Shown: positions 1-64,000 of the stretch, piece after piece
Layout: the number at the start of each line of letters is the position of its first letter
Position numbering within the stretch: position 1 is the first letter of the stretch
Assembly (NCBI RefSeq): GCF_001984215.1
Contig: NZ_CP019420.1
Location: forward strand, 1,426,001 to 1,490,000
Reading direction: 5' to 3'
Source of the DNA: Mycobacterium sp. MS1601
GTDB taxonomy: Bacteria; Actinomycetota; Actinomycetes; Mycobacteriales; Mycobacteriaceae
DNA length: 64,000 nt
Made by a program: the position numbers and the translations under genes
The notes under the pieces: generated by a model
Database searches by the model: none
The model's input: only the letters and a program-made list of their open reading frames with translations
What the model was told of the DNA's origin: nothing

Positions 1-2
1 AT

Positions 3-131
3 CCGCTCGACATTGCCGCCGCTGCGGTCTATCTCGCCTCACCGGCAGCCAGTTACCTCACCGGGAAAACCCTCGAGGTCGACGGCGGGCTCACCTTTCC
101 CAATCTGGATCTGCCCATTCCCGATCTGTGA
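3..131 (+). CDS. SDR family oxidoreductase, C-terminal fragment
   Basis: Only the last 42 codons are inside the window; the gene continues upstream of base 1. The translation carries the usual end of a classical short-chain dehydrogenase, with an [23 protein letters not shown] stretch, the segment that packs after the last helix in FabG-like SDRs. The tail (NLDLPIPDL) is slightly longer than in many family members. Substrate cannot be inferred because the Rossmann motif and catalytic Ser-Tyr-Lys lie outside the window. Confidence 0.85.
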
Positions 132-223
132 TCCGCTGTCGATTCCCGACATACCGGTCTTCACTGGCAAAGAGCTGTAGGCTGCCCGTATCCATGATCG
201 ATTCGAGGTTAAGGACCCCAGGG

Positions 224-466
224 ATGAAGTCTCGTCTGACCGTCGCCGCAATGCTCGCAGCCGCTGGTGCTGCCGGGGCCATCATGGCCGCGCCGCTGGC
301 GTCGGCTGAGCCCACCAACAACTGCACCCAGGCGGGCAACATCGTCTCGGGTACCAGCACCGTGTGCCAGAGCCCGGGCAACGCCCAGATCACCAGCTCG
401 CCCGGCCAGCTCGGCGAGACACAGTGGGGCATGTGGCCGTGGGGTGGAGGCATGTGGGTCCTCTAG
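224..466 (+). CDS. Small secreted mycobacterial Cys-pair protein
   Basis: An 80-residue protein starting at the ATG at 224, with AAGGA eight bases upstream. Residues 1-28 form a Sec signal peptide (MKSRLTV, a hydrophobic Ala/Gly stretch, then APLASAEP). The mature part has two cysteines (NCTQAG and TVCQSPG) and the motif NAQITSSPGQ, followed by a Trp/Gly-rich end. The two next genes encode related proteins. Function is unknown; a small disulfide-bonded envelope or secreted protein is the reasonable inference. Confidence 0.75.
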   Translation: MKSRLTVAAMLAAAGAAGAIMAAPLASAEPTNNCTQAGNIVSGTSTVCQSPGNAQITSSPGQLGETQWGMWPWGGGMWVL

Positions 467-477
467 ACCCCGGCACC

Positions 478-738
478 ATGCACGTCACAACAGTGTGCGC
501 ACCGCCGCTGGCAGCCCTCGCGCTGTCGGCGGCGGTGTTGTTCGCGCCCGCAGCAGCGGCGCGGCCGGAGTGCGGCACCGTCGGTGCACAGCCGAGCACC
601 CCGCAGACCACGCTGTGCACCACCAGCGGCGGCAGCACGCAGATCGTCACCGGTCCGCCGGCCATGGGTCAGCCCACCTGGCCGGGCTTCACCTACCGCT
701 ACTGGGACTACCCGAACTACATCGTCCAGTTCCCGTAG
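478..738 (+). CDS. Small secreted Cys-pair protein, paralogue 2
   Basis: An 86-residue protein beginning 11 bases after the previous stop, so probably co-transcribed. It has a signal peptide (PPLAALALSAAVLFAP, then AAAARP), two mature-region cysteines (PECGTV and TLCTTSG) and the shared motif STQIVTGPPAM, followed by an aromatic tail (FTYRYWDYPNYIVQFP). Spacing of the Cys pair and the QI motif match its neighbours at 224 and 796. No enzyme motif is visible; function unknown. Confidence 0.7.
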   Translation: MHVTTVCAPPLAALALSAAVLFAPAAAARPECGTVGAQPSTPQTTLCTTSGGSTQIVTGPPAMGQPTWPGFTYRYWDYPNYIVQFP

Positions 739-773
739 CCGCCCTGTTCAGCGCCTATTTTCAGACGTAAAAT

Positions 774-792
774 CGCTCCATCGATCGGAGCG
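774..792 (+). promoter_or_regulatory. Hairpin that sequesters a ribosome binding site
   Basis: CGCTCC (774-779) and GGAGCG (787-792) form a perfect 6-bp stem around a 7-base loop. The right arm contains GGAG (787-790), the Shine-Dalgarno of the gene starting at 796. The stem would hide the site if the transcript begins upstream. A TAAAAT box at 768-773 could be a -10 element, in which case a start near 779 would leave the left arm out of the RNA, so function depends on the true transcription start. Confidence 0.4.
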
Positions 793-795
793 ACC

Positions 796-1038
796 ATGAG
801 CACCACAACACAACTCTTCGCACCGCCGCTGACAGCCCTGGCGCTGTCGGCGGCGGTTTTGTTTGCACCCACCGCAACAGCCCTGCCACGGTGCGTGGAC
901 GTCTCACCGCAGACCACTCAGTGCGAAACCCGCGGCAGCACCCAAATCGCCACCACACCTCCACCCATGAACTACGGCTGGGGTTGGGGATGGGGCTGGG
1001 GCTGGGGTGGCCCCGGTTTCGCTATTGGGATCGGCTGA
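796..1038 (+). CDS. Small secreted Cys-pair protein, paralogue 3, with Gly-Trp tail
   Basis: An 80-residue protein whose signal peptide (PPLTALALSAAVLFAPTATA) is nearly identical to that of the gene at 478. The mature part has two cysteines (PRCVDV and TQCETRG) and STQIATTPPPM, then a low-complexity run of alternating Gly and Trp before a short Gly/Ile end. It is the third tandem paralogue. Its Shine-Dalgarno lies inside a hairpin. Function unknown. Confidence 0.7.
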   Translation: MSTTTQLFAPPLTALALSAAVLFAPTATALPRCVDVSPQTTQCETRGSTQIATTPPPMNYGWGWGWGWGWGGPGFAIGIG

Positions 1039-1050
1039 ACACAAATTTTC

Positions 1051-1061
1051 GGCTACCCTAA
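1051..1061. promoter_or_regulatory. Possible metalloregulator half-site upstream of mntH
   Basis: GGCTACCCTAA differs at one position from the right half of the mycobacterial IdeR/iron-box consensus (GGCTAACCTAA). The left half is not recognisable, so this is at best a partial or diverged operator (IdeR or MntR) in the 60-bp gap before the Mn transporter gene. Confidence 0.2.
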
Positions 1062-1098
1062 CTTTCTGATTCGCCTCAACGGATAGAGAGTCGGGTAG

Positions 1099-2325
1099 TT
1101 GAACCAAACCACCAGCGCTCCCCTGCGGTCCGGTTTCGTGCTGCTCGGGCCCGCCTTCGTCGCCGCCATCGCCTACGTCGATCCCGGCAACGTGGCCGCG
1201 AATGTCAGCGCCGGCGCTCAGTACGGCTTCCTGCTGGTCTGGGTGATCGTGATGGCGAACGTCATGGCCGGATTGGTGCAATACCTGTCGGCCAAACTCG
1301 GCCTGGTCACCGGACGGTCGCTGCCCGAAGCCGTGGCCGACCACACGCGCAGGCGCACCCGGATCGTGTACTGGATGCAGGCCGAATTGGTGGCCATGGC
1401 AACCGATCTCGCCGAAGTGGTCGGCGGCGCCATAGCGCTGTACCTGTTGTTCGACCTGCCGCTGCTACTGGGTGGGATCATCACCGGCGCGGTGTCACTG
1501 GTGCTGCTGCTGGTTCAGGACCGGCGCGGACAGCGGATGTTCGAGCGCGTCATCACCGGGCTGCTGCTGATCATCACGATCGGGTTCGTGACCAGCCTGG
1601 CGGTGGCGCCACCCTCGATCGATCAGGTTGCACCAGGTCTGGTTCCCATGTTCGACGGCGCCGAGAGCGTGCTACTGGCCACCGCGATGCTGGGCGCGAC
1701 GGTCATGCCCCACGCGGTGTACCTGCACTCCGGGCTGGCCCGCGACCGCCACGGCCACCCCGAAGCAGGCGCACCGCGAAAGCGGCTCCTGCAGATCACC
1801 AAATGGGATGTCACCCTGGCCATGCTGGTCGCCGGCGCGGTGAACCTGTCGATGCTGTTGGTGGCGGCCACCAACCTGCAGGGCAGGGAGAACACCGATT
1901 CCATCGAAGGCGCTTACGCTGCGGTGCAGGACACCCTGGGCTCGACAATCGCATTGTTCTTCGCGATCGGCCTGCTGGCCTCGGGTTTGGCGTCGACGTC
2001 GGTGGGTGCCTACGCCGGCGCGATGATCATGGACGGCCTGCTCAAGGTCTCCGTTCCGCTGCTGCTGCGCCGGCTGGTCACCCTGATTCCGGCGCTGGTG
2101 ATCCTGGGCGTCGGCTTCGATCCCAGCCGCGCGCTGGTGCTCTCCCAGGTGGTGCTGTCCTTCGGCATACCCTTCGCCCTGATCCCACTCGTGCGGTTGA
2201 CCAGCGACAAACAGTTGATGGGCGCCGACGTCAACCACCGCGCCACCACCTCATTCGGGTGGATTGTCGCCGGGTTGATTAGTGTGCTGAATGTGGTGCT
2301 GATCTATCTGACGGTGACGGGCTGA
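1099..2325 (+). CDS. mntH: Nramp-family manganese (divalent metal) transporter
   Basis: A 408-residue membrane protein of the Nramp family, which imports Mn2+ and other divalent metals with protons. The metal-binding helix 1 motif DPGN is present near residue 28 (YVDPGNVAANVSAG), and the helix 6 motif reads MPHAVYLHSG, close to the family MPHNLYLHS. About eleven hydrophobic helices follow. Length is near that of M. tuberculosis MntH. The start is a TTG at 1099 with a weak GAGAG upstream. It abuts the next gene without a gap. Confidence 0.92.
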   Translation: MNQTTSAPLRSGFVLLGPAFVAAIAYVDPGNVAANVSAGAQYGFLLVWVIVMANVMAGLVQYLSAKLGLVTGRSLPEAVADHTRRRTRIVYWMQAELVAMATDLAEVVGGAIALYLLFDLPLLLGGIITGAVSLVLLLVQDRRGQRMFERVITGLLLIITIGFVTSLAVAPPSIDQVAPGLVPMFDGAESVLLATAMLGATVMPHAVYLHSGLARDRHGHPEAGAPRKRLLQITKWDVTLAMLVAGAVNLSMLLVAATNLQGRENTDSIEGAYAAVQDTLGSTIALFFAIGLLASGLASTSVGAYAGAMIMDGLLKVSVPLLLRRLVTLIPALVILGVGFDPSRALVLSQVVLSFGIPFALIPLVRLTSDKQLMGADVNHRATTSFGWIVAGLISVLNVVLIYLTVTG

Positions 2326-3384
2326 GTGTCGGTCCGCCATCTCTACTTCGCGTACGGGTCCAACCTGTGCGTACAGCAGATGGCGCGCCGCTGCCCCGAC
2401 GCCGTCGCACCACGTCAGGCCACCCTCGCTGATCACGACTGGCTGATCAACGAGCGCGGGGTCGCCACCGTCGAACCGTTCAACGGCTCGCGGGTGCACG
2501 GTGTGGTCTGGGATGTGTCCGACCATGACCTCGCCACCCTCGACAGCGCCGAAGGTGTGCCGGTGCGCTACCGACGTGACCGCATGACGGTCGAGACAGC
2601 AGCCGGGCCCACCTCGGCGTGGGTCTACATCGACCATCGGGTGGAACCCGGCGCGCCGCGGCCGGGGTATCTGGAGCGCATCATCGACGGGGCCCTTCAC
2701 CACGGGCTGCCGGCACGCTGGGTGGAGTTCCTGCGCCGCTGGGATCCCGCACACTGGCCTCGTCAGCTCGGACCCGCGACGGCCCACGCCCCGAAGTCGC
2801 TGACGGCGCTGCTGGCCCAGCCCGGCGTCTACGAAACCAGCACGCTGCGCTCACGATTCGGGTTCATGGCCATCCACGGTGGCGGCCTGGAGCGGATGAC
2901 CGAAGTGATCGCCGAGCGCGCCGCCGACGCCGCGGGCGCCTCGGTGTACTGCGTGCACCATCCCGATCACTACCCCGACCACCTCGCATCAGCGCTGTAC
3001 CGGCCCGCCGAGTCCGAGCGGTTGCGCGAGTTCCTCGACCACGTGGACACCGTGATATCCGTGCACGGGTATGGGCGCATCGGCCGCAGCACACATCTGC
3101 TCGTCGGGGGCTCCAACCGTCGGTTGGCTGCCCATCTCAGCGCCCACGTCGATGTCCCCGGCTACCAGCTGATCACCGAACTCGACCAGATTCCGGGCGG
3201 ACTGCGCGGCCTGCACGCCGACAATCCTGTGAACCTGCCCGGTGACGGTGGCGTTCAGCTGGAACTGTCACCACGGGTGCGGGGTATCAGCCCACGCAGT
3301 GCGATGCCGGGAGACGATGGACTCAGCCCGGCCACGTCGGCGCTGATCCACGGCCTGGCCGCCGCCGCCCGCACCTGGGAATGA
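2326..3384 (+). CDS. Gamma-glutamylcyclotransferase domain fused to poly-gamma-glutamate hydrolase domain
   Basis: A 352-residue two-domain protein starting with GTG directly after the mntH stop. Residues 5-145 look like a GGCT fold: AYGSN near residue 9 and LDSAEGVPVRYRR, with Glu76 as the expected general acid/base. Residues 165-335 match the phage-type poly-gamma-glutamate hydrolase family (DUF867), with HGGGLE (His184, Glu189) and SVHGYG (His247) as likely zinc ligands. Both parts act on gamma-glutamyl bonds, so processing of gamma-linked glutamyl peptides is a coherent inference. The actual substrate is unknown; no signal peptide is seen. Confidence 0.8.
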   Translation: MSVRHLYFAYGSNLCVQQMARRCPDAVAPRQATLADHDWLINERGVATVEPFNGSRVHGVVWDVSDHDLATLDSAEGVPVRYRRDRMTVETAAGPTSAWVYIDHRVEPGAPRPGYLERIIDGALHHGLPARWVEFLRRWDPAHWPRQLGPATAHAPKSLTALLAQPGVYETSTLRSRFGFMAIHGGGLERMTEVIAERAADAAGASVYCVHHPDHYPDHLASALYRPAESERLREFLDHVDTVISVHGYGRIGRSTHLLVGGSNRRLAAHLSAHVDVPGYQLITELDQIPGGLRGLHADNPVNLPGDGGVQLELSPRVRGISPRSAMPGDDGLSPATSALIHGLAAAARTWE

Positions 3385-3509
3385 CACCCCAGGGTCGCCG
3401 GTCGTTCACCTCTTGTTGAGACATTGCTGGGTTGTTGGTAAATACCCGTCAAAATTGTTGTCTGCCAACTATTGTGGACCCTTCACCCCAATTGGAAGGT
3501 CTCAGCGCG

Positions 3510-3785
3510 TTGCCTCGGAACTCACACACCCCGTCCGCCGACAGTCGGTATCTGGATATCGCCAAGGGTGTCCTGGTGGCGCTGCGAGGTTGCAGCCCCG
3601 ATGACGCGTTCAACGAGATCGCCCGCACCTCGAAGCAGTTCGGGCTCGGCACGCTGACGTTGGCGCGCGCCCTGGTCCAACTCGCCGAAGGTTCCGTCGC
3701 GGCCGTCGCCGGTCCGGCCGCCGAAGCCGCCGCACAGACCTGGGGTCAGCTGGTCGCCGGGGGCGAGGGCGCCGCGCCGGCCTGA
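3510..3785 (+). CDS. ANTAR-domain protein
   Basis: A small protein (91 residues from the TTG at 3510, with GGAAGG at 3494-3499 as ribosome binding site; a longer form from TTG 3432 is possible). The core DIAKGVLVALRGCSPDDAF then EIARTSKQFG is an ANTAR fold, an RNA-binding antiterminator module that binds paired hairpins. It lacks the GAF or receiver domain usually attached, so it may act alone or with a partner. The C-terminus is Ala-rich. Confidence 0.75.
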   Translation: MPRNSHTPSADSRYLDIAKGVLVALRGCSPDDAFNEIARTSKQFGLGTLTLARALVQLAEGSVAAVAGPAAEAAAQTWGQLVAGGEGAAPA

Positions 3786-3809
3786 TTTCACCCACTCGGG
3801 CACCCCTAC

Positions 3810-3836
3810 CCATCCGGCTCGTCGGTGGCTCCGAAT
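3810..3836 (+). promoter_or_regulatory. SigK-type promoter of the sigK operon
   Basis: CCATCC (3810-3815), a 15-base spacer and CCGAAT (3831-3836) match the published mycobacterial SigK consensus (-35 CCATCC, -10 CCGAAT). A transcription start about seven bases downstream falls at or next to the GTG start at 3845, so the message may be nearly leaderless. It precedes an operon that itself encodes SigK and its anti-sigma factor, so autoregulation is expected. Confidence 0.75.
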
Positions 3837-3844
3837 AGCAGGAT

Positions 3845-5146
3845 GTGCAGGCCAACGAGACGAGCAGACGATCGGTCGCGGTCATCGGAAGCGGGGTGGC
3901 GGGCCTCACCGCCGCCCATGTGCTCTCCGCACGCGACCGGGTGACCCTCTTTGAAGCAGGCACGCGGCTGGGCGGGCACGCCCACACGCACTTCCTCGAC
4001 GACGGCAACGGCGCCACCATCGGCGTCGACTCGGCGTTCCTGGTGCACAACAACCGCACCTATCCGACGCTGTGCCGTCTGTTCGACGAGCTCGGCATCC
4101 GCACCCGCGACACCGACATGTCGATGTCGGTGCGTGCCGACGGCAGCGGGCTGGAATACGCAGGCGCCCGTGGGCTCGGCGGCCTCTTCCCCACACCGTC
4201 CAACCTGACGCGGCCGCGCTATCTCCGCATGCTCGCGGAGGTGAAGCGATTCCACCGCAAAGCCACCGAACTGTTGCGCAGCGACACCGGCGACAGCGAG
4301 ACCGTCGGTGATTTCTTGCACACGCACAGGTTCAGCGCGTACTTCGCCGAGCACTTCATGACTCCCCTCGTCGCCGCGGTGTGGTCGTGCGCGCCTGACG
4401 TCGCCCTGGACTACCCGGCGCGGTACCTGTTCACGTTCCTCGAACACCACGGCATGCTGACGGTGTTCGGATCACCGACGTGGCGGACCGTCGTCGGCGG
4501 TTCTGCCACCTATGTGCAGGCGATCGCGAGACGAGTCGACGAAGTCCTGACGGCGCGGCGGGTGGTATCGCTGCGCCGCGTCCCCGGCGGCGTAGAGATC
4601 ACCGCGGCTGCCGACGAGCCGCGTTTCTTCGACGCCGCGGTGGTGGCGACACATTCGGATCAGGCACTGGCGCTGCTGGCTGAGCCCACCGCGGCCGAGC
4701 GCTCGGTACTCGGCGCCATTCCGTACTCCACCAACCGCGCGCAACTGCACACCGACGAGTCCGTGCTGCCCCGCCGGACCCGTGCCCGCGCGTCATGGAA
4801 CTACCTGCTGACGCCGGAGCAGGACTCCGTGCTGGTCACCTACGACATCAGCAGACTCATGCGACTGTCAGGGCCCAGGCGTTTCCTGGTGACCCTTGGT
4901 GGGCACCAGCACGTCGATCTGGCGGCGGTGTTGGCCGAGATGACCTATCAGCATCCGCTGTACACACCGGAATCGGTTGCTGCCCAACAACTCCTCCCCT
5001 CGTTGGACGACGATCGCATCGTGTTCGCCGGCGCTTATCACGGCTGGGGGTTCCACGAGGACGGCGCCGCCGCCGGCCTGCGGGCCGCGCAGCACCTGGG
5101 CGCACAGTGGTCGGCTCCGGCGGTCACCGAGGAGGCGATGGCATGA
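3845..5146 (+). CDS. FAD-dependent oxidoreductase (Rv0449c-like)
   Basis: A 433-residue flavoprotein. The N-terminus has a dinucleotide-binding motif (VIGSGVAGLTAAHVL) and a GG-type FAD motif (GTRLGGHAHTH); the C-terminal FAD segment reads DDDRIVFAGAYHGWGFHEDG. This matches M. tuberculosis Rv0449c, first gene of the sigK operon. It stands next to a fatty-acid methyltransferase, DUF1365 and DUF1295 genes, an arrangement seen in loci that modify unsaturated fatty acids, so a redox step on a lipid is the likely role. Overlaps the next gene by ATGA. Confidence 0.88.
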   Translation: MQANETSRRSVAVIGSGVAGLTAAHVLSARDRVTLFEAGTRLGGHAHTHFLDDGNGATIGVDSAFLVHNNRTYPTLCRLFDELGIRTRDTDMSMSVRADGSGLEYAGARGLGGLFPTPSNLTRPRYLRMLAEVKRFHRKATELLRSDTGDSETVGDFLHTHRFSAYFAEHFMTPLVAAVWSCAPDVALDYPARYLFTFLEHHGMLTVFGSPTWRTVVGGSATYVQAIARRVDEVLTARRVVSLRRVPGGVEITAAADEPRFFDAAVVATHSDQALALLAEPTAAERSVLGAIPYSTNRAQLHTDESVLPRRTRARASWNYLLTPEQDSVLVTYDISRLMRLSGPRRFLVTLGGHQHVDLAAVLAEMTYQHPLYTPESVAAQQLLPSLDDDRIVFAGAYHGWGFHEDGAAAGLRAAQHLGAQWSAPAVTEEAMA

Positions 5147-5909
5147 GCACGCCGGCGCTGTACCGCACTCGCATCACACACCTTCGCCGCGCACCGGTGC
5201 ACCACTACTTCGAGCACAAGAGCTACAGCTGGTACATCGACATCGACCAGCCACCACAGTTACCCAAACCGCTGCGGGCGTTCGCACGGTTCGAGGCGGC
5301 CGATCATTTCCAGGCGCCGCCGGACGGTCCGGACACCCTGCGCAGGCGTGTCGAGACATTCCTCGCCAACCACGACGTCCACCTGCCAGGCGGGCGAATC
5401 ACGGCGCTGATGCAGGCGCGGGTGCTCGGGTATGTCTTCAACCCGCTGAGCCTGTTCTGGTGCCACGACGCCGACGGCGAGGTGCGCGCCGTCATCGCCG
5501 AAGTGCACAACACCTACGGCGGCAGGCACGCCTACCTACTCCCCCTGACCAGGGCCGCCCCATCACGGTGGCCAAGAAACTGTACGTCTCTCCGTTCAAC
5601 GACGTCGACGGCCACTACCTGGTGCGCGCACCCCGCCCGGATTCCACTGTGGACGTGACGATCTCGCTGCACCGCGAACACCAACCTGCGTTCGTCGCCA
5701 CTCTGCGCGGAACCCGGCGCAAGGCCACCACCGGACGGGTGGCACGACTGCAGTTCACCGCCCCGCTGGCGCCCCTGATGGGGGCACTGGCCATTCGCAC
5801 ACAGGGCATCATCCTGTGGTTGCGTCGCGTGCCATTGGTGCCCCGCGACGCAGGTTGTCCCGCCACCGCCAACACCGTCACGGTATCTGAGAGGGCTCAC
5901 CAATCGTGA
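5143..5909 (+). pseudogene. DUF1365 family protein (Rv0448c-like), frameshifted
   Basis: The ATG at 5143 opens a DUF1365 protein (ALYRTRITHLRRAPVHHYF, then VLGYVFNPLSLFWC). The frame is lost near 5541-5549, and the conserved continuation (KKLYVSPFNDVDGHY) resumes in the -1 frame, ending at 5909. One extra base, for example a sixth C after 5545, restores a 255-residue protein. The codons around it are not a convincing programmed slippery site. The gene is otherwise well conserved and overlaps both neighbours by ATGA/GTGA, so the break is recent or a sequencing indel. DUF1365 genes usually sit beside CFA-synthase-like genes. Confidence 0.8.
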
Positions 5910-7192
5910 CCATCCACGCCACCGGAACTCACTATCCGACAATCGATTCCGACCGCTGGCCCGGCCTGGAACGGATCCCCGCCGGACCAGTCGCCGCATT
6001 GTCAGCCAAGGTCGCCGACAACCTGCTGCGCCGCGCAGCCCAGCGGTTGCCGCTGCGCCTGGCCTACCCGGACGGCACTGTGGTGGGCGCCGCAGACTCG
6101 ACGCTGCCCACTCTGGTTCTGCACCATCCCGACCGGCTCGCCCGCCGGGTCGGCAACAGCGGCCTCATCGGGTTCGGCGAGTCCTACATGGCGGGCGAAT
6201 GGTCCTCCGATGACCTGGCCGGCGTCCTGACCGCGTTCGCCACGTCGGTGGCCGACCTGGTACCCAAGAGCCTGCAGGCCATGCGTCCCATCGCGCTGGC
6301 GCGGCAGCCCCGTACACACCACAACAGCCGAGACCATGCCCGCCGCAATGTCTCTGAGCACTACGATCTGTCCAACGAGCTGTTCGCCGAGTTCCTCGAC
6401 GAGTCTTTGACCTACTCCAGCGCCTGGTTCGACGACCGGCCGGCAACGTTCGGCGAACTGACCGCCGCCCAGCACCGCAAGATCGACCGCCTGCTCGACC
6501 GGGCGAATGTCGGACCCGGTACCCGACTGCTCGAAATCGGTACCGGCTGGGGTGAATTGTGCCTGCGGGCGGCTGCTCGCGGCGCCCAGGTGCGCTCGGT
6601 GACACTGTCGACCGAACAACAGCAATTGGCCCGACGCCGCGTCGCCCAAGCCGGCTTCGGCGATCGGGTGGACATCGATCTCTGCGACTACCGCGACGAC
6701 TCGTTGCTGGCCGGGGGGCGGTTCGACGCAGTGATTTCCATCGAGATGATCGAAGCCGTCGGATATCAGTTCTGGCCCACCTACTTCCAGACGCTGGACA
6801 ACCTGGTGACACCCGGCGGGCGCGTCGCCATCCAGGCCATCACCATGCCGCATTCTCGGATGCTGGCCAGCCGCAACACCCACACCTGGATCCAGAAGTA
6901 CATCTTCCCCGGCGGACTGCTCCCGTCGACGGAGGCCATCTTGGGAATCACCCAGCGGCACACCCGATTGCGCACCGTCGACATGTTCTCTCTGCAGGAG
7001 GACTACGCCGAGACGCTGCGGCTGTGGCGCGAGCGGTTCGTGCAGCGGCGCACCGCGGTGGCGGCACTGGGCTTCGACGACGTGTTCCGGCGGATGTGGG
7101 AGCTGTATTTGGCGTACTCGGAGGCAGGTTTCCGCTCCGGCTATCTCGACGTCTACCAGTGGACCTTCAGCCCGTCGGGAGGTCGTTGGTGA
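5906..7192 (+). CDS. ufaA1: Cyclopropane-fatty-acid-synthase-family SAM methyltransferase
   Basis: A 428-residue class I methyltransferase (M. tuberculosis UfaA1/Rv0447c is 427). An N-terminal domain (AYPDGTVVGAADSTLP, then GFGESYMAGEW) precedes NVSEHYDLSNELFAEFLDE, the SAM-binding LLEIGTGWGELCLRAA and SIEMIEAVGYQFWP, all typical of the CFA synthase family acting on phospholipid acyl chains. GTG start overlaps the previous stop. It may add a methyl or methylene group to oleoyl chains; product not determined from sequence. Confidence 0.88.
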   Translation: MTIHATGTHYPTIDSDRWPGLERIPAGPVAALSAKVADNLLRRAAQRLPLRLAYPDGTVVGAADSTLPTLVLHHPDRLARRVGNSGLIGFGESYMAGEWSSDDLAGVLTAFATSVADLVPKSLQAMRPIALARQPRTHHNSRDHARRNVSEHYDLSNELFAEFLDESLTYSSAWFDDRPATFGELTAAQHRKIDRLLDRANVGPGTRLLEIGTGWGELCLRAAARGAQVRSVTLSTEQQQLARRRVAQAGFGDRVDIDLCDYRDDSLLAGGRFDAVISIEMIEAVGYQFWPTYFQTLDNLVTPGGRVAIQAITMPHSRMLASRNTHTWIQKYIFPGGLLPSTEAILGITQRHTRLRTVDMFSLQEDYAETLRLWRERFVQRRTAVAALGFDDVFRRMWELYLAYSEAGFRSGYLDVYQWTFSPSGGRW

Positions 7193-7974
7193 ACTTCGCC
7201 ACCGTCACGCTCACCTCACTGACCGCGGTGATCGCGGTCTTCACAGCCACATTCGTCATCGGCAGGCGCCTGGGGCGCTACAACGTCGTCGACATCACGT
7301 GGGGGCTGGGGTTCGTGGCGGTGGCGGCGACGGCCGCGGCGGTGGGCAACGGCGATCTGGTACGACGACTGGTGATGCTGGCTCTGGTGTCGATCTGGGG
7401 ACTGCGGCTGGCGTGGCACATGTACGGCAAAACCCGAGGCAAGGGCGAGGACCCTCGCTATCGCAACATCCTCGGTGAAAACCCGTCCCCGGCCACCGTG
7501 ATCCGCAAGATCTTCGCCGTCCAGGCGTTCGCCTGCTGGTTCATCTCGCTACCGGTCCAGGTGTCAGCGGTATCGGGACCGACGCCGCCCGCATTGATTC
7601 CGGTGCTGGTCTTCGGTGTGCTGGTCTGGGTATTGGGTGTGACATTCGAGGCCGTCGGCGACTACCAGCTGAAAGCATTCAAAGCAGATTCCGCCAACAA
7701 GGGCGCCATCATGGACCGCGGGTTGTGGTCATGGACCCGGCACCCCAATTACTTCGGCGACGCCTGCGTGTGGTGGGGCGTCTGGCTGAGCAGCGTCACT
7801 GGATGGGTCGCGCTGTTGACGATGCCTGCTCCGATCCTGATGACCTACTTCCTGGTGTTCGCCACCGGGGCTCGGCTCACCGAGAAGCAGATGGAGGGTC
7901 GGCCGGGCTTCCGCGAGTACCAGGAGCGGGTTTCGTTCTTCGTGCCTCGTCCACCGAAAGCGCGCGTGACATGA
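7189..7974 (+). CDS. DUF1295 membrane protein (Rv0446c-like)
   Basis: A 261-residue integral membrane protein with about seven hydrophobic segments. It has the steroid 5-alpha-reductase-like C-terminal pattern: RGLWSWTRHPNYFGD, a later GARLTEKQMEGR and the terminal FREYQERV. Related families bind NAD(P)H and reduce double bonds in lipids. GTG start overlaps ufaA1 by four bases and its stop overlaps sigK by ATGA. Fits a lipid-modifying operon. Confidence 0.85.
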   Translation: MNFATVTLTSLTAVIAVFTATFVIGRRLGRYNVVDITWGLGFVAVAATAAAVGNGDLVRRLVMLALVSIWGLRLAWHMYGKTRGKGEDPRYRNILGENPSPATVIRKIFAVQAFACWFISLPVQVSAVSGPTPPALIPVLVFGVLVWVLGVTFEAVGDYQLKAFKADSANKGAIMDRGLWSWTRHPNYFGDACVWWGVWLSSVTGWVALLTMPAPILMTYFLVFATGARLTEKQMEGRPGFREYQERVSFFVPRPPKARVT

Positions 7975-8552
7975 CGATTCTGGCCGCACCGCCGGTTATC
8001 CTCATGCTCGTGACGGACCTCGACGTGCTGCTACGCCGGGTGGCGCGCCAGGACGCCGAGGCGTTCGCGCAGTTCTATGACCACACCCGCGCCAGGGTGT
8101 ACGGCCTGGTCACCCGGGTGCTGCGTGACCCCGGCTACAGCGAAGAGACCACCCAGGACGTGTACCTGCAGGTGTGGCGGTCAGCCGACAATTTCGACCC
8201 CGCCGCCGGATCGGCGCTGTCCTGGCTGATGACCTTGGCGCACCGCCGGGCGGTGGACCGGGTGCGTTCCGAGCAGGCGGCGACGTTGCGTGAATCACGC
8301 TATGGCGCCGCCAACGTCGAACTCGCCGGTGACCACGTCAGTGATGCCGTGATCTCCCGCGAGGAGCGCCAAGAGGTCGTCGCCTGCCTCGACGGCCTGA
8401 CCGACCTGCAGCGCGAATGCATCCACATGGCGTACTACGACGGTCTCACCTACGTTCAGGTGTCTGAGCGGCTGTCCGCAAATCTGGCCACCATCAAGTC
8501 CCGCATGCGTGATGCGCTCCGTGGGCTGCGCAATTGCCTGGGGCTGCGATGA
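7971..8552 (+). CDS. sigK: ECF sigma factor SigK
   Basis: A 193-residue ECF sigma factor, near identical in layout to M. tuberculosis SigK (187 aa). Region 2 carries FYDHTRARVYGLVTRVLRD and GYSEETTQDVYLQVW; region 4 has LTYVQVSERLSANLATIKSR, the -35-recognising helix-turn-helix. The ATG at 7971 overlaps the DUF1295 stop; internal starts at 8004 and 8010 would give a length closer to that of M. tuberculosis. The next gene encodes its anti-sigma factor, and the operon promoter fits SigK. Confidence 0.93.
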   Translation: MTILAAPPVILMLVTDLDVLLRRVARQDAEAFAQFYDHTRARVYGLVTRVLRDPGYSEETTQDVYLQVWRSADNFDPAAGSALSWLMTLAHRRAVDRVRSEQAATLRESRYGAANVELAGDHVSDAVISREERQEVVACLDGLTDLQRECIHMAYYDGLTYVQVSERLSANLATIKSRMRDALRGLRNCLGLR

Positions 8553-9250
8553 CAAACCCCTCAGAGCCGGATGTCATGGACCTCGCGGTGCCCTACGCGC
8601 TGCATGCCCTCAGCGCCGAGGAGCGCGACGCCGTGGATACGCAGGTGGCGCAGAGCGGTCAGGCATCGGCGTTCTACGACGAGGTCCGCGCCGTCCGGGA
8701 GGTGATGGCGCGACTGTCGGCGACCACGGCCATCGAACCCCCACAGCACTTGCGCGCGTCGGTGCTGTCGGCCGCCCTGGGCGACAATGTGCGTACGCTG
8801 CCCCGCCGTAACTGGCGCCAGGTGGTCTTGGCGGCGGCCGCGGCGGTGGTGATCGGCGTCGGCGCCCTCGGGGTCGGCCTGGCCTTGCGACCCGCGCAGC
8901 AGCCGTCGACCACCGAGCAGATCTTCGCGGCTCCCGACGTGCGTACCGTCTCCGGCGAGCTGCCCGGTGGCGGTCAAGCCACGCTGGTGTTCTCGCACGA
9001 GCGTGACGCCGCGTATCTGGTGATGAACAACGTGCCGCCCCCATCGGAGGGCACGGTGTACCAGATGTGGCTGCTGCACGACGGGCAGGCAACCTCCGCG
9101 GGCACCATGGACGCCGCCGCGGTATCCCCGTCCACCACGGCTCTGGTTCCCGATATCGGTGAATCGACCGCGCTGGCCTTCACCGTCGAGCCGGGCACCG
9201 GGTCGGACCAGCCCACCAGCGAGCCCTTCGCGAGTCTGCCGCTCAGCTGA
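8549..9250 (+). CDS. rskA: Anti-sigma-K factor RskA
   Basis: A 233-residue single-pass membrane protein (232 in M. tuberculosis). The cytosolic N-terminal domain (MDLAVPYALHALSAEERDAV) binds SigK. One transmembrane helix lies near residues 95-117 (VVLAAAAAVVIGVGALGVGL). The extracellular part is an RskA domain with VYQMWLLHDGQATSAGTM. Regulated proteolysis would release SigK under redox stress. ATG overlaps the sigK stop. The 3' end overlaps the convergent gene at 9243 by eight bases. Confidence 0.93.
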   Translation: MTNPSEPDVMDLAVPYALHALSAEERDAVDTQVAQSGQASAFYDEVRAVREVMARLSATTAIEPPQHLRASVLSAALGDNVRTLPRRNWRQVVLAAAAAVVIGVGALGVGLALRPAQQPSTTEQIFAAPDVRTVSGELPGGGQATLVFSHERDAAYLVMNNVPPPSEGTVYQMWLLHDGQATSAGTMDAAAVSPSTTALVPDIGESTALAFTVEPGTGSDQPTSEPFASLPLS

Positions 9251-10304
9251 CGGTGGCCGCGGCCACTTCGGCCAGGACGTCGTCGATACTGTTGCGCCGC
9301 TGCCATGCTCGACGTTGCCGGGCGGCGCCATTGCCGTCCCGCAGAACACGCTGCAGTTCGGCACTCGCGTAGTCGTAGTCACCGGCCGCCTCCAATGCGG
9401 GACGCAGTTCGTCGACGAACGCGGTGAGCAATACGGGCATCTTCCCCTGCGTCCCGTCTCGGGCGCAACGCCAATAGGCAGCGCGCAGAACGTGATCCGA
9501 GGTCACCCGGTCCAGGTCGGGAAGGCGCAGCGCCGTCATCACCGCGGCGCGGATCAACACGGCCAGCAGGGTGGCGTCGGCGGCAGTGGCCGAGACGTCG
9601 GCGGCCCGGATCTCCACTGTCGGGAACTTGGCCGACGGTCGGGCGTCCCAATAGACCATCCCGTCATCGACAATGGTTCCGGAGTCCTGCATTTCAGCCA
9701 CCACGGTGTCGAACTCGGCAGCCGAATGCAGGTGCGGCGGTGGCCCGGCGCTGGGCCACCGGTTCCACAAGATGTGACGCCAGCTCGCGTAGCCGGTGTC
9801 GGCATTGCGATAGATGGCGGAGTTGGCGCTCAGTGCCAGCAGCAGGGGCAGCCACGGCCGTAGTCGCGTACAGACGCGAACAGCGGTGTCTCGATCGGGC
9901 ACTGCGACGTGCACGTGGCAGCCCGAGATGCCCTGCTCGTGGGCGATCATCCCGAAATCGGCGGCAATGCGCCGGTAACGGGGTTTGTCGGTGATGGGGA
10001 ATTCGTGCGGAACAGTCGGTGGCAGCGCCACAGCCAGCAGCCGCGCATTCGCCTTCTCCGCGGCGGCTGCGCTGATGCGGCGCAGGCGGGTGATCGCGTC
10101 ATGCACCTCACCTGGTGTGCGAAGAACGTCGGTGGCGGTCTCCACCTGGCAGGTGGTCAGCTCCATCTGCAGATCCACCCCCTGCTCAGCGGCGTTCTGG
10201 GCCACCTCGGTGTTCAGTGCGACGGGCGCGCCGGTATCCGGGTCGACGAGCAGAAACTCCTCCTCGACGCCGATGGTCGGTGGATCGCCGAAATCAGCTG
10301 TCAT
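9243..10304 (-). CDS. YbdK-type glutamate-cysteine ligase family carboxylate-amine ligase
   Basis: A 353-residue protein of the GCS2/YbdK family, ATP-dependent carboxylate-amine ligases. The signature GVEEEFLLVD is at residues 12-21 from the ATG at 10304; QMELTTCQVETATDV and ISGCHVHVAVPD follow, covering the Mg-ATP and glutamate pockets. The family makes gamma-glutamyl bonds with several amines, so gamma-glutamylcysteine is only one possibility. Upstream starts exist but lack family similarity. Divergent from the F420 gene at 10357 with a 52-bp gap. Confidence 0.82.
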   Translation of the reverse strand: MTADFGDPPTIGVEEEFLLVDPDTGAPVALNTEVAQNAAEQGVDLQMELTTCQVETATDVLRTPGEVHDAITRLRRISAAAAEKANARLLAVALPPTVPHEFPITDKPRYRRIAADFGMIAHEQGISGCHVHVAVPDRDTAVRVCTRLRPWLPLLLALSANSAIYRNADTGYASWRHILWNRWPSAGPPPHLHSAAEFDTVVAEMQDSGTIVDDGMVYWDARPSAKFPTVEIRAADVSATAADATLLAVLIRAAVMTALRLPDLDRVTSDHVLRAAYWRCARDGTQGKMPVLLTAFVDELRPALEAAGDYDYASAELQRVLRDGNGAARQRRAWQRRNSIDDVLAEVAAATVS

Positions 10305-10356
10305 CGCGCCGGGATTCACCGATGTGTGCGCAATCAAACGCGTAGCATCCGACGCG

Positions 10357-11172
10357 ATGAGCGGGAACTTTCGATTCGGGGTCGGCGTCAACCGCGTTCA
10401 TTCGGGTGCGGCGCTGGTGGAAAATGCAAGGCGCTTCGAAGATCTCGGGTACGACGTGTTCATCGTGCCGGACCATTTGGGCGCCATCGCACCGTTTCCC
10501 GCACTGGCCGCCGCGGCGGCGGTGACGTCGACGATCCGGCTGGGTACCAATGTGCTCAACGCCGGGTTCTACAAACCTGCCCTGTTGGCACGCGATGCCG
10601 CCGATGTGGACGTGATCAGCGAGGGACGACTGGACCTCGGTCTGGGAGCCGGGTACGTGCGCGAGGAGTTCGAGGCGGCCGAGTTGCCCTACCCGACGGC
10701 CGGGCAGCGGGTGCGGCACCTCGAACACACCGTGAGCTATCTGCGGGAGCACCATCCGTCCATCCCGCTGCTGGTCGCAGGTAACGGGGATCGGGTGCTG
10801 ACGCTGGCTGCACAGCAGGCGCAGATAGTCGGTCTCACGGGCTCGGACATCGGCAAGGGTGTTGATGATCCGCTGGCCGAGCGGGTGGATTTCGTGCGGG
10901 CCGCCGCGGGTGACCGCGACGTGGAGTTGAATCTGACGGTCACCGCTGCGCCTGGTGATGCGTCGGGCAAGCCTGATCTGACACTAATGCGGCGGTACGC
11001 GCCACAGTCCTCCGACGCGGATCTGCTGCGGTTGCCAGGTGTGCTGTCCGGCACGCCAAAAGATATGGCCGACCAGGTGCGTCACCTGCAGAATCGTTAC
11101 GGGATCAGCTACCTGACGGTGATGTTCCGGCAGGCAGATCAGTTTGCGAAGGTCATCGCCGAGCTGCGCTAG
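10357..11172 (+). CDS. LLM-class F420-dependent oxidoreductase
   Basis: A 271-residue TIM-barrel protein of the luciferase-like monooxygenase class that uses coenzyme F420. FRFGVGVNRVHSGAALVENA starts the barrel, followed by VPDHLGAIAPFPALAAAA, the GTNVLNAGFYKPALLARDAA core and LDLGLGAGYVREEFEAAELP. The ATG at 10357 is the first start that matches the family N-terminus. Substrate unknown. Confidence 0.85.
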   Translation: MSGNFRFGVGVNRVHSGAALVENARRFEDLGYDVFIVPDHLGAIAPFPALAAAAAVTSTIRLGTNVLNAGFYKPALLARDAADVDVISEGRLDLGLGAGYVREEFEAAELPYPTAGQRVRHLEHTVSYLREHHPSIPLLVAGNGDRVLTLAAQQAQIVGLTGSDIGKGVDDPLAERVDFVRAAAGDRDVELNLTVTAAPGDASGKPDLTLMRRYAPQSSDADLLRLPGVLSGTPKDMADQVRHLQNRYGISYLTVMFRQADQFAKVIAELR

Positions 11173-11363
11173 CGGGTGGTGCGGGAACGGCGCCCCCGGA
11201 CGGTATCCTTGAGCTTCTCGCCAGCCGAACGCACACCGGCATTCATGCGGTCCGCCTTGCCCTCGAACTGCATGCGCCGATTGCCGGTGGCCTTGCCCAC
11301 CTTCTCCTTGGCGATGCCGGTGAGCTTGTCGACCTTGATCCATGCCTTGTCTGCTGTGCTCAT
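11169..11363 (-). CDS. CsbD-like small stress protein
   Basis: A 64-residue, lysine/arginine-rich, probably helical protein. KVDKLTGIAKEKVGKATGN, then FEGKADRMNAG, follows the CsbD-like pattern of small general-stress proteins. ATG at 11363. Its stop overlaps the stop of the convergent F420 gene by three bases. Function in the family is not established. Confidence 0.7.
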   Translation of the reverse strand: MSTADKAWIKVDKLTGIAKEKVGKATGNRRMQFEGKADRMNAGVRSAGEKLKDTVRGRRSRTTR

Positions 11364-11429
11364 GGGCTCAGGGTTACCGGACCTCCGCTGGCTGAAACCA
11401 CCGCCTGCGCCAAGTACACTGCCACCGTC

Positions 11430-11502
11430 GCCCCCGTAGCTCAGGGGATAGAGCACGGCTCTCCTAAAGCCGGTGTCGCATGTTCGAATCATGCCGGGGG
11501 CA
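11430..11502 (+). tRNA. tRNA-Arg (anticodon CCT)
   Basis: A complete cloverleaf. Acceptor GCCCCCG pairs with CGGGGGC (11495-11501), discriminator A at 11502. The D arm is GCTC AGGGGATA GAGC, the anticodon stem CGGCT/AGCCG encloses CTCCTAA (anticodon CCT), and the T arm is GCATG TTCGAAT CATGC. CCA is not encoded. It reads AGG codons. A gene-poor stretch follows directly; no duplicated 3' end of the tRNA was seen downstream. Confidence 0.97.
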
Positions 11503-11797
11503 CGTCGCGTTTTGTCTTGGGTCGGGTGATGCCTGACTTTTCGCCTCCGGTTGATGGGCGACAGTGCTTCGGTTGATCCTTGACACTCCGCTCAGGGAGG
11601 TCATGAGCGGCTGATGGGCCGTAATAGGCCTTGTTGGCGGTGTAGCCATTGGGTGGTCGATTTCGCGGTCGCCTACGGTGAACAGCCTCTGGAGGCATCC
11701 GGAACACGCCAGGAGCACCGGGGCAGGACGGCGGTTCGTGGAGAAGGCCGCGGAGTAGACCAGCTCAGCGCACCGCTGATTTGACCTTTGGAGTGTG

Positions 11798-12685
11798 CTA
11801 CACCATGGCGGCCACGGTGTCGTAGTACACACCCTTGTGTGCTCCCGTGGTGGTCGTGATCCCGTAACCACCTCCATCGCCTGCGGTGTCTTGGTAGCAG
11901 AAGAACCACGTGACCGGAAAGTTGGGGTCCTGGTTGGCCAGCTGCCAGGTCAGCCAGTTGGACGCATCCTGTTCGGTAACCTTGCCGGGCGTAATGTAGC
12001 CGACCTCGGTGAACGCCATCGGCCGTGTGTCGCTGTGGGATGCCTGGACTGCTTTGAGCGCGTTGATCTGTGCGATGCCGAACGGATTGGTCTGCGGATC
12101 CACGAACGTGGCGTTCTGGTCGTCCTTGATGCTGTAAGGGTGGTAGCCCAGCAGATCGTAGTCGCCGTTCTCGCCGCCGGCATACATGCCGTTGAGCCAG
12201 TCCACCGGTGACCAGTTCTTGCCCAGCGGGGACTGGAAGGTCGGGTAAGCGGCCATCCCACCTGAGATCACCTGTGATCCGACAGCTCTGATGTGCGGAG
12301 CCGCGGCCTTGAGGTAGGTGACATAGGTGGCGGGTGTGCCGATGTAGAACGCAATGAGGTTGGGCTCATTCCACACCTCGTAGTACGGAACATCGCCGAA
12401 GATTTCCACGCACTTGCCCACGAAGTTTCCGAACGCCGTGGCATTGTGGTTCAGCGGGTAGTGGATACCCAAGCAGGGCATAGGTATCAAATCGCGAGCA
12501 ACCAGCGCATTCTTCACCGCAATCACCGGGGCATAGTTGGTAGAGCCGAAGATGTTGCTCAGGTAGCCCCAGTCGACGGCGAATCGTACGGATTCGAAGC
12601 CCATTGCCGCGATCTCGTCGAGTGTGGTGGCCAGTTTCGTCGCCGTCATCTGGCACAGGTTGCTCTGATTGATCCCCAGGCTCAT
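11798..12685 (-). CDS. Clan-A glycoside hydrolase (GH5/GH39-like), no signal peptide
   Basis: A 295-residue TIM-barrel hydrolase. VPYYEVWNEPNLIAFY contains the clan-A NEP motif whose Glu is the acid/base, and RPMAFTEVGYITPG has the later Glu expected as nucleophile, so both catalytic residues appear present. MGFESVRFAVDWGYLS is the usual barrel start. GGAAGGA precedes the ATG at 12685. It starts without a secretion signal, unusual for a polysaccharide hydrolase; similar domains occur in phage tail proteins and mycobacterial exported proteins. Substrate unknown. Confidence 0.72.
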   Translation of the reverse strand: MSLGINQSNLCQMTATKLATTLDEIAAMGFESVRFAVDWGYLSNIFGSTNYAPVIAVKNALVARDLIPMPCLGIHYPLNHNATAFGNFVGKCVEIFGDVPYYEVWNEPNLIAFYIGTPATYVTYLKAAAPHIRAVGSQVISGGMAAYPTFQSPLGKNWSPVDWLNGMYAGGENGDYDLLGYHPYSIKDDQNATFVDPQTNPFGIAQINALKAVQASHSDTRPMAFTEVGYITPGKVTEQDASNWLTWQLANQDPNFPVTWFFCYQDTAGDGGGYGITTTTGAHKGVYYDTVAAMV

Positions 12686-13835
12686 ACCCGATTTGCCCTT
12701 CCTTCCAAGTGTTTCGCCCTACATGAGTGGGCGATTCTGCAGTGGGCCTGCAGTTTTGAGGTAGGTATCGCGTCAGCGTAGGCCCATTCACTGACAAGGG
12801 TCGCCGCCCTGACACCGACTGGGCACAGGGCAGTCACCCGATGAAAACCGTTATCCGGAAGGTTAATTCGGCGACGTTGGTTTGGTCGGTTTTTCTGTAT
12901 CTCGCGCTGCGCTTTAGTCGTTCGGTGCGGAAGTCTTCGCATATCCCATCGTTATTACGATCAATCTTTCGGAATCTGGCGCACATCAACTGCTTCAGGG
13001 TGTCGAGGGCGCGGTCAGTTTCCTGCCAATGATGATTCCTGCCGGGCACCCGCCAGGACGTGGATCCGTAGCCATTCGGGCCGGGTGGTCCCGGACGGGC
13101 GGCCCATACTGGTTGCAACGCTGCCGGGTAGCCGTCGTTGCGCACCCGCGTCACCGGTGCCGTACGCGTCAGGGTATGCAGCCATGCTCTGATCACGCGC
13201 CCCTCCCGCCTCGCGGGTCACCATTTGGGCGAAAACTCACACCAGTTTCAGATTGCGGTGCATATGCTGTGAGCCATGGGGGCGGCACCTTCGGTCTATT
13301 TGCTGGTCGGGTTTCTTCGGAATCAAGGGCGATGTCAGTGTGGCTGGACCGGCAAGAGTCGTTGGTTGCGAGGATCGGCGATGGTCGACGTCTTCGAGCA
13401 CTCCCACCGGACCGGTCACCTGCCCGCCGAGATCGTGGTCAGGCAGTCGATGAACGCGCTATGACCTTCGAATCGATGTCCGGCCAGTCGCCGACACCGC
13501 CGCACTCACCGGTTGGTGAAGACGCTGGTTTGGGCGTCCGCCATGTCGAAACGTTCGTACCTTCCGCCAGTGCTTGCGCGAAGTCCCTCAACTCCGAGGC
13601 CACCGAGCGCCGATTGTCGACACCGACCGCGGGTGACGTCTCGACCGGCAGCCCAGCCATCACCAGGATTACCGGATACGTTAGCCGTCAATGCTTTTCG
13701 CGCCGCAACACAGATACCGAACCGCCGGACACCGTGGTGATGCCGGCGTCCTCGTCCACATCTGCCCCACGTTCACTCGTCGTTGTTGGCAGGCAATCGT
13801 GCTGGGGCACTCCCGAACTGCGCTGACCGGCGCAG
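12686..13835. other. Gene-poor stretch, no confident gene
   Basis: About 1.15 kb between the glycoside hydrolase and a hypothetical gene. Part of it (about 12840-13020) is clearly poorer in GC than the surroundings. Short open frames exist on both strands, but none has a recognisable domain. The one at 13276-13464 (+) has a CQCGW motif and an ATG and could be a real 62-residue protein. The minus strand from about 13950 to 13440 reads as a possible decayed protein in two frames. I cannot assign function. Confidence 0.4.
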
Positions 13836-14318
13836 TCAGTCGGCAGTGACATAGTGGATCCAGACCAGATCTTCGGAGCCGATCCGACGCCGTGATGGTG
13901 TGCTGCCCGCCGTGAAATACACAGTGGCCGGTCCGAAGCCGTCGTCGACACTCAGTGGAACCACCGTGTCGATCAGCAGCGCGGCTCGCACGTCCCGATC
14001 GGTCCAGTCGATCAGGCTCAGGTACACCTCCAAACCGTCACGCTGCAGCTTGGCAACGCGTTCGGCCAGGTATCCACCTTCAATCTGCAACGAAATCAGT
14101 TTTGGCACCCCGCGAGCTTGTTCTCGTTGCTGCCGCTGCGCCGAGAGGGGTTCGGACGGCAGGGTGTCGGATTTCGCTCGATGAAGCTGTCGTTGACTCG
14201 GTGGCATCAACTTGCGGCTGCGCGCGAACACCGAACCTCGTCGTAACGGGTCGGGTTGGGGCGCGGCGGCGTGGTGTTCCTCGGTGCCGCTGAGGTCTCG
14301 CAATTCTCCGCTGCTCAT
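13836..14318 (-). CDS. Hypothetical protein
   Basis: A possible 160-residue protein from the ATG at 14318 (a start at 14348 is also open). The C-terminal half (LISLQIEGGYLAERVAKLQR, then EVYLSLIDWTDRDVRAALL, then IGSEDLVWIHYVTAD) has the hydrophobic/charged alternation of a folded domain; the N-terminal half is rich in Arg, Gln and Pro and may be disordered. No family recognised. It sits in a decayed region, so it may itself be a remnant. Confidence 0.4.
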   Translation of the reverse strand: MSSGELRDLSGTEEHHAAAPQPDPLRRGSVFARSRKLMPPSQRQLHRAKSDTLPSEPLSAQRQQREQARGVPKLISLQIEGGYLAERVAKLQRDGLEVYLSLIDWTDRDVRAALLIDTVVPLSVDDGFGPATVYFTAGSTPSRRRIGSEDLVWIHYVTAD

Positions 14319-14505
14319 GGTCTTTATTGTGTGGATCGTCATCTGCATCGTCGGGGCGGTTGAAGCAGCCCGCCCCGGGGAACATGCTGCCTCAGTGAGG
14401 CTTTGGCGTCTGGGACGGCCGTCACAACGGTGCCATCACGCCTCGTCGAAGCCCCGGGTGGCGGGCTGAACTGTCCTACGGTGATGCCTCACCCCCTTTC
14501 GTCGG

Positions 14506-14925
14506 TTATCTGCTGGCTGTTCGCGGAGGGCTGCGCTGGTTTACCCACACCCGGCACGCCGGACGACGCCAGACTCGTTCTGCGGGGTGCGGGGCCCGAC
14601 CAGCCCACCGGGGCATGGGAGTGGCGCACTCTGTGGCTGGCGGTGCCGGCGGAGGAAGGCGCGGAACCATCCTTTCCGCTGCAGCGCACAGGATGGCGTC
14701 GACTTCGGCGAACAACCCGATCACTTCGGGCCGGAGCGGCGATTCCAGGACAGACTCGCCGGAACGTCCTCCGTCTGCCGGCACACACTGGATACCGAGC
14801 TCCAGCAACGCATTGTCGCCCACGCGCCAGGCGTCCATGGGCATTACCGCCGGACGGGCCGCTGTCCCCGAAACCTGCTGGTTGAAGCGGTCCAGTTCCT
14901 GAGATGGGTCGCTACGCACCAACAT
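14506..14925 (-). pseudogene. Hsp20/alpha-crystallin gene remnant
   Basis: The first 50 codons from 14925 closely follow mycobacterial Hsp18/Acr proteins: [20 protein letters not shown], then [12 protein letters not shown], then a poor match to the start of the alpha-crystallin domain. The alpha-crystallin core and the C-terminal I-X-I motif are missing; the frame continues into unrelated Pro/Arg-rich sequence (from about 14760 to 14506). This looks like a deletion or recombination that removed the chaperone domain. The divergent regulator gene at 15074 remains intact. Confidence 0.65.
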
Positions 14926-15073
14926 TGCCGTCTCCCTCCAACACTCCTTTCCAGGTCACTCGGCCTCCTCAAATCTGTGCCAAATGACATAGTTTTTATA
15001 TAGCTCGAATAGGATGTGACCGCAAGTGCTCGAGACACTTTTTTTGATGACGACGTTGAGGAGCTCGCTCCCC

Positions 15074-15397
15074 ATGACTGACCCCGCACACGACAACAGA
15101 CCAGCGCCGCATCAGCCGGTCTACGCGATCTCCGTTGCGGCCGAATTGTCCGGAGCACCGGTCCAGTCCATCCGCCTGTGGGAACGGCGAGGGTTGCTCA
15201 ACCCGCGCCGCAGTCCCGGTGGAACCCGCCGATACAGTGCCGACGATCTGGACCGCATTGCGCGCATCACCAACCTGGTTGCTGCTGGGGTCAACATCGC
15301 CGGCATCGGCCGAATCCTCGATCTCGAAGACGAGAACACAGTCCTTCGGGGTGCCCGGCAACAGATCGTGGGCCAACACAAGTCATCGCGCCCGTGA
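15074..15397 (+). CDS. MerR-family (HspR-like) transcriptional regulator
   Basis: A 107-residue regulator. YAISVAAELSGAPVQSIRLW, then ERRGLLNPRRSPGGTRRYS, form the winged helix of MerR/HspR-type repressors, and AAGVNIAGIGRILDLEDEN matches the HspR-like continuation. HspR proteins repress heat-shock genes. Its divergent neighbour is an hsp20 remnant, so its original target is probably the 148-bp intergenic promoter. ATG 15074 chosen because homology starts nearby; an upstream start at 15026 is open. Confidence 0.82.
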   Translation: MTDPAHDNRPAPHQPVYAISVAAELSGAPVQSIRLWERRGLLNPRRSPGGTRRYSADDLDRIARITNLVAAGVNIAGIGRILDLEDENTVLRGARQQIVGQHKSSRP

Positions 15398-15417
15398 ATC
15401 CCCGTCGACCAGGAACG

Positions 15418-16494
15418 TCAGCCTCCACACTGACGGTAGAACTCGACATGTGCGGCGGCAGCAGCGTCCCAGGTCATGCTCTCCGCCAGCGCGCGCCCAG
15501 GGCCAGGGTCGGGCGGGTAATCCACGGTCGCCTGCAACGCTGCGGCGAAGTCAGCCGCCGACGAGGCGAAAGCCACTGTATCGCCGAATACTTCACGCAG
15601 CACGGGCAGATCCCGTGCCACCAGCGGACGCCCGGCGGCCAGGGCTTCCATGGCGGCCAGGCCGAAGCCTTCCTTGGTCGAGGGGAAGGCGAAGACCTCG
15701 CAGGCAGCCACCAGACTCGGCAGTTCGGTATCTTCGACAGCACCGAGTATCACCGGCCTGACGCCCAGCTCCACGCAGCGCCTTTCGAACGTGGCGCGGT
15801 AGTCTCGGTAGTCGAACAGCGTCTCTCCACCGGCGATCACCAGCGACAAAGCGGGGTCGCGCTGCTGCAACAACGCCATGGCCTCCACCAGATCGACAGT
15901 GCCCTTGCGGGGTTCGATGCCCCCCACCGCCAGCACATAGCGACCCAGCCGAGAACGCCAGTGATCCAACGCCGAAGTATCCGATGAAGCAGCGATGAAG
16001 CGCTTCGCCTGAACACCATTGGGGATCACCGTGGGTGATAAACCCCAGCCCGCCCGCACTTCGGCGGCCACTGCCTCGGACACGCAGATCCGCGCGTACG
16101 GCTCGACGATGGCACGCTCGTGACACTCGGCCAACACCGGCGTGGTGAACTGATCCAGGTGATGGATGGTGCGTATGCACCGGCCGACGGCGTTGGCGCT
16201 GATGCAGTCCTGTGCATGCACGATGTCATACTCTGCAACGGAGAACGCTTCTCGCATCGTCGAAATGGAGCGCACTATCCGATCGGTCACGGTGTCACCG
16301 GGCAGGTCCACGAACTCGACCAACTTCACCGTCACCGCTGGGTCGACGTCGCGGAAGAAGCCGCGGTCGCCGGCGCGAGCCAGCGACCACACTGTCACGT
16401 CGACACCGCAGGCAGCCAGCGCCTCAGCCAGGTTCAGCGTATGCACCACGCCACCACGGGGTTTCGTCGAGTACGTCAGCAGCGCGACGCGCAT
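15418..16494 (-). CDS. MSMEG_0565-family GT4 glycosyltransferase
   Basis: A 358-residue glycosyltransferase with two Rossmann-like domains. The N-terminus is MRVALLTYSTKPRGGVVHTL; the GT-B donor-site motif is FAFPSTKEGFGLAAMEALAA, with VAVGGIEPRKGTVDLVEAM-type nucleotide-sugar contacts upstream of it. It matches the glycosyltransferase that accompanies the mycobacterial nitrogen-starvation nitrilase cluster (MSMEG_0565 family). A GTG at 16500 overlapping the previous stop is an alternative start. It is the last gene of the operon; acceptor unknown, but it suggests the pathway ends in a glycosylated product. Confidence 0.85.
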   Translation of the reverse strand: MRVALLTYSTKPRGGVVHTLNLAEALAACGVDVTVWSLARAGDRGFFRDVDPAVTVKLVEFVDLPGDTVTDRIVRSISTMREAFSVAEYDIVHAQDCISANAVGRCIRTIHHLDQFTTPVLAECHERAIVEPYARICVSEAVAAEVRAGWGLSPTVIPNGVQAKRFIAASSDTSALDHWRSRLGRYVLAVGGIEPRKGTVDLVEAMALLQQRDPALSLVIAGGETLFDYRDYRATFERRCVELGVRPVILGAVEDTELPSLVAACEVFAFPSTKEGFGLAAMEALAAGRPLVARDLPVLREVFGDTVAFASSAADFAAALQATVDYPPDPGPGRALAESMTWDAAAAAHVEFYRQCGG

Positions 16495-16496
16495 CC

Positions 16497-17333
16497 TCAC
16501 AGCCTGCTCCGATACGTGGCTGGACGAAGCTCAGCCAGATGGTTGAGCACCTTGCGGGCCCGGGCGATCTCGGCCTCGACGTCGATCTCGACCTTGGCCA
16601 GCCCACCCTTGGCGCGCGTGGTCGCCAGGATGTCACCGCCGGGCCCCACCACCTTCGCCTGTCCGAGGAACCGCAGATTGCCCATCACCCCAGTCTGATT
16701 CGACGACACCAGCACCACCTGGTTCTCGGCAGCCCGGGCGCAGTCGTACAGATCGAACAGCCGGGATTGCCTGTCGGCGGGTAGACGCGAGGCACGATCG
16801 GTGATGCTGGCCGGCCACGCCGACAGTGCGGCGATGATGTGCGCGTCGGCGGTGGCCAGCGCACGGGCAGCTTCGGGGAAGGTCTTGTCGTAGTCGATCA
16901 GCATGCCGAGCCGGCCGACCGGGGTGTCGAACGCCGAGAACGCGTCACCGGCCAGGTACGTCAGCGATTCACCGGCAGGCTGATGCACCTTGCGGTATGT
17001 GCCCAGCACACCGTCGCCCGTCACGCAGATGGCAGCGTTGTACCGACCACCACCGGGTGCGGCTTCGGCGTAGCCCAGGCACACCGTCATGGGCCCCGCG
17101 GCGGCAATCACGGCGGCGATCTCGGGGCCGTCGGGATCCAGCGCGGGCGGCGGGTCCTCTGGATCGGGGGCGCGGAAGTCCCCGATGTACCCACCCAGGC
17201 AGGCATCGGGGAACACCAACAGGTCGACGCCCTCCTGCCGTGCGGTCCCGACGATGCCTACGGCTTTCTCGACACAGCGGGGCAGGTCGCGCCCGAAGTG
17301 CGCTGCTACCGCAGCGAGGGTCACCATTGCCAT
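16497..17333 (-). CDS. Nitrilase-fold protein lacking the catalytic cysteine
   Basis: A 278-residue carbon-nitrogen-hydrolase paralogue of the true nitrilase in the same operon (position of MSMEG_0566). Aligned to it, the nucleophile loop reads LGMLIDYDKTFPEAAR where the active protein has ICYDKAFPEAAR: Asp147 (codon at 16893-16895) replaces Cys. The first catalytic Glu is also changed to Asp43 (FPDACLGGY), while the Lys115 motif YRKVHQP is kept. The fold and ligand pocket appear intact, so it may bind the pathway intermediate, form a mixed oligomer with NitC, or do different chemistry. Ten bases separate it from the upstream gene. Confidence 0.85.
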   Translation of the reverse strand: MAMVTLAAVAAHFGRDLPRCVEKAVGIVGTARQEGVDLLVFPDACLGGYIGDFRAPDPEDPPPALDPDGPEIAAVIAAAGPMTVCLGYAEAAPGGGRYNAAICVTGDGVLGTYRKVHQPAGESLTYLAGDAFSAFDTPVGRLGMLIDYDKTFPEAARALATADAHIIAALSAWPASITDRASRLPADRQSRLFDLYDCARAAENQVVLVSSNQTGVMGNLRFLGQAKVVGPGGDILATTRAKGGLAKVEIDVEAEIARARKVLNHLAELRPATYRSRL

Positions 17334-17343
17334 CGGGAGTACT

Positions 17344-18774
17344 CTACGACGATCCGAGGCCGGTCACCGCAGGCGCCAGCACACTCGTCACCACCCCGTC
17401 GGGCCAGCGCAGTCGCACGCCGGGTTCGGCTGTCAGCACACCACATTCGGCACTCACCACGCCGGCGGGCAACTCGACAGTCGACTGCTGGCCGGCGGTC
17501 AGCATCCCGTAGCCGGGGAAGCAGGTCAGCCAGTCCCCCACCGACGCCTGCGTGGGCCGCGGCACAGCGGCGACGTCGATCTGCGCACCGGTGCCACAGG
17601 CCTCGGCCATCATCCCGAGGGTGCCCGCAATGCCGGCCATGCTGACATCCTTGGCCGCCTTGGGCGCCGCATCCGCCACCAGCGACGTCATCGCGACCAA
17701 CTCCGTACTACCGCGCGAGCTGGTCGAATCCCACTGCCTGCCATGATATCCCGATCGCCACCGGCCGGTGATGTCGGTAGTCAACCGCACCGGGTCACCG
17801 ACGGATCCACCACCGGCCCGCACGGGCGCACCCGTTCGGCCCAGCGCGGTCACCGACAGCGCCGCGGGCACACCGAGTTGGGTGTGCCCGCCCAGAACCG
17901 GCACCTGCCAGGCCGCCGCGGCCCGTGCGACGCCGGCGATCACCCGATCCAGGATCTGTCGCGTGGGGGCTCCGACGGCGTCGAGCAGACCCACCGGGGT
18001 GGCTCCCATGGCGGTCAGGTCGTTGACGTTGACCAGCACCGCGCACCAGCCGGCCCATTCGGGATCGCGCTCCACCATCGACGGCACGATCGCGTCGCAC
18101 GCCGCGATGAGGTCACTACCCGGTACCGGCACTCCGTCGTCACCGACGAACCCGGCCGGCCCCAAGCCCCCGGGAACGGTCCGCAGCGGTGCCAGACTGC
18201 CGCCGAGGAAGGACTTCGTTGCGGTGGCGGCCCGTTGGATGGGGTCCATCGGCCAGCGCACCCACGCATGCTCCTGCCCGGCCACCAGACGGGTACCAAG
18301 GAGGTTCCAGCCCAGGTGAGCGAACAGTCGCGCATAGCGCTGCTGCACGGTCGCCTCGAAGCGCAGCACGCCCGCCGTCTCGACGTAGGCGCAGGCGGCT
18401 CGCACCAGCGCGGGCCCGACACCGCTGGCGCGCACAGCCCGGTCGACCACCAGACGGCTGCCGGTCCACCAGCCGATGTCGGTGGCCATCCCACAATGGT
18501 GGGCCGGGGCCAGTCGCACGCCGCCGAGGATGTTCCCATCGGCAGTGGTGGCCACCAGCACCACGGTGCGCGGGTCGTCGTCGAGGTCGTCGCGGTCGGT
18601 ACCGGCGAACAACCCTTGTTCGGCGACGAACTCCTCGCGCCGCAGCCGCCGGTAGGCGGCCAGCTCTGCGGCGTTTGAGACGGGATTGATCAGAAACGGC
18701 GCCTCGGTGCGCGGGGTTCCGCACAGGATGGACAGCCCGACGGGTGCATGAGTGCTGGCGGTGAACGGGATCAT
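17344..18774 (-). CDS. GNAT acetyltransferase fused to AIR-synthase-like domain (MSMEG_0567 family)
   Basis: A 476-residue fusion. Residues 20-160 are a GNAT domain (YRRLRREEFVAEQGLF, GGVRLAPAHH, VGPALVRAACAYVETAG). From about 170 an AIR-synthase/PurM-like domain follows (FVGDDGVPVPGSDLIAACDA, LVNVNDLTAMGATPVGLLDA, VPVLGGHTQLGVPAALSVTA), an ATP-binding fold that activates amides or carboxylates. In cyanobacteria (Sll0786/Sll0787) and pseudomonads these are two genes of the Nit1C cluster. ATG overlaps the radical SAM stop by one base. Confidence 0.87.
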   Translation of the reverse strand: MIPFTASTHAPVGLSILCGTPRTEAPFLINPVSNAAELAAYRRLRREEFVAEQGLFAGTDRDDLDDDPRTVVLVATTADGNILGGVRLAPAHHCGMATDIGWWTGSRLVVDRAVRASGVGPALVRAACAYVETAGVLRFEATVQQRYARLFAHLGWNLLGTRLVAGQEHAWVRWPMDPIQRAATATKSFLGGSLAPLRTVPGGLGPAGFVGDDGVPVPGSDLIAACDAIVPSMVERDPEWAGWCAVLVNVNDLTAMGATPVGLLDAVGAPTRQILDRVIAGVARAAAAWQVPVLGGHTQLGVPAALSVTALGRTGAPVRAGGGSVGDPVRLTTDITGRWRSGYHGRQWDSTSSRGSTELVAMTSLVADAAPKAAKDVSMAGIAGTLGMMAEACGTGAQIDVAAVPRPTQASVGDWLTCFPGYGMLTAGQQSTVELPAGVVSAECGVLTAEPGVRLRWPDGVVTSVLAPAVTGLGSS

Positions 18775-19829
18775 CAGGCCCCCAGATTCTGCAGAACGCT
18801 GCAGGCTCCGCACGCGGCGCAGCCGGCCCGCTGGTCGGCACCAGTCATTCCCGCCGACTGCAACAGCAGCGCCACCTCACGGCTGACTTTCTCGACCACA
18901 CCGGCCTCCGGTGCGCGGGCACCGTCGACGTCGACGGCCAGTGAGCCGGCTTGGGGACGGAACGGGACGACAAACGGGTAGACGCCCATGGTGATGAGTT
19001 CGGCTGCGCCGGCGATCAATTCCTCGGGATCCTCGCCGAGGCCGACGAGCAGGTAGGTGGATACCCGGTTGCGGCCGAACACCCGAACGGCCTCCTGCCA
19101 TGCCTGGCGGTAACGCTCCACGGTGACCGTGGCTTTGCCGGGCATCCAGCGCTTGCGTACCTTTTCGTCGAGGGATTCGATGTGAATGCCGATGGCGTCG
19201 GCGCCGGCCTCGCGCAGGTCGGTCAGCACGGACAGGTCGGCCGGGGGTTCGCACTGCACCTGGATGGGCAGCGACGGGACGGCAGCCTTGACCGCTCGGA
19301 CGCAGCGGGCCAGGTGGCGGGCTCCGCGGTCGCTGCCGGCGGAGGTGCCGGTGGTCATCACCATCTGGGTCACGCCGTCCAACCGGACCGCGGCGGCGGC
19401 CACCTCGGCCAGTTCGGCTGGTCGTTTGACGGCGGTGGTGGCGCCGGAGCGCAGCGATTCCTCGATGGTGCAGAAACGACAGCGCTGGTCTTCGGCGTAG
19501 CGGATGCAGGTCTGCACCACGGTGGTGGCCAGGACATCGCGACCGTGCAACCGGGCCAGCTTTTCGTAGGCAACGCCGTCGGCGGTGGTCAGGTCGTAGA
19601 AGCGGGGCCGGTGCACCACTTCGACGTCCAGACCGGTGTCCTCGCCGTCGAGGATCACCCGGGTGCTGTCGAAGACGAAGGGACTGTCCGGGTTTCGCGG
19701 AATCGCGGCGCTGAGACCATCGATCACCAGGTGGCCGTCGACGCTGGGGCCGGCGCCTGCTGTGCGGGTGACCGGCGGGGCACCGCGGAAACCCAACAGT
19801 GCCAGATCTACTCGGGTGGATACAGACAT
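18774..19829 (-). CDS. MSMEG_0568-family radical SAM protein
   Basis: A 351-residue radical SAM enzyme of the Nit1C cluster (NitD equivalent). The iron-sulfur cysteines are in TCIRYAEDQRCRFCTIEESL, i.e. C-X8-C-X2-C rather than the usual C-X3-C-X2-C. A C-terminal CAACGAC cluster may bind a second centre. SAM-binding strands include MVMTTGTSAGSDRGARHLA and QVQCEPPADLSVL. ATG at 19829 is favoured by GAGAGG seven bases upstream; a GTG at 19844 overlapping the previous stop is possible. Reaction unknown. Confidence 0.87.
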   Translation of the reverse strand: MSVSTRVDLALLGFRGAPPVTRTAGAGPSVDGHLVIDGLSAAIPRNPDSPFVFDSTRVILDGEDTGLDVEVVHRPRFYDLTTADGVAYEKLARLHGRDVLATTVVQTCIRYAEDQRCRFCTIEESLRSGATTAVKRPAELAEVAAAAVRLDGVTQMVMTTGTSAGSDRGARHLARCVRAVKAAVPSLPIQVQCEPPADLSVLTDLREAGADAIGIHIESLDEKVRKRWMPGKATVTVERYRQAWQEAVRVFGRNRVSTYLLVGLGEDPEELIAGAAELITMGVYPFVVPFRPQAGSLAVDVDGARAPEAGVVEKVSREVALLLQSAGMTGADQRAGCAACGACSVLQNLGA

Positions 19830-19840
19830 CTGCGGACCTC

Positions 19841-21277
19841 TCACACGATGGATGGAATCGGTGCGCGGAAGGCACTGCGGCGGACCTTGCCTGCGGAGTT
19901 ACGTAGCGGATTGCGGGTCAGTGCGATATGGGTCGGTACTTCGTGGGCGGCGAGCTGAGACCGCACCGCCGACAACAGGGTGGCGGGGTCGATGTCAGCG
20001 TCGGCGATGTCCACCACGGCGCACACCTGTCCGTCCTCGGAGCCGTACACGACCGCGTCACGCACGCTGGCATGGGTGTGCAGTGCATGCTCGATGCGGG
20101 CGGGATACACCGGATTCCCTTTGTGGTGGAAGACATCTGCGGCACGGTCCATCAGGAACAGGTAGCCCTCGTCATCGAGGAAACCGAGATCACCCAGGGT
20201 GTCCCAGCCCTGCGGTGTTCGTCGTGAGACGCCGCCGAGATAGGTGTACGCGGGCTGCTCCCCGCGGCGCATCCAGACCTGCCCGATCTCGCCGGTGGCG
20301 GCATCTGTTCCGTCGTCGCGCCGGATGCGCACGACGGTGCCTCCGATGGGGGTGCCGACGCTGCCGGGCTTACGGAGCCAGTCGGCGCCGCTGATCATGG
20401 TCAGGCCGTTGGATTCACTGCCGGCGTAGACCTCGACCACCCGGTGGGGCCCCAACCAATCCAGCAGTGCCCGCTTGTCCACCGGCGCACACGGGGCACC
20501 GAGGTGCAGCAGCGTCCGCAGCGACGGCAGGTCACTGTGCCGGGCACCGCGCAACACCCGACGGATAGTGCTGGGTGCCAGCATGGTCCAGGTGACGCGG
20601 TGAGTGTCCACCAGGTCGGCGAACCAGCGCTCGTCGAAGCGGTCGGTGAGCACCAGCCGGTGGCCGGTCAGCAGACCGCGCATGGCGTAGGTGAACTGCG
20701 CGGAGTGCCACAGTGGTGCGGTCACCAACTGAACCGCCCGAAGCGGCAGGAATGGCGCCACCTGCTGGTGCGGGTTCACCAATGCCGGGGCGGCGGCCTG
20801 GACGATCTTCGCCGTGCCGGTGCTGCCGGAGGTGGTGGTGGCCTTCCAGCTGTCGGCCCAGGCATCGGGCAGTGGCGCTGCGGACTCCGCGGCGCCTGCC
20901 GAGGCAGGTAGCCACGGAATTGCCGCGCTCATCGCGGGCCTGCCGATCACCAGTGCCGGCCGGGCCAACGCTTCGAGGTGGGAGCGGGTGTCCGGCGGCA
21001 GCTCGGGCGACACGGGGTTGGGCGTGGCCCCGAGCTTCCAGATCGCCGCGCATGCCACCACGAAGTCCACGGTGTTGCTCAAGACCACCGACACGATGCT
21101 GTTGTGCTGCACTCCGGCAGCCCGGTAGGCACGGGCACGCCGGTTGCTCTCGGCGTCCAGCTCAGCAGCGCTGCAGGTGATTCCGTGGTGGTCGTCGACC
21201 AGCACGATATCCGTGGGCTGCTCCTTCGCCCGCGCCGCGAGAACGCGGGCGAAGGACTGGCGATCACCGGACGCCAT
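19841..21277 (-). CDS. AMP-forming acyl-CoA synthetase/ligase inside the Nit1C operon
   Basis: A 478-residue ANL-superfamily enzyme. The P-loop TTSGSTGTAK, the A5-like EVYAGSESNGLT, the hinge segment GWDTLGDLGFLDDEGYLFLM and the C-terminal lysine motif RNSAGKVRRSAF are all present, so it should adenylate a carboxylate and probably form a thioester. It is tightly packed between the flavoenzyme (4-bp gap) and the radical SAM gene (overlap), thus co-transcribed. It is not part of the usual core Nit1C set, and M. smegmatis gene numbering leaves no room for it there. Substrate unknown. Confidence 0.85.
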   Translation of the reverse strand: MASGDRQSFARVLAARAKEQPTDIVLVDDHHGITCSAAELDAESNRRARAYRAAGVQHNSIVSVVLSNTVDFVVACAAIWKLGATPNPVSPELPPDTRSHLEALARPALVIGRPAMSAAIPWLPASAGAAESAAPLPDAWADSWKATTTSGSTGTAKIVQAAAPALVNPHQQVAPFLPLRAVQLVTAPLWHSAQFTYAMRGLLTGHRLVLTDRFDERWFADLVDTHRVTWTMLAPSTIRRVLRGARHSDLPSLRTLLHLGAPCAPVDKRALLDWLGPHRVVEVYAGSESNGLTMISGADWLRKPGSVGTPIGGTVVRIRRDDGTDAATGEIGQVWMRRGEQPAYTYLGGVSRRTPQGWDTLGDLGFLDDEGYLFLMDRAADVFHHKGNPVYPARIEHALHTHASVRDAVVYGSEDGQVCAVVDIADADIDPATLLSAVRSQLAAHEVPTHIALTRNPLRNSAGKVRRSAFRAPIPSIV

Positions 21278-21281
21278 GGGG

Positions 21282-22556
21282 TCAGCTTCCGACAGCGAGC
21301 CGCAACACCGACTCGTGGTAGCCGCTGATGATGGTGGCTGCGATGTGGGACGCGTCGCGGTCGATGCCCAGGAAACGGCCCGATCCCCAGGTGTGCATCC
21401 ACGGCAGTCCGATGAAGCTCAGGCCCGGCACCGCGGTGACACCGCGGGTCTGCATGGGCCGGCCACCTCCGTCGAACGCGCTGGCCTCGATCCACCGGTA
21501 GTCCGGCCGGTATCCGATGGCCCAGACGATGCTGGTGACTCCTTCGGCATCGAGATCCAAAGTGGTGGCTTCGGTTTCGGGTTCCCACACCGGCTCGTAG
21601 CGGGTGGCCTCAGGAGCCTCGATACCTTCACGCTCGATATAGGTGTCGATGTCCGAGCAGATCGAGTTGTACACCGAATCGGCATAATCCAGCGCGCTGC
21701 GCAGCGTCGGCTCGAACTGCAGCGTGCTGTCCTTGCCGTCGGCAAGCGCACCGTAGAGCTTCATGCCCTCGGCCGCAAACTGCCGCAGATCCACGTCGCG
21801 GCCGCCGTCGCGACCGGTGACGTAGTGGTTGGTCTTCTCGATGGCCGCTTTTCCACCCGGATACTGCTGTGCCGCACGGTCATACAGTCCCATATCGGAC
21901 AACCAGGTCATGCAGTCGCGGCCACGGTAGAAGCGGGCCACCCGCGGTGCGTTGCCCACCGCCAGGTGCACCTGACGACCGGCCAGGTGCAGGTCTTCGG
22001 CGATCTGCGCCCCGGACTGGCCGGTGCCCACCACCAGGACCGCGCCGTCGGGCAGTTGCTCGGGGTTTCGGTACTGCTCGGAGTGGATCTGCGTGACGCC
22101 GGTGTCCAGGGATCCTGCGAAGGCCGGCGTGACGGGAAGCGGGTAGCCGCCGGTGGCGACCACGGCGTTCTCGCACGTGAGACTCTCGATCCCCGATGGG
22201 GTTTCGAGCGTGAGGGCAAACCCACCCTCAGGGCGCTGCGCCAGCTTGGTGACGCGGGTGTGAGTGCGCAGCGGCGCATCGAAGGTCTGCAGCCAGCCCT
22301 CCAGCCAGGCCACCACTTCGTCGCGGGTCATGAACCCGTCGGGGTCCGGTCCGGCGTAGGTGTAGCCGGGCAACTTGCAGTGCCAGTTCGGGGTCACCAG
22401 GGTGAAGTTGTCCCAGCGACTATCGGTCCACGCGTGCACCGGGGTGTGTGCCTCGAGCACCACGTGCTCGATGCGGGCGCGGCTCAGATACCAACTGACC
22501 GACAACCCGGCCTGTCCGCCGCCGATGATCGCCACCGGCACGTGTGTGCCTGTCAT
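21282..22556 (-). CDS. MSMEG_0569-family flavin-dependent oxidoreductase
   Basis: A 424-residue flavoprotein monooxygenase-like enzyme (NitH equivalent). FAD motif AIIGGGQAGLSVSWYL at residues 9-24, NADPH motif VVGTGQSGAQIAEDL near 180, and the FMO/BVMO-like VTPNWHCKLPGY. The C-terminal WAIGYRPDYRWI is the ATG/GYRPD-type motif. ATG overlaps the stop of the small upstream gene. In the cluster it would oxygenate or oxidise the nitrogen-containing intermediate. Confidence 0.88.
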   Translation of the reverse strand: MTGTHVPVAIIGGGQAGLSVSWYLSRARIEHVVLEAHTPVHAWTDSRWDNFTLVTPNWHCKLPGYTYAGPDPDGFMTRDEVVAWLEGWLQTFDAPLRTHTRVTKLAQRPEGGFALTLETPSGIESLTCENAVVATGGYPLPVTPAFAGSLDTGVTQIHSEQYRNPEQLPDGAVLVVGTGQSGAQIAEDLHLAGRQVHLAVGNAPRVARFYRGRDCMTWLSDMGLYDRAAQQYPGGKAAIEKTNHYVTGRDGGRDVDLRQFAAEGMKLYGALADGKDSTLQFEPTLRSALDYADSVYNSICSDIDTYIEREGIEAPEATRYEPVWEPETEATTLDLDAEGVTSIVWAIGYRPDYRWIEASAFDGGGRPMQTRGVTAVPGLSFIGLPWMHTWGSGRFLGIDRDASHIAATIISGYHESVLRLAVGS

Positions 22557-22849
22557 GATCTCTCCAGTTCGGGTTGCATGGCAATGATCGTGATCTCTTC
22601 GTCGGCGGCAAATCGGCTGGCGGAGAGGGTGATTTCTTCGGTGGTGGCTGCGGCCGAGGTGCAGGCGAAGCCGTACTTCGCGCGCACCCGGTCACTGGCC
22701 TGCTGCAGTGCGCTGCTGGCACGATCCACCAGATCGCCGACGGTGTACCGCTGCCCGGTGGTCAGGAAGTCGTGCATCACCAGGCTCGGCGAATAGCACG
22801 ATTGAGTGGAGCCGTCGGGCCAGCGGATGTCGAACGTCATCTCAGGCAT
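22553..22849 (-). CDS. MSMEG_0570-family nitrogen starvation response protein
   Basis: A 98-residue cytosolic protein with no enzyme motif: MTFDIRWPDGSTQSCYSPSL, then YTVGDLVDRASSALQQASDR. Its family occurs only with Nit1C genes. It overlaps nitC by eight bases and the flavoenzyme gene by four, so translation is coupled. Possibly a subunit or activator; role unknown. Confidence 0.85.
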   Translation of the reverse strand: MPEMTFDIRWPDGSTQSCYSPSLVMHDFLTTGQRYTVGDLVDRASSALQQASDRVRAKYGFACTSAAATTEEITLSASRFAADEEITIIAMQPELERS

Positions 22850-23732
22850 GCGCCAACTCCGCCCACTTCATGGCGTCGGCGTCGGTCAGCGGGCCGTAGA
22901 CGTCCGGCCTGCGGTCACGCAAATGGAACATGCCTGCCCGCATGGTGCGGAAGGTCTCGTCGACGTCCACTTCGGCAACCGCCATACCGCTTCCCAGCAG
23001 GGTGGTGGCCAGGATGTTGCCACCCGGGTCCACCACTTTGGAGTTCCCGACGTAACGCAGCGACCCGAAGGTGCCGCTCTGGTTGGCGGCCACCCAGAAC
23101 ACCTGGTTGTCGAGGGCCCGAGCGATGTCGAACTGGTTGAACCGGTAGGTCCAGCGATCGTCCTGCAGGTTCTCCGCGGTGGCGGTGCGCGCCGCCGGCC
23201 ACGCCGACAGGCTGGCGATGATCTGAGCGCCGTCGAGTGCCATCATGCGGGCAGCCTCGGGGAACGCCTTGTCGTAGCAGATCTGCAGGCCGATCCGGCC
23301 CGCCGGGGTGTCATAGACGTCGTAGCGGCTGCCCGCCGAGTACGACATGCTCTCCCCCAGCGGCTGGTGCACCTTGCGGTAGACACCGTAGATGTTGCCG
23401 CCGTCGAGCAATGCTGCTGCGTTGTAGCGTGTTTCGCCATCATCGGCCAGTTCGCAGAATCCGATGGCGACCACCAGGTCACCGGCCAGGTGCTGCACCC
23501 GTTTGATCTCGGGCCCGTCGATCCGGATGGCCGGCGGCAGTGATCGGGTGGTGGTCTTGACCGTGTCGCCGTGGTTACCCAATGACGACAGGTATCCGCC
23601 GATAGCCGCCTCCGGCAGCGCCAGGAAGTCGACACCGCGTTCGCGCGCCTCGTCGGCCAGCGACGCGATCAGGGCGTAGTTCTGGTCCAGGTCTCTGGTG
23701 AAGTTCGCGGAAACCGCTGCGAGAGTGGTCAT
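22842..23732 (-). CDS. nitC: Nit6803-family nitrilase (NitC)
   Basis: A 296-residue nitrilase, the enzyme core of Nit1C. The catalytic triad is present: Glu41 in LALPEAAIGGY, Lys120 in GVYRKVHQP and Cys152 in IGLQICYDKAFPEAAR. It converts nitriles to acids and ammonia; in pseudomonads this cluster is needed for growth on cyanide as nitrogen source, but the natural nitrile is unsettled. A second, Cys-less copy lies 5.5 kb downstream in the same operon. Confidence 0.92.
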   Translation of the reverse strand: MTTLAAVSANFTRDLDQNYALIASLADEARERGVDFLALPEAAIGGYLSSLGNHGDTVKTTTRSLPPAIRIDGPEIKRVQHLAGDLVVAIGFCELADDGETRYNAAALLDGGNIYGVYRKVHQPLGESMSYSAGSRYDVYDTPAGRIGLQICYDKAFPEAARMMALDGAQIIASLSAWPAARTATAENLQDDRWTYRFNQFDIARALDNQVFWVAANQSGTFGSLRYVGNSKVVDPGGNILATTLLGSGMAVAEVDVDETFRTMRAGMFHLRDRRPDVYGPLTDADAMKWAELAHA

Positions 23733-23739
23733 CGTGAAC

Positions 23740-24261
23740 TCACACCATGTAAGTGGAGTTGATGATGGCGCCCTTGCGGGCGTAGTAGATGAGGGCGTCC
23801 TGGACGTCCAGCGGATGCGCCGGGATGACGCCCTCGATCAGGTCCTCTTCGCGGCCGCCGTGCAACGCAAGCCCGAAGCGGCAGGCGAACACCGTGCCGC
23901 CCTCGGAGATGAAGGTGGCCAGCGCGTCGTTGATGTTCTGCTCGCCGGGGAAACCCGAGTCACCGGTGGTGGGGAATCCTCGGGTGGCCAGGCAGTTGAT
24001 GGCGCCGGGGCCGTAGAAGTAGATGGCGGACTCAAATCCCTTGCGCAGGGCGCGAGTTGCCTGCAGGACGGCGACGAAGCTGACCGACGACTCGTGGGCG
24101 ATGCCGTGCACCAGGGTGAAGTAGCTCTCGCCCTCTTCGGCCTGGTAGTCCGGGAAGATCTTGGTGCCGCCGTAGATGTTGCTGCCCTTGGGCAGCGACG
24201 GGTGCGGGATCTCGGCGAGCGAGGTGGCGATGTTCTCGGCGATGGATGCGTCAAATGCCAT
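23740..24261 (-). CDS. nitB: MSMEG_0572/Sll0783-family nitrogen starvation response protein (NitB)
   Basis: A 173-residue protein, first gene of the operon. EIPHPSLPKGSNIYGGTKIF, then FYGPGAINCLATRGFP and GGTVFACRFGLALHG, match the family that opens Nit1C clusters; its DsrE-like layout with conserved Cys residues is suggestive only. GGAG precedes the ATG. Seven bases separate it from nitC. Required for cyanide assimilation in pseudomonads, exact role unknown. Confidence 0.88.
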   Translation of the reverse strand: MAFDASIAENIATSLAEIPHPSLPKGSNIYGGTKIFPDYQAEEGESYFTLVHGIAHESSVSFVAVLQATRALRKGFESAIYFYGPGAINCLATRGFPTTGDSGFPGEQNINDALATFISEGGTVFACRFGLALHGGREEDLIEGVIPAHPLDVQDALIYYARKGAIINSTYMV

Positions 24262-24326
24262 GGGGGACTCCGTTTTTCAGGGGATTTCGGTGTTGGCGAG
24301 CGGCATTGCCCGCCGGTGTGAGGATT

Positions 24327-24348
24327 TCAGCCGTTCAACTTCGGCTGA
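24327..24348. promoter_or_regulatory. Inverted repeat in the nit operon promoter region
   Basis: TCAGCCG and CGGCTGA form a perfect 7-bp inverted repeat around eight bases, about 70-90 bp upstream of nitB in a 265-bp intergenic region with AT-rich patches. It could be an operator for the XRE-type regulator encoded just upstream, or an RNA hairpin ending that regulator's transcript. No clear GlnR box was recognised by eye. Confidence 0.35.
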
Positions 24349-24526
24349 CACCAATTACAGGCCCGCACTATTTCCTTTTGGTTATCGATGGAAGACGTCT
24401 GCGTTGCCGGATGCTCTCCTGGCGTAATGCGGCCGTAACGCAGCCGCTTGTGCACAGCCGGTCACTGCATGGCGGAAACTCGGCCGGAAACCCGCCACAG
24501 AGTGACTGGGTGTTACGCCTCTGCGT

Positions 24527-25318
24527 TCAGGGAGCCAGCAACCCCATCCGCTGCGCGGTCTCGGTCCCCGGCACCGCGTGGTAGAGGTGCAGGTGTTGAC
24601 CACCGGAGTCCGGGATGGGCAGCCGGGTGCGCCGCAGACGTAGCTCGCCGACCACGGGATGGCGCATGTGGCTCTCGCCCGCCGGCCGGTAGCCGACGTC
24701 GGCGCGGTGCCACAGCGTCCGGAATCGTGGGCTCAGCTCGCACATTTCCTGCACCAGGTCATCGAGTCGCGGATCTCTGGCCTCACCACCGGCCACCTGC
24801 CGCAACCCGCCGACCACGCCTGCGGTGACGTCTTCCCAGTCGACGTGCAGCAGTCGGTCGGCGGGGTCGAGGAACAGTTGCCGCAGCACGTTGGTACCGG
24901 CCACGTAGTTCGGTGACAGCGCGCGGGCCAGAGCATTGGAGGCCAGGCAGTCGACGCAGCGGCCCACCACCACGGCGGGAACGCCCAGCTGGTCGATGAG
25001 GCTCAAGACGTCGGCGGACACCACCTCGGCGCCGTCGTAGACCGGTTGGTTCTCGCGAGCCAGCTGATGCAGGTGCGCGGTCCCGGCGTCGTCGAGCCGC
25101 AACGCGCGGGCCAGGGCGTCGAGGATCTGGTCGGAGGGGTTGGCATTGCGGCCCTGCTCGATGCGCAGGTAGTAGTCGGCGCTGATCCCGGCGAGAGCAG
25201 CCAGCTCCTCGCGGCGCAGCCCGTCGACTCGGCGACGCGGACCAGGCACCAGGCCCACGTCTTGCGGCCGGATCTGGCCGCGCCGAAGTCGCAGGTACTC
25301 GCCGAGCGAACTCACCAT
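24527..25318 (-). CDS. XRE-family regulator with MmyB-like ligand domain
   Basis: A 263-residue regulator. Residues 1-75 are an HTH_XRE domain (LGEYLRLRRGQIRPQDVGL, then REELAALAGISADYYLRIEQ, GRNANPSDQILDALARAL). The rest is the MmyB-like domain of the family that may bind a lipid-like ligand (NALARALSPNYVAGTNVLRQ, RLRRTRLPIPDSGGQHLHLY). It is divergent from the SDR gene at 25400 (81-bp gap), its probable target, and lies upstream of nitB on the same strand. Confidence 0.88.
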   Translation of the reverse strand: MVSSLGEYLRLRRGQIRPQDVGLVPGPRRRVDGLRREELAALAGISADYYLRIEQGRNANPSDQILDALARALRLDDAGTAHLHQLARENQPVYDGAEVVSADVLSLIDQLGVPAVVVGRCVDCLASNALARALSPNYVAGTNVLRQLFLDPADRLLHVDWEDVTAGVVGGLRQVAGGEARDPRLDDLVQEMCELSPRFRTLWHRADVGYRPAGESHMRHPVVGELRLRRTRLPIPDSGGQHLHLYHAVPGTETAQRMGLLAP

Positions 25319-25399
25319 CTGAGCATAAGGGTGGGTTTGCCAGTACCCAGGATCGATCAGGTGTACCCACCGCGGCCGGACCGCGACGAACCTGGAGTC

Positions 25400-26098
25400 A
25401 TGACAACAACACTCATCACCGGCGCCAACAAAGGCCTTGGTTACGAAACCGCCCGCCGCCTCATCGCGGTGGGCCACACCGTGTATCTCGGAGCGCGCGA
25501 CCCGCAGAAGGGCCAGGCTGCCGCCGACCGCCTCGGTGCCCGCTTCGTCCACCTCGACATCACCGACGACGCGTCCGTCGACGCGGCCGCCAGGACCATC
25601 ACCGAGCTGGACGTCCTGGTGAACAATGCCGGCATCGAGGAGCGCACACACGACGGTGGATTCGTCCCCACCGCCGACGTCACCGCCGACTCGTTGCGAA
25701 CATCATTCGACACCAACGTCTTCGGCACGGTCCGGGTGATCCACGCCTTCCTACCGCTGCTGGCGAAGTCCAGCACACCGGTGATGGTCAACGTCAGCAG
25801 CGGCCTGGGGCTGCCCCGGGTGCTCATCGACCCCGCCTCTCCCGCACACTTCTACCCCGGCGTGGCCTACCCCGCCAGCAAAGCGGCCCTGAACATGATC
25901 ACCGTGCAGTACGCCAAGGCCTTCCCCGACATCCGGATCAACGCCGTCGAACCCGGCTTCACCAAGACCGACCTCAACCACAACACCGGCACCCAGACCG
26001 TCGAGGAGGGCGCCGAGGTGATCGTGCGGATGGCACAGATTGGCAGCGACGGCCCCACCGGCGGATTCTTCCACTCCAGCGGTGCGCTGGACTGGTAG
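25400..26098 (+). CDS. SDR family oxidoreductase
   Basis: A 232-residue NAD(P)-dependent short-chain dehydrogenase. Cofactor motif TGANKGLGYETARRL (TGxxxGxG), LDVLVNNAGIEER (NNAG), catalytic Ser in VNVSSGLG and YPASKAAL (YxxxK). Divergent from the XRE regulator, the common arrangement for MmyB-type regulators and their target SDR gene. Substrate unknown. Confidence 0.88.
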   Translation: MTTTLITGANKGLGYETARRLIAVGHTVYLGARDPQKGQAAADRLGARFVHLDITDDASVDAAARTITELDVLVNNAGIEERTHDGGFVPTADVTADSLRTSFDTNVFGTVRVIHAFLPLLAKSSTPVMVNVSSGLGLPRVLIDPASPAHFYPGVAYPASKAALNMITVQYAKAFPDIRINAVEPGFTKTDLNHNTGTQTVEEGAEVIVRMAQIGSDGPTGGFFHSSGALDW

Positions 26099-26113
26099 GA
26101 GCAAAATGGATCC

Positions 26114-26500
26114 ATGCACCCCACCGACCCCTGTCCGTGCGGCAGTGGAGAAGCCTTCGGGTCCTGCTGCCAGCCCATTCACCACGGTGAGCTCGCCCAG
26201 ACCGCGGAAGCCCTGATGCGCTCGCGCTACAGCGCCTACGCGGTGGGCAACCTCGACTACATCTGGGCGACGTGGGATCCGGGCACCCGGCCGGTGGGCA
26301 CCATGCCCGACGCGGTGCTCCCGTGGGTGGGGCTGGAGATCGTCGATACCGTGGCAGGCGGCCCCGAGGACGACGAGGGCGTGATCGAGTACCGGGCGTT
26401 CTACCGCGACGGTGAGGGCTCGTCCGTGCTGCACGAACGCTCCCGCTTCACCCGCCGGGCCGGGCGCTGGTTCTACGTCGACGGCGACCTGTACGAATGA
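26114..26500 (+). CDS. YchJ-family (UPF0225) SEC-C motif protein
   Basis: A 128-residue protein with an N-terminal SEC-C zinc motif (DPCPCGSGEAFGSCCQ; three or four Cys ligands) and an NTF2-like body (LMRSRYSAYAVGNLDYIWAT, then FTRRAGRWFYVDGDLY). It follows the SDR gene by 15 bases, so may be co-transcribed. Cellular role of YchJ proteins is unknown. Confidence 0.88.
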   Translation: MHPTDPCPCGSGEAFGSCCQPIHHGELAQTAEALMRSRYSAYAVGNLDYIWATWDPGTRPVGTMPDAVLPWVGLEIVDTVAGGPEDDEGVIEYRAFYRDGEGSSVLHERSRFTRRAGRWFYVDGDLYE

Positions 26501-26648
26501 TCACCGACGGGCTGGGCGCAGGTGGGGCGCCCCGGGGAACTCACACGCTGTTTCCACTCCTTTAACGCGCCGCCACCTGCGCAATGAGGCACTGTGTCGA
26601 CCCCTCAGGGCAGAATGTAGGCCGCCTGAGAGGGAAGGACCAGCAGCA

Positions 26649-28682
26649 GTGAGCTACAACGCCGCAGACATCACCGAGCTCGATGATGTCCAGCACACCC
26701 GCCTGCGGCCGGCGGTCAACCTCGGTCTCGACGTGCTCAACACGGCACTGCGCGAGATTGTCGACAACGCCATCGAAGAGGTCGCCGTACCGAGCCACGG
26801 TGGGGCGCACGTCACCATCACCCTGCATGCGGACGGGTCGGTGAGTGTCGCCGACGACGGCCGCGGCCTGCCTGTGGACTCCGACCCGATCACCGGGAAG
26901 AACGGCATCGTCAAGACGCTGGGTACCGCGCGCGCCGGCGGTAAGTTCTCCGAACATGCCGACGCTGCCAGTACGGGCGCGGGACTGAACGGAATCGGTG
27001 CTGCCGCAGCGGTTTTCATCTCAGCACGTACCGATGTGACCGTGCAACGGGCCGGAAAGACCTATCTGCAGAGCTTCGGGCGCGGCTACCCGGGTCAGTT
27101 CGAGGGCACAGAGTTCGACCCGGAGGCCCCGTTCACCCGCTCCGACACGCAGAAACTGCGTGGTGTGGGCAACCGCAAGCCGAACGCGCACGGCACCACG
27201 GTGCGCATCCTGTTCGACACCGCCGTGGTGCCGGATTCCAGCCTCGACATCGGTGAGGTGCTGCTGCGGGCCCATGCCGCCGCACGCATGTCGCCCGGCG
27301 TGCACCTCGAGGTCATCGACGACGGTTGGCCCGGCGACGAGATCGCACCTGCACTGCTCGAACCATTCACCGGCCCATGGGGCAGCGACACCCTGCTCGA
27401 CCTCATGTGTACCGCCGCCGGCACGCCTGCACCCGGGGTGCGGGCCGTCGTGGAGGGCCGCGGCGAGTACACCACCGGTCGCGGCCCCACTCCGTTCCGG
27501 TGGTCACTGACCGCCGGGCCGGCCGAACCGGCCACCGTGGCCGCCTTCTGCAACACCGTGCGCACCCCCGGTGGCGGGTCCCATCTCAACGCGGCGATGA
27601 AGGGACTGTCCGAAGCGCTGGCCGACCGCGCGTCCCGCATCCGCGACCTGGGGTTGGCCAAGGGTGAGGACGGACCGGAACCGCAGGATTTCGCCGCGGT
27701 CACCGCACTCGCCGTTGACACCCGCGCCCCCGATGTCGCCTGGGATTCCCAGGCCAAGACCGCGGTGTCCTCGCGGTCACTGAACGTGGCGATGGCTCCT
27801 GACGTGGCGCGCAGCGTCACCATCTGGGCGGCCAACCCGAGCAACGGCGACGCCGTGACGCTGTGGACCAAGCTGGCGCTGGAGTCAGCGCGGGCCCGGC
27901 GCAGCGCCGAGGGTGCCAAGGCCCGCTCGCGTGCGGCGTCCAAAGCCAAGGGCCTGGGCACCAATCTGTCGCTGCCGCCCAAGCTCCTGCCCAGCCGTGA
28001 GACCGGCCGCGGGTCGGGCGCCGAGCTGTTCCTCTGCGAGGGCGACTCGGCGCTGGGCACCATCAAAGCCGCACGTGATGCCACGTTCCAGGCTGCTTTC
28101 CCACTGAAAGGCAAGCCGCCCAACGTCTATGGGTTCACGGTGAGCAAGGCACGGGTCAAGGACGAGTTCGATTCGATCGAACGCATCCTGGGCTGCGGCC
28201 TGCGCGACAGCTGCGACCCCGAACTGTGCCGGTATGACCGGATCCTGTTCGCCTCCGACGCCGACCCCGACGGCGGCAACATCAACTCCAGCCTCATCTC
28301 GATGTTCCTGGACTTCTACCGGCCACTGGTGGAGGCGGGCATGGTCTACGTGACGCTGCCGCCGCTGTTCGTGGTCAAGGACGGCAATGAGCGGATCTAC
28401 TGCCAGGACGAGTCCGAGCGGGACGCCGCCGTGGCACAGTTGAAGTCCAGGTCCAAGCGCAAGGTCGAGGTGCAGCGCAACAAGGGTCTCGGTGAGATGG
28501 ACGCCGACGATTTCTGGAACACCGTGCTGGATCCGCAGCGGCGCACCGTGATTCGAGTACACCCCGATGACGGCGAAGCGAAGCTGCACCACACGCTGTT
28601 CGGCGGGCCGCCGGAAGGCAGGCGCACGTGGATGGCCGATGTGGCCGCCCGTATCGACACCGCCGCTCTTGACCTCACCTAG
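26649..28682 (+). CDS. GyrB/ParE-like subunit of TopoM-type second type II topoisomerase
   Basis: A 677-residue type IIA topoisomerase ATPase subunit. GHKL motifs: REIVDNAIEEVA (Mg Glu/Asn), VADDGRGLPVD and GAGLNGIGA. The TOPRIM domain has FLCEGDSALG and FASDADPDGGNI (Glu and DxD metal ligands). GTG start follows AGGGAAGGA. The paired gene begins nine bases later. The arrangement matches the atypical TopoM of M. smegmatis (MSMEG_0457/0456), which exists beside gyrase. Housekeeping gyrB is elsewhere. Confidence 0.88.
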   Translation: MSYNAADITELDDVQHTRLRPAVNLGLDVLNTALREIVDNAIEEVAVPSHGGAHVTITLHADGSVSVADDGRGLPVDSDPITGKNGIVKTLGTARAGGKFSEHADAASTGAGLNGIGAAAAVFISARTDVTVQRAGKTYLQSFGRGYPGQFEGTEFDPEAPFTRSDTQKLRGVGNRKPNAHGTTVRILFDTAVVPDSSLDIGEVLLRAHAAARMSPGVHLEVIDDGWPGDEIAPALLEPFTGPWGSDTLLDLMCTAAGTPAPGVRAVVEGRGEYTTGRGPTPFRWSLTAGPAEPATVAAFCNTVRTPGGGSHLNAAMKGLSEALADRASRIRDLGLAKGEDGPEPQDFAAVTALAVDTRAPDVAWDSQAKTAVSSRSLNVAMAPDVARSVTIWAANPSNGDAVTLWTKLALESARARRSAEGAKARSRAASKAKGLGTNLSLPPKLLPSRETGRGSGAELFLCEGDSALGTIKAARDATFQAAFPLKGKPPNVYGFTVSKARVKDEFDSIERILGCGLRDSCDPELCRYDRILFASDADPDGGNINSSLISMFLDFYRPLVEAGMVYVTLPPLFVVKDGNERIYCQDESERDAAVAQLKSRSKRKVEVQRNKGLGEMDADDFWNTVLDPQRRTVIRVHPDDGEAKLHHTLFGGPPEGRRTWMADVAARIDTAALDLT

Positions 28683-28691
28683 GACCTCACC

Positions 28692-30821
28692 ATGACTGCA
28701 ATCATCGAGCAGAACCCGGACCTGGTGCTTGACCAGAGTGCCGACGACTACTGGAACCACTACCAGCTGACCTTCGCGCTCTACAGCGTCAGTGACCGTG
28801 CCATCCCCTCGGCGTTCGACGGGCTCAAGCCGGGCCAGCGTCGCCTGCTCTACCAGATGCATGACTCCGGCCTGCAACCCGGGAACAAGCCGCAGAAGTC
28901 CTCCAAGATCTGCTCGGCTGTCACCGGCAATCTGCACCCGCACGGCGGTGCGTCGATGTACGGGGCGGCAGCGCTGATGGCCGCCGAGTTCCAGCGCGTG
29001 AAAGTCATTGACGGACAAGGTGCTTTTCCCCGGATCCAGGGTGACATCCCGGCCGCCGACCGCTACACCGAAATGCGGCTGTCCGCCCCGGGTGCCGCGC
29101 TGACCGCCGAGCTCAACGACCACGCCGTGCCAATGGTGGCGACCTTCGACGGCGAGTGGATGGAGCCGACGATGCTGCCCGCCCAGTGGCCGGTGCTGTT
29201 GTGCAATGGCGCCGTGGGCATCGCCGAAGGCTGGGCCACCAAGGTGCCCGCACACAATCCGCGTGAGATCATGGCCGCCTGCCGGGCGCTGTTGAAGACC
29301 CCGAACATGACCGACGACCGGTTGCTGAAGCTCATCCCCGGTCCCGACTGGGGCTGCGGAGCAACCGTCGTCGGCACCGCTGGACTGCGCGAGTACATCA
29401 CCACGGGCCGCGGCCAACTCACGGTTCGCGGCACCGTCTCCGTCGACGGCAAGAACTGCATCATCACCGAGCTTCCTCCCGGTGTCGCGAGTAACACTGT
29501 GCAGGACAGGATCCGGGCCCTGGTCGAGTCCGGCGAGATGTCGGGTGTGGCGGACATGTCGGACCTCACCGACCGCCGCAACGGCCTGCGCATCGTGGTC
29601 ACCGCCAAACGTGGCCACAGTGCCGAGCAGATCCGCGACCAACTGCTGGCCCTGACCCCCCTGGAGTCGACGTTCGCCGCCAGCCTGGTGGCCCTCGACG
29701 AGAACCGGGTGCCGCGCTGGTGGAACGTTCGCGAACTGATCGGCGCCTTCCTGCACCTGCGCGATTCGGTGGTGCTGCACCGTAGCGAGTACCGACTGGA
29801 CAAGGTCACCGCGCGACGGCATCTGGTGTCCGGTTTGATGCTGATCCACCTGGATATCGACACCGCTGTCGCGATCATTCGCAACTCCGACACCGTCGAC
29901 GACGCCCGCCGGGGTTTGCAAGATCATTTCAACATTGATGAAGAGCAGGCCAATTACGTTCTGGCGCTGCAGCTTCGCCGGCTGACGAAGCTGGACGTCA
30001 TCGAGCTGCAGGCCGAAGCGGACAAGCTGGATGCCGAGTTCGCCGAGCTCACCGAGCTGGTGTCCAATCCGGACGCCCGCCGCGCGGTGATCGACCACGA
30101 ACTGGTGGAAACCGCAAAGCTGTTCAAGAGCCCGGAGTTCGACCGCCGCACAGTGCTGGACCTCGACGCCACCCCGGTGACCTCAGGCACCGACGAGGAC
30201 GGCGCACGTGAGCGCAAGGTCAACACGTCCTGGCGTCTCGATGACCGCGGGGTGTTCTCCGACAGCCACGGCGACCTGCTCAGTTCCGGTCTGGGCTGGG
30301 CGGTGTGGACCGACGGCCGGATCAAGTTCACCAACGGCAACGGGTTGCCATTCAAGACCCGCGACATCCCGGTGGCCCCGGACATCACCGGGCTGCTGCG
30401 CTCGGGGGTGCTGGCCGAGGGCTATCACCTGGCGCTGGTGACCCGGCGCGGCAAGATCCTGCGCATCGATCCTGCGGCGGTCAATCCGCAAGGTGTGGCG
30501 GGCAACGGTGTCGCAGGCATCAAGCTGGCAGGTGACGGCGACGAGGTCATCGCGGCGCTGCCGGTCAGCTGCGGCAATGGCGAGGCCATTCTGTCGAACT
30601 CCGAAAAGGCCTGGAAGGTAACCGAAGTCGCCGATATCCCGGTCAAGGGCCGCGGTGGCGCCGGGGTGGGGTTCCACCCATTCGTCAATGGCGAAGACGC
30701 ACTACTGTCGGCTCAAATCTCGGCGACGGGCTTCGTGCGGGGCGGCAAGCCCGTGCGGGCCGAGAAGCGGGCGAAGCCATCGGTGAAGAGCGCGGGCACA
30801 GGCATCACACCAGCGTCGTAA
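28692..30821 (+). CDS. GyrA/ParC-like subunit of TopoM-type topoisomerase
   Basis: A 709-residue breakage-reunion subunit. LKPGQRRLLYQMHDSGLQP and the active-site region AADRYTEMRL (catalytic Tyr) are present, with DGQG in between. The quinolone-contact loop reads HPHGGASMYGAAALM, differing from gyrase HPHGDSAVYD at both the Ser83 and Asp87 positions. The C-terminal third has beta-pinwheel-like repeats; VKGRGGAGVGF is a diverged GyrA-box-like motif. M. smegmatis TopoM is reported to introduce positive supercoils. Confidence 0.88.
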   Translation: MTAIIEQNPDLVLDQSADDYWNHYQLTFALYSVSDRAIPSAFDGLKPGQRRLLYQMHDSGLQPGNKPQKSSKICSAVTGNLHPHGGASMYGAAALMAAEFQRVKVIDGQGAFPRIQGDIPAADRYTEMRLSAPGAALTAELNDHAVPMVATFDGEWMEPTMLPAQWPVLLCNGAVGIAEGWATKVPAHNPREIMAACRALLKTPNMTDDRLLKLIPGPDWGCGATVVGTAGLREYITTGRGQLTVRGTVSVDGKNCIITELPPGVASNTVQDRIRALVESGEMSGVADMSDLTDRRNGLRIVVTAKRGHSAEQIRDQLLALTPLESTFAASLVALDENRVPRWWNVRELIGAFLHLRDSVVLHRSEYRLDKVTARRHLVSGLMLIHLDIDTAVAIIRNSDTVDDARRGLQDHFNIDEEQANYVLALQLRRLTKLDVIELQAEADKLDAEFAELTELVSNPDARRAVIDHELVETAKLFKSPEFDRRTVLDLDATPVTSGTDEDGARERKVNTSWRLDDRGVFSDSHGDLLSSGLGWAVWTDGRIKFTNGNGLPFKTRDIPVAPDITGLLRSGVLAEGYHLALVTRRGKILRIDPAAVNPQGVAGNGVAGIKLAGDGDEVIAALPVSCGNGEAILSNSEKAWKVTEVADIPVKGRGGAGVGFHPFVNGEDALLSAQISATGFVRGGKPVRAEKRAKPSVKSAGTGITPAS

Positions 30822-30851
30822 TTTGTCGGTGGTCTCTGTTTTGATGTTGGT

Positions 30852-31216
30852 ATGTCCACTGAAACAACGTCTTTCGCCGCTGATGGGGTAAGCCCCACGC
30901 AGCGGATGGAGGCGTTGTTCGAGGAACTGGCCGAACTGTCGGGCCCCGCAATGCCATCGACGGGCGCATCGTCGACTACACCCACGACCACACCAAGGAA
31001 TCCGACACCGACCGCCAATACCTACTCTGTGATGCCACCGGCGAAGTGTGGTTCCAACGCAACAGCCACCCCCTGGGCGCCGGACGCGCCACCCGCACCA
31101 TCAGCCGTCGCCTGCGCCGCGCTCTGGAGCACCACGACCACCGCACCTGCGTCATCCCCGGCTGCGGCGCCACCCGCGGACTGCACGCCCACCATCTACA
31201 ACACTGGGAGGACGCT
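30852..31216 (+). pseudogene. DUF222/HNH endonuclease remnant
   Basis: ATG 30852 opens TQRMEALFEELAELSG, the start of the mycobacterial REP13E12/DUF222-HNH family. After base 30940 sequence from near the C-terminus follows in another frame (IDGRIVDYTHDHTKESDTDR, then RTISRRLRRALEHHDHRTC, VIPGCGATRGLHAHHLQHWE). The central several hundred codons are deleted and the HNH motif is cut after HWED. Such families are multicopy in mycobacteria and often decay. Confidence 0.75.
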
Positions 31217-31222
31217 GCGACT

Positions 31223-31250
31223 GGTGTTGGTACACCCCATACCAACCACC
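31223..31250. terminator. Possible bidirectional terminator hairpin
   Basis: GGTGTTGGT pairs with ACCAACCACC (nine base pairs, one bulged C, 9-base loop) between the HNH remnant and the stop of the convergent helicase gene at 31263. There is no T tract, which is common in mycobacterial terminators. Confidence 0.4.
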
Positions 31251-31262
31251 ACCAACAGCGGC

Positions 31263-33770
31263 CTAGCGCGACTCCAGCCACGCGAAGAACTCGTCAGCGG
31301 AGAACACCGCCTTGCCGTAATCCAGCGCCTTGCGCGCCTTTCCGGACTGAGTACCTTCTTCGGCGGTGACCAGGACCTCACAGCGGGTTTTGGTCACCGT
31401 CTTCACCGGTACCAACCCGGACGCCGCGGCCAACTGCTCCATCCGCTCGCGTGGCACCTCCCGGCCGGAAGCGTCCAATGCTGTTCCGGTGAAACAGATC
31501 CGGGCCCCGGGTTCCAGCACAGCCGCGATGTCGTCACCGGCATCGGTGAGCATCGCGGCATCCACCACCTCGACACCCAGCAGCTTCTCCGCCTCCCGTA
31601 GGCGGGCCAGTACGGCGTCGGTCAAGCGCACCCGTGAAGCGGCGCAGCGTAATTGGTAGGCGGCGGTGTGCCGGGCGGCGGCCAGCCACGGCGTGCTGTC
31701 CAGTTCGGGGGCCGAGTCGGTGAGCAGCACCTGGCTGACCCCACGGGACACTTCCAGCAGCGCTGTCAACGCGGGCAGTGTCACCGACGCCGGCGTCGGC
31801 ACGTCGTGGTCTCGAGTCAACAGATGCCCGAACGCCACATCCGGATCGGGCTCGTCGAATGGCGTCGACGCAGCAGTGCTCCCGGTGAACGCGGCCAGTA
31901 CCGACCGAGCCCGCTGCAGCGCCGTCGCGCCGGAGACACGATGGCGCAGTTCGACTCCCAGCGGCATCACGGTGACGTGCCCCAACCTCTTCAACTCGAA
32001 GTCCAGCAACCCCAGCGTCTCGTCGATACCGGGGCCCACCGGCGTGCAGCCGGCGAGCATGGGAGCCAGCACACCCCAGGCCTCAGCCAGGGTAGGGGCC
32101 AGTAGCACGTCGGCAACGCTGATCCCGTAAGCAGCTCTGGCGTCGGCCAGGTCGCGCTGCGGGTTGATCACCGAACTGATGGCGGTTCCGTCGTCAAAAG
32201 CCACCGCGAGCTCGACGGGCCGGGGCCGCGACATCCGCCCCTCGTCGCCGACGGTCAGCATGCCGATTGCGCAGAAACGGCGGGGACGCTGGTCCACCAC
32301 AGAGCCGTGCAGGAAGCGGGCGATGCGCCGGTCGGTCTTGAGGTCGTTGGCCAGCACAGGCCGCTTGAGCACAAGGCCTTTCATGGACGTGGCGCGGCTC
32401 AACGCGACGTACAGCTGACCGGTGGAGAACATGCCGCCGGTCAGGTCGACGATCAGCCGCTCCAGCGTCTGGCCCTGGCTCTTGTGGATCGTGATGGCCC
32501 ACGCCAGTTTGAACGGCAGCTGCGTAAAGGTACCCACCACCTCGTGGCGTAACGATCCCCCGTCCACCACCGGCCGGGTGGCCTCCCAGCTGAACACGCC
32601 GACCTCGGCGTCGGTACCGTCGGTGAAGTCGACTGTGACACTGAGTTCCTTTCGGTCCCAGTGGATCTCACTGATCCGACCCAGAGTGCCGTTGACCCAA
32701 CGGCCCATCTGGTCGTTGTTGAGCATCATCACCTGGGCGCCCACTTTGAACCGCAGCACCTCGTCGGCAGGCGCGTCGAACAGACTGAGGTCGCCGTGTT
32801 GTGCGGCTCGGGAAGTGAACTCGTCACCGTCCAGCAGCTCAAGGCGTTGCCGATTGCGGGCCGTAACCAACCGGTTCGTCGGCGCCAGCGTCAGCCAGAA
32901 CTCGTCGTCAGGTGGCACAAAATCCGGGTCGGTGCGCGCATTGAGCTGTTCCTGCGCATGCCCGAGCAGCAAACCCTCGCGGATCTCGTTGAGGATGGCA
33001 GCCATTCGGTCGTCGCCGAGCTGACGGAATACGGTGGTCAGCGCCACCGTCGGGAACTCGGCGCGATCGAAGCTGTCGGCGGAGAAGAAGTACGGTGTCT
33101 CATACCGGGTGGCGAAGAACGTCGCCTCACCCTCTTTGACCACCGGCGGCAGCTGGTACAGGTCACCGACGAGCACGATCTGCACGCCGCCGAACGGGGT
33201 GCCGGGCGCGGGCCCGAATCGGCTCAGTGCGGCAGCCAGCATGTCGAACAGATCAGCCCGCACCATCGACGCCTCATCGATGATCAGGGTGTCCAGCGCG
33301 CCCAGTGTCTTGGTGAACCGGCCCGGCCGGTAGCTGCCGGTGCGGACATCCTCCAGGGTGGTGGTAGCGGTGAACCCGAACAGCCGGTGCACGGTGTAGC
33401 CGTCCACGTTCAGAGCCGCGATGCCGGTCGGCGCCACCACCACGACATTCTTCGGCGTGGAGGCCATGAACCGCCGGATCAGTGTCGACTTACCGGTGCC
33501 CGCCTTACCTGTCAGGAACAGATGCCTGCCGCCACCGAGAAGTTCCAGCGCCACCCGGAACTCGTCGGTGAGGACGTATTCCCCAGCCGGTCGCCGAGGC
33601 GGCGAGGGACGAGCCGGGGAGAGCGGGCCGGCTGCATCCACCCCAGCCGGTCGCCGAGGCGGCGAGGGACGAGCCGGGGAGAGCGGGCCGGCTGCATCCA
33701 CCCCAGCCGGTCGCCGAGGCGGCGAGGGACGAGCCGCCGAGAGCGGGCCGGCTGCATCCGTCTCACGCAC
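31263..33770 (-). CDS. Pif1/RecD2-like helicase with DnaQ-like and BRCT regions
   Basis: An 835-residue protein. Superfamily 1 helicase core: LTGKAGTGKSTLIRRF (Walker A), LIIDEASMV (Walker B), VGDLYQLPPVV, TTVFRQ, HKSQGQTLERLI and YVALSRATSMKGLV. A region around 490-590 resembles a DEDD exonuclease fold (VELAVAFDDG, YGISVADVLLAPTLAEAWGV, LLDFELKRLG) but the metal-binding acidic residues are not evident. The end (ARICFTGTALDASGREVPRE ... EFFAWLE) is a BRCT domain. The proline-rich N-terminus is built from a DNA tandem repeat. The GTG at 33770 overlaps the upstream stop by eight bases; starts inside the repeat (33641, 33701) or at 33836 are possible. Confidence 0.82.
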   Translation of the reverse strand: MRETDAAGPLSAARPSPPRRPAGVDAAGPLSPARPSPPRRPAGVDAAGPLSPARPSPPRRPAGEYVLTDEFRVALELLGGGRHLFLTGKAGTGKSTLIRRFMASTPKNVVVVAPTGIAALNVDGYTVHRLFGFTATTTLEDVRTGSYRPGRFTKTLGALDTLIIDEASMVRADLFDMLAAALSRFGPAPGTPFGGVQIVLVGDLYQLPPVVKEGEATFFATRYETPYFFSADSFDRAEFPTVALTTVFRQLGDDRMAAILNEIREGLLLGHAQEQLNARTDPDFVPPDDEFWLTLAPTNRLVTARNRQRLELLDGDEFTSRAAQHGDLSLFDAPADEVLRFKVGAQVMMLNNDQMGRWVNGTLGRISEIHWDRKELSVTVDFTDGTDAEVGVFSWEATRPVVDGGSLRHEVVGTFTQLPFKLAWAITIHKSQGQTLERLIVDLTGGMFSTGQLYVALSRATSMKGLVLKRPVLANDLKTDRRIARFLHGSVVDQRPRRFCAIGMLTVGDEGRMSRPRPVELAVAFDDGTAISSVINPQRDLADARAAYGISVADVLLAPTLAEAWGVLAPMLAGCTPVGPGIDETLGLLDFELKRLGHVTVMPLGVELRHRVSGATALQRARSVLAAFTGSTAASTPFDEPDPDVAFGHLLTRDHDVPTPASVTLPALTALLEVSRGVSQVLLTDSAPELDSTPWLAAARHTAAYQLRCAASRVRLTDAVLARLREAEKLLGVEVVDAAMLTDAGDDIAAVLEPGARICFTGTALDASGREVPRERMEQLAAASGLVPVKTVTKTRCEVLVTAEEGTQSGKARKALDYGKAVFSADEFFAWLESR
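33581..33760. repeat. 60-bp tandem repeat, three copies, in frame in the helicase gene
   Basis: Three head-to-tail 60-bp units (33581-33640, 33641-33700, 33701-33760). The first two are identical; the third differs at a few bases. Each encodes 20 residues rich in Pro, Ala and Arg (VDAAGPLSPARPSPPRRPAG). Within the unit TCGCCG AGG CGGCGA is a short palindrome. The reverse complement is closely related to the 61-bp intergenic unit at 37193-37436. Confidence 0.95.
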
Positions 33771-34449
33771 CGCGAGTGTCGATGACCTGTTTGGCGATGT
33801 CGACGAGCTTGACGTTCTCGGACTGGGACAGTTCACGCAGCATCTCGAAGGCGCGCACCGCGTCGACGTTGTAGCGCTCCATGATGATGCCCTTGGCCTG
33901 GCCGATCAGATCACGGCTGGACAGCGCCGACTGCAGTTGCTCTTCCTGACGGCTGGCGACGATGGCGGCCGCGGCGTGGGCCGCCAGCACCGACCCGATG
34001 GCCTCGGCCTCGGCGTCGAATGCCTTGACCTGGGAGGAGAAGATGTTCAGCGCGCCGGCGTTGCGCTGCGCGGTGTACAGCTTGAACGACAGGGCGCTGC
34101 GGATGCCGATATCGACCACCAGCTTCGAATACTCCGGCCAGCGGACCTCTTGCTCGAAGTCGTCGGTCCGCACGATCAGATCATCGATGGCGGCTTCCAC
34201 ACACGGGCCCTGACCAGTGCTGATCTGCATCGCATCCAGCTTGTACATCAGGTCGTCGGTGGGTACCAGGGTTTCGTACTTGCCACCCTTGCCCAGCAGC
34301 AGCAGGCCGGCGTACTCGGCACCGGGCACCAGCTCCAGCACTGCGTCGGTGACCCCCCGCAACACGTCGTCTATCGCGACGGGTACCGCCACTTCGCGGG
34401 CCAGTGCCGCCATGCGCACCGCCAAGTCATGTTTCGACTCAACCGTCAT
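33763..34449 (-). CDS. GAF-ANTAR regulatory protein
   Basis: A 228-residue antiterminator. Residues 15-150 are a GAF sensor domain (AIDDVLRGVTDAVLELVPGA, DAMQISTGQGPCVEAAIDDL, YTAQRNAGALNIFSSQVKAF); 165-225 an ANTAR RNA-binding domain (SRDLIGQAKGIIMERYNVDA, then FEMLRELSQSENVKLVDIAK). It should bind paired hairpins in nascent RNA when its GAF ligand or partner signals. ATG 34449 chosen over an upstream start at 34467. Confidence 0.88.
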   Translation of the reverse strand: MTVESKHDLAVRMAALAREVAVPVAIDDVLRGVTDAVLELVPGAEYAGLLLLGKGGKYETLVPTDDLMYKLDAMQISTGQGPCVEAAIDDLIVRTDDFEQEVRWPEYSKLVVDIGIRSALSFKLYTAQRNAGALNIFSSQVKAFDAEAEAIGSVLAAHAAAAIVASRQEEQLQSALSSRDLIGQAKGIIMERYNVDAVRAFEMLRELSQSENVKLVDIAKQVIDTRGA

Positions 34450-34549
34450 CCGCACACTTTCCCACAACCGGGCGCCTGCGGAGTAATACCGTCGCGACGA
34501 TGAGGGGCATTTGACTCCTCGGGGGGCTACCGGAGCGTCTTCACCCGGC

Positions 34550-34984
34550 TCACCGCGCGACCCGCCGGGCTTTGAGCAGGGAGTCCACCACGGCCCACAC
34601 CGAGCAGGCCACCGCAGCCGCCGCGGCGCCCGCGCCGATGTAGAGGCCGTAGGCAGCGACTATCGGCGCCGCGACGTGCAGGCGGTAGTAGGCCGCCGTC
34701 AGCGCGGCGATCAACACCGAGATCGTCAGTGCCGCCGCCGCGGCGGTACGCGGCGAGAACCCGCGCGCGGCCATGGCCCCGGCCACCAGCAGGGTCGACG
34801 CCAGCAGTGCGATCAGTTGGCCGGCCCCGAATCCGGAGCTGAGCTGCACACTGCCCACCGAGCCCCCGACGGCGTTGGCGCGTCCGCCGCCGTCGGCGCT
34901 GGTGGTGATCCACGGCAGCCACACGCTGACGGCCAGGATGATGGCGCAGAGCGTCACCAACCAACCGGGGCGGGGGCTTGGCAT
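34550..34984 (-). CDS. Hypothetical four-helix membrane protein
   Basis: A 144-residue protein with four hydrophobic segments (WLVTLCAIILAVSVWLPWI; GQLIALLASTLLVAGAMAA; TAAAAALTISVLIAALTAAY; IGAGAAAAAVACSVWAVV) and a short basic C-terminus. Small mycobacterial membrane protein with no recognised family; nine bases from the ABC-F stop, so possibly in the same transcript. Confidence 0.7.
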   Translation of the reverse strand: MPSPRPGWLVTLCAIILAVSVWLPWITTSADGGGRANAVGGSVGSVQLSSGFGAGQLIALLASTLLVAGAMAARGFSPRTAAAAALTISVLIAALTAAYYRLHVAAPIVAAYGLYIGAGAAAAAVACSVWAVVDSLLKARRVAR

Positions 34985-34993
34985 GCACCGACC

Positions 34994-36580
<1,587 letters not shown>

Positions 36581-36584
36581 AGGT

Positions 36585-36625
36585 ACTCCGGTGCAGGTCC
36601 GACAGAAGGCGTGCAGAACCGGAGT
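36585..36625 (-). promoter_or_regulatory. Shine-Dalgarno-sequestering attenuator hairpin of the ABC-F gene
   Basis: On the minus strand ACTCCGGT (36625-36618) and ACCGGAGT (36592-36585) form a perfect 8-bp stem, extended inward by GCA/TGC and CC/GG pairs. The right arm contains GGAG (36589-36586), five bases before the ABC-F ATG at 36580. The stem would block initiation until opened. The left arm is inside a short leader ORF, as in translational attenuators of erm and ABC-F genes. Confidence 0.6.
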
Positions 36626-36704
36626 TGTTGATCATGGCCGCCACGGTAGCCAACGGCTTTCGGACCGGGCAACCGAATATTGGTGGCTGGGTACTGTGAG
36701 CCCC

Positions 36705-37145
36705 ATGACCGATCTCCCGGACTGGGCACGGCAACTGGACCTCGCGCCGCATCCGGAAGGGGGCTGGTTCCGCGAGACGTGGCGCAGTGAGCTCACCATC
36801 GGCCCGACGGCGCTGCCGCCGGACTACACCGGGCCCCGCAGCGCCGGGACGGCCATCCTGTTCCTCTTGATGCCAGGACAGCAATCCGCGTGGCACACCG
36901 TGCGCAGCGCGGAGCTGTGGCTCCACCACCGCGGCGGGCCGCTGATGCTGGAAATCGGCACCGAACAGTCCAGCGCCACAACACATCTGCTGGGCAGCGA
37001 CATCACTGCCGGCGAAAGCCCGCAGGTACTCGTGCCGCCGGGGCACTGGCAGCGCGCCAAACCTCGCGATGACGAGCCCTGCCTGGTGAGCTGTGTGGTG
37101 GTGCCCGGGTTCGACTTCGCGGACTTCGCGCTGCACGCGCCCTGA
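36705..37145 (+). CDS. Cupin-like DUF985 protein
   Basis: A 146-residue beta-barrel protein of the DUF985 (Cupin_5) family. LDLAPHPEGGWFRETWRSE, then AILFLLMPGQQSAWHTVRSA, ELWLHHRGGPLMLEIG, and VLVPPGHWQRAKP show the HPEGG and W-H-V cupin-type metal/ligand positions. Divergent from the ABC-F gene (124 bp that carry the attenuator). Function unknown. Confidence 0.85.
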   Translation: MTDLPDWARQLDLAPHPEGGWFRETWRSELTIGPTALPPDYTGPRSAGTAILFLLMPGQQSAWHTVRSAELWLHHRGGPLMLEIGTEQSSATTHLLGSDITAGESPQVLVPPGHWQRAKPRDDEPCLVSCVVVPGFDFADFALHAP

Positions 37146-37156
37146 TCTCCGGTAGC

Positions 37157-37436
37157 CCGGCCGGCTCGTCTCTCACCGCATCGGCGACCGGCCTGATCTA
37201 CTGCAGCCCGGCCCTGCCTCCCCGGCTCGTCCCTCACCGCATCGGCGACCGGCCTGATCTACTGCAGCCCGGCCCTGCCTCCCCGGCTCGTCCCTCACCG
37301 CATCGGCGACCGGCCTGATCTACTGCAGCCCGGCCCTGCCTCCCCGGCTCGTCCCTCACCGCATCGGCGACCGGCCTGATCTACTGCAGCCCGGCCCTGC
37401 CTCCCCGGCTCGTCCCTCACCGCATCGGCGACCGGC
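37157..37436. repeat. 61-bp tandem repeat array, four perfect copies plus a partial one
   Basis: Four identical 61-bp units (37193-37253, 37254-37314, 37315-37375, 37376-37436) preceded by a 36-bp partial unit. The array fills the intergenic region between convergent genes and ends exactly at the stop codon of the gene at 37437. Each unit includes CTCACCGCATCGGCGA, able to fold with one G-U pair, and CCCCGGCTCGTCCCTC, shared with the 60-bp array at 33581. Likely a variable-number tandem repeat and possible terminator. Confidence 0.97.
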
Positions 37437-38159
37437 CTAACTGAGCAGCTTCACCGCCGCCGCCACCAGGTCGGCGTTGCCTTCAGCAACAGACCCGTCG
37501 GGCAGTTTCAGCGTGTCCTCCATGCCGATGCGGGTCGCCACATTGCGCACACCGGCATGCTCGAGCAGCGGCCAGCAGCTGTCGTTGAGGCCGTGCAACA
37601 AGATCTGCGCGGGCGAATTGGCCGAGCGCACCAGATCCAACAGCTCGTCGGCCAGGTCGGCGTCGTCCTCGTCTTGCAACTCGATCATCACCCGCAGACA
37701 CTTCGCAGCGAGGTCGGAGGCAGCCCATGACCTGGCGGCCTCCGCGTGGAAGATGCCCACCTCGATGCCCATGCCCCTGGACAGGATCAACTCCCCCAGC
37801 TCGGGTGACCCGGGCTCATGCCAGTTCAGCGACGTGAAATCCGGGAGCACTTCCCAAGCCGAAACCGCGTCCCAGCGCTGCTGGGCATCGGGCAGCGCCC
37901 AGTACCCGGTGGTGACGCCCAGTGGCATCGCGGGCAGCACGCCACGCACCGCGGACACCGCCGCGGCCACCGTCTCCGGAAGCAGCGAGTCCTTACCGTC
38001 GGCGCCCTTGGGGTGCATGTGCACAGCCTGGGCGCCTTCTCGGACCGACTCCACCGCGGCGGCCGCCAGCTGCTCGGCGGTCACCGGCAGGCTGGCGTGT
38101 TGGTCGGGGGTGCGTGCACCGTTGATGGCTGCCTGGACGAAAATCTTCGGACCACTCAT
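37437..38159 (-). CDS. BKACE (beta-keto acid cleavage) enzyme
   Basis: A 240-residue TIM-barrel protein of the BKACE family (3-keto-5-aminohexanoate cleavage type), which cleave beta-keto acids with acetyl-CoA. IFVQAAINGART-start, zinc motif AVHMHPKGADG near residue 47 and SLNWHEPGSPELGELIL. Slightly short compared with typical members (about 270-300), so some peripheral segments are missing. Substrate unknown. Confidence 0.82.
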   Translation of the reverse strand: MSGPKIFVQAAINGARTPDQHASLPVTAEQLAAAAVESVREGAQAVHMHPKGADGKDSLLPETVAAAVSAVRGVLPAMPLGVTTGYWALPDAQQRWDAVSAWEVLPDFTSLNWHEPGSPELGELILSRGMGIEVGIFHAEAARSWAASDLAAKCLRVMIELQDEDDADLADELLDLVRSANSPAQILLHGLNDSCWPLLEHAGVRNVATRIGMEDTLKLPDGSVAEGNADLVAAAVKLLS

Positions 38160-38176
38160 GGGTCCATCTTTGCCGA

Positions 38177-38926
38177 CTACTGCGGTGACGACAGATTGAA
38201 CGTCGCACCCGTGGGATCCGCCACAGCGGCAAGCCTGCCGTACGGGGTGTCCTCAGCGGCGCGCAGAATGGTCCCGCCGTTGTCGGTGATGAGCGCGCAG
38301 GTGGCGTCGACGTCGTCGGCGGCCAGGAACACCGCCCAGTCCGCAGCCGTCCCGAACGACGCGCCGTCCATCACACCGAAGCCCGGCTCACCACCGAAAA
38401 TAGCGTTCGTATAACGGAATTCGGGAGTGTCGGCCTCCACCTTCGTGGTGATGCCGAACACCGTCGTGTAGAAGTCCAGGGCCCGCTGGTAATCGGTGGC
38501 GGTCAGCTGGAACCAGGCCGGGCTACCCGCGGTGCCGGTGGCCTCGAAGCCGCCGTGCCCGCCCGGCTGCCACAACCCGGTCAGTGCGCCGGTGGCATCG
38601 TTGAAGATCGCCATGGTGCCTTTGGCGGGGATCTCCATCGCACCACTGCAGGACTGGCCACCTGCGGCGGTGATCTTCTGCAGCGTCTCCTCGATGTCGG
38701 GGGTGTGCAGGTAGGTGGTCCAGCCGTCCGGGGCGTTCCACTGCGGGTTGTTGGGCATCAGGCCGGCGACGACCTTGCCGTCCTTGGCGGCGGTGAGGTA
38801 ACCACCGTACTCAGGGCCCGCCGCGGTGAAGGTCCAGCCGAACACTCTGTTGTAGAACGTCTGTGCCCCGGCCAGGTCGGAGGTGGCCAGGTCAATCCAG
38901 GTGGGCGCTCCCGCATGTTGTGTCAT
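38177..38926 (-). CDS. Tandem VOC-domain protein (Rv0577/CFP30B-like)
   Basis: A 249-residue protein with two glyoxalase/VOC halves: WIDLATSDLAGAQTFYNRVF and WFQLTATDYQRALDFYTTVF, each with beta-alpha-beta-beta-beta repeats and the AIFNDATGALTGLWQPG or AAVADPTGATFNLS endings. Mycobacterial homologues include the secreted antigen Rv0577. VOC metal sites are not obvious. 17 bases from the next gene on the strand. Confidence 0.85.
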   Translation of the reverse strand: MTQHAGAPTWIDLATSDLAGAQTFYNRVFGWTFTAAGPEYGGYLTAAKDGKVVAGLMPNNPQWNAPDGWTTYLHTPDIEETLQKITAAGGQSCSGAMEIPAKGTMAIFNDATGALTGLWQPGGHGGFEATGTAGSPAWFQLTATDYQRALDFYTTVFGITTKVEADTPEFRYTNAIFGGEPGFGVMDGASFGTAADWAVFLAADDVDATCALITDNGGTILRAAEDTPYGRLAAVADPTGATFNLSSPQ

Positions 38927-38956
38927 ATCGGTACCGACCGCGGTGGTGGGAAAAAC

Positions 38957-39835
38957 TCATCGCAGGCCGAGCACGCGCAGCGCGTTCTCCTTGTACACCA
39001 GATCCGCAGTCGAGGGGTCGAGGTCCAGTGACTCGAAGTCACGCCGCCAGCGCTCGAGTGTGATGTAGGGAAAATCGGTGCCGAACAACACCTTGGTCTT
39101 GAGCTGTCGCGTGATCGCTTTCACCAATTGCGGCGGGAAGTACTTCGGCGAATAGCCGGACAGATCCAGGTAGACGTTGGCCTTGTGCGCGGCGATGGCG
39201 ATCTGGGCGTCCACCCAGGGCACCGCGGGATGGGCCATCACGATGGTCAGCTCCGGGAAATCTGCGGCCACGTCGTCGAGCAACATGGGATCTGAGTAGC
39301 GCAGCTTGATGCCATGCCCGCCCGGCAGTCCCGAACCCATTCCCGTCTGCCCGGTGTGGAACAGCGCGGGCAGCCCGGCCTCGGTGATGGCCTCGTAGAT
39401 GCCGTAGAAACGGCGGCTGTTCGGTTCGAAGGCCTGCATGCTGGGGTGGAACTTGAAGCCGCGCACCCCGAGCGCGACGAGTTCGGTGACCCGCTGCACC
39501 GCGCCCGGATTCCACGGGTCGACGCTGCCGAACGGGATCAGCACGTCGTTGTGTCGGGCTGCGCCGGCGACCAGATCTTCAACGGAATTGGGCCGATGCC
39601 CCATCGCTGTCTCGGCGTCGACGGTGAACACCACCGCCGCGGTGTTCTGGCTGCGATAGAGCCGCGCCAGATCGTCGACGGTCGCGGCTGCGGTGTCGCC
39701 CATCTTGAAGTAGGCGCGGGTGGCCTCGACCAGTTCGTCGTCGTACGCCGAGTGGCCGTGGCAGTCGATTTCGACGTGGGTGTGGATGTCGATGGCGGCG
39801 ACGGCGGCGAAATCGACTGCGCAGCTGTAGGTCAC
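38957..39835 (-). CDS. Amidohydrolase 2-family metal-dependent hydrolase/decarboxylase
   Basis: A 292-residue TIM-barrel protein. IDIHTHVEID gives the HxH metal pair, GVRGFKFHPSMQAFEPNS and LPALFHTGQTGMGSG contain the central His, and VLFGTDFPYITLERWRRDF the late Asp. This is the ACMSD/gamma-resorcylate decarboxylase branch of amidohydrolases. Stop of the membrane gene upstream overlaps its start (39832/39835). Substrate unknown. Confidence 0.85.
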   Translation of the reverse strand: MTYSCAVDFAAVAAIDIHTHVEIDCHGHSAYDDELVEATRAYFKMGDTAAATVDDLARLYRSQNTAAVVFTVDAETAMGHRPNSVEDLVAGAARHNDVLIPFGSVDPWNPGAVQRVTELVALGVRGFKFHPSMQAFEPNSRRFYGIYEAITEAGLPALFHTGQTGMGSGLPGGHGIKLRYSDPMLLDDVAADFPELTIVMAHPAVPWVDAQIAIAAHKANVYLDLSGYSPKYFPPQLVKAITRQLKTKVLFGTDFPYITLERWRRDFESLDLDPSTADLVYKENALRVLGLR

Positions 39836-40215
39836 GCTTTCTGCGGCTTTGCGTCCTTGAGTACGAGCTTGGGCAGCAGCACGGTGGCCACCGCCGTCAC
39901 CAACCAGACCACCACGGTGGCCGCGATCCAGGAACCGACGCCGCGGATGGCCAACCCGTTGCTGAACAGCGTCGCCAGGAACAGCGCGGCGAAGGTGGTG
40001 AGCAGCCCGATTCCGCCCAGCAAGGCCGAGGCATACCGGTCAGCGAGCTTGGTGAACAGCGGAGCCAGCACCGCCTGGGCCACGGCGAAGATCACGACGG
40101 CCGCGATGAACCCCACGATCGACAGGGAAACACCTCGCACCAGCCACGCCGCCACCAGCAGCCCAAGTGCCGCCGAGCCCAGAAACACCCCGAGGCGCAA
40201 CAGGAATCGAGTCAT
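39832..40215 (-). CDS. Phage-holin-family-IV-like membrane protein
   Basis: A 127-residue protein with four transmembrane segments (LGVFLGSAALGLLVAAWLV; IVGFIAAVVIFAVAQAVL; LLGGIGLLTTFAALFLATLF; SWIAATVVVWLVTAVATVL) and a lysine-rich tail. The pattern fits the mycobacterial 4-TMS membrane family often named phage holin family IV, but no phage genes are near. Overlaps the amidohydrolase start by ATGA-type coupling. Confidence 0.75.
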   Translation of the reverse strand: MTRFLLRLGVFLGSAALGLLVAAWLVRGVSLSIVGFIAAVVIFAVAQAVLAPLFTKLADRYASALLGGIGLLTTFAALFLATLFSNGLAIRGVGSWIAATVVVWLVTAVATVLLPKLVLKDAKPQKA

Positions 40216-40237
40216 GCGCTGAGCATAGTGAGACTGC

Positions 40238-41047
40238 TCACCAATCGGCGCTCATTCGCATCTCACCGGTCGGGGCGGCCTGCGCGATCTCCGCGACCAG
40301 ACGTCCGGCGGTGTCGAACCAGTCCACCGGGACGACGTCGACCGGCGGCCAGTCGGTGGGCACACGCAGCACCAACATGGGCCAGCGGGCGTGGCGCTGA
40401 GGATGATCCGCGGCGGCGGCTGCGGTGAGTGCGGCGATCTCGTCGAGCGCGACATACAGCGCCGCGGCGAAACAACGGTGCAATTCCTGGGTGTCGTGCG
40501 GGCAGACGCCCGAGCCGATCTCGATGGGTTCCCACCCGCGTTGGCGGAACTCCGCACGCACCTCATCCCGGCTCATCGTGGGCTGGTACAGGATGGGCAG
40601 CACCGCGCCGTCGACCCGGGGATCGTGCAGCGAGCGAGCCTGCCACGCGGTGACGGCCTCGTCCTCGTCCACCAGCGCGGCAACTGTCAGTCCCGGCTCG
40701 TCCAGCGCCATGCCCACCGCGTAGGCCAGTGCATAGGAGCGGCCACCGACGCTGGCGAAGCCGCCGGTGGGCGGGTCGCCCGCGCGGGTTCCTTCCAGTC
40801 GCGCCACCGCCTCGAGTGCGGCCATGCCGTCACGCACACCGAGCACGAAACCGAACCGTTGTTGCCTGCGCACGATCATCCGGTTCAGGTGCGCGTAGGT
40901 CAGGGTCACCGCGGCCACCCCCGGGCGGTTGCCGCCCGGAAGCCCGGAGGCGACGTGGTTGGCCGCCCGCCACCAGGAGTCGACCCGCTCGAGCGTCGTA
41001 CGGGTCTGCGGAAGGCTGAGGCGGTAGCGTTCGAACAGATCGGTCAT
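40238..41047 (-). CDS. Truncated, degenerate phosphoketolase-like (XFP N-terminal) protein
   Basis: A 269-residue protein that follows the thiamine-diphosphate half of phosphoketolase: ERVDSWWRAANHVASGLPGG, then LTYAHLNRMIVR, SYALAYAVGMALDEPGLTVA, LHDPRVDGAVLPILYQPTMS and FRQRGWEPIEIGSG. Full enzymes are about 800 residues; the middle and C-terminal domains are absent. The ThDP motif GDGEAETG is replaced by DEDEAVTA, and the His-rich GHWG and GHGG loops are missing. Catalysis as phosphoketolase is therefore unlikely. It is divergent from dosR with a DosR box between, so a hypoxia-linked regulatory or binding role is possible. Confidence 0.7.
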   Translation of the reverse strand: MTDLFERYRLSLPQTRTTLERVDSWWRAANHVASGLPGGNRPGVAAVTLTYAHLNRMIVRRQQRFGFVLGVRDGMAALEAVARLEGTRAGDPPTGGFASVGGRSYALAYAVGMALDEPGLTVAALVDEDEAVTAWQARSLHDPRVDGAVLPILYQPTMSRDEVRAEFRQRGWEPIEIGSGVCPHDTQELHRCFAAALYVALDEIAALTAAAAADHPQRHARWPMLVLRVPTDWPPVDVVPVDWFDTAGRLVAEIAQAAPTGEMRMSADW

Positions 41048-41105
41048 GCAACGAGACTGCCCTGGTCAGCACGACCGTTCCAGTGTGCTCGGGACACCGT
41101 TGCGT

Positions 41106-41119
41106 AGGACTTAAGTCCC
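41106..41119. promoter_or_regulatory. DosR box between the phosphoketolase-like gene and dosR
   Basis: AGGACTTAAGTCCC matches the core of the DosR consensus TTSGGGACTWWAGTCCCSAA at all central positions (one mismatch at the outer G). The palindrome GGACTTAAGTCC is 41107-41118, about 30 bp before dosR and 59 bp from the divergent start at 41047, so it may serve both genes. Confidence 0.7.
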
Positions 41120-41147
41120 TACTTGTTCCACCGGGGACAGCATTACT

Positions 41148-44590
<3,443 letters not shown>

Positions 44591-44594
<4 letters not shown>

Positions 44595-45028
44595 ACTGCG
44601 CTGAAGACCGTCTTGAACCGCTGCAGCGATTCGGCGATATCGCCCTTGAGCGCCCCGGCGACCAGCATGCCGACGGGTCCGAACAGCGCGGGCCCGCCCA
44701 GGTGGATGTCGAACTGCACCACGGAACCGTCACCGGAGGGCTTGACCTTGCCCATCAGTTTGACCTTCACTCCGCCGCGGCCGTTGCCGTTGAGTGTCAT
44801 GGACTCCGGCGGCTTGAAATGCACAATGGTCCAGCTGACCCGGTTCATCATCCCCATCACCTCGACGATGGAGTCCAGTGCCGTGCCCTTTTCCAGGGTC
44901 TCGGGAATGGGGCTGCGCCACACCCGGTGAATGGAGAGCCACTCCTTGTACCGCGACAGGTCAGAGGCGCACTCCCAGGCCTGCTCGGGCGACAGTGGTA
45001 CGTCGACCGATACCGACAGTTTCGCCAT
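44591..45028 (-). CDS. SRPBCC/polyketide-cyclase-fold protein, Rv0910 toxin-like
   Basis: A 145-residue SRPBCC-fold protein, KLSVSVDVPLSPEQAWECAS then DLSRYKEWLSIHRVW, with ESLQRFKTVF at the end. It corresponds to Rv0910, described in M. tuberculosis as the toxin of an Rv0909/Rv0910 pair. Three bases separate it from the small upstream gene and its stop overlaps the methyltransferase start. Toxicity is known only for the homologue. Confidence 0.83.
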
Positions 45029-45031
45029 GGC

Positions 45032-45295
45032 TCAGTTCGAGGTGGGTGGCGCCGGAGGGGCGGGAGGCGCCGGCGGGCTCTGCGGGGGAGGCGGGCTCTG
45101 GGGAGGAGGCGGGGTGCCCTGCTCCTTGACCACCTTCTTGGCCTGCTCCTGCACCTTGTCGACGGTGCCGGCGTACTTGCCCTGCGTCTTCTTGTCCACC
45201 AGATCGCCCGCCTTCTCGATGACCTGGTCTACCTTGTCGGCGTTCTTGCCCAGCAGGTCTTTGCCTGTTTTGAGGGCCTTGTCGAGGAATCCCAT
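45032..45295 (-). CDS. Rv0909-like antitoxin with proline-rich tail
   Basis: An 87-residue protein. Residues 1-57 (MGFLDKALKTGKDLLGKNAD, KVDQVIEKAGDLVDKKTQGK) form the helical MT0933/Rv0909 antitoxin family domain, and YAGTVDKVQEQAKKVVKE completes it. The last 28 residues are almost only Pro with Gln, Ser and Ala, absent from the short M. tuberculosis homologue. ATG 45295 chosen; a TTG three codons upstream is possible. First gene of the pair, as expected for an antitoxin. Confidence 0.83.
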   Translation of the reverse strand: MGFLDKALKTGKDLLGKNADKVDQVIEKAGDLVDKKTQGKYAGTVDKVQEQAKKVVKEQGTPPPPQSPPPPQSPPAPPAPPAPPTSN

Positions 45296-45313
45296 GATGT
45301 TCAACCTACCCGC

Positions 45314-47692
45314 TCAACCCACCCGCCAGAGCTGGCGTTTCTCCCCCAGAATCCGCCCCTGCAACCACCACAGCACCTCGATGACCAGTGCAGCCACCGC
45401 CCCGATGATCAGCGCCGTCGTCGTCACCTCGGTGTTCGACGGGTCCAGCATGAATTTCTCCCTGGCCAGCGGGATGGCGAAGATCACCACATAGGCCAGC
45501 CCGGACGTCGCCACCAGCGCCACGCGCCACCATTCATAGGGCCGGGCCACGCAGGCCAACACCCACACTGCCGACACCAGCAGCGTGATCAGCGCCGCCG
45601 TGGAGGCCTGGGTCTGTACCTGCACCGGCGCGTCCTGCCCCTCGTAGGCCAGCAGGTAGGACACGAATGTCGCCACACCCACCACCAGACCCGTCGGCAG
45701 CGCCGCCACCATGACCCGACGGACGAAGCCGGTGTGGGCCCGTTCGGTATTGGGCGCCAGCGACAGCACGAAGGCGGGGATGCCGATGGTGAACCAGGCT
45801 GCGATGGTGACGTGAATGGGCTGGAACGGGAACAGCAGCGGGTCGCTTCCGAACAGTTCGGAGCCCAGACCTGCGATGCCGACCAGCAGCGCCAGCAGCA
45901 CCGAGTACACCGTCTTGGTGAGGAACAGGTTGGAGACGCGCTCGATGTTGCCGATGACACGACGCCCCTCGGCCACCACATACGGCAGGGTGGCGAACTT
46001 GTTGTCCAGCAACACGATCTGTGCGACGGCCCGAGATGCCGGGCTGCCGGAGCCCATCGCCACGCCGATGTCGGCATCTTTGAGCGCCAACACGTCGTTC
46101 ACGCCGTCGCCGGTCATCGCGACGTTGTGGCCGCGCGACTGCAGCGCATGGACCATCGACCGCTTCTGGTCGGGGCGCACGCGACCGAAAGTGGTGTACT
46201 CCTCGAGGGTGTCGGCCAGCTTGCCAGGCTCGGCGGGCAGTTGGCGGGCATCCATCGCCTGCCCCGCCAGGCCCAGCGACCCGGCCACCGCACCCACCGA
46301 CACCGCATTGTCGCCGGAGATCACCTTCACCGAAACTTTTTGTTCGGCAAAGTATTCGAGGGTTTCACGGGCGTCGGGGCGAACCTTCTGTTCCAGTACC
46401 ACCAGCGCCGCGGGGGTGACGCGCCCGGGTGCGTCTGCGGCATCCACCGATTGTTCACACGACCCGAGCAGCAGCACCCGCAGCCCCTGGGCACCGATAC
46501 GCTCGGCTTCCTCCGCATCCGGGGTGGACGGGTCCAGCAGCACATCAGGTGCGCCGATGACCCAGTTGCCGTGCTCACCGAAAGAGATGCCACTCCATTT
46601 GGTGGCGGATTTGAACGGCGCACTCGCGGTCGCGACCCATCCTGGCGGGTTCGGGTAGGCCTCGGCGATGGCGAGCATGCTGGCGTTGGGCCGGGTGTCA
46701 TGGTGGGCCAGGCCCGCCAGCGCATCGGAGATGTCCTGAGCTCCAAGCTGTTTGACCTGCGACAGTCGCATCCCGTTTTCGGTGAGGGTGCCGGTTTTGT
46801 CGGCGCACACCACGTCCACGCGGGCCAGGCCCTCGATGGCGGGCAACTCGTTGACCAGGCACTGACGTCGCCCCAGCCGCACCACACCGACGGCGAACGC
46901 GATGGATGTCATGAGCACCAGCCCCTCGGGCACCATCGGGACCAGCGCGCCGACCATGCGCAGCACCGATTCCCGCCAGCCGGCGTCGGTGGTGAACAGT
47001 TGGGTGTAGATGATCAGCGCCCCGGCCGGCCACAGCAGGTAGGTGATGAATCGCAGAATGGTGTTGATACCGCTGCGAAGTTCGGATTTCACCAGGGTGA
47101 ACTTGCTGGCTTCCTCGGCCAGCTTCGCGGCGTACGCTTCGCGGCCCACCTTGGTGGCGCGGTAGGCACCGGTGCCGGCAACCACGAAGCTGCCCGACAT
47201 CACCTGATCGCCGGCGTCTTTGGCAATCGGGTCGGCCTCGCCGGTGAGCAACGATTCGTCGACTTCGAGGTTGACCTCCTCGACGATCTGGCCGTCCACC
47301 ACGATCTGGTCGCCAGGTCCCAGCTCGATGATGTCGTCGAGCACCACTTCGTTGGGCGGCAGCGGCCGCGTGCCCGACTGGCGGCGCACTGTCGGTTTGG
47401 CCTGTCCGACGATGGCCAGCGCGTCGAGGGTTCTCTTGGCCCGCAGTTCCTGGATGATGCCGATGCCGCTGTTGGCGATGATCAGCAGCCCGAACAGGCC
47501 GTTGATCAGCGAGCCCGTCGCAAGGACGATCAGGAACAGCACGCCGAGAATGGCGTTGATCCGGGTCAAGACGTTGCCGCGGATGATCTCCGAGACGCTA
47601 CGCGCCGCGCGGGTGGGCACGTCATTGGTCTGGCCGTCGGCAATCCGCTGAGCCACCTCTGCATCAGAGAGACCTGCTGCTGTGTCGATCAT
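45314..47692 (-). CDS. ctpE: P-type cation ATPase CtpE
   Basis: A 792-residue P-type ATPase (797 in M. tuberculosis). LLTGEADPI (actuator TGE), PMVPEGLVL (transmembrane 4 PEGL), [16 protein letters not shown] with the phosphorylated Asp, [20 protein letters not shown], and ten hydrophobic segments. CtpE has been reported to take up Ca2+ in M. smegmatis. ATG overlaps the upstream beta-lactamase-like gene stop. Synteny with Rv0907-Rv0910 supports the assignment. Confidence 0.93.
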
Positions 47693-49305
47693 CTCAGGAA
47701 CGTCCCCATCCCTTCGTCGTCGTAGTACTCCAGTGTCAACCGGTCCCCGTCGAACGTGGCCTTGGAGACGCTGCCCGGCGGCGAGTTCTCGGAGACGAAT
47801 TGGAACGTGAAAACGTTTCCGTCCCAATGCTTCAGTGGCCACACCTCACCCTTGGGCCCCAGTGTCAGGCCAAGGGTGCCACCGGCTTCGGTGACCGTGG
47901 CCGAACCCCAGTAAGGGTTGTTGTAGGTACCCGCCAACTGTTGCACCGGCGGCGCTGGTGCCGGGTTCGGTGGCGGTGTCTGATCCACCAAGTCGCCCAC
48001 CGGGGCATCCATGTGGGCGAATGCATCGGCGTAGAGAGTGCGCCAGTCTTCGCGGACCTCACCGAACTGCACGAGATCGGCGAACTCAGCGCTGATCGTT
48101 TCCACCAGCCCGATCGGGGTCGAGTTCGACAGGGCGATGATGCCGACGTCGGCAGAAGGGAGGATCAGGACGTTGGTGGCCGCCCCGGTCTCGAAGGCAC
48201 CGGAGTGGCTGAGCTGCGTACGGGCCCCCGAGGTGGTGCCGACATTGAATCCGTAGCCGTAGAAACCCGTCCGCATCGCAGGTTCGGAGGGCGGGCTGGA
48301 GACGATCTGCGGGCTCAAGGCAGGCAGCAGCGCTTCCGGGGAAGCGATCTGGGTGGTTTTCCCCGACGCACTGTAGGTGCCGTCGGCCAGGACCATCGTC
48401 AGCCAGCGAGTCATGTCGTTCAGCGACGAACTGACACCACCCGCGGGAGCCTGTGCGTCGGCGTTGCGCTGATACAGCGGCTGGTAGCCGCCGTCGATCG
48501 CGATGTGCACCAGCGCCTTGTCGGGCCTGGCCTCGTAGTCGGCGAACCGGGAACTGGTCGACGTCATGCCCAACGGCCGGTAGAGCACCTCGTCGCAGAG
48601 ATCCTCCCAACTCTTGCCCGCACTGGCGGCCACCGCCTCGGCGCCCGCGGTGAGTCCGAAATTTGTGTAGGCGTAGGAGATCCGGAACGGATCCAGCGGC
48701 AGTTCTCGCAGCTTCTCGAGCACCTGACGCCGGTCGTAACCCAAGTCCTCGAGCTTGTCCCCGGCGTGGTCGGGCAGCCCGGACCGGTGCGAATACAGAT
48801 CACCGACGGTCAGTTGGCCGGTCACCGCCGGGTCGGCCAGCGAAAACCACGGCAGCTTGTCCACGACCCGGGTGTCCCAACCGATTGCGTTGGTCGTGAC
48901 CTGATGAGCGACGACGGTGGCTCCCACGGGTTTGGACAGCGACGCCAGTTGGAACACCGTGTCCGGGTCCACCTTGTTCTCCGGAGAATCGCCGGCCCGA
49001 TTGTCCTTGACTCCGAAACCCTTGGCATACAGCGTTTCTCCGCCGTGCACCACCGCCACTGCCAGCCCTGGTATCCCCGAGGAGGACATCAGCTCATCGA
49101 TGATGCCGTCCAGCTTGGCCACCGCGTTGTCGACGGCGTTCTCCGGCAGCGGCATGGCGGGCACCAACGGTGGCGGCACCTGCGCTGTGCTGGTGGCGCT
49201 CTCCGGTGTTGTGGTGGTGGCGGCCGGCTGCGATGCCGTCGCGCATCCTGCTGCCAGCAGCACGATCGCAGCAGCAACTCCGGCACGAACCAGGCTCGAG
49301 TTCAC
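47689..49305 (-). CDS. Lipoprotein serine hydrolase, class C beta-lactamase/DD-peptidase fold (Rv0907-like)
   Basis: A 538-residue exported protein. The lipobox LAAGC is at residues 18-22 after a hydrophobic stretch. Catalytic motifs: SLSK ([15 protein letters not shown]), YTN ([16 protein letters not shown]) and HSG ([12 protein letters not shown]). The C-terminal 100 residues form a separate lipocalin-like or DUF3471-type domain ([20 protein letters not shown]). Acts on the cell surface; peptidoglycan or ester substrate unknown. Confidence 0.88.
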
Positions 49306-49338
49306 AGCGAGAACCGTAACCTTTCAAACCGCCACCGG

Positions 49339-50466
49339 TCAGAACCGCCACCACGGATCCAATTCAGGGTCCGGCGTGGCCGCCAGGTCGGCGCCGACCC
49401 GTTCGCCGGGACGCGGCACCGCCGCGGTGACGTTCTCCGCCCGCGCCGCCACCAGCATCCGCTCGACAGGTTCGGACCACGGATGCGGCGCCAGCCGGAA
49501 GGTGGCCCAGTGGATCGGCACGAACAGTCCTTTGCCTGCATCGGTGAGGTCGCGATGCGCGCGGACCGCCTCTTCGGGGTTCATGTGGATGTCAGGCCAA
49601 CCCGGGTGGTACGCACCGACCGGCATCAACGTCAGGTCGAAGGGTCCGTATTCGGCGCCGACGTCTGTGAAGCCCGAGGTGTATCCGGTATCCCCGCCGA
49701 AGAACGCCCGGTGCTTCGGCCCGATGACGGCCCATGACGACCACAGCGTGGTGTTGCGGGTGAGGAACCGTCCGGAAAAGTGCCGCGCCGGGGTGCAGAC
49801 CAGTTTGAGTTCACCCAGTTCACCGGCCTGGCCCCAGTCCAGTTCCACGATCCGCTCCGGCGGGACATGCCATTCCCGCAGATGGGCGCCGATGCCGAGC
49901 GGAACGAAGAACGTCGACCGCTGACTGCGAGCCAGCGCTTTGATGGTGTCGACGTCGAGGTGGTCGTAGTGGTCGTGGCTGATGATCACCGCGTCGATGG
50001 CGGGCAGCGCCTCCAGTGGGGCCGGCACCTGATGCAGGCGCTGCGGGCCGATGGTCCGGGACGGCGAGCACCGCTGGCTCCACATCGGGTCGGCCAGGAC
50101 GCGGTAACCGTCGACTTCCAGGACCGCCGACGAATGCCCGTACCAGGTGACCGCCAGCGCCGCGGCCTTGGCGGTGGAGACCGGGGTGACCAACGGTATC
50201 TCCCCGCCGGGGTGCCCGGTTGCGCGACTCATCAGCAGGTCACGGACCAGCATGCGCTGTTCCTGGGGTGAGAGTTTGATGGTCGACGACGGCTCGGCGT
50301 TGTGGAATACACCGTCGCGGAAGTTCGGGGACGTCTGCGCCGTGGCGGCGATCACGGCGGGTCCCGCGCCCAGCGCCGACGGGGTGCCGTGCAAGGCCCG
50401 CAGCGCCCATCCGCCCGTCACCAAGGTGGCGGTCCCGCCGACCAGTCGGATCGCGCCTCTCAGCAT
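49339..50466 (-). CDS. Metallo-beta-lactamase-fold membrane-associated hydrolase (Rv0906-like)
   Basis: A 375-residue MBL-fold protein of the NAPE-PLD/UlaG-like branch. Zinc motif VIISHDHYDHLDVDTI, then VPLGIGAHLREW, TPARHFSGR, FFGGDTGYTSG and VPIHWATFRLAPHPW supply the metal ligands. The N-terminal 25 residues are hydrophobic (anchor or signal). M. tuberculosis Rv0906 has been described as an outer-membrane-associated protein. Lies between echA6 and the Rv0907 homologue, as in M. tuberculosis. Confidence 0.87.
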   Translation of the reverse strand: MLRGAIRLVGGTATLVTGGWALRALHGTPSALGAGPAVIAATAQTSPNFRDGVFHNAEPSSTIKLSPQEQRMLVRDLLMSRATGHPGGEIPLVTPVSTAKAAALAVTWYGHSSAVLEVDGYRVLADPMWSQRCSPSRTIGPQRLHQVPAPLEALPAIDAVIISHDHYDHLDVDTIKALARSQRSTFFVPLGIGAHLREWHVPPERIVELDWGQAGELGELKLVCTPARHFSGRFLTRNTTLWSSWAVIGPKHRAFFGGDTGYTSGFTDVGAEYGPFDLTLMPVGAYHPGWPDIHMNPEEAVRAHRDLTDAGKGLFVPIHWATFRLAPHPWSEPVERMLVAARAENVTAAVPRPGERVGADLAATPDPELDPWWRF

Positions 50467-51201
50467 CTACGCTCCCTGGAAGTTCGGCGGCCGCTTCTCC
50501 ATGCGAGCCACCTGAGCTTCGATGACGTCCTTACTGCCCCAGGCGGCGTCGAAAAGCTCCTTGTGGTGCGCAGGCATCTCAGCCAGGTAGGCGCCGTCGT
50601 CGTTGAGGATCCGCTTGGAACTCCGGATCGACAACGGCGCCAGACCGGCGATCTCGGCAGCCCATGCCTGCGCGTCTTCCAGCGTGCCGAGCCGGTTGGC
50701 CATCCCGGTTTCGAGCGCAGTCTCGGCGCTGAGCCGCTCCGCCCCGAGCAGCATGCCGCGAGCCCGCCCGTAGCCCACCAGGCTGACGAGGCGGTGCACA
50801 CTCCAGTTGTCGAGCGCCAGGCCGTATTTCGCGATGGGAAACCAGAAATAGGCGTCCGGGGCCACCACACGGAGGTCGCAGATCATGGCCAGCTGCAGGC
50901 CCGCGCCGATCGCCGGGCCGTTGATGGCGGCGATCACCGGCACCGGCACCTGGTCGATGGCCTTGTTCAGCGCCACCGCCTTGTCGGGGAAGTCGGCGGC
51001 GAAGACGTCTCCCGAGAGGTCGGCGCCCGCGCAGAACACCGTGCCTGCGCCGGTGAGCACGATGGCGCGGACGTCTTCGGCGGCCTCGCGCTGGACGGTT
51101 TCGCGCAGGCGGTCGACGAGTTCGCTGTTCAGCGCGTTGCGTCGCTCCGGACGCTGCAGCTCGATGGTCGTGACGTTGCCGACGCGGGTGACACCGATCA
51201 T
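50467..51201 (-). CDS. echA6: Enoyl-CoA hydratase-like EchA6
   Basis: A 244-residue crotonase-fold protein. [40 protein letters not shown] and [20 protein letters not shown] form the CoA pocket and oxyanion hole. EchA6 of M. tuberculosis is catalytically inactive and shuttles acyl chains to FAS-II for mycolic acid synthesis. Here too the usual catalytic Glu pair is not obvious. Divergent from accD3 with a 36-bp gap. The MBL gene starts within one base of its stop. Confidence 0.9.
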
Positions 51202-51237
51202 GTGGTCAGGGTAGCCAATCGCACTAGCCTCATCTGC

Positions 51238-52709
51238 GTGAGCCGCATCAGCGCCGTCGCGCTTCGGGACGCTGTCCTGGACAAGGGATCGTTCGTCAGC
51301 TGGGACGTGCCACCCGTGGACGTTGGTGCGAACTCGACATACGCGGCCGAGCTGGCCGCTGCGCGGGGACCACCGGGCTGGACGAATCGGTGCTGACCGG
51401 CGAGGGCACGGTGTTCGGCCGCCGGGTCGCCGTCGTGGCCTGCGAGTTCGATTTCCTGGCCGGATCCATCGGGGTGGCCGCCGCCGAGCGGATCACCACC
51501 GCCATCGAAAAGGCCACCACGTTGGGACTGCCGCTGCTGGCGTCGCCGAGTTCTGGCGGCACCCGCATGCAGGAGGGCACCGTCGCGTTCCTGCAGATGG
51601 TCAAGATCGCCGCTGCCGTCACGCTGCACAAGCGGGCTCAGCTGCCCTACCTGGTGTACCTGCGGCATCCCACCACCGGTGGGGTGTTCGCGTCGTGGGG
51701 GTCGCTGGGCCACATCACCGTGGCCGAGCCCGGCGCGCTGGTGGGGTTCCTGGGGCCGCGGGTGTACGAGCATCTCTACGGCGAGCCCTTTCCTCCTGGA
51801 GTCCAGACGGCCGAGAACCTGCAGCGGCATGGGGTGATCGACGGCGTGGTGCCGCTGTCGCTGTTGCGACACACGCTGGATCGGGCCCTGAAGGTGGTCT
51901 CCGATACGCCCGACCCGGCTCCGGTGGCCGAGCCGTCCGGTGACCTTCCCGATGTGCCCGCCTGGACGTCGATCGAGGCATCGCGGCGACCCGACCGCCC
52001 CGGCGCCGCCCATCTGTTGCGGCACGGTTGCACCGAACGGGTGCTGCTGTCCGGAACGGGGCAGGGTGAGACGGCGACGACGTCGTTGCTGGCGCTGGCC
52101 CGGTTCAATGGTCAGCCCGCGGTGGTGTTGGGACAACAGCGGGTGACGGGCGGCCTGGTGGGGCCGGCGTCGCTGCGCGAGGCGCGCCGCGGAATGGCAC
52201 TCGCTGCCGGACTAGGGTTGCCGCTGGTGTTGGTGATCGACACTGCCGGGCCTGCGTTGTCCACCGAGGCCGAGCAGGGTGGGCTGGCCGGTGAGATCGC
52301 CCGCTGCCTGTCCGATCTGGTGACGTTGGAGGTGCCGACGGTGTCGGTGTTACTGGGGCAGGGCAGCGGCGGCCCGGCGCTGGCGATGGTGCCCGCAGAC
52401 CGGGTGCTGGCCGCGCTGCACGGTTGGCTGGCGCCACTTCCGCCGGAAGGTGCCAGTGCCATCGTGTTCCGCGACACCGACCATGCGCCGGAACTGGCTG
52501 CCGCTCAGGGAGTTCGGTCTCGCGACTTGCTGGCCAACGGGATCGTCGATGCGATCGTCGGCGAGTATCCCGATGCCGCCGACGAACCGGTGGCGTTCTC
52601 GCAGCGGCTGTCCCGGGCGATTGCCGTCGAGTTGGCCTCGCTACGGGAGCAGCCTGCCTCGGCGCGCATCGCGGCGCGGTTGAACCGGTACCGGACGTTG
52701 GGACTGTAG
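51238..52709 (+). pseudogene. accD3: Acyl-CoA/acetyl-CoA carboxylase beta subunit AccD3, frameshifted
   Basis: GTG 51238 starts [20 protein letters not shown], the AccD3 N-terminus. The frame breaks in the GGGG run at 51365-51368; the conserved [19 protein letters not shown] continues in another frame to 52709. One added G would restore a 490-residue protein (495 in M. tuberculosis). Later motifs are intact: LLASPSSGGTRMQEGTVAFL, HPTTGGVFASWGSLGH, VLLGQGSGGPALAMVPADR. AccD3 is a carboxyltransferase subunit for lipid precursors. Either a sequencing indel or a recent lesion; the second part could also start at GTG 51390. Confidence 0.87.
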
Positions 52710-52806
52710 GCACTCAGAACGGTGCCGGATCATCGGCATCGGCGCCATTCACCGCTCGGCGAAAGCAGGGCGCGCTACCGGTGTTGAGCCAGTCCACCCC
52801 ACCGGA

Positions 52807-53814
52807 TCAAGCAAGCTTGCGTAGGCGGGGTTCCAGGTCGCGTTGGAACAGCTCCAGGAACCGGCGCTGATCATGACCCGGGGCATGAAACACCAAATGA
52901 TTCAAACCCCAGTCCAAATAATCCTTGACCTTCTCGACCGCCTCATCAGGATCCGAAGCCACAATCCAACGCTTGGCCACCTGCTCAATCGGCAACGCAT
53001 CAGCAGCCTTCTCCATCTCGATCGGATCCTCAATCGAGTGCTTCTGCTCAGCAGTCAACGACAACGGCGCCCAAAAACGAGTGTTCTCCAACGCTGCCTC
53101 AGGATCAGTGTCATAGGAAATCTTGATCTCGATCATCCGGTCCACACCATCAGGATCCTTACCCGCCGCCTCAGCACCCTCACGCATCGCCGGAATCAAC
53201 TTGTCCCTATACAACTCCTCGCCCTTACCCGAAGTACAGATAAACCCATCACCAGCACGACCGGCGTACTTGGCCACCTGCGGCCCACCCGCAGCAATGT
53301 AAATCGGAACACCACCCTCAGGCACGTCATAAATCGAGGCACCCTTGCTCCTGTAATACTCACCCTCAAAATCGACCCGATCCCCCAACCACAACTCCCG
53401 CATCAACCGCACCGACTCCCGCAACCGGGCAAACCGCTCCCTGAACTCCGGCCACTCACCGGTAAAACCCGTCGCAATCTCATTGAGCGCCTCACCCGTA
53501 CCCACACCCAAGAAAACCCGGCCCGGATACAAACACCCCATCGTGGCAAACGCCTGCGCAACCACCGCCGGGTTATACCGAAACGTCGGCGTCAACACCG
53601 ACGTCCCCAACAGCAACCGCTCAGTACGCTCCCCCACCGCCGTCATCCACGCCAACGACCACGGCGCATGCCCACCCTCATGACGCCACGGCTGGAAATG
53701 ATCACTGACCGTCGCACTATCCATCCCATGCGACTCAGCCAACACCGCCAACTCCACCAACTCACGCGGCGCAAACTGCTCCGCCGACGCCTTGTAACCC
53801 AATTTCAGTTCCAT
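52807..53814 (-). CDS. fgd1: F420-dependent glucose-6-phosphate dehydrogenase
   Basis: A 335-residue LLM-class enzyme almost matching M. tuberculosis Fgd1. [40 protein letters not shown] (Asp/His/Trp of the active site), [13 protein letters not shown] (Glu) and [20 protein letters not shown] (His). It oxidises glucose-6-phosphate and makes reduced F420. About 52880-53810 prefers T- or G-ending codons (TTG, GTG, GGT, GAT), unlike the C-ending neighbours. Start overlaps the enamidase-like stop by one base. Confidence 0.94.
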
Positions 53815-55040
53815 CAGCAGCAGCCACTTCGTGGTGTGGCGGTCGGGGCCACGGAAGCGAGTACCGTTGCGCCTCGCCAGGTCACACTGCGCGACGGCGG
53901 CGGTGTCTGCTCGCTGCGGGTCTCGACCAGCGGAACGCCGTCGACCACCACCGAGGCGATACCCGGAAGGTCGCCCAGCGCAAAGCATTCCAGGCCATCT
54001 GTGGCGGTGGAGCCGGTGATGGGACCCAGCACCAGGAAATCGGCGGGACGTCCGAGCTCGAGCACACCGGTGTCCAGACCGTGGGCCGCGGCGGTCTGCC
54101 CGGTTCCCGCAGCCACTGCGGCCACCGGATCCAGGCCACACACCGAGGCGAGGAAGCAGATGTTGCGCAGCATGCCGCGCGGGATCACACCGGTGCCGCC
54201 TGGGGTGTCGGTACCCAGAGTCAGACGCTCGATCTGTCCACGCGAGATCAGCTGCTCGACAACCAGTTTGGTGGCGCGATAGTTCATGGAACTACACACC
54301 TCGAGCCTGGCCGACGGCAGCTCCTCGATGATCGCCAGGATATCGGCGTCCGGCGCGGGGATGGGCCCACCGGAGATGTGGCCGACGATATCGGGCTCGA
54401 CGGCCAGCACGACGTCGCGACCGGCCACTCGGCTGGACCCCGAGCGCGAGACGCCGCCGGAGTGCATCTTGACCGTCATCCCGCGCTCGTGCGCCCAGGT
54501 GACATACTGCTGGGCTTCACCGTCACCCAACCTGTTCCAGTCGTAGAAGATGAACTTCAGCTGGTCGATGCCCTCGCGCGCGGCCCGGTCGAAGTGCTCC
54601 TCGGTCATCCCGGGTACCAACAGAATGGTGCCCGCGTTGACCTTGACGCCCGAGGGCCGCATCCGGCCCGTGGTGTGCTTGGACGTGATGGCGATACTGA
54701 GCACCAATTCCGGTGTCAGCGCGGTGAAGTCGAGACCCGGGATGTGCAGTTCGCCCGCAGACACCATCGAGGTGGACCCGCCGTGAAGGTAGTTGTGGAA
54801 CCAGCCGACCGCGTTCTGCGCCGGCGTCCACTCCCCGAAGGTGGGGTGGACGTGCCCATCCACCAGGCCCGGGATGACGGTCAGGCCGCCGGCCGAGAGC
54901 ACCTGGTCGGGCGCCGGGTGATCGGTCCCGATTCCGGTGATCACCCCGTCCTCGACCACCAGGCTGGTATCACGCAGCGGTGTCCGGTTCCGGTCGCCCT
55001 GCACCAGGACACCGATGTCTTCCACGAGCAGAGTTGCCAT
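53814..55040 (-). CDS. Enamidase-like amidohydrolase
   Basis: A 408-residue metal-dependent amidohydrolase. [20 protein letters not shown] (HxH), [56 protein letters not shown] and [20 protein letters not shown] (late Asp). The TPAQN and SAGE-H pattern is close to enamidase of anaerobic nicotinate degradation, which opens a 6-oxo-tetrahydropyridine ring. ATG 55040 is the first start within the family pattern. Divergent (84 bp) from the DUF1338 gene. Confidence 0.82.
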
Positions 55041-55124
55041 CGTCCCACTTTCGCACGGATTGGATCCAGTATACGGTACAGGTGCATGCCCCGCCGGGGG
55101 AACCAACGCGAGGAGACGCATCGG

Positions 55125-56528
55125 ATGGCCACCGTCAGCTCATGGGAACTGCGCGCACGGTTCGCGCGGTCACTGTCACAGATGTACGGCAACGAAGTTC
55201 CCGCCTATCTCGATCTGGTCGAGGTGGCAGCCGAGGTGAACCACGAGGTGCTGGTTCGTCGCGGCGCCGACGCCGAAAGACTGGGCAGCGCAGGACGAGT
55301 GGCCGACGAACGCCACGGCGCCATCCGTGTGGGCACCGCCAGGGAGATGCGCCAGGTGGCGACGATCTTCGGCGGTTTCGGGATGCACCCCGTCGGGTTC
55401 TACGACCTGCGAGAGGCAGCGTCGGCCGCAGTGCCCGTGGTGTCCACCGCTTTTCGGCCCATCGATCCCGAAGAGCTGGCGCTCAACCCATTCCGGGTCT
55501 TCACCTCCATGCTGGTGATCGACGATCGCAGGTTCTTCACCGAGGAACTGACCAACCGCCTCGACGAATTCCTCCAGGCCCGAATTCTTTTCGACGATGA
55601 ACTGCTGGAACTGGCCGCTGCGGCACAGGCCGACGGCCAGCTCTGCGACGGCGACGCCGACCGTTTTGTGGCCCTGGCCACGGCGGCCTTCGAGCTGTCC
55701 GACGAGCCGGTGGACCGGTTGTGGTACGAGACGCTGGACGCCATCTCCTCGGTGGCCGCGGACATCGGCGGCGTGAGCACCACCCACATCAACCATCTGA
55801 CCCCCCGGGTGCTGGACATCGACGAGCTCTACCGCCGGATGGAAGCCAGGGGCATCACCATGATCGACGACATCCAGGGCCCTCCCGGCTGGGAGGGACC
55901 CGATGTGCTGCTGCGCCAGACGTCGTTCAAGGCACTGGCCGAACCGCGCCGCTTCCGGGAGGCGGACGCAACGGTGCGCACCGACTCGCTGCGGGTGCGC
56001 TTCGGTGAGGTGGAAGCGCGCGGCGTGGCCCTGACGCCGGCCGGGCGCGACCTCTACGACGTGATGGTGGCCAAGACCGACGCCCGCTTGGCCGAGGAGC
56101 CGGGTGCGGTCCGTCAGGACATCGCGCGCGAGGTGTGGCGGGAGTTCCTGCCGACCACCGAACTCGAACTGGCTGTTGCCGATCTGGCCTACTTCACCTT
56201 CACCCTGGCTCCGGAGTCCGAGCGCGCCGGGCCACTGGAGGCGAACCTCAAGACCCTGCTGCACCGGGGCTGGCTGGTGCCACACCCCATCGTGTACGAG
56301 GACTTCTTGCCCCGATCGGCCGCCGGTATCTTTCAATCCAACTTGTCCTCCGAAGGGCAGAAGGACGCCTCGGTGGCCGGCACCGACCGCACCATCGAGT
56401 GGATGTCGGAAATCCTGGGCCGTCAGGTCGCCGATCCCAACGAATTGTATGCCGCACAACGGCAGCGCTCTCTTGATGAGGTGTCGCGGCAACTCGGACT
56501 CACGTCCCCACTGCGCGCCACACCCTAG
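55125..56528 (+). CDS. DUF1338 (HglS/YdcJ-like) 2-oxoacid dioxygenase/decarboxylase
   Basis: A 467-residue protein of the VOC-like DUF1338 family, non-heme iron enzymes; HglS of Pseudomonas converts 2-oxoadipate to 2-hydroxyglutarate. GGVSTTHINHLTPRVLDIDE holds the conserved His motif (family HVNHLT), VVSTAFRPIDPEELALNPFR and LPRSAAGIFQSNL the other active-site parts. AGGAGA precedes ATG 55125. Its 3' end overlaps the convergent FUSC gene by 29 bases. The substrate here may be a different 2-oxo diacid. Confidence 0.85.
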   Translation: MATVSSWELRARFARSLSQMYGNEVPAYLDLVEVAAEVNHEVLVRRGADAERLGSAGRVADERHGAIRVGTAREMRQVATIFGGFGMHPVGFYDLREAASAAVPVVSTAFRPIDPEELALNPFRVFTSMLVIDDRRFFTEELTNRLDEFLQARILFDDELLELAAAAQADGQLCDGDADRFVALATAAFELSDEPVDRLWYETLDAISSVAADIGGVSTTHINHLTPRVLDIDELYRRMEARGITMIDDIQGPPGWEGPDVLLRQTSFKALAEPRRFREADATVRTDSLRVRFGEVEARGVALTPAGRDLYDVMVAKTDARLAEEPGAVRQDIAREVWREFLPTTELELAVADLAYFTFTLAPESERAGPLEANLKTLLHRGWLVPHPIVYEDFLPRSAAGIFQSNLSSEGQKDASVAGTDRTIEWMSEILGRQVADPNELYAAQRQRSLDEVSRQLGLTSPLRATP

Positions 56529-57414
56529 GCACTCCGAAAACGACGGCGACGACGACCAACGCACCAACAACGTTCATCAGCAGTCGGACCCCGCCCTCAT
56601 ACCACGGGAAGACGGCGGGGTACTCGCTGGTCAGCAACAGCACCGGCGGCCCGGCGATCGCCCACCAGGTGTAGTTCACCGGGCGCAGCGCCATGGCCAA
56701 CAGGAACAGCACCACGATGGCGATCACCAGTGCGGCCGCCGACGGGTGCGTGGCGAGGATGACCGCAGCCAGCACGGCGCCCACCAGATTGCCCGACAAC
56801 CGTTGCGCCAGGCGAACACCCGTGGCCGACGGATCGGCCTGGATGGACAACACCACGCTGGTGACCAGCCAGTGTGAACCCACCACATCGTCGGGTACCA
56901 GAGCCGCGACGGCAGTGGCGATTGCGACGGAGACGCCCATGGCCGCGACGTGGGTGTAGCCCGCCCTGGTGGGCGAACGTGTGCTCTCCACCGGAGTCGC
57001 CTTGCGCACGGCCACGACGGACACCCACACCACGGCCGCGCCGATGAGGTACAGCACCAACACCGGCAGAGGTGCGGGCTCGGCCATCCGCCCCATGTGC
57101 AGGTCCATCAGCACCACCGCCAGCGCGGCAGTGGCACCCAGCTTGGGGAACACCGCCCCGAGCATCGCCGCCGCCACGGTGCAGGCCGCCAACACCGGCA
57201 CCCGACCGTCACACAACTGCACCACCACGGCGCCCAGCACCACCGCAACGCTGCGCAACGTCAACACTTCCGCTGCCGCAGAGAGTCTTTCGGGAATCAC
57301 CGGCACGGCCGTCAAGACAAAGCCCAGAGCCACGCCGGCCCCGCTGGACGACTGCCCCAGCTGATCGCACACCAGGAACACCGCGCCCAGGGCGACGGCC
57401 AGCACCGCGGCCAT
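56500..57414 (-). CDS. FUSC-family membrane protein (possible aromatic acid exporter)
   Basis: A 304-residue integral membrane protein with about nine hydrophobic helices, e.g. AAMLGAVFPKLGATAALAVV and TGVRLAQRLSGNLVGAVLAAV, the latter the FUSC-2-like R-x3-R-x3-G-x2-G signature. Related proteins export aromatic acids or are fusaric acid resistance proteins. 50 bp behind the 2Fe-2S gene on the same strand, thus probably the last gene of the molybdenum hydroxylase operon. Confidence 0.78.
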   Translation of the reverse strand: MAAVLAVALGAVFLVCDQLGQSSSGAGVALGFVLTAVPVIPERLSAAAEVLTLRSVAVVLGAVVVQLCDGRVPVLAACTVAAAMLGAVFPKLGATAALAVVLMDLHMGRMAEPAPLPVLVLYLIGAAVVWVSVVAVRKATPVESTRSPTRAGYTHVAAMGVSVAIATAVAALVPDDVVGSHWLVTSVVLSIQADPSATGVRLAQRLSGNLVGAVLAAVILATHPSAAALVIAIVVLFLLAMALRPVNYTWWAIAGPPVLLLTSEYPAVFPWYEGGVRLLMNVVGALVVVAVVFGVPRVWRAVGT

Positions 57415-57464
57415 AACCCAGTCGGCGCGGCCGGTCGGGCGAAGCAGCCGCCTCGTCGAGGCGC

Positions 57465-57944
57465 CTAGTCCGATGTCTCGGCCGCTTCCAACACGGCGTC
57501 CACGATCCCCTGATACCCGGTGCAGCGGCAGATGTTGCCCGACAGAGCTTCTCGTACCCCTTCCTCGGTCAGAGGCTTCTGCTTGTCGGTGTCACGGATC
57601 AATTCCAGCGCGGATACCAGGAACCCAGGGGTGCAGAACCCGCACTGCAGCCCACGTTGCTTGGCAAAACACTCCCGCAGTCGCGGCGCTTCCTCGAACT
57701 CGTCCAGGCCCTCGACAGTGGTGACGCTCCGTCCGTCCACCTGCGCGGCCAACGTCAGGCACGCGCGCGCACTGCGTCCGTCGATGAACACCGAGCAGGC
57801 CCCACAGACCCCGTGCTCACACCCGAGATGTGTTCCGGTCAAGCCGAGTTCGTCGCGAAGAAAGTCCGCCAGCATCATTCGCGGCGGCACGGAACGCTCG
57901 AACACCTTGCCATTCACTCTCACCGAGATCTGCACGGTTGTCAT
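57465..57944 (-). CDS. Molybdenum hydroxylase, small 2Fe-2S subunit
   Basis: A 159-residue ferredoxin subunit of the xanthine dehydrogenase/CO dehydrogenase family. Plant-type cluster HLGCEHGVCGACSV (CX4CX2C with a later Cys in RACLTLAA), second cluster QCGFCTPGF and NICRCTGYQGIVDAVLEA. ATG 57944 overlaps the stop of the FAD subunit gene. Transfers electrons from Mo to FAD. Confidence 0.92.
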   Translation of the reverse strand: MTTVQISVRVNGKVFERSVPPRMMLADFLRDELGLTGTHLGCEHGVCGACSVFIDGRSARACLTLAAQVDGRSVTTVEGLDEFEEAPRLRECFAKQRGLQCGFCTPGFLVSALELIRDTDKQKPLTEEGVREALSGNICRCTGYQGIVDAVLEAAETSD

Positions 57945-58804
57945 GCCATCTCCCGTTCGTGCGTCAATCTCCCCGAGGCCACCGTCATCGCCTCCTCCAA
58001 CGCCACGGCACAGAGCCGCTTCGAGTACGCCACGTCGTCGGTTGACGGTTCGGTCTGCGCAGCCCACTCGGCGGCCAGATGTTCCCAGAGCGCAGCTGAC
58101 GGCTGCTCCCCGACAGCTCCGGTGAACAACAATGGCCGATCAGCGGCGTTGAGCACCGCGGCCCGCAGCCCCGCGACTCTCCCGGCGGTGTCCAGTGTCA
58201 ACACCGCACCCGCGCCTGCCATGCCGTAATCGCCGTGCTGATGGGCATATTCGACAAATCCCCAACTCTGCTCCGGCTTGATCGCGGGCAGTGAGATCCA
58301 CGTGATCATCTCGTCGGGTTCGAGCGAGTTGGTGTAGAAGGACACAAACATGTCCTCGGCGGCCACCTCCCGGCGCCCTCGGGCCGCCGACTCGACGTGA
58401 CAGGTTGCGCCCAACACCAGTGCAGCCAACGGCATCTCGGCGGCCGGGTCGGCGTGCGCGATGGAGCCGCCGATAGTGCCGCGGTTGCGGATGCCGACGT
58501 GGCCGATGTAACCAGCGGCATCTGCCAACAGTGGTGTGCGCGCGGCGATCAGCGGATCGGTCTCCACCGTCCGGTGCGTCACCATGGCGCCGAGGATCAA
58601 GTCATCGGTGTCGTCGAAGATGCGGGTGAGCTCGGGCAGGCCGCCGAGGTCGATCACTGCGCCCGGCCGGGCCAGGCGAAGATTCATCAGCGTCAGCAGC
58701 GACTGCCCACCCGCCAGCATTTTCGCATCCGGTTGCCCGGCAAGCAGTTCCAGAGCCTGCGCCACGGTTTCGGGGCGATGATAAGAGAACTCCGCCGGTT
58801 TCAT
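57941..58804 (-). CDS. Molybdenum hydroxylase, FAD subunit
   Basis: A 287-residue FAD-binding subunit. FSYHRPETVAQALELLAG, AKMLAGGQSLLTLMNLRLAR (pyrophosphate binding) and GIRNRGTIGGSIAHADPAAE are the two standard FAD motifs of the CoxM/XdhB family. Start overlaps the large subunit stop by four bases. Confidence 0.92.
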   Translation of the reverse strand: MKPAEFSYHRPETVAQALELLAGQPDAKMLAGGQSLLTLMNLRLARPGAVIDLGGLPELTRIFDDTDDLILGAMVTHRTVETDPLIAARTPLLADAAGYIGHVGIRNRGTIGGSIAHADPAAEMPLAALVLGATCHVESAARGRREVAAEDMFVSFYTNSLEPDEMITWISLPAIKPEQSWGFVEYAHQHGDYGMAGAGAVLTLDTAGRVAGLRAAVLNAADRPLLFTGAVGEQPSAALWEHLAAEWAAQTEPSTDDVAYSKRLCAVALEEAMTVASGRLTHEREMA

Positions 58805-61146
58805 GCGATCGCCCTGGCAGCGTCGAGTTCCCGGCACAGCGCGCCGGTGTTGATGGGGGTGGCGGTCACGTGGAATCCCGTGCCCAGTGCGTCGTCGACC
58901 GCACTGGCCACCGCGGCGTAGACGGCGATGGTGCCGCTCTCCCCCGCACCGCGCACACCGATCGGGTTGACTGGGGTGTCGACGTGCAGATGCCGCACCG
59001 CCACGCGCGGCATATCGGTGGACAGCGGCAGATGGTAGGCCGCGAATGTCGTCGACAACGGTTGTCCGGCAGGCGAGTAGCTCCACTGCTCGAACAGTGC
59101 GCCGCCCACACCCTGGGCCACACCGCCCACCACCTGGCCTTCGACCACCTTGGGATTGATCTCACGCCCACCCTCGTGTGCCACCGCGTATCGCAGCACG
59201 GTGACGATGCCGGTGCGCCGATGCACCCCGAGGATGACGGCGTGCACACCCATGGTCCAGGTCACCGTCGGCGGACGGAAGACCGCTGTCACATCCAGGG
59301 CGCCGCCGCCTTCCATACCGCCACCCACGGCCTGCGACTGCGCGAGCTCACGCCAGCCGATGCTGCGGTCACCGGCGGTGAACACTCCGCGGGCGTAGCC
59401 GACTCCCGACGACACCCCGAGTACCGCTGCGGCCCGGACGGTGGCCAGCTCGACGAGTTCGCCTGCCGCCTGGTGGATTGCCGAGCCGGACAGGATGGCT
59501 GACCGGCTGGCGAAGGTACCCACCCCTTCGGGTAGCCGCTCGGTGTCGGCGGGCACGTAGCGCACCATGTCCAGCGGCACCGCCAACGCGTCGGCGGCCA
59601 CCTGGGCAAAGACGGTTTCGTGCGCCTGCCCGGCACTGGCAGCTCCCGAGGTGACTTCGAACTCGCCGCTGTGCAGTACCCGGATGCGGGCGGTCTCGTG
59701 CGGGCCGCGACCGGTGGCCTCGAGGTAACTCGACAGCCCGTATCCGATGGCGTGATCCGGGTATTCGGCGGCCATCAGTTCCACCTCCGACGGCGGCAGT
59801 TCGTCCATGACCGATTCCAGACAGGCGAGGTAGTCGGCGCCGTCGTAGACGACGGGCACCCCGTCGCGGTACGGAATGGGCCGCGAATAGGGCAGATCCG
59901 CGTCGGTCAGCAGATTGCGCCGCCGGATCTCGGCGGTGCTGATACCGAGTTCGGCTGCCGCGGCGTCGAGGCTGCGCTCGAGAGCGAACGTCGCTTCGGG
60001 TCGGCCTGCGCCGCGGTACTGAGCCACCAGGGTCTTGTTGGTGAGCGCAGCGCGACCCGAGATATGGGCGGCGGGAACGCGGTACGGCCCCAACAGGTGG
60101 ATCGCGGTGTTGGCGACGATGCCGGCCACCCACAAGCTGCCCGCGCCGATGTCGACCAGGAAGTGGTCCTCCCAGGCCATGATGTGTCCGTCGCTGTCGA
60201 CGGCGAGCCGGGTGCGGTGCAGCTGATCGCGGCCCTGTGCGCTGGCCGCGAGGTGTTCCTGACGGTCCTCCACCCAGATCACGGCGTAGCCGGTCTGCCG
60301 GGCCAGCACCGCCATCACGATCTCTTCGCTGTACACGTTGGCTTTGGTGCCGAAGCCTCCGCCGACGTCGGGCACCACGACCTTGACCTCGTGGGTGGCC
60401 CAACCGGTGACCCCACAGATGGCCTTGCGCACCATGTGGGGTACCTGGGTGGAGGTAGCGAGCTCGAGTTGACCTCGGCGCGAGTCGAACTCGGCACGCA
60501 CACCTCGGCACTCCAGCGGAATCGCACCGTGCCGACCCATCCGGTAGGTACCCGTGACAACCCGGTGCGCCGCGTCCATGGCCGCGTCGGGATCACCGAA
60601 CGAGTACTCCAGGCTGGCCGCCTCGTTGGTGGACAGATGGTCGAACAGCACCGGGCTGTCCGGGGTCAGTGCATGTTCGACGTCGGTGACCACGGGCAGG
60701 GGCGCGTACTGCACCTCCACTGCCTCCAGGGCGTCCTCGGCCCGGTAGCGATCCTCGGCGATCACCACCGCTATCGGCTGGCCTACGTAGTGCACCCGGT
60801 CGGCGGCCAGGATCGGCAGGCGCTGCTCGGCCAGCACACAGTTGGTGGCATCGCTGAACTCGGCCTCTGGACGGGTGAGCAACGGGATCGGTACACCGTC
60901 GAGACCCAGATCGGCCGCGGTGAACACCCCCAGCACACCCGGCATCTGGCTTGCGCGGGTACCGTCGATCCGCTCGATGCGGGCATGGGCCTCGCTGGAG
61001 CGGACGAACACCACGTGGTGTGCACCGGCGGCCTGATCGGCGAGGAACTGCCCGCGCCCGGCGAGCAGCCGCTGGTCTTCACGCCGTGGTATCGACTGGC
61101 CGATGTATCCGTCCGACTGCCCACTCAATGGATTCGTTTCTCCCAC
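58801..61146 (-). CDS. Molybdenum hydroxylase, large molybdopterin subunit
   Basis: A 781-residue Mo-binding subunit (CoxL/XdhC-type). GRGQFLADQAAGAHHVVFVR, VGQPIAVVIAEDRYRAEDAL, VPDVGGGFGTKANVYSEEIV, AQYRGAGRPEATFALERSLD and PIGVRGAGESGTIAVYAAV, with the final GAGESG carrying the active-site Glu. The AYRGAGRPE loop lacks the S-selanyl Cys of true CO dehydrogenases, so it hydroxylates an organic substrate (purine, nicotinate-like or aldehyde). GTG 61146 overlaps the permease stop by 22 bases. Confidence 0.9.
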   Translation of the reverse strand: MGETNPLSGQSDGYIGQSIPRREDQRLLAGRGQFLADQAAGAHHVVFVRSSEAHARIERIDGTRASQMPGVLGVFTAADLGLDGVPIPLLTRPEAEFSDATNCVLAEQRLPILAADRVHYVGQPIAVVIAEDRYRAEDALEAVEVQYAPLPVVTDVEHALTPDSPVLFDHLSTNEAASLEYSFGDPDAAMDAAHRVVTGTYRMGRHGAIPLECRGVRAEFDSRRGQLELATSTQVPHMVRKAICGVTGWATHEVKVVVPDVGGGFGTKANVYSEEIVMAVLARQTGYAVIWVEDRQEHLAASAQGRDQLHRTRLAVDSDGHIMAWEDHFLVDIGAGSLWVAGIVANTAIHLLGPYRVPAAHISGRAALTNKTLVAQYRGAGRPEATFALERSLDAAAAELGISTAEIRRRNLLTDADLPYSRPIPYRDGVPVVYDGADYLACLESVMDELPPSEVELMAAEYPDHAIGYGLSSYLEATGRGPHETARIRVLHSGEFEVTSGAASAGQAHETVFAQVAADALAVPLDMVRYVPADTERLPEGVGTFASRSAILSGSAIHQAAGELVELATVRAAAVLGVSSGVGYARGVFTAGDRSIGWRELAQSQAVGGGMEGGGALDVTAVFRPPTVTWTMGVHAVILGVHRRTGIVTVLRYAVAHEGGREINPKVVEGQVVGGVAQGVGGALFEQWSYSPAGQPLSTTFAAYHLPLSTDMPRVAVRHLHVDTPVNPIGVRGAGESGTIAVYAAVASAVDDALGTGFHVTATPINTGALCRELDAARAIA

Positions 61147-61898
61147 TGCCACAATGCAATCGAGATCACGAACGACACGGTGATCAACAGCAGGATCGTG
61201 GCGACCATCGATGGATACTCGCCATGACTGTAGGACTGCAGCACCACCCGCCCCAACCCGCGCCTGGTGGCGAAGAACTCCGAGAGCACCACACCCACCA
61301 CCGCCAGGCTGACCGCCAGCCGGATACCGGTGAGCAGCGGACGCCGGATCGCCGGGAAGATGATGTACACCAGCCGCTGCCAGGCATTTGCCTGCACCGA
61401 CTTGGCCAGTTTCCAATAGACCTTGGGGATCTCCTGCACGCCGGTGGAGACGTTGATCAGCACCGGGAACAGCGCGAACAGCACGCCCATCACCACTTTG
61501 GAACCCGACAGCGAGAAGATAGGGAGCAGAACGGGATACAGCACGATCTTCGGAATGCCGTTGAGCATGATCAGCGTCGGCTCGAAGATCAGCCGCAGCT
61601 TCTCCGACAGACCCAGCAGCAAGCCCAGGCCGCCGCCGATGGCGGTGCCGATGACGAATGCCAGCACCACAGACTGCGCGGTGACCTGCATGTCGAACAG
61701 GTAGGCCGAGTTCGTCAGGTTCTGCAGCAGCACGGTGATGGTGGCTGCCGGCGACGGGATGACGAACGTCAGTCCGGAGACGATCTCCCAGATCAAGACC
61801 ATCACCGCGGCCAAGGCCACGGACCCGAAGAGCTGGCCGCCGAGGAAGGTGCGGACGCGGCGGGAGGCGAGTGACGGTGGCGCTACCGCGGATGTCAC
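61125..61898 (-). CDS. ABC transporter permease (SsuC/TauC-like), second
   Basis: A 257-residue permease with six helices and the EAA-type loop KVYWKLAKSVQANAWQRLVY ... IIFPAIRRPLLTGIRLAVSL. GTG 61898 overlaps the stop of the other permease (GTGA); a longer form from 61958 is open. With the neighbour genes it forms a nitrate/sulfonate/taurine/aromatic-type importer. Confidence 0.88.
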   Translation of the reverse strand: MTSAVAPPSLASRRVRTFLGGQLFGSVALAAVMVLIWEIVSGLTFVIPSPAATITVLLQNLTNSAYLFDMQVTAQSVVLAFVIGTAIGGGLGLLLGLSEKLRLIFEPTLIMLNGIPKIVLYPVLLPIFSLSGSKVVMGVLFALFPVLINVSTGVQEIPKVYWKLAKSVQANAWQRLVYIIFPAIRRPLLTGIRLAVSLAVVGVVLSEFFATRRGLGRVVLQSYSHGEYPSMVATILLLITVSFVISIALWQWEKRIH

Positions 61899-62740
61899 AG
61901 GTTCCGTCCTTTCAGCAGCACCCGCTCGAGCAGTGCCAGGAGCACAGTGAGCAGACACGAGAACATCAGCACGACGACGATGTAGGCGAACATCGCTGTG
62001 TTGTCGAAGGTTTCATAGAGATACCGGATGCGGTAGCCCAGACCTGCCTGCGCGGTGGTGAACTCCATGGCGATGGTGCCGATCAGGGCGTACACCACGG
62101 CCAGCCGCAGGCCGGCGACGATGAACGGACCTGCCGCCGGGATGGCGACGGAGAACAAGACCTGGCGTGGTGAGGCGTTCAGTGAGCGCGCCAGCTTCAT
62201 GTACACCGGCCGCATGCCCTTGAGACCGACGGTGGTGTTCAGTGCCATCGGGATGGCCGCCATGATGGTGGCCAGGATGATCACCGACATGGCATTGATA
62301 CCGACGAGCACGATCATCACCGGGTAGAACAGCACCAGCGGCACCGCGTAGAACGACACCAGGTACGGCTCGAAGATCCGGCCGATGTAGGGCAGCTTCC
62401 AGAACGTCAGGCCCGCGGCCAGGCCCGCCACGGCGCCGAACACCAGCGACACGGCCACCTCCACGCCCGTGCGTGCGGCGTCATCCCAGAACTGGGGCAG
62501 CGCCATCTGGGTGGCCAGCTCGGCGAAAACGGTTGACGGAGCGGGTAACACACTCTCGTTCCACAGACCGGCGCGCACCCCGATCTCGCAGACCGCGATG
62601 AACGCCACGATCAGCCCGACGGTGGACAGTGCGCTCAGCGCGCCCTTGCTGATCCCGCGCTTGCGCGGCGCCGGTGCGGGCTGGTGCGCCGGCAACGTCT
62701 CGGCCGGGAGGTCGTCGGTAGCGACGTACGAGGAGGTCAT
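61895..62740 (-). CDS. ABC transporter permease (SsuC/TauC-like), first
   Basis: A 281-residue permease: a cytosolic N-terminal 30 residues, then six helices and the EAA loop PVYMKLARSLNASPRQVLFS, VAIPAAGPFIVAGLRLAVVY. ATG 62740 overlaps the ATPase gene stop by four bases. Two different permease genes rather than one suggest a heterodimeric channel. Confidence 0.88.
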   Translation of the reverse strand: MTSSYVATDDLPAETLPAHQPAPAPRKRGISKGALSALSTVGLIVAFIAVCEIGVRAGLWNESVLPAPSTVFAELATQMALPQFWDDAARTGVEVAVSLVFGAVAGLAAGLTFWKLPYIGRIFEPYLVSFYAVPLVLFYPVMIVLVGINAMSVIILATIMAAIPMALNTTVGLKGMRPVYMKLARSLNASPRQVLFSVAIPAAGPFIVAGLRLAVVYALIGTIAMEFTTAQAGLGYRIRYLYETFDNTAMFAYIVVVLMFSCLLTVLLALLERVLLKGRNL

Positions 62741-63537
62741 GTCGCGGCGGTCTCCTGTTGCTTGAACCCGCGCATGGATTCGGCCTGCAGCGAACTCCAG
62801 ATCCGGTTGTGCAGATCGTTGAACTGCGGCGTGGAGACCACGCTGGCATCGCGGTTCTCGGGCAGGTCGATGTCGACCACATCGATGATGGTGCCCGGGC
62901 GGTACGACATCACCCAGACCTGTTGCGACAACAGGATCGCCTCGGAGATGTCGTGGGTGACGAAGACGATGGTCTGGTTGGTGCGTGCCCAGATCTGGCG
63001 TACCTCGGCGCCGAGGAACAGTCGGGTCTGCTGATCGAGTGCCGCGAACGGCTCGTCCATCAGCACCACCTCCGGCTGCACCGCCAGCGTGCGGGCCAGG
63101 GCCACCCGCTGGCGCATACCGCCGGACAACTGCGATGGGTAGGACTTCTCGAAGCCGGCCAGCCCCACCAGATCGATGGCGTCCTTGGCCCGCTTGCGCT
63201 GCTCGGCCTTGTCGACGCCGATCATCTGCATGGCGAACCGGACGTTCTCCTCGACGGTGCGCCACGGCAACGTCGAATCCTCCTGGAAGACAACACCGAT
63301 CTTCGGGTCGGGTCCGGTGACCGGTTTACCCGCCACGCTGACCGATCCGGAGGACGCCTTCTGCAACCCGGCGATCACCGCGAGCAGTGTCGACTTACCG
63401 CAGCCGCTGGGGCCGACGATCGACACGAAACTGGCGTGTGGCACCTGTTGGGTGACGTTCTTGACAGCGGTCACGGTGGCCGCCGCGGTCTCGAAGACAA
63501 CGGATACGTCGTCCATCTGAATGCCTTGCGGCTGCAT
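62737..63537 (-). CDS. ABC transporter ATP-binding protein (TauB/SsuB-like)
   Basis: A 266-residue ATPase: VGPSGCGKSTLLAVIAGL (Walker A), GVVFQEDSTLPWRTVEENV (Q-loop), PSQLSGGMRQRVALARTLA (signature), VVLMDEPFAALDQQTR (Walker B/D-loop), FVTHDISEAILLSQQ (H-loop). Typical of nitrate/taurine/sulfonate importers. Confidence 0.92.
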   Translation of the reverse strand: MQPQGIQMDDVSVVFETAAATVTAVKNVTQQVPHASFVSIVGPSGCGKSTLLAVIAGLQKASSGSVSVAGKPVTGPDPKIGVVFQEDSTLPWRTVEENVRFAMQMIGVDKAEQRKRAKDAIDLVGLAGFEKSYPSQLSGGMRQRVALARTLAVQPEVVLMDEPFAALDQQTRLFLGAEVRQIWARTNQTIVFVTHDISEAILLSQQVWVMSYRPGTIIDVVDIDLPENRDASVVSTPQFNDLHNRIWSSLQAESMRGFKQQETAAT

Positions 63538-63584
63538 GCTTTTCTCCGATCATCGGCGATGCGATCAGGCTGGGGACAGCCGCG

Positions 63585-64000
63585 TCACAGGGTGGCGCGG
63601 GCGTCCTCGGGCAGGTACTGCTGGTCCAGCACGGTGGCCCAGTCGATTGGCTCGGTGATCTGACCGGCACCGACCATCAGGTTGGAGAGATTCTCCAGAC
63701 CGTCCTTGTCGACCGTCAGCGAGTACCCCTTGGCCAGGTCCGGGGTGGCTGCCAGCGATGCTTTCATGACCTCTTCGCTGACGCCGACCAGCGGGGCAAT
63801 CTCGGCGGCGGCGGCGTCCGGCTCGGCGACCACCCATTCGTTGAGGCGGTCAGCCACCTCGAAGAAGGCCTTGAGGTTGTCCGGGTTGGCTTCGGCGTAG
63901 TCGTTGTTGACCGCCACCAGATCGGCGGGCAGATCGCCCAGGATGTCGCGGGCGTTGACCAGAACCTCGGCGTTCTCCTCGGCTTCCTTGGCCGCGATGA
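63585..64000 (-). CDS. ABC transporter substrate-binding protein, C-terminal part
   Basis: The gene runs off the window, so only the last 138 codons are visible: NNDYAEANPDNLKAFFEVAD, AAAEIAPLVGVSEEVMKASL, GLENLSNLMVGAGQITEPID and YLPEDARATL. This is the usual end of SsuA/NMT1-type periplasmic binding proteins. It would be first in the operon and define the substrate of the importer and the molybdenum hydroxylase. Confidence 0.85.
   Translation of the reverse strand, partial: IAAKEAEENAEVLVNARDILGDLPADLVAVNNDYAEANPDNLKAFFEVADRLNEWVVAEPDAAAAEIAPLVGVSEEVMKASLAATPDLAKGYSLTVDKDGLENLSNLMVGAGQITEPIDWATVLDQQYLPEDARATL

Follow-up and report, generated by a model that had tools for sequence, protein, structure and literature searches.

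A conserved Asp-for-Cys clade of the nitrilase fold in the actinobacterial Nit1C (gpr) operon

What is a nitrilase-fold protein for when its nucleophilic Cys has been replaced and a paralogue that keeps the Cys is encoded in the same operon? The question is posed by an uninterrupted minus-strand open reading frame at 16497-17333 of the window (the whole stretch of 64,000 nucleotides from Mycobacterium sp. MS1601 that we analysed). Its 278-residue product, here called the D-type, scores 104 bits against Pfam CN_hydrolase (PF00795), a match that places it in the nitrilase superfamily by sequence and fold. It nevertheless departs from the Glu-Lys-Cys triad, having Asp43, Lys115 and Asp147: Asp replaces both the nucleophilic Cys and, at a position that is relaxed among relatives, the first Glu. 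Judged by these residues, we file it as a non-canonical, Cys-less relative inside the nitrilase fold, rather than as a canonical superfamily enzyme.

The D-type gene and its operon

A first-pass annotation of this DNA had placed Asp147 at the nucleophile position, with Lys115 conserved and the frame intact, and this was confirmed by the open reading frame and an alignment with the paralogue at 22842-23732. The two proteins are 47% identical, D43/K115/E122/D147 of the D-type aligning with E41/K120/E127/C152 of the Cys paralogue. In a predicted model of the D-type, strand 140-146 followed by helix 147-151 forms the nucleophile elbow, and column 147 lies there. A profile scan of the sequence without residue 1 found no NCBIfam family at or over its cut-off; the D-type reached 25 bits with TIGR04048 (Nit6803/NitC, cut-off 502.6) and 66 bits with TIGR03381 (N-carbamoylputrescine amidase, cut-off 410.25), and it gave no match at E<=0.001 to the aliphatic amidase model, whose catalytic Cys it also lacks.

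As a control, we examined six other CN_hydrolase-like sites in the same genome, leaving out one further weak match. Five have Cys in the nucleophile column; the sixth, the second of two domains in one protein, has Gly. This 589-aa protein, encoded beyond the window (G000:C1:1584585-1586348; L226:2083-3852, minus strand), has Cys151 at the nucleophile site of its first nitrilase-fold domain and Gly434 at that of the second, so that one Cys-bearing and one Cys-less domain are naturally fused in it. We dropped it as a precedent, since a search found such a Cys/Gly protein in only 2 of 197 class genomes, too few; the Gly was read in the window genome's copy alone.

The D-type gene, its two diagnostic codons and its neighbours are as follows.

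23740..24261, minus strand: MSMEG_0572/Sll0783 family nitrogen starvation response protein (TIGR04044 over cut-off)
22842..23732, minus strand: Cys-type paralogue with E41/K120/E127/C152 (below the Nit6803 and AguB model cut-offs)
22553..22849, minus strand: 98-aa protein without a Pfam family, assigned to the MSMEG_0570 place by position only
21282..22556, minus strand: MSMEG_0569-family flavin-dependent oxidoreductase (TIGR04046 over cut-off)
19841..21277, minus strand: AMP-binding ligase (Pfam; found in only part of the related operons)
18774..19844, minus strand: MSMEG_0568-family radical SAM protein (TIGR04043 over cut-off)
17344..18813, minus strand: GNAT and AIR-synthase-like protein of MSMEG_0567 type (TIGR04050 and TIGR04045 over cut-off)
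16497..17333, minus strand: the D-type, a 278-aa Cys-less paralogue of nitrilases in the MSMEG_0566 place, with D43, K115, E122 and D147
17205..17207, minus strand: Asp43 codon GAT, first-Glu position, relaxed among relatives
16893..16895, minus strand: Asp147 codon GAC, nucleophile position, within ...GMLIDYDKTFPEAAR...
15418..16500, minus strand: MSMEG_0565-family glycosyltransferase (TIGR04047, 458 bits, cut-off 259.85)

These genes all lie on the minus strand and run from MSMEG_0572 upstream through the Cys-type, 98-aa, flavoprotein, ligase, radical SAM, GNAT/AIR and D-type genes to the glycosyltransferase, whose listed GTG start overlaps the D-type stop. TIGR04043, 04044, 04045, 04046, 04047 and 04050 are all matched over cut-off by adjoining genes on one strand, which identifies a Nit1C operon of the actinobacterial 'gpr' form (MSMEG_0565-0572-like), the D-type being one of its members. 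The D-type and its Cys-bearing paralogue both lie inside this same-strand run, as the first-pass annotation had it. Among the matches listed, the nearest organism-named protein record is from Mycolicibacterium (93% identity to the D-type). Upstream of the operon, at 24424-24439, we noted a GTTAC-N6-ATTAC sequence, which we take to resemble a GlnR box. GlnR binds upstream of msmeg_0572, according to the available part of PMC4222082.

Nit1C as described in the published accounts, in the parts available (PMC1199592; PMC11049912, on Pseudomonas cyanide assimilation), has the radical SAM, GNAT, AIR-synthase-like, flavoprotein and MSMEG_0572/Sll0783 genes in common with the window, and a glycosyltransferase insertion is described in Burkholderia and Rubrivivax (PMC1199592). 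The window differs in its Cys enzyme, with 32.7 bits against a cut-off of 502.6 on the Nit6803 model, and in its additional Cys-less paralogue, which the same parts of these accounts do not mention. The gpr cluster MSMEG_0565-0572 of Mycobacterium smegmatis (PMC6039565, in part) has the MSMEG_0572, 0569, 0568, 0567 and 0565 families in the same order as the window, where the 0571, 0570 and 0566 genes are identified by their place in that order and an AMP-binding ligase is added. MSMEG_0566 appears as a putative aliphatic amidase in the same source and as an 'aliphatic amidase' in the nitrogen-starvation or limitation tables of two papers (PMC4222082, in part, is one). That label contrasts with the missing catalytic Cys of the window copy and of the relatives examined, a comparison to which the M. 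smegmatis residue is external; from position and family names, MSMEG_0566 would belong to the D-type clade. Literature searches outside subscription journals, aimed at Cys-less paralogues of nitrilases and at the locus tags nearby, returned no report of the substitution, and the MSMEG_0566 literature, in the parts searched, does not mention a missing Cys.

The protein at 22842-23732 had been called a true, active nitrilase, a label not supported here. It scores 32.7 bits with TIGR04048 (the Nit6803/NitC model) and 113.3 bits with the AguB model TIGR03381 (cut-off 410.25), nearer to N-carbamoylputrescine amidase yet below that cut-off as well. Its best solved relative by sequence is a plant N-carbamoylputrescine amidohydrolase (E 1.8e-21), and in the whole window genome we found no protein over the Nit6803 cut-off. 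It is best described as a putative nitrilase-superfamily hydrolase with no assigned substrate, 'active nitrilase' being unproved. Selenocysteine readthrough has been proposed at the TGA of the Cys paralogue gene (PMC6039565, in part). In the window this TGA falls among the opening codons of the 98-aa gene, which overlaps the Cys paralogue gene at 22842-22849. Of 112 loci, 110 end the Cys paralogue gene with TGA and two with TAG (L171, L191), and the TGA is therefore not universal.

Conservation, selection and origin

The Cys-to-Asp change proved common to the homologues examined. Asp147 and Lys115 are present in 362/362 D-type proteins and Glu122 in 361/362, a set made up of the best 120 of 3897, of 5708 and of 4246 matches to three D-type queries plus two queries; picked by similarity to the D-type, it shows that Cys is absent at 147 within the clade and does not speak to the clade's frequency. 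Position 43 in these proteins is D in 339, H in 20, Q in 2 and Y in 1. In a second set, the best 80 of 402 relatives located on genome contigs, D147 and an open frame are found in 80/80, with D (75) or H (5) at position 43, and the Cys paralogue is E-K-E-C in all 71 loci that show it. Eight of the other nine end at a contig edge upstream; in the ninth, L091, the operon is split, the Cys paralogue and flavoprotein lying elsewhere in the same genome. With further loci added, 108 D-type genes from genome loci, the window's included, have D147 and Lys115 throughout, codon 147 being GAC in 105 and GAT in 3, and position 43 being D in 95, G in 7, H in 5 and Q in 1. Residue 147 is never Asn, Ser, Ala or Glu in the 362 proteins or the 108 genes, and mycobacterial homologues with Cys there, which would have counted against the first-pass annotation, were looked for and not seen in the relatives examined. 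The alignments thus indicate that Cys-to-Asp at 147 is a fixed clade character and that position 43 is relaxed (D/H/G/Q/Y); the Glu-to-Asp change noted at 43 is real in the window gene but is not a shared Asp. Because D147 is conserved in 362/362 proteins and 108/108 genes, chance and sequencing error are excluded. One relative, 77% identical to the window copy and set in actinobacterial gene order, comes from a contig labelled Acidobacteriaceae (L044), possibly a binning error.

The D-type is under purifying selection about as strong as that on the Cys paralogue, with median pairwise dN/dS of 0.146 and 0.136, respectively (D-type sample, 42 of 81 genes and 840 pairs, restricted to dS 0.15-1.2). 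The corresponding medians are 0.081 for the MSMEG_0572 protein, 0.162 for the radical SAM protein, 0.193 for the flavoprotein, 0.225 for the glycosyltransferase, 0.266 for the GNAT/AIR protein and 0.351 for the 98-aa protein. Among columns at least 95% conserved in both paralogues (108 D-type against 114 Cys-type sequences), four differ: D147/C152, L192/R197, A202/L207 and E268/D273. Both dN/dS and gene order show that the D-type is retained, not what it does.

Two ordinary explanations can be weighed against these data. That the gene is decaying, or its sequence in error, is barely credible. One decayed copy does exist elsewhere, in G481 (L216), where a D-type fragment sits beside a GNAT/AIR remnant in a broken cluster, next to an open reading frame that is presumably transposon-borne, in a genome without a match to the radical SAM protein. 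Nevertheless, the open frames in all of the best 80 of 402 loci, the dN/dS of 0.146 and the invariant residues lead us to reject gene decay, isolated mutation and sequencing error, in agreement with the first-pass view that this is not a decayed gene. Very improbable, too, is a conventional amidase or nitrilase working through another Cys. Cys85 is present in 361/362 D-type proteins and Cys103 in 350/362, and databases and papers label such proteins amidohydrolase, nitrilase or aliphatic amidase (acyltransferase in single records). However, the predicted model would place Cys85 in strand 83-91 and Cys103 in strand 97-105, off the elbow; Cys85 is also seen in copies of the Cys type that already possess a nucleophile, Cys103 is replaced by Ala in 12/362, and the NCBIfam families all fall below cut-off for the D-type. 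An alternative Cys, which the first-pass annotation had named as a finding that would undo its proposal, thus looks unlikely from predicted position and residue variation, and we rejected it as a candidate nucleophile.

How the clade arose is partly readable from trees. In a 78-row tree built without columns 43 and 147, the 35 D-types form one side of a single branch (SH-aLRT 98), corresponding to one state change. The tree thus suggests that Cys gave way to Asp a single time and that the Asp has stayed in place since, within the actinobacterial Nit1C (gpr) operon. In 10 of 107 loci the Cys copy is immediately followed by the D-type, which fits tandem duplication. A first quick tree made this duplication older than the divergence from the Nit1C copies of G100 and G121 (loci L020 and L021), which are from the same phylum as the window and another class; a constrained tree, in which D-type and class-level Cys copies form one clade, is better by 10.7 log units (p-AU 0.741). 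The two disagree on the order of duplication and class split, and we therefore give no firm date for the duplication.

Distribution and neighbours of the D-type

Our genome samples, at family, class and phylum level, all lie within Actinomycetota. At family level, 110 of 401 genomes match at E<=1e-55, and 108 of these have two or more matches; the single-match genomes are G505, 85% complete, with a Cys copy, and G481, with the decayed remnant. At phylum level, 6 of 296 genomes match at E<=1e-45, three with D-type residues (the window genome, one congener and one from another family of the class) and three with Cys-type copies only. In the class sample 49 of 394 genomes match; with regions from G511, G547, G329, G327, G989 and G993 left out, 40 regions carry the D-type in 25, the Cys type in 39 (one at a contig end) and both in 24. 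The D-type is absent from 15 of the 39 class-level Cys-type loci, all 15 of which have the glycosyltransferase. Thirteen are from two genera of one family; the others are G883 and G719, whose congeners have the D-type. The D-type is therefore accessory, dispensable to the pathway, and these loci suggest that it was lost, or never gained, while the rest of the operon was kept.

The steadiest neighbour of the D-type is the glycosyltransferase, just downstream in 105 of 107 loci at a median gap of 3 bases to the first aligned base. The gene upstream varies: GNAT/AIR in 68 of these loci, flavoprotein in 24, Cys copy in 10 and 98-aa gene in 4. Strict co-occurrence of D-type and glycosyltransferase was ruled out, the latter being widely found alone: no D-type-like match lies nearby in 15 of 18 phylum genomes that have it (some regions end at a contig edge), nor, at E 1e-30, in 52 of 56 plasmids. 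The tie therefore runs one way only. The flavoprotein (TIGR04046 over cut-off) is present in 5 of 7 D-bearing and 2 of 16 D-less genomes tested (G993 being taken as D-less only on the score of its one match), a correlation that is not independent evidence because 14 of the 16 come from two genera of one family. The Cys paralogue accompanies the D-type in 24 of 25 class-level loci and also where the operon is split, as in L091. The partnership proposed between them finds indirect support here, but it is weakened by the steadier glycosyltransferase, by the 15 D-less loci and by one genome, G711, with an orphan D-type and no Cys paralogue of the window's type, radical SAM protein or flavoprotein found.

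Several loci vary the theme. Rhodococcus plasmids NZ_CP113952, NZ_CP088909, NZ_AP026692 and NZ_CP034156 have a D-type, a second nitrilase-like place and the glycosyltransferase; given such large-plasmid copies, the cluster may be mobile. A Williamsia genome (G1029, L084) combines a D-type with two copies of the Cys type, which share 85% and 55% identity with that of the window. In the Nit1C cluster of L127, tblastn at 1e-4 detected no gene related to the window's Cys type. Actinobacterial Nit1C clusters seem to come with at least two kinds of hydrolase (L020, L021 and L127 against the D-bearing loci).

Possible roles of a kept pocket

In N-carbamoylputrescine amidase, as the available part of PMC4812014 describes it, the Cys thiol loses its proton to the first and second Glu and attacks the substrate, with the oxyanion hole made up of Lys and a backbone NH. 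Amide or nitrile hydrolysis by this mechanism would be impossible for the D-type. Our favoured explanation, with a probability of roughly 0.45, is that the D-type is an ancient pseudo-nitrilase whose pocket may have been kept in use for a binding or regulatory role. The Asp147 carboxylate at the elbow, facing Lys115 and Glu122, would make a fixed polar site; with no thiol to deprotonate, a general base would no longer be needed, and position 43 may have relaxed because the first Glu became dispensable. The pocket is probably in use, because Lys115, Glu122 and Asp147 have not drifted as an unused pocket should. It might bind a compound of the operon's pathway, be it substrate, intermediate or product; holding such a ligand, the D-type could regulate a neighbouring enzyme or serve it as a carrier, the candidates for that enzyme being the Cys paralogue and the MSMEG_0565-family glycosyltransferase. 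Inactive 'prozyme' paralogues and other pseudoenzymes offer a likeness, in that an apparently inactive, constrained copy shares one operon with an intact copy; partnership and activation belong to the prozymes, and the D-type is known here from its sequence. Solved structures of engineered Cys-less relatives contain ligands, to judge by their titles (glutaramide in the C146A protein of 6ypa, putrescine in the C158S protein of 5h8l), and a Cys-less pocket can therefore bind. Against a binding role, the pathway appears to do without the D-type in 15 of 39 Cys-type loci, the orphan D-type of G711 stands with no Cys paralogue of the window's type, radical SAM protein or flavoprotein found, and an absolutely fixed Asp, not just any non-nucleophile, could equally be compatible with chemistry.

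Such chemistry, which we rank second, we consider possible but doubtful. Asp147 would be a catalytic carboxylate with Lys115 and Glu122, acting either as a nucleophile that forms a covalent ester or anhydride intermediate or in general acid-base catalysis. The alpha/beta-hydrolase dehalogenases and epoxide hydrolases have Asp in place of Ser, and the exchange in the D-type is comparable. The (nearly) invariant Asp147, Lys115 and Glu122, the relaxed position 43, as expected where no Cys proton is removed, the strict avoidance of other residues at 147 and a constraint equal to that on the Cys paralogue are all consistent with it. On the other hand, our literature searches found no Asp-nucleophile member of the nitrilase fold, and variants with Gly or Tyr at 43 would go without the usual first base. 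Correspondingly rather doubtful is a naturally occurring Asp-based lineage of the fold, in which one Cys-to-Asp exchange would have made an amidase-like active site carboxylate-based, left Lys115 and Glu122 in place and freed the first base to vary, and which would carry out a new step of the actinobacterial Nit1C pathway. Ranked third, and unlikely, is a purely structural partner: a hetero-oligomer subunit that offers its surfaces to the Cys paralogue while its pocket stands idle. The paralogous origin, the 10 of 107 loci in which the Cys copy is the immediate upstream neighbour and a helix (188-204 in the predicted model) almost invariant in 242 proteins would suit such a subunit, but Lys115, Glu122 and Asp147 should then have drifted like position 43, and the Cys paralogue is retained in genomes without the D-type.

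Overall, the alignments and trees point to a real, conserved Asp-for-Cys clade of the nitrilase fold, undescribed as far as our searches go, whose retention is observed and whose function we infer. The M. smegmatis cluster paper, in the part available (PMC6039565), suggests a direct part in nitrogen assimilation. Without the nucleophile, ordinary hydrolysis is unlikely for the D-type, despite the amidohydrolase, nitrilase and aliphatic amidase labels. If the D-type is catalytic, it would be a case of one nucleophile taking over from another within a large superfamily of hydrolases, and an Asp-based lineage would be the first of its kind, as far as the literature searches went. A Cys-less clade with one clean substitution offers a direct entry into the Nit1C/gpr pathway, and the compound that the D-type binds or converts is likely to be a compound of that pathway.
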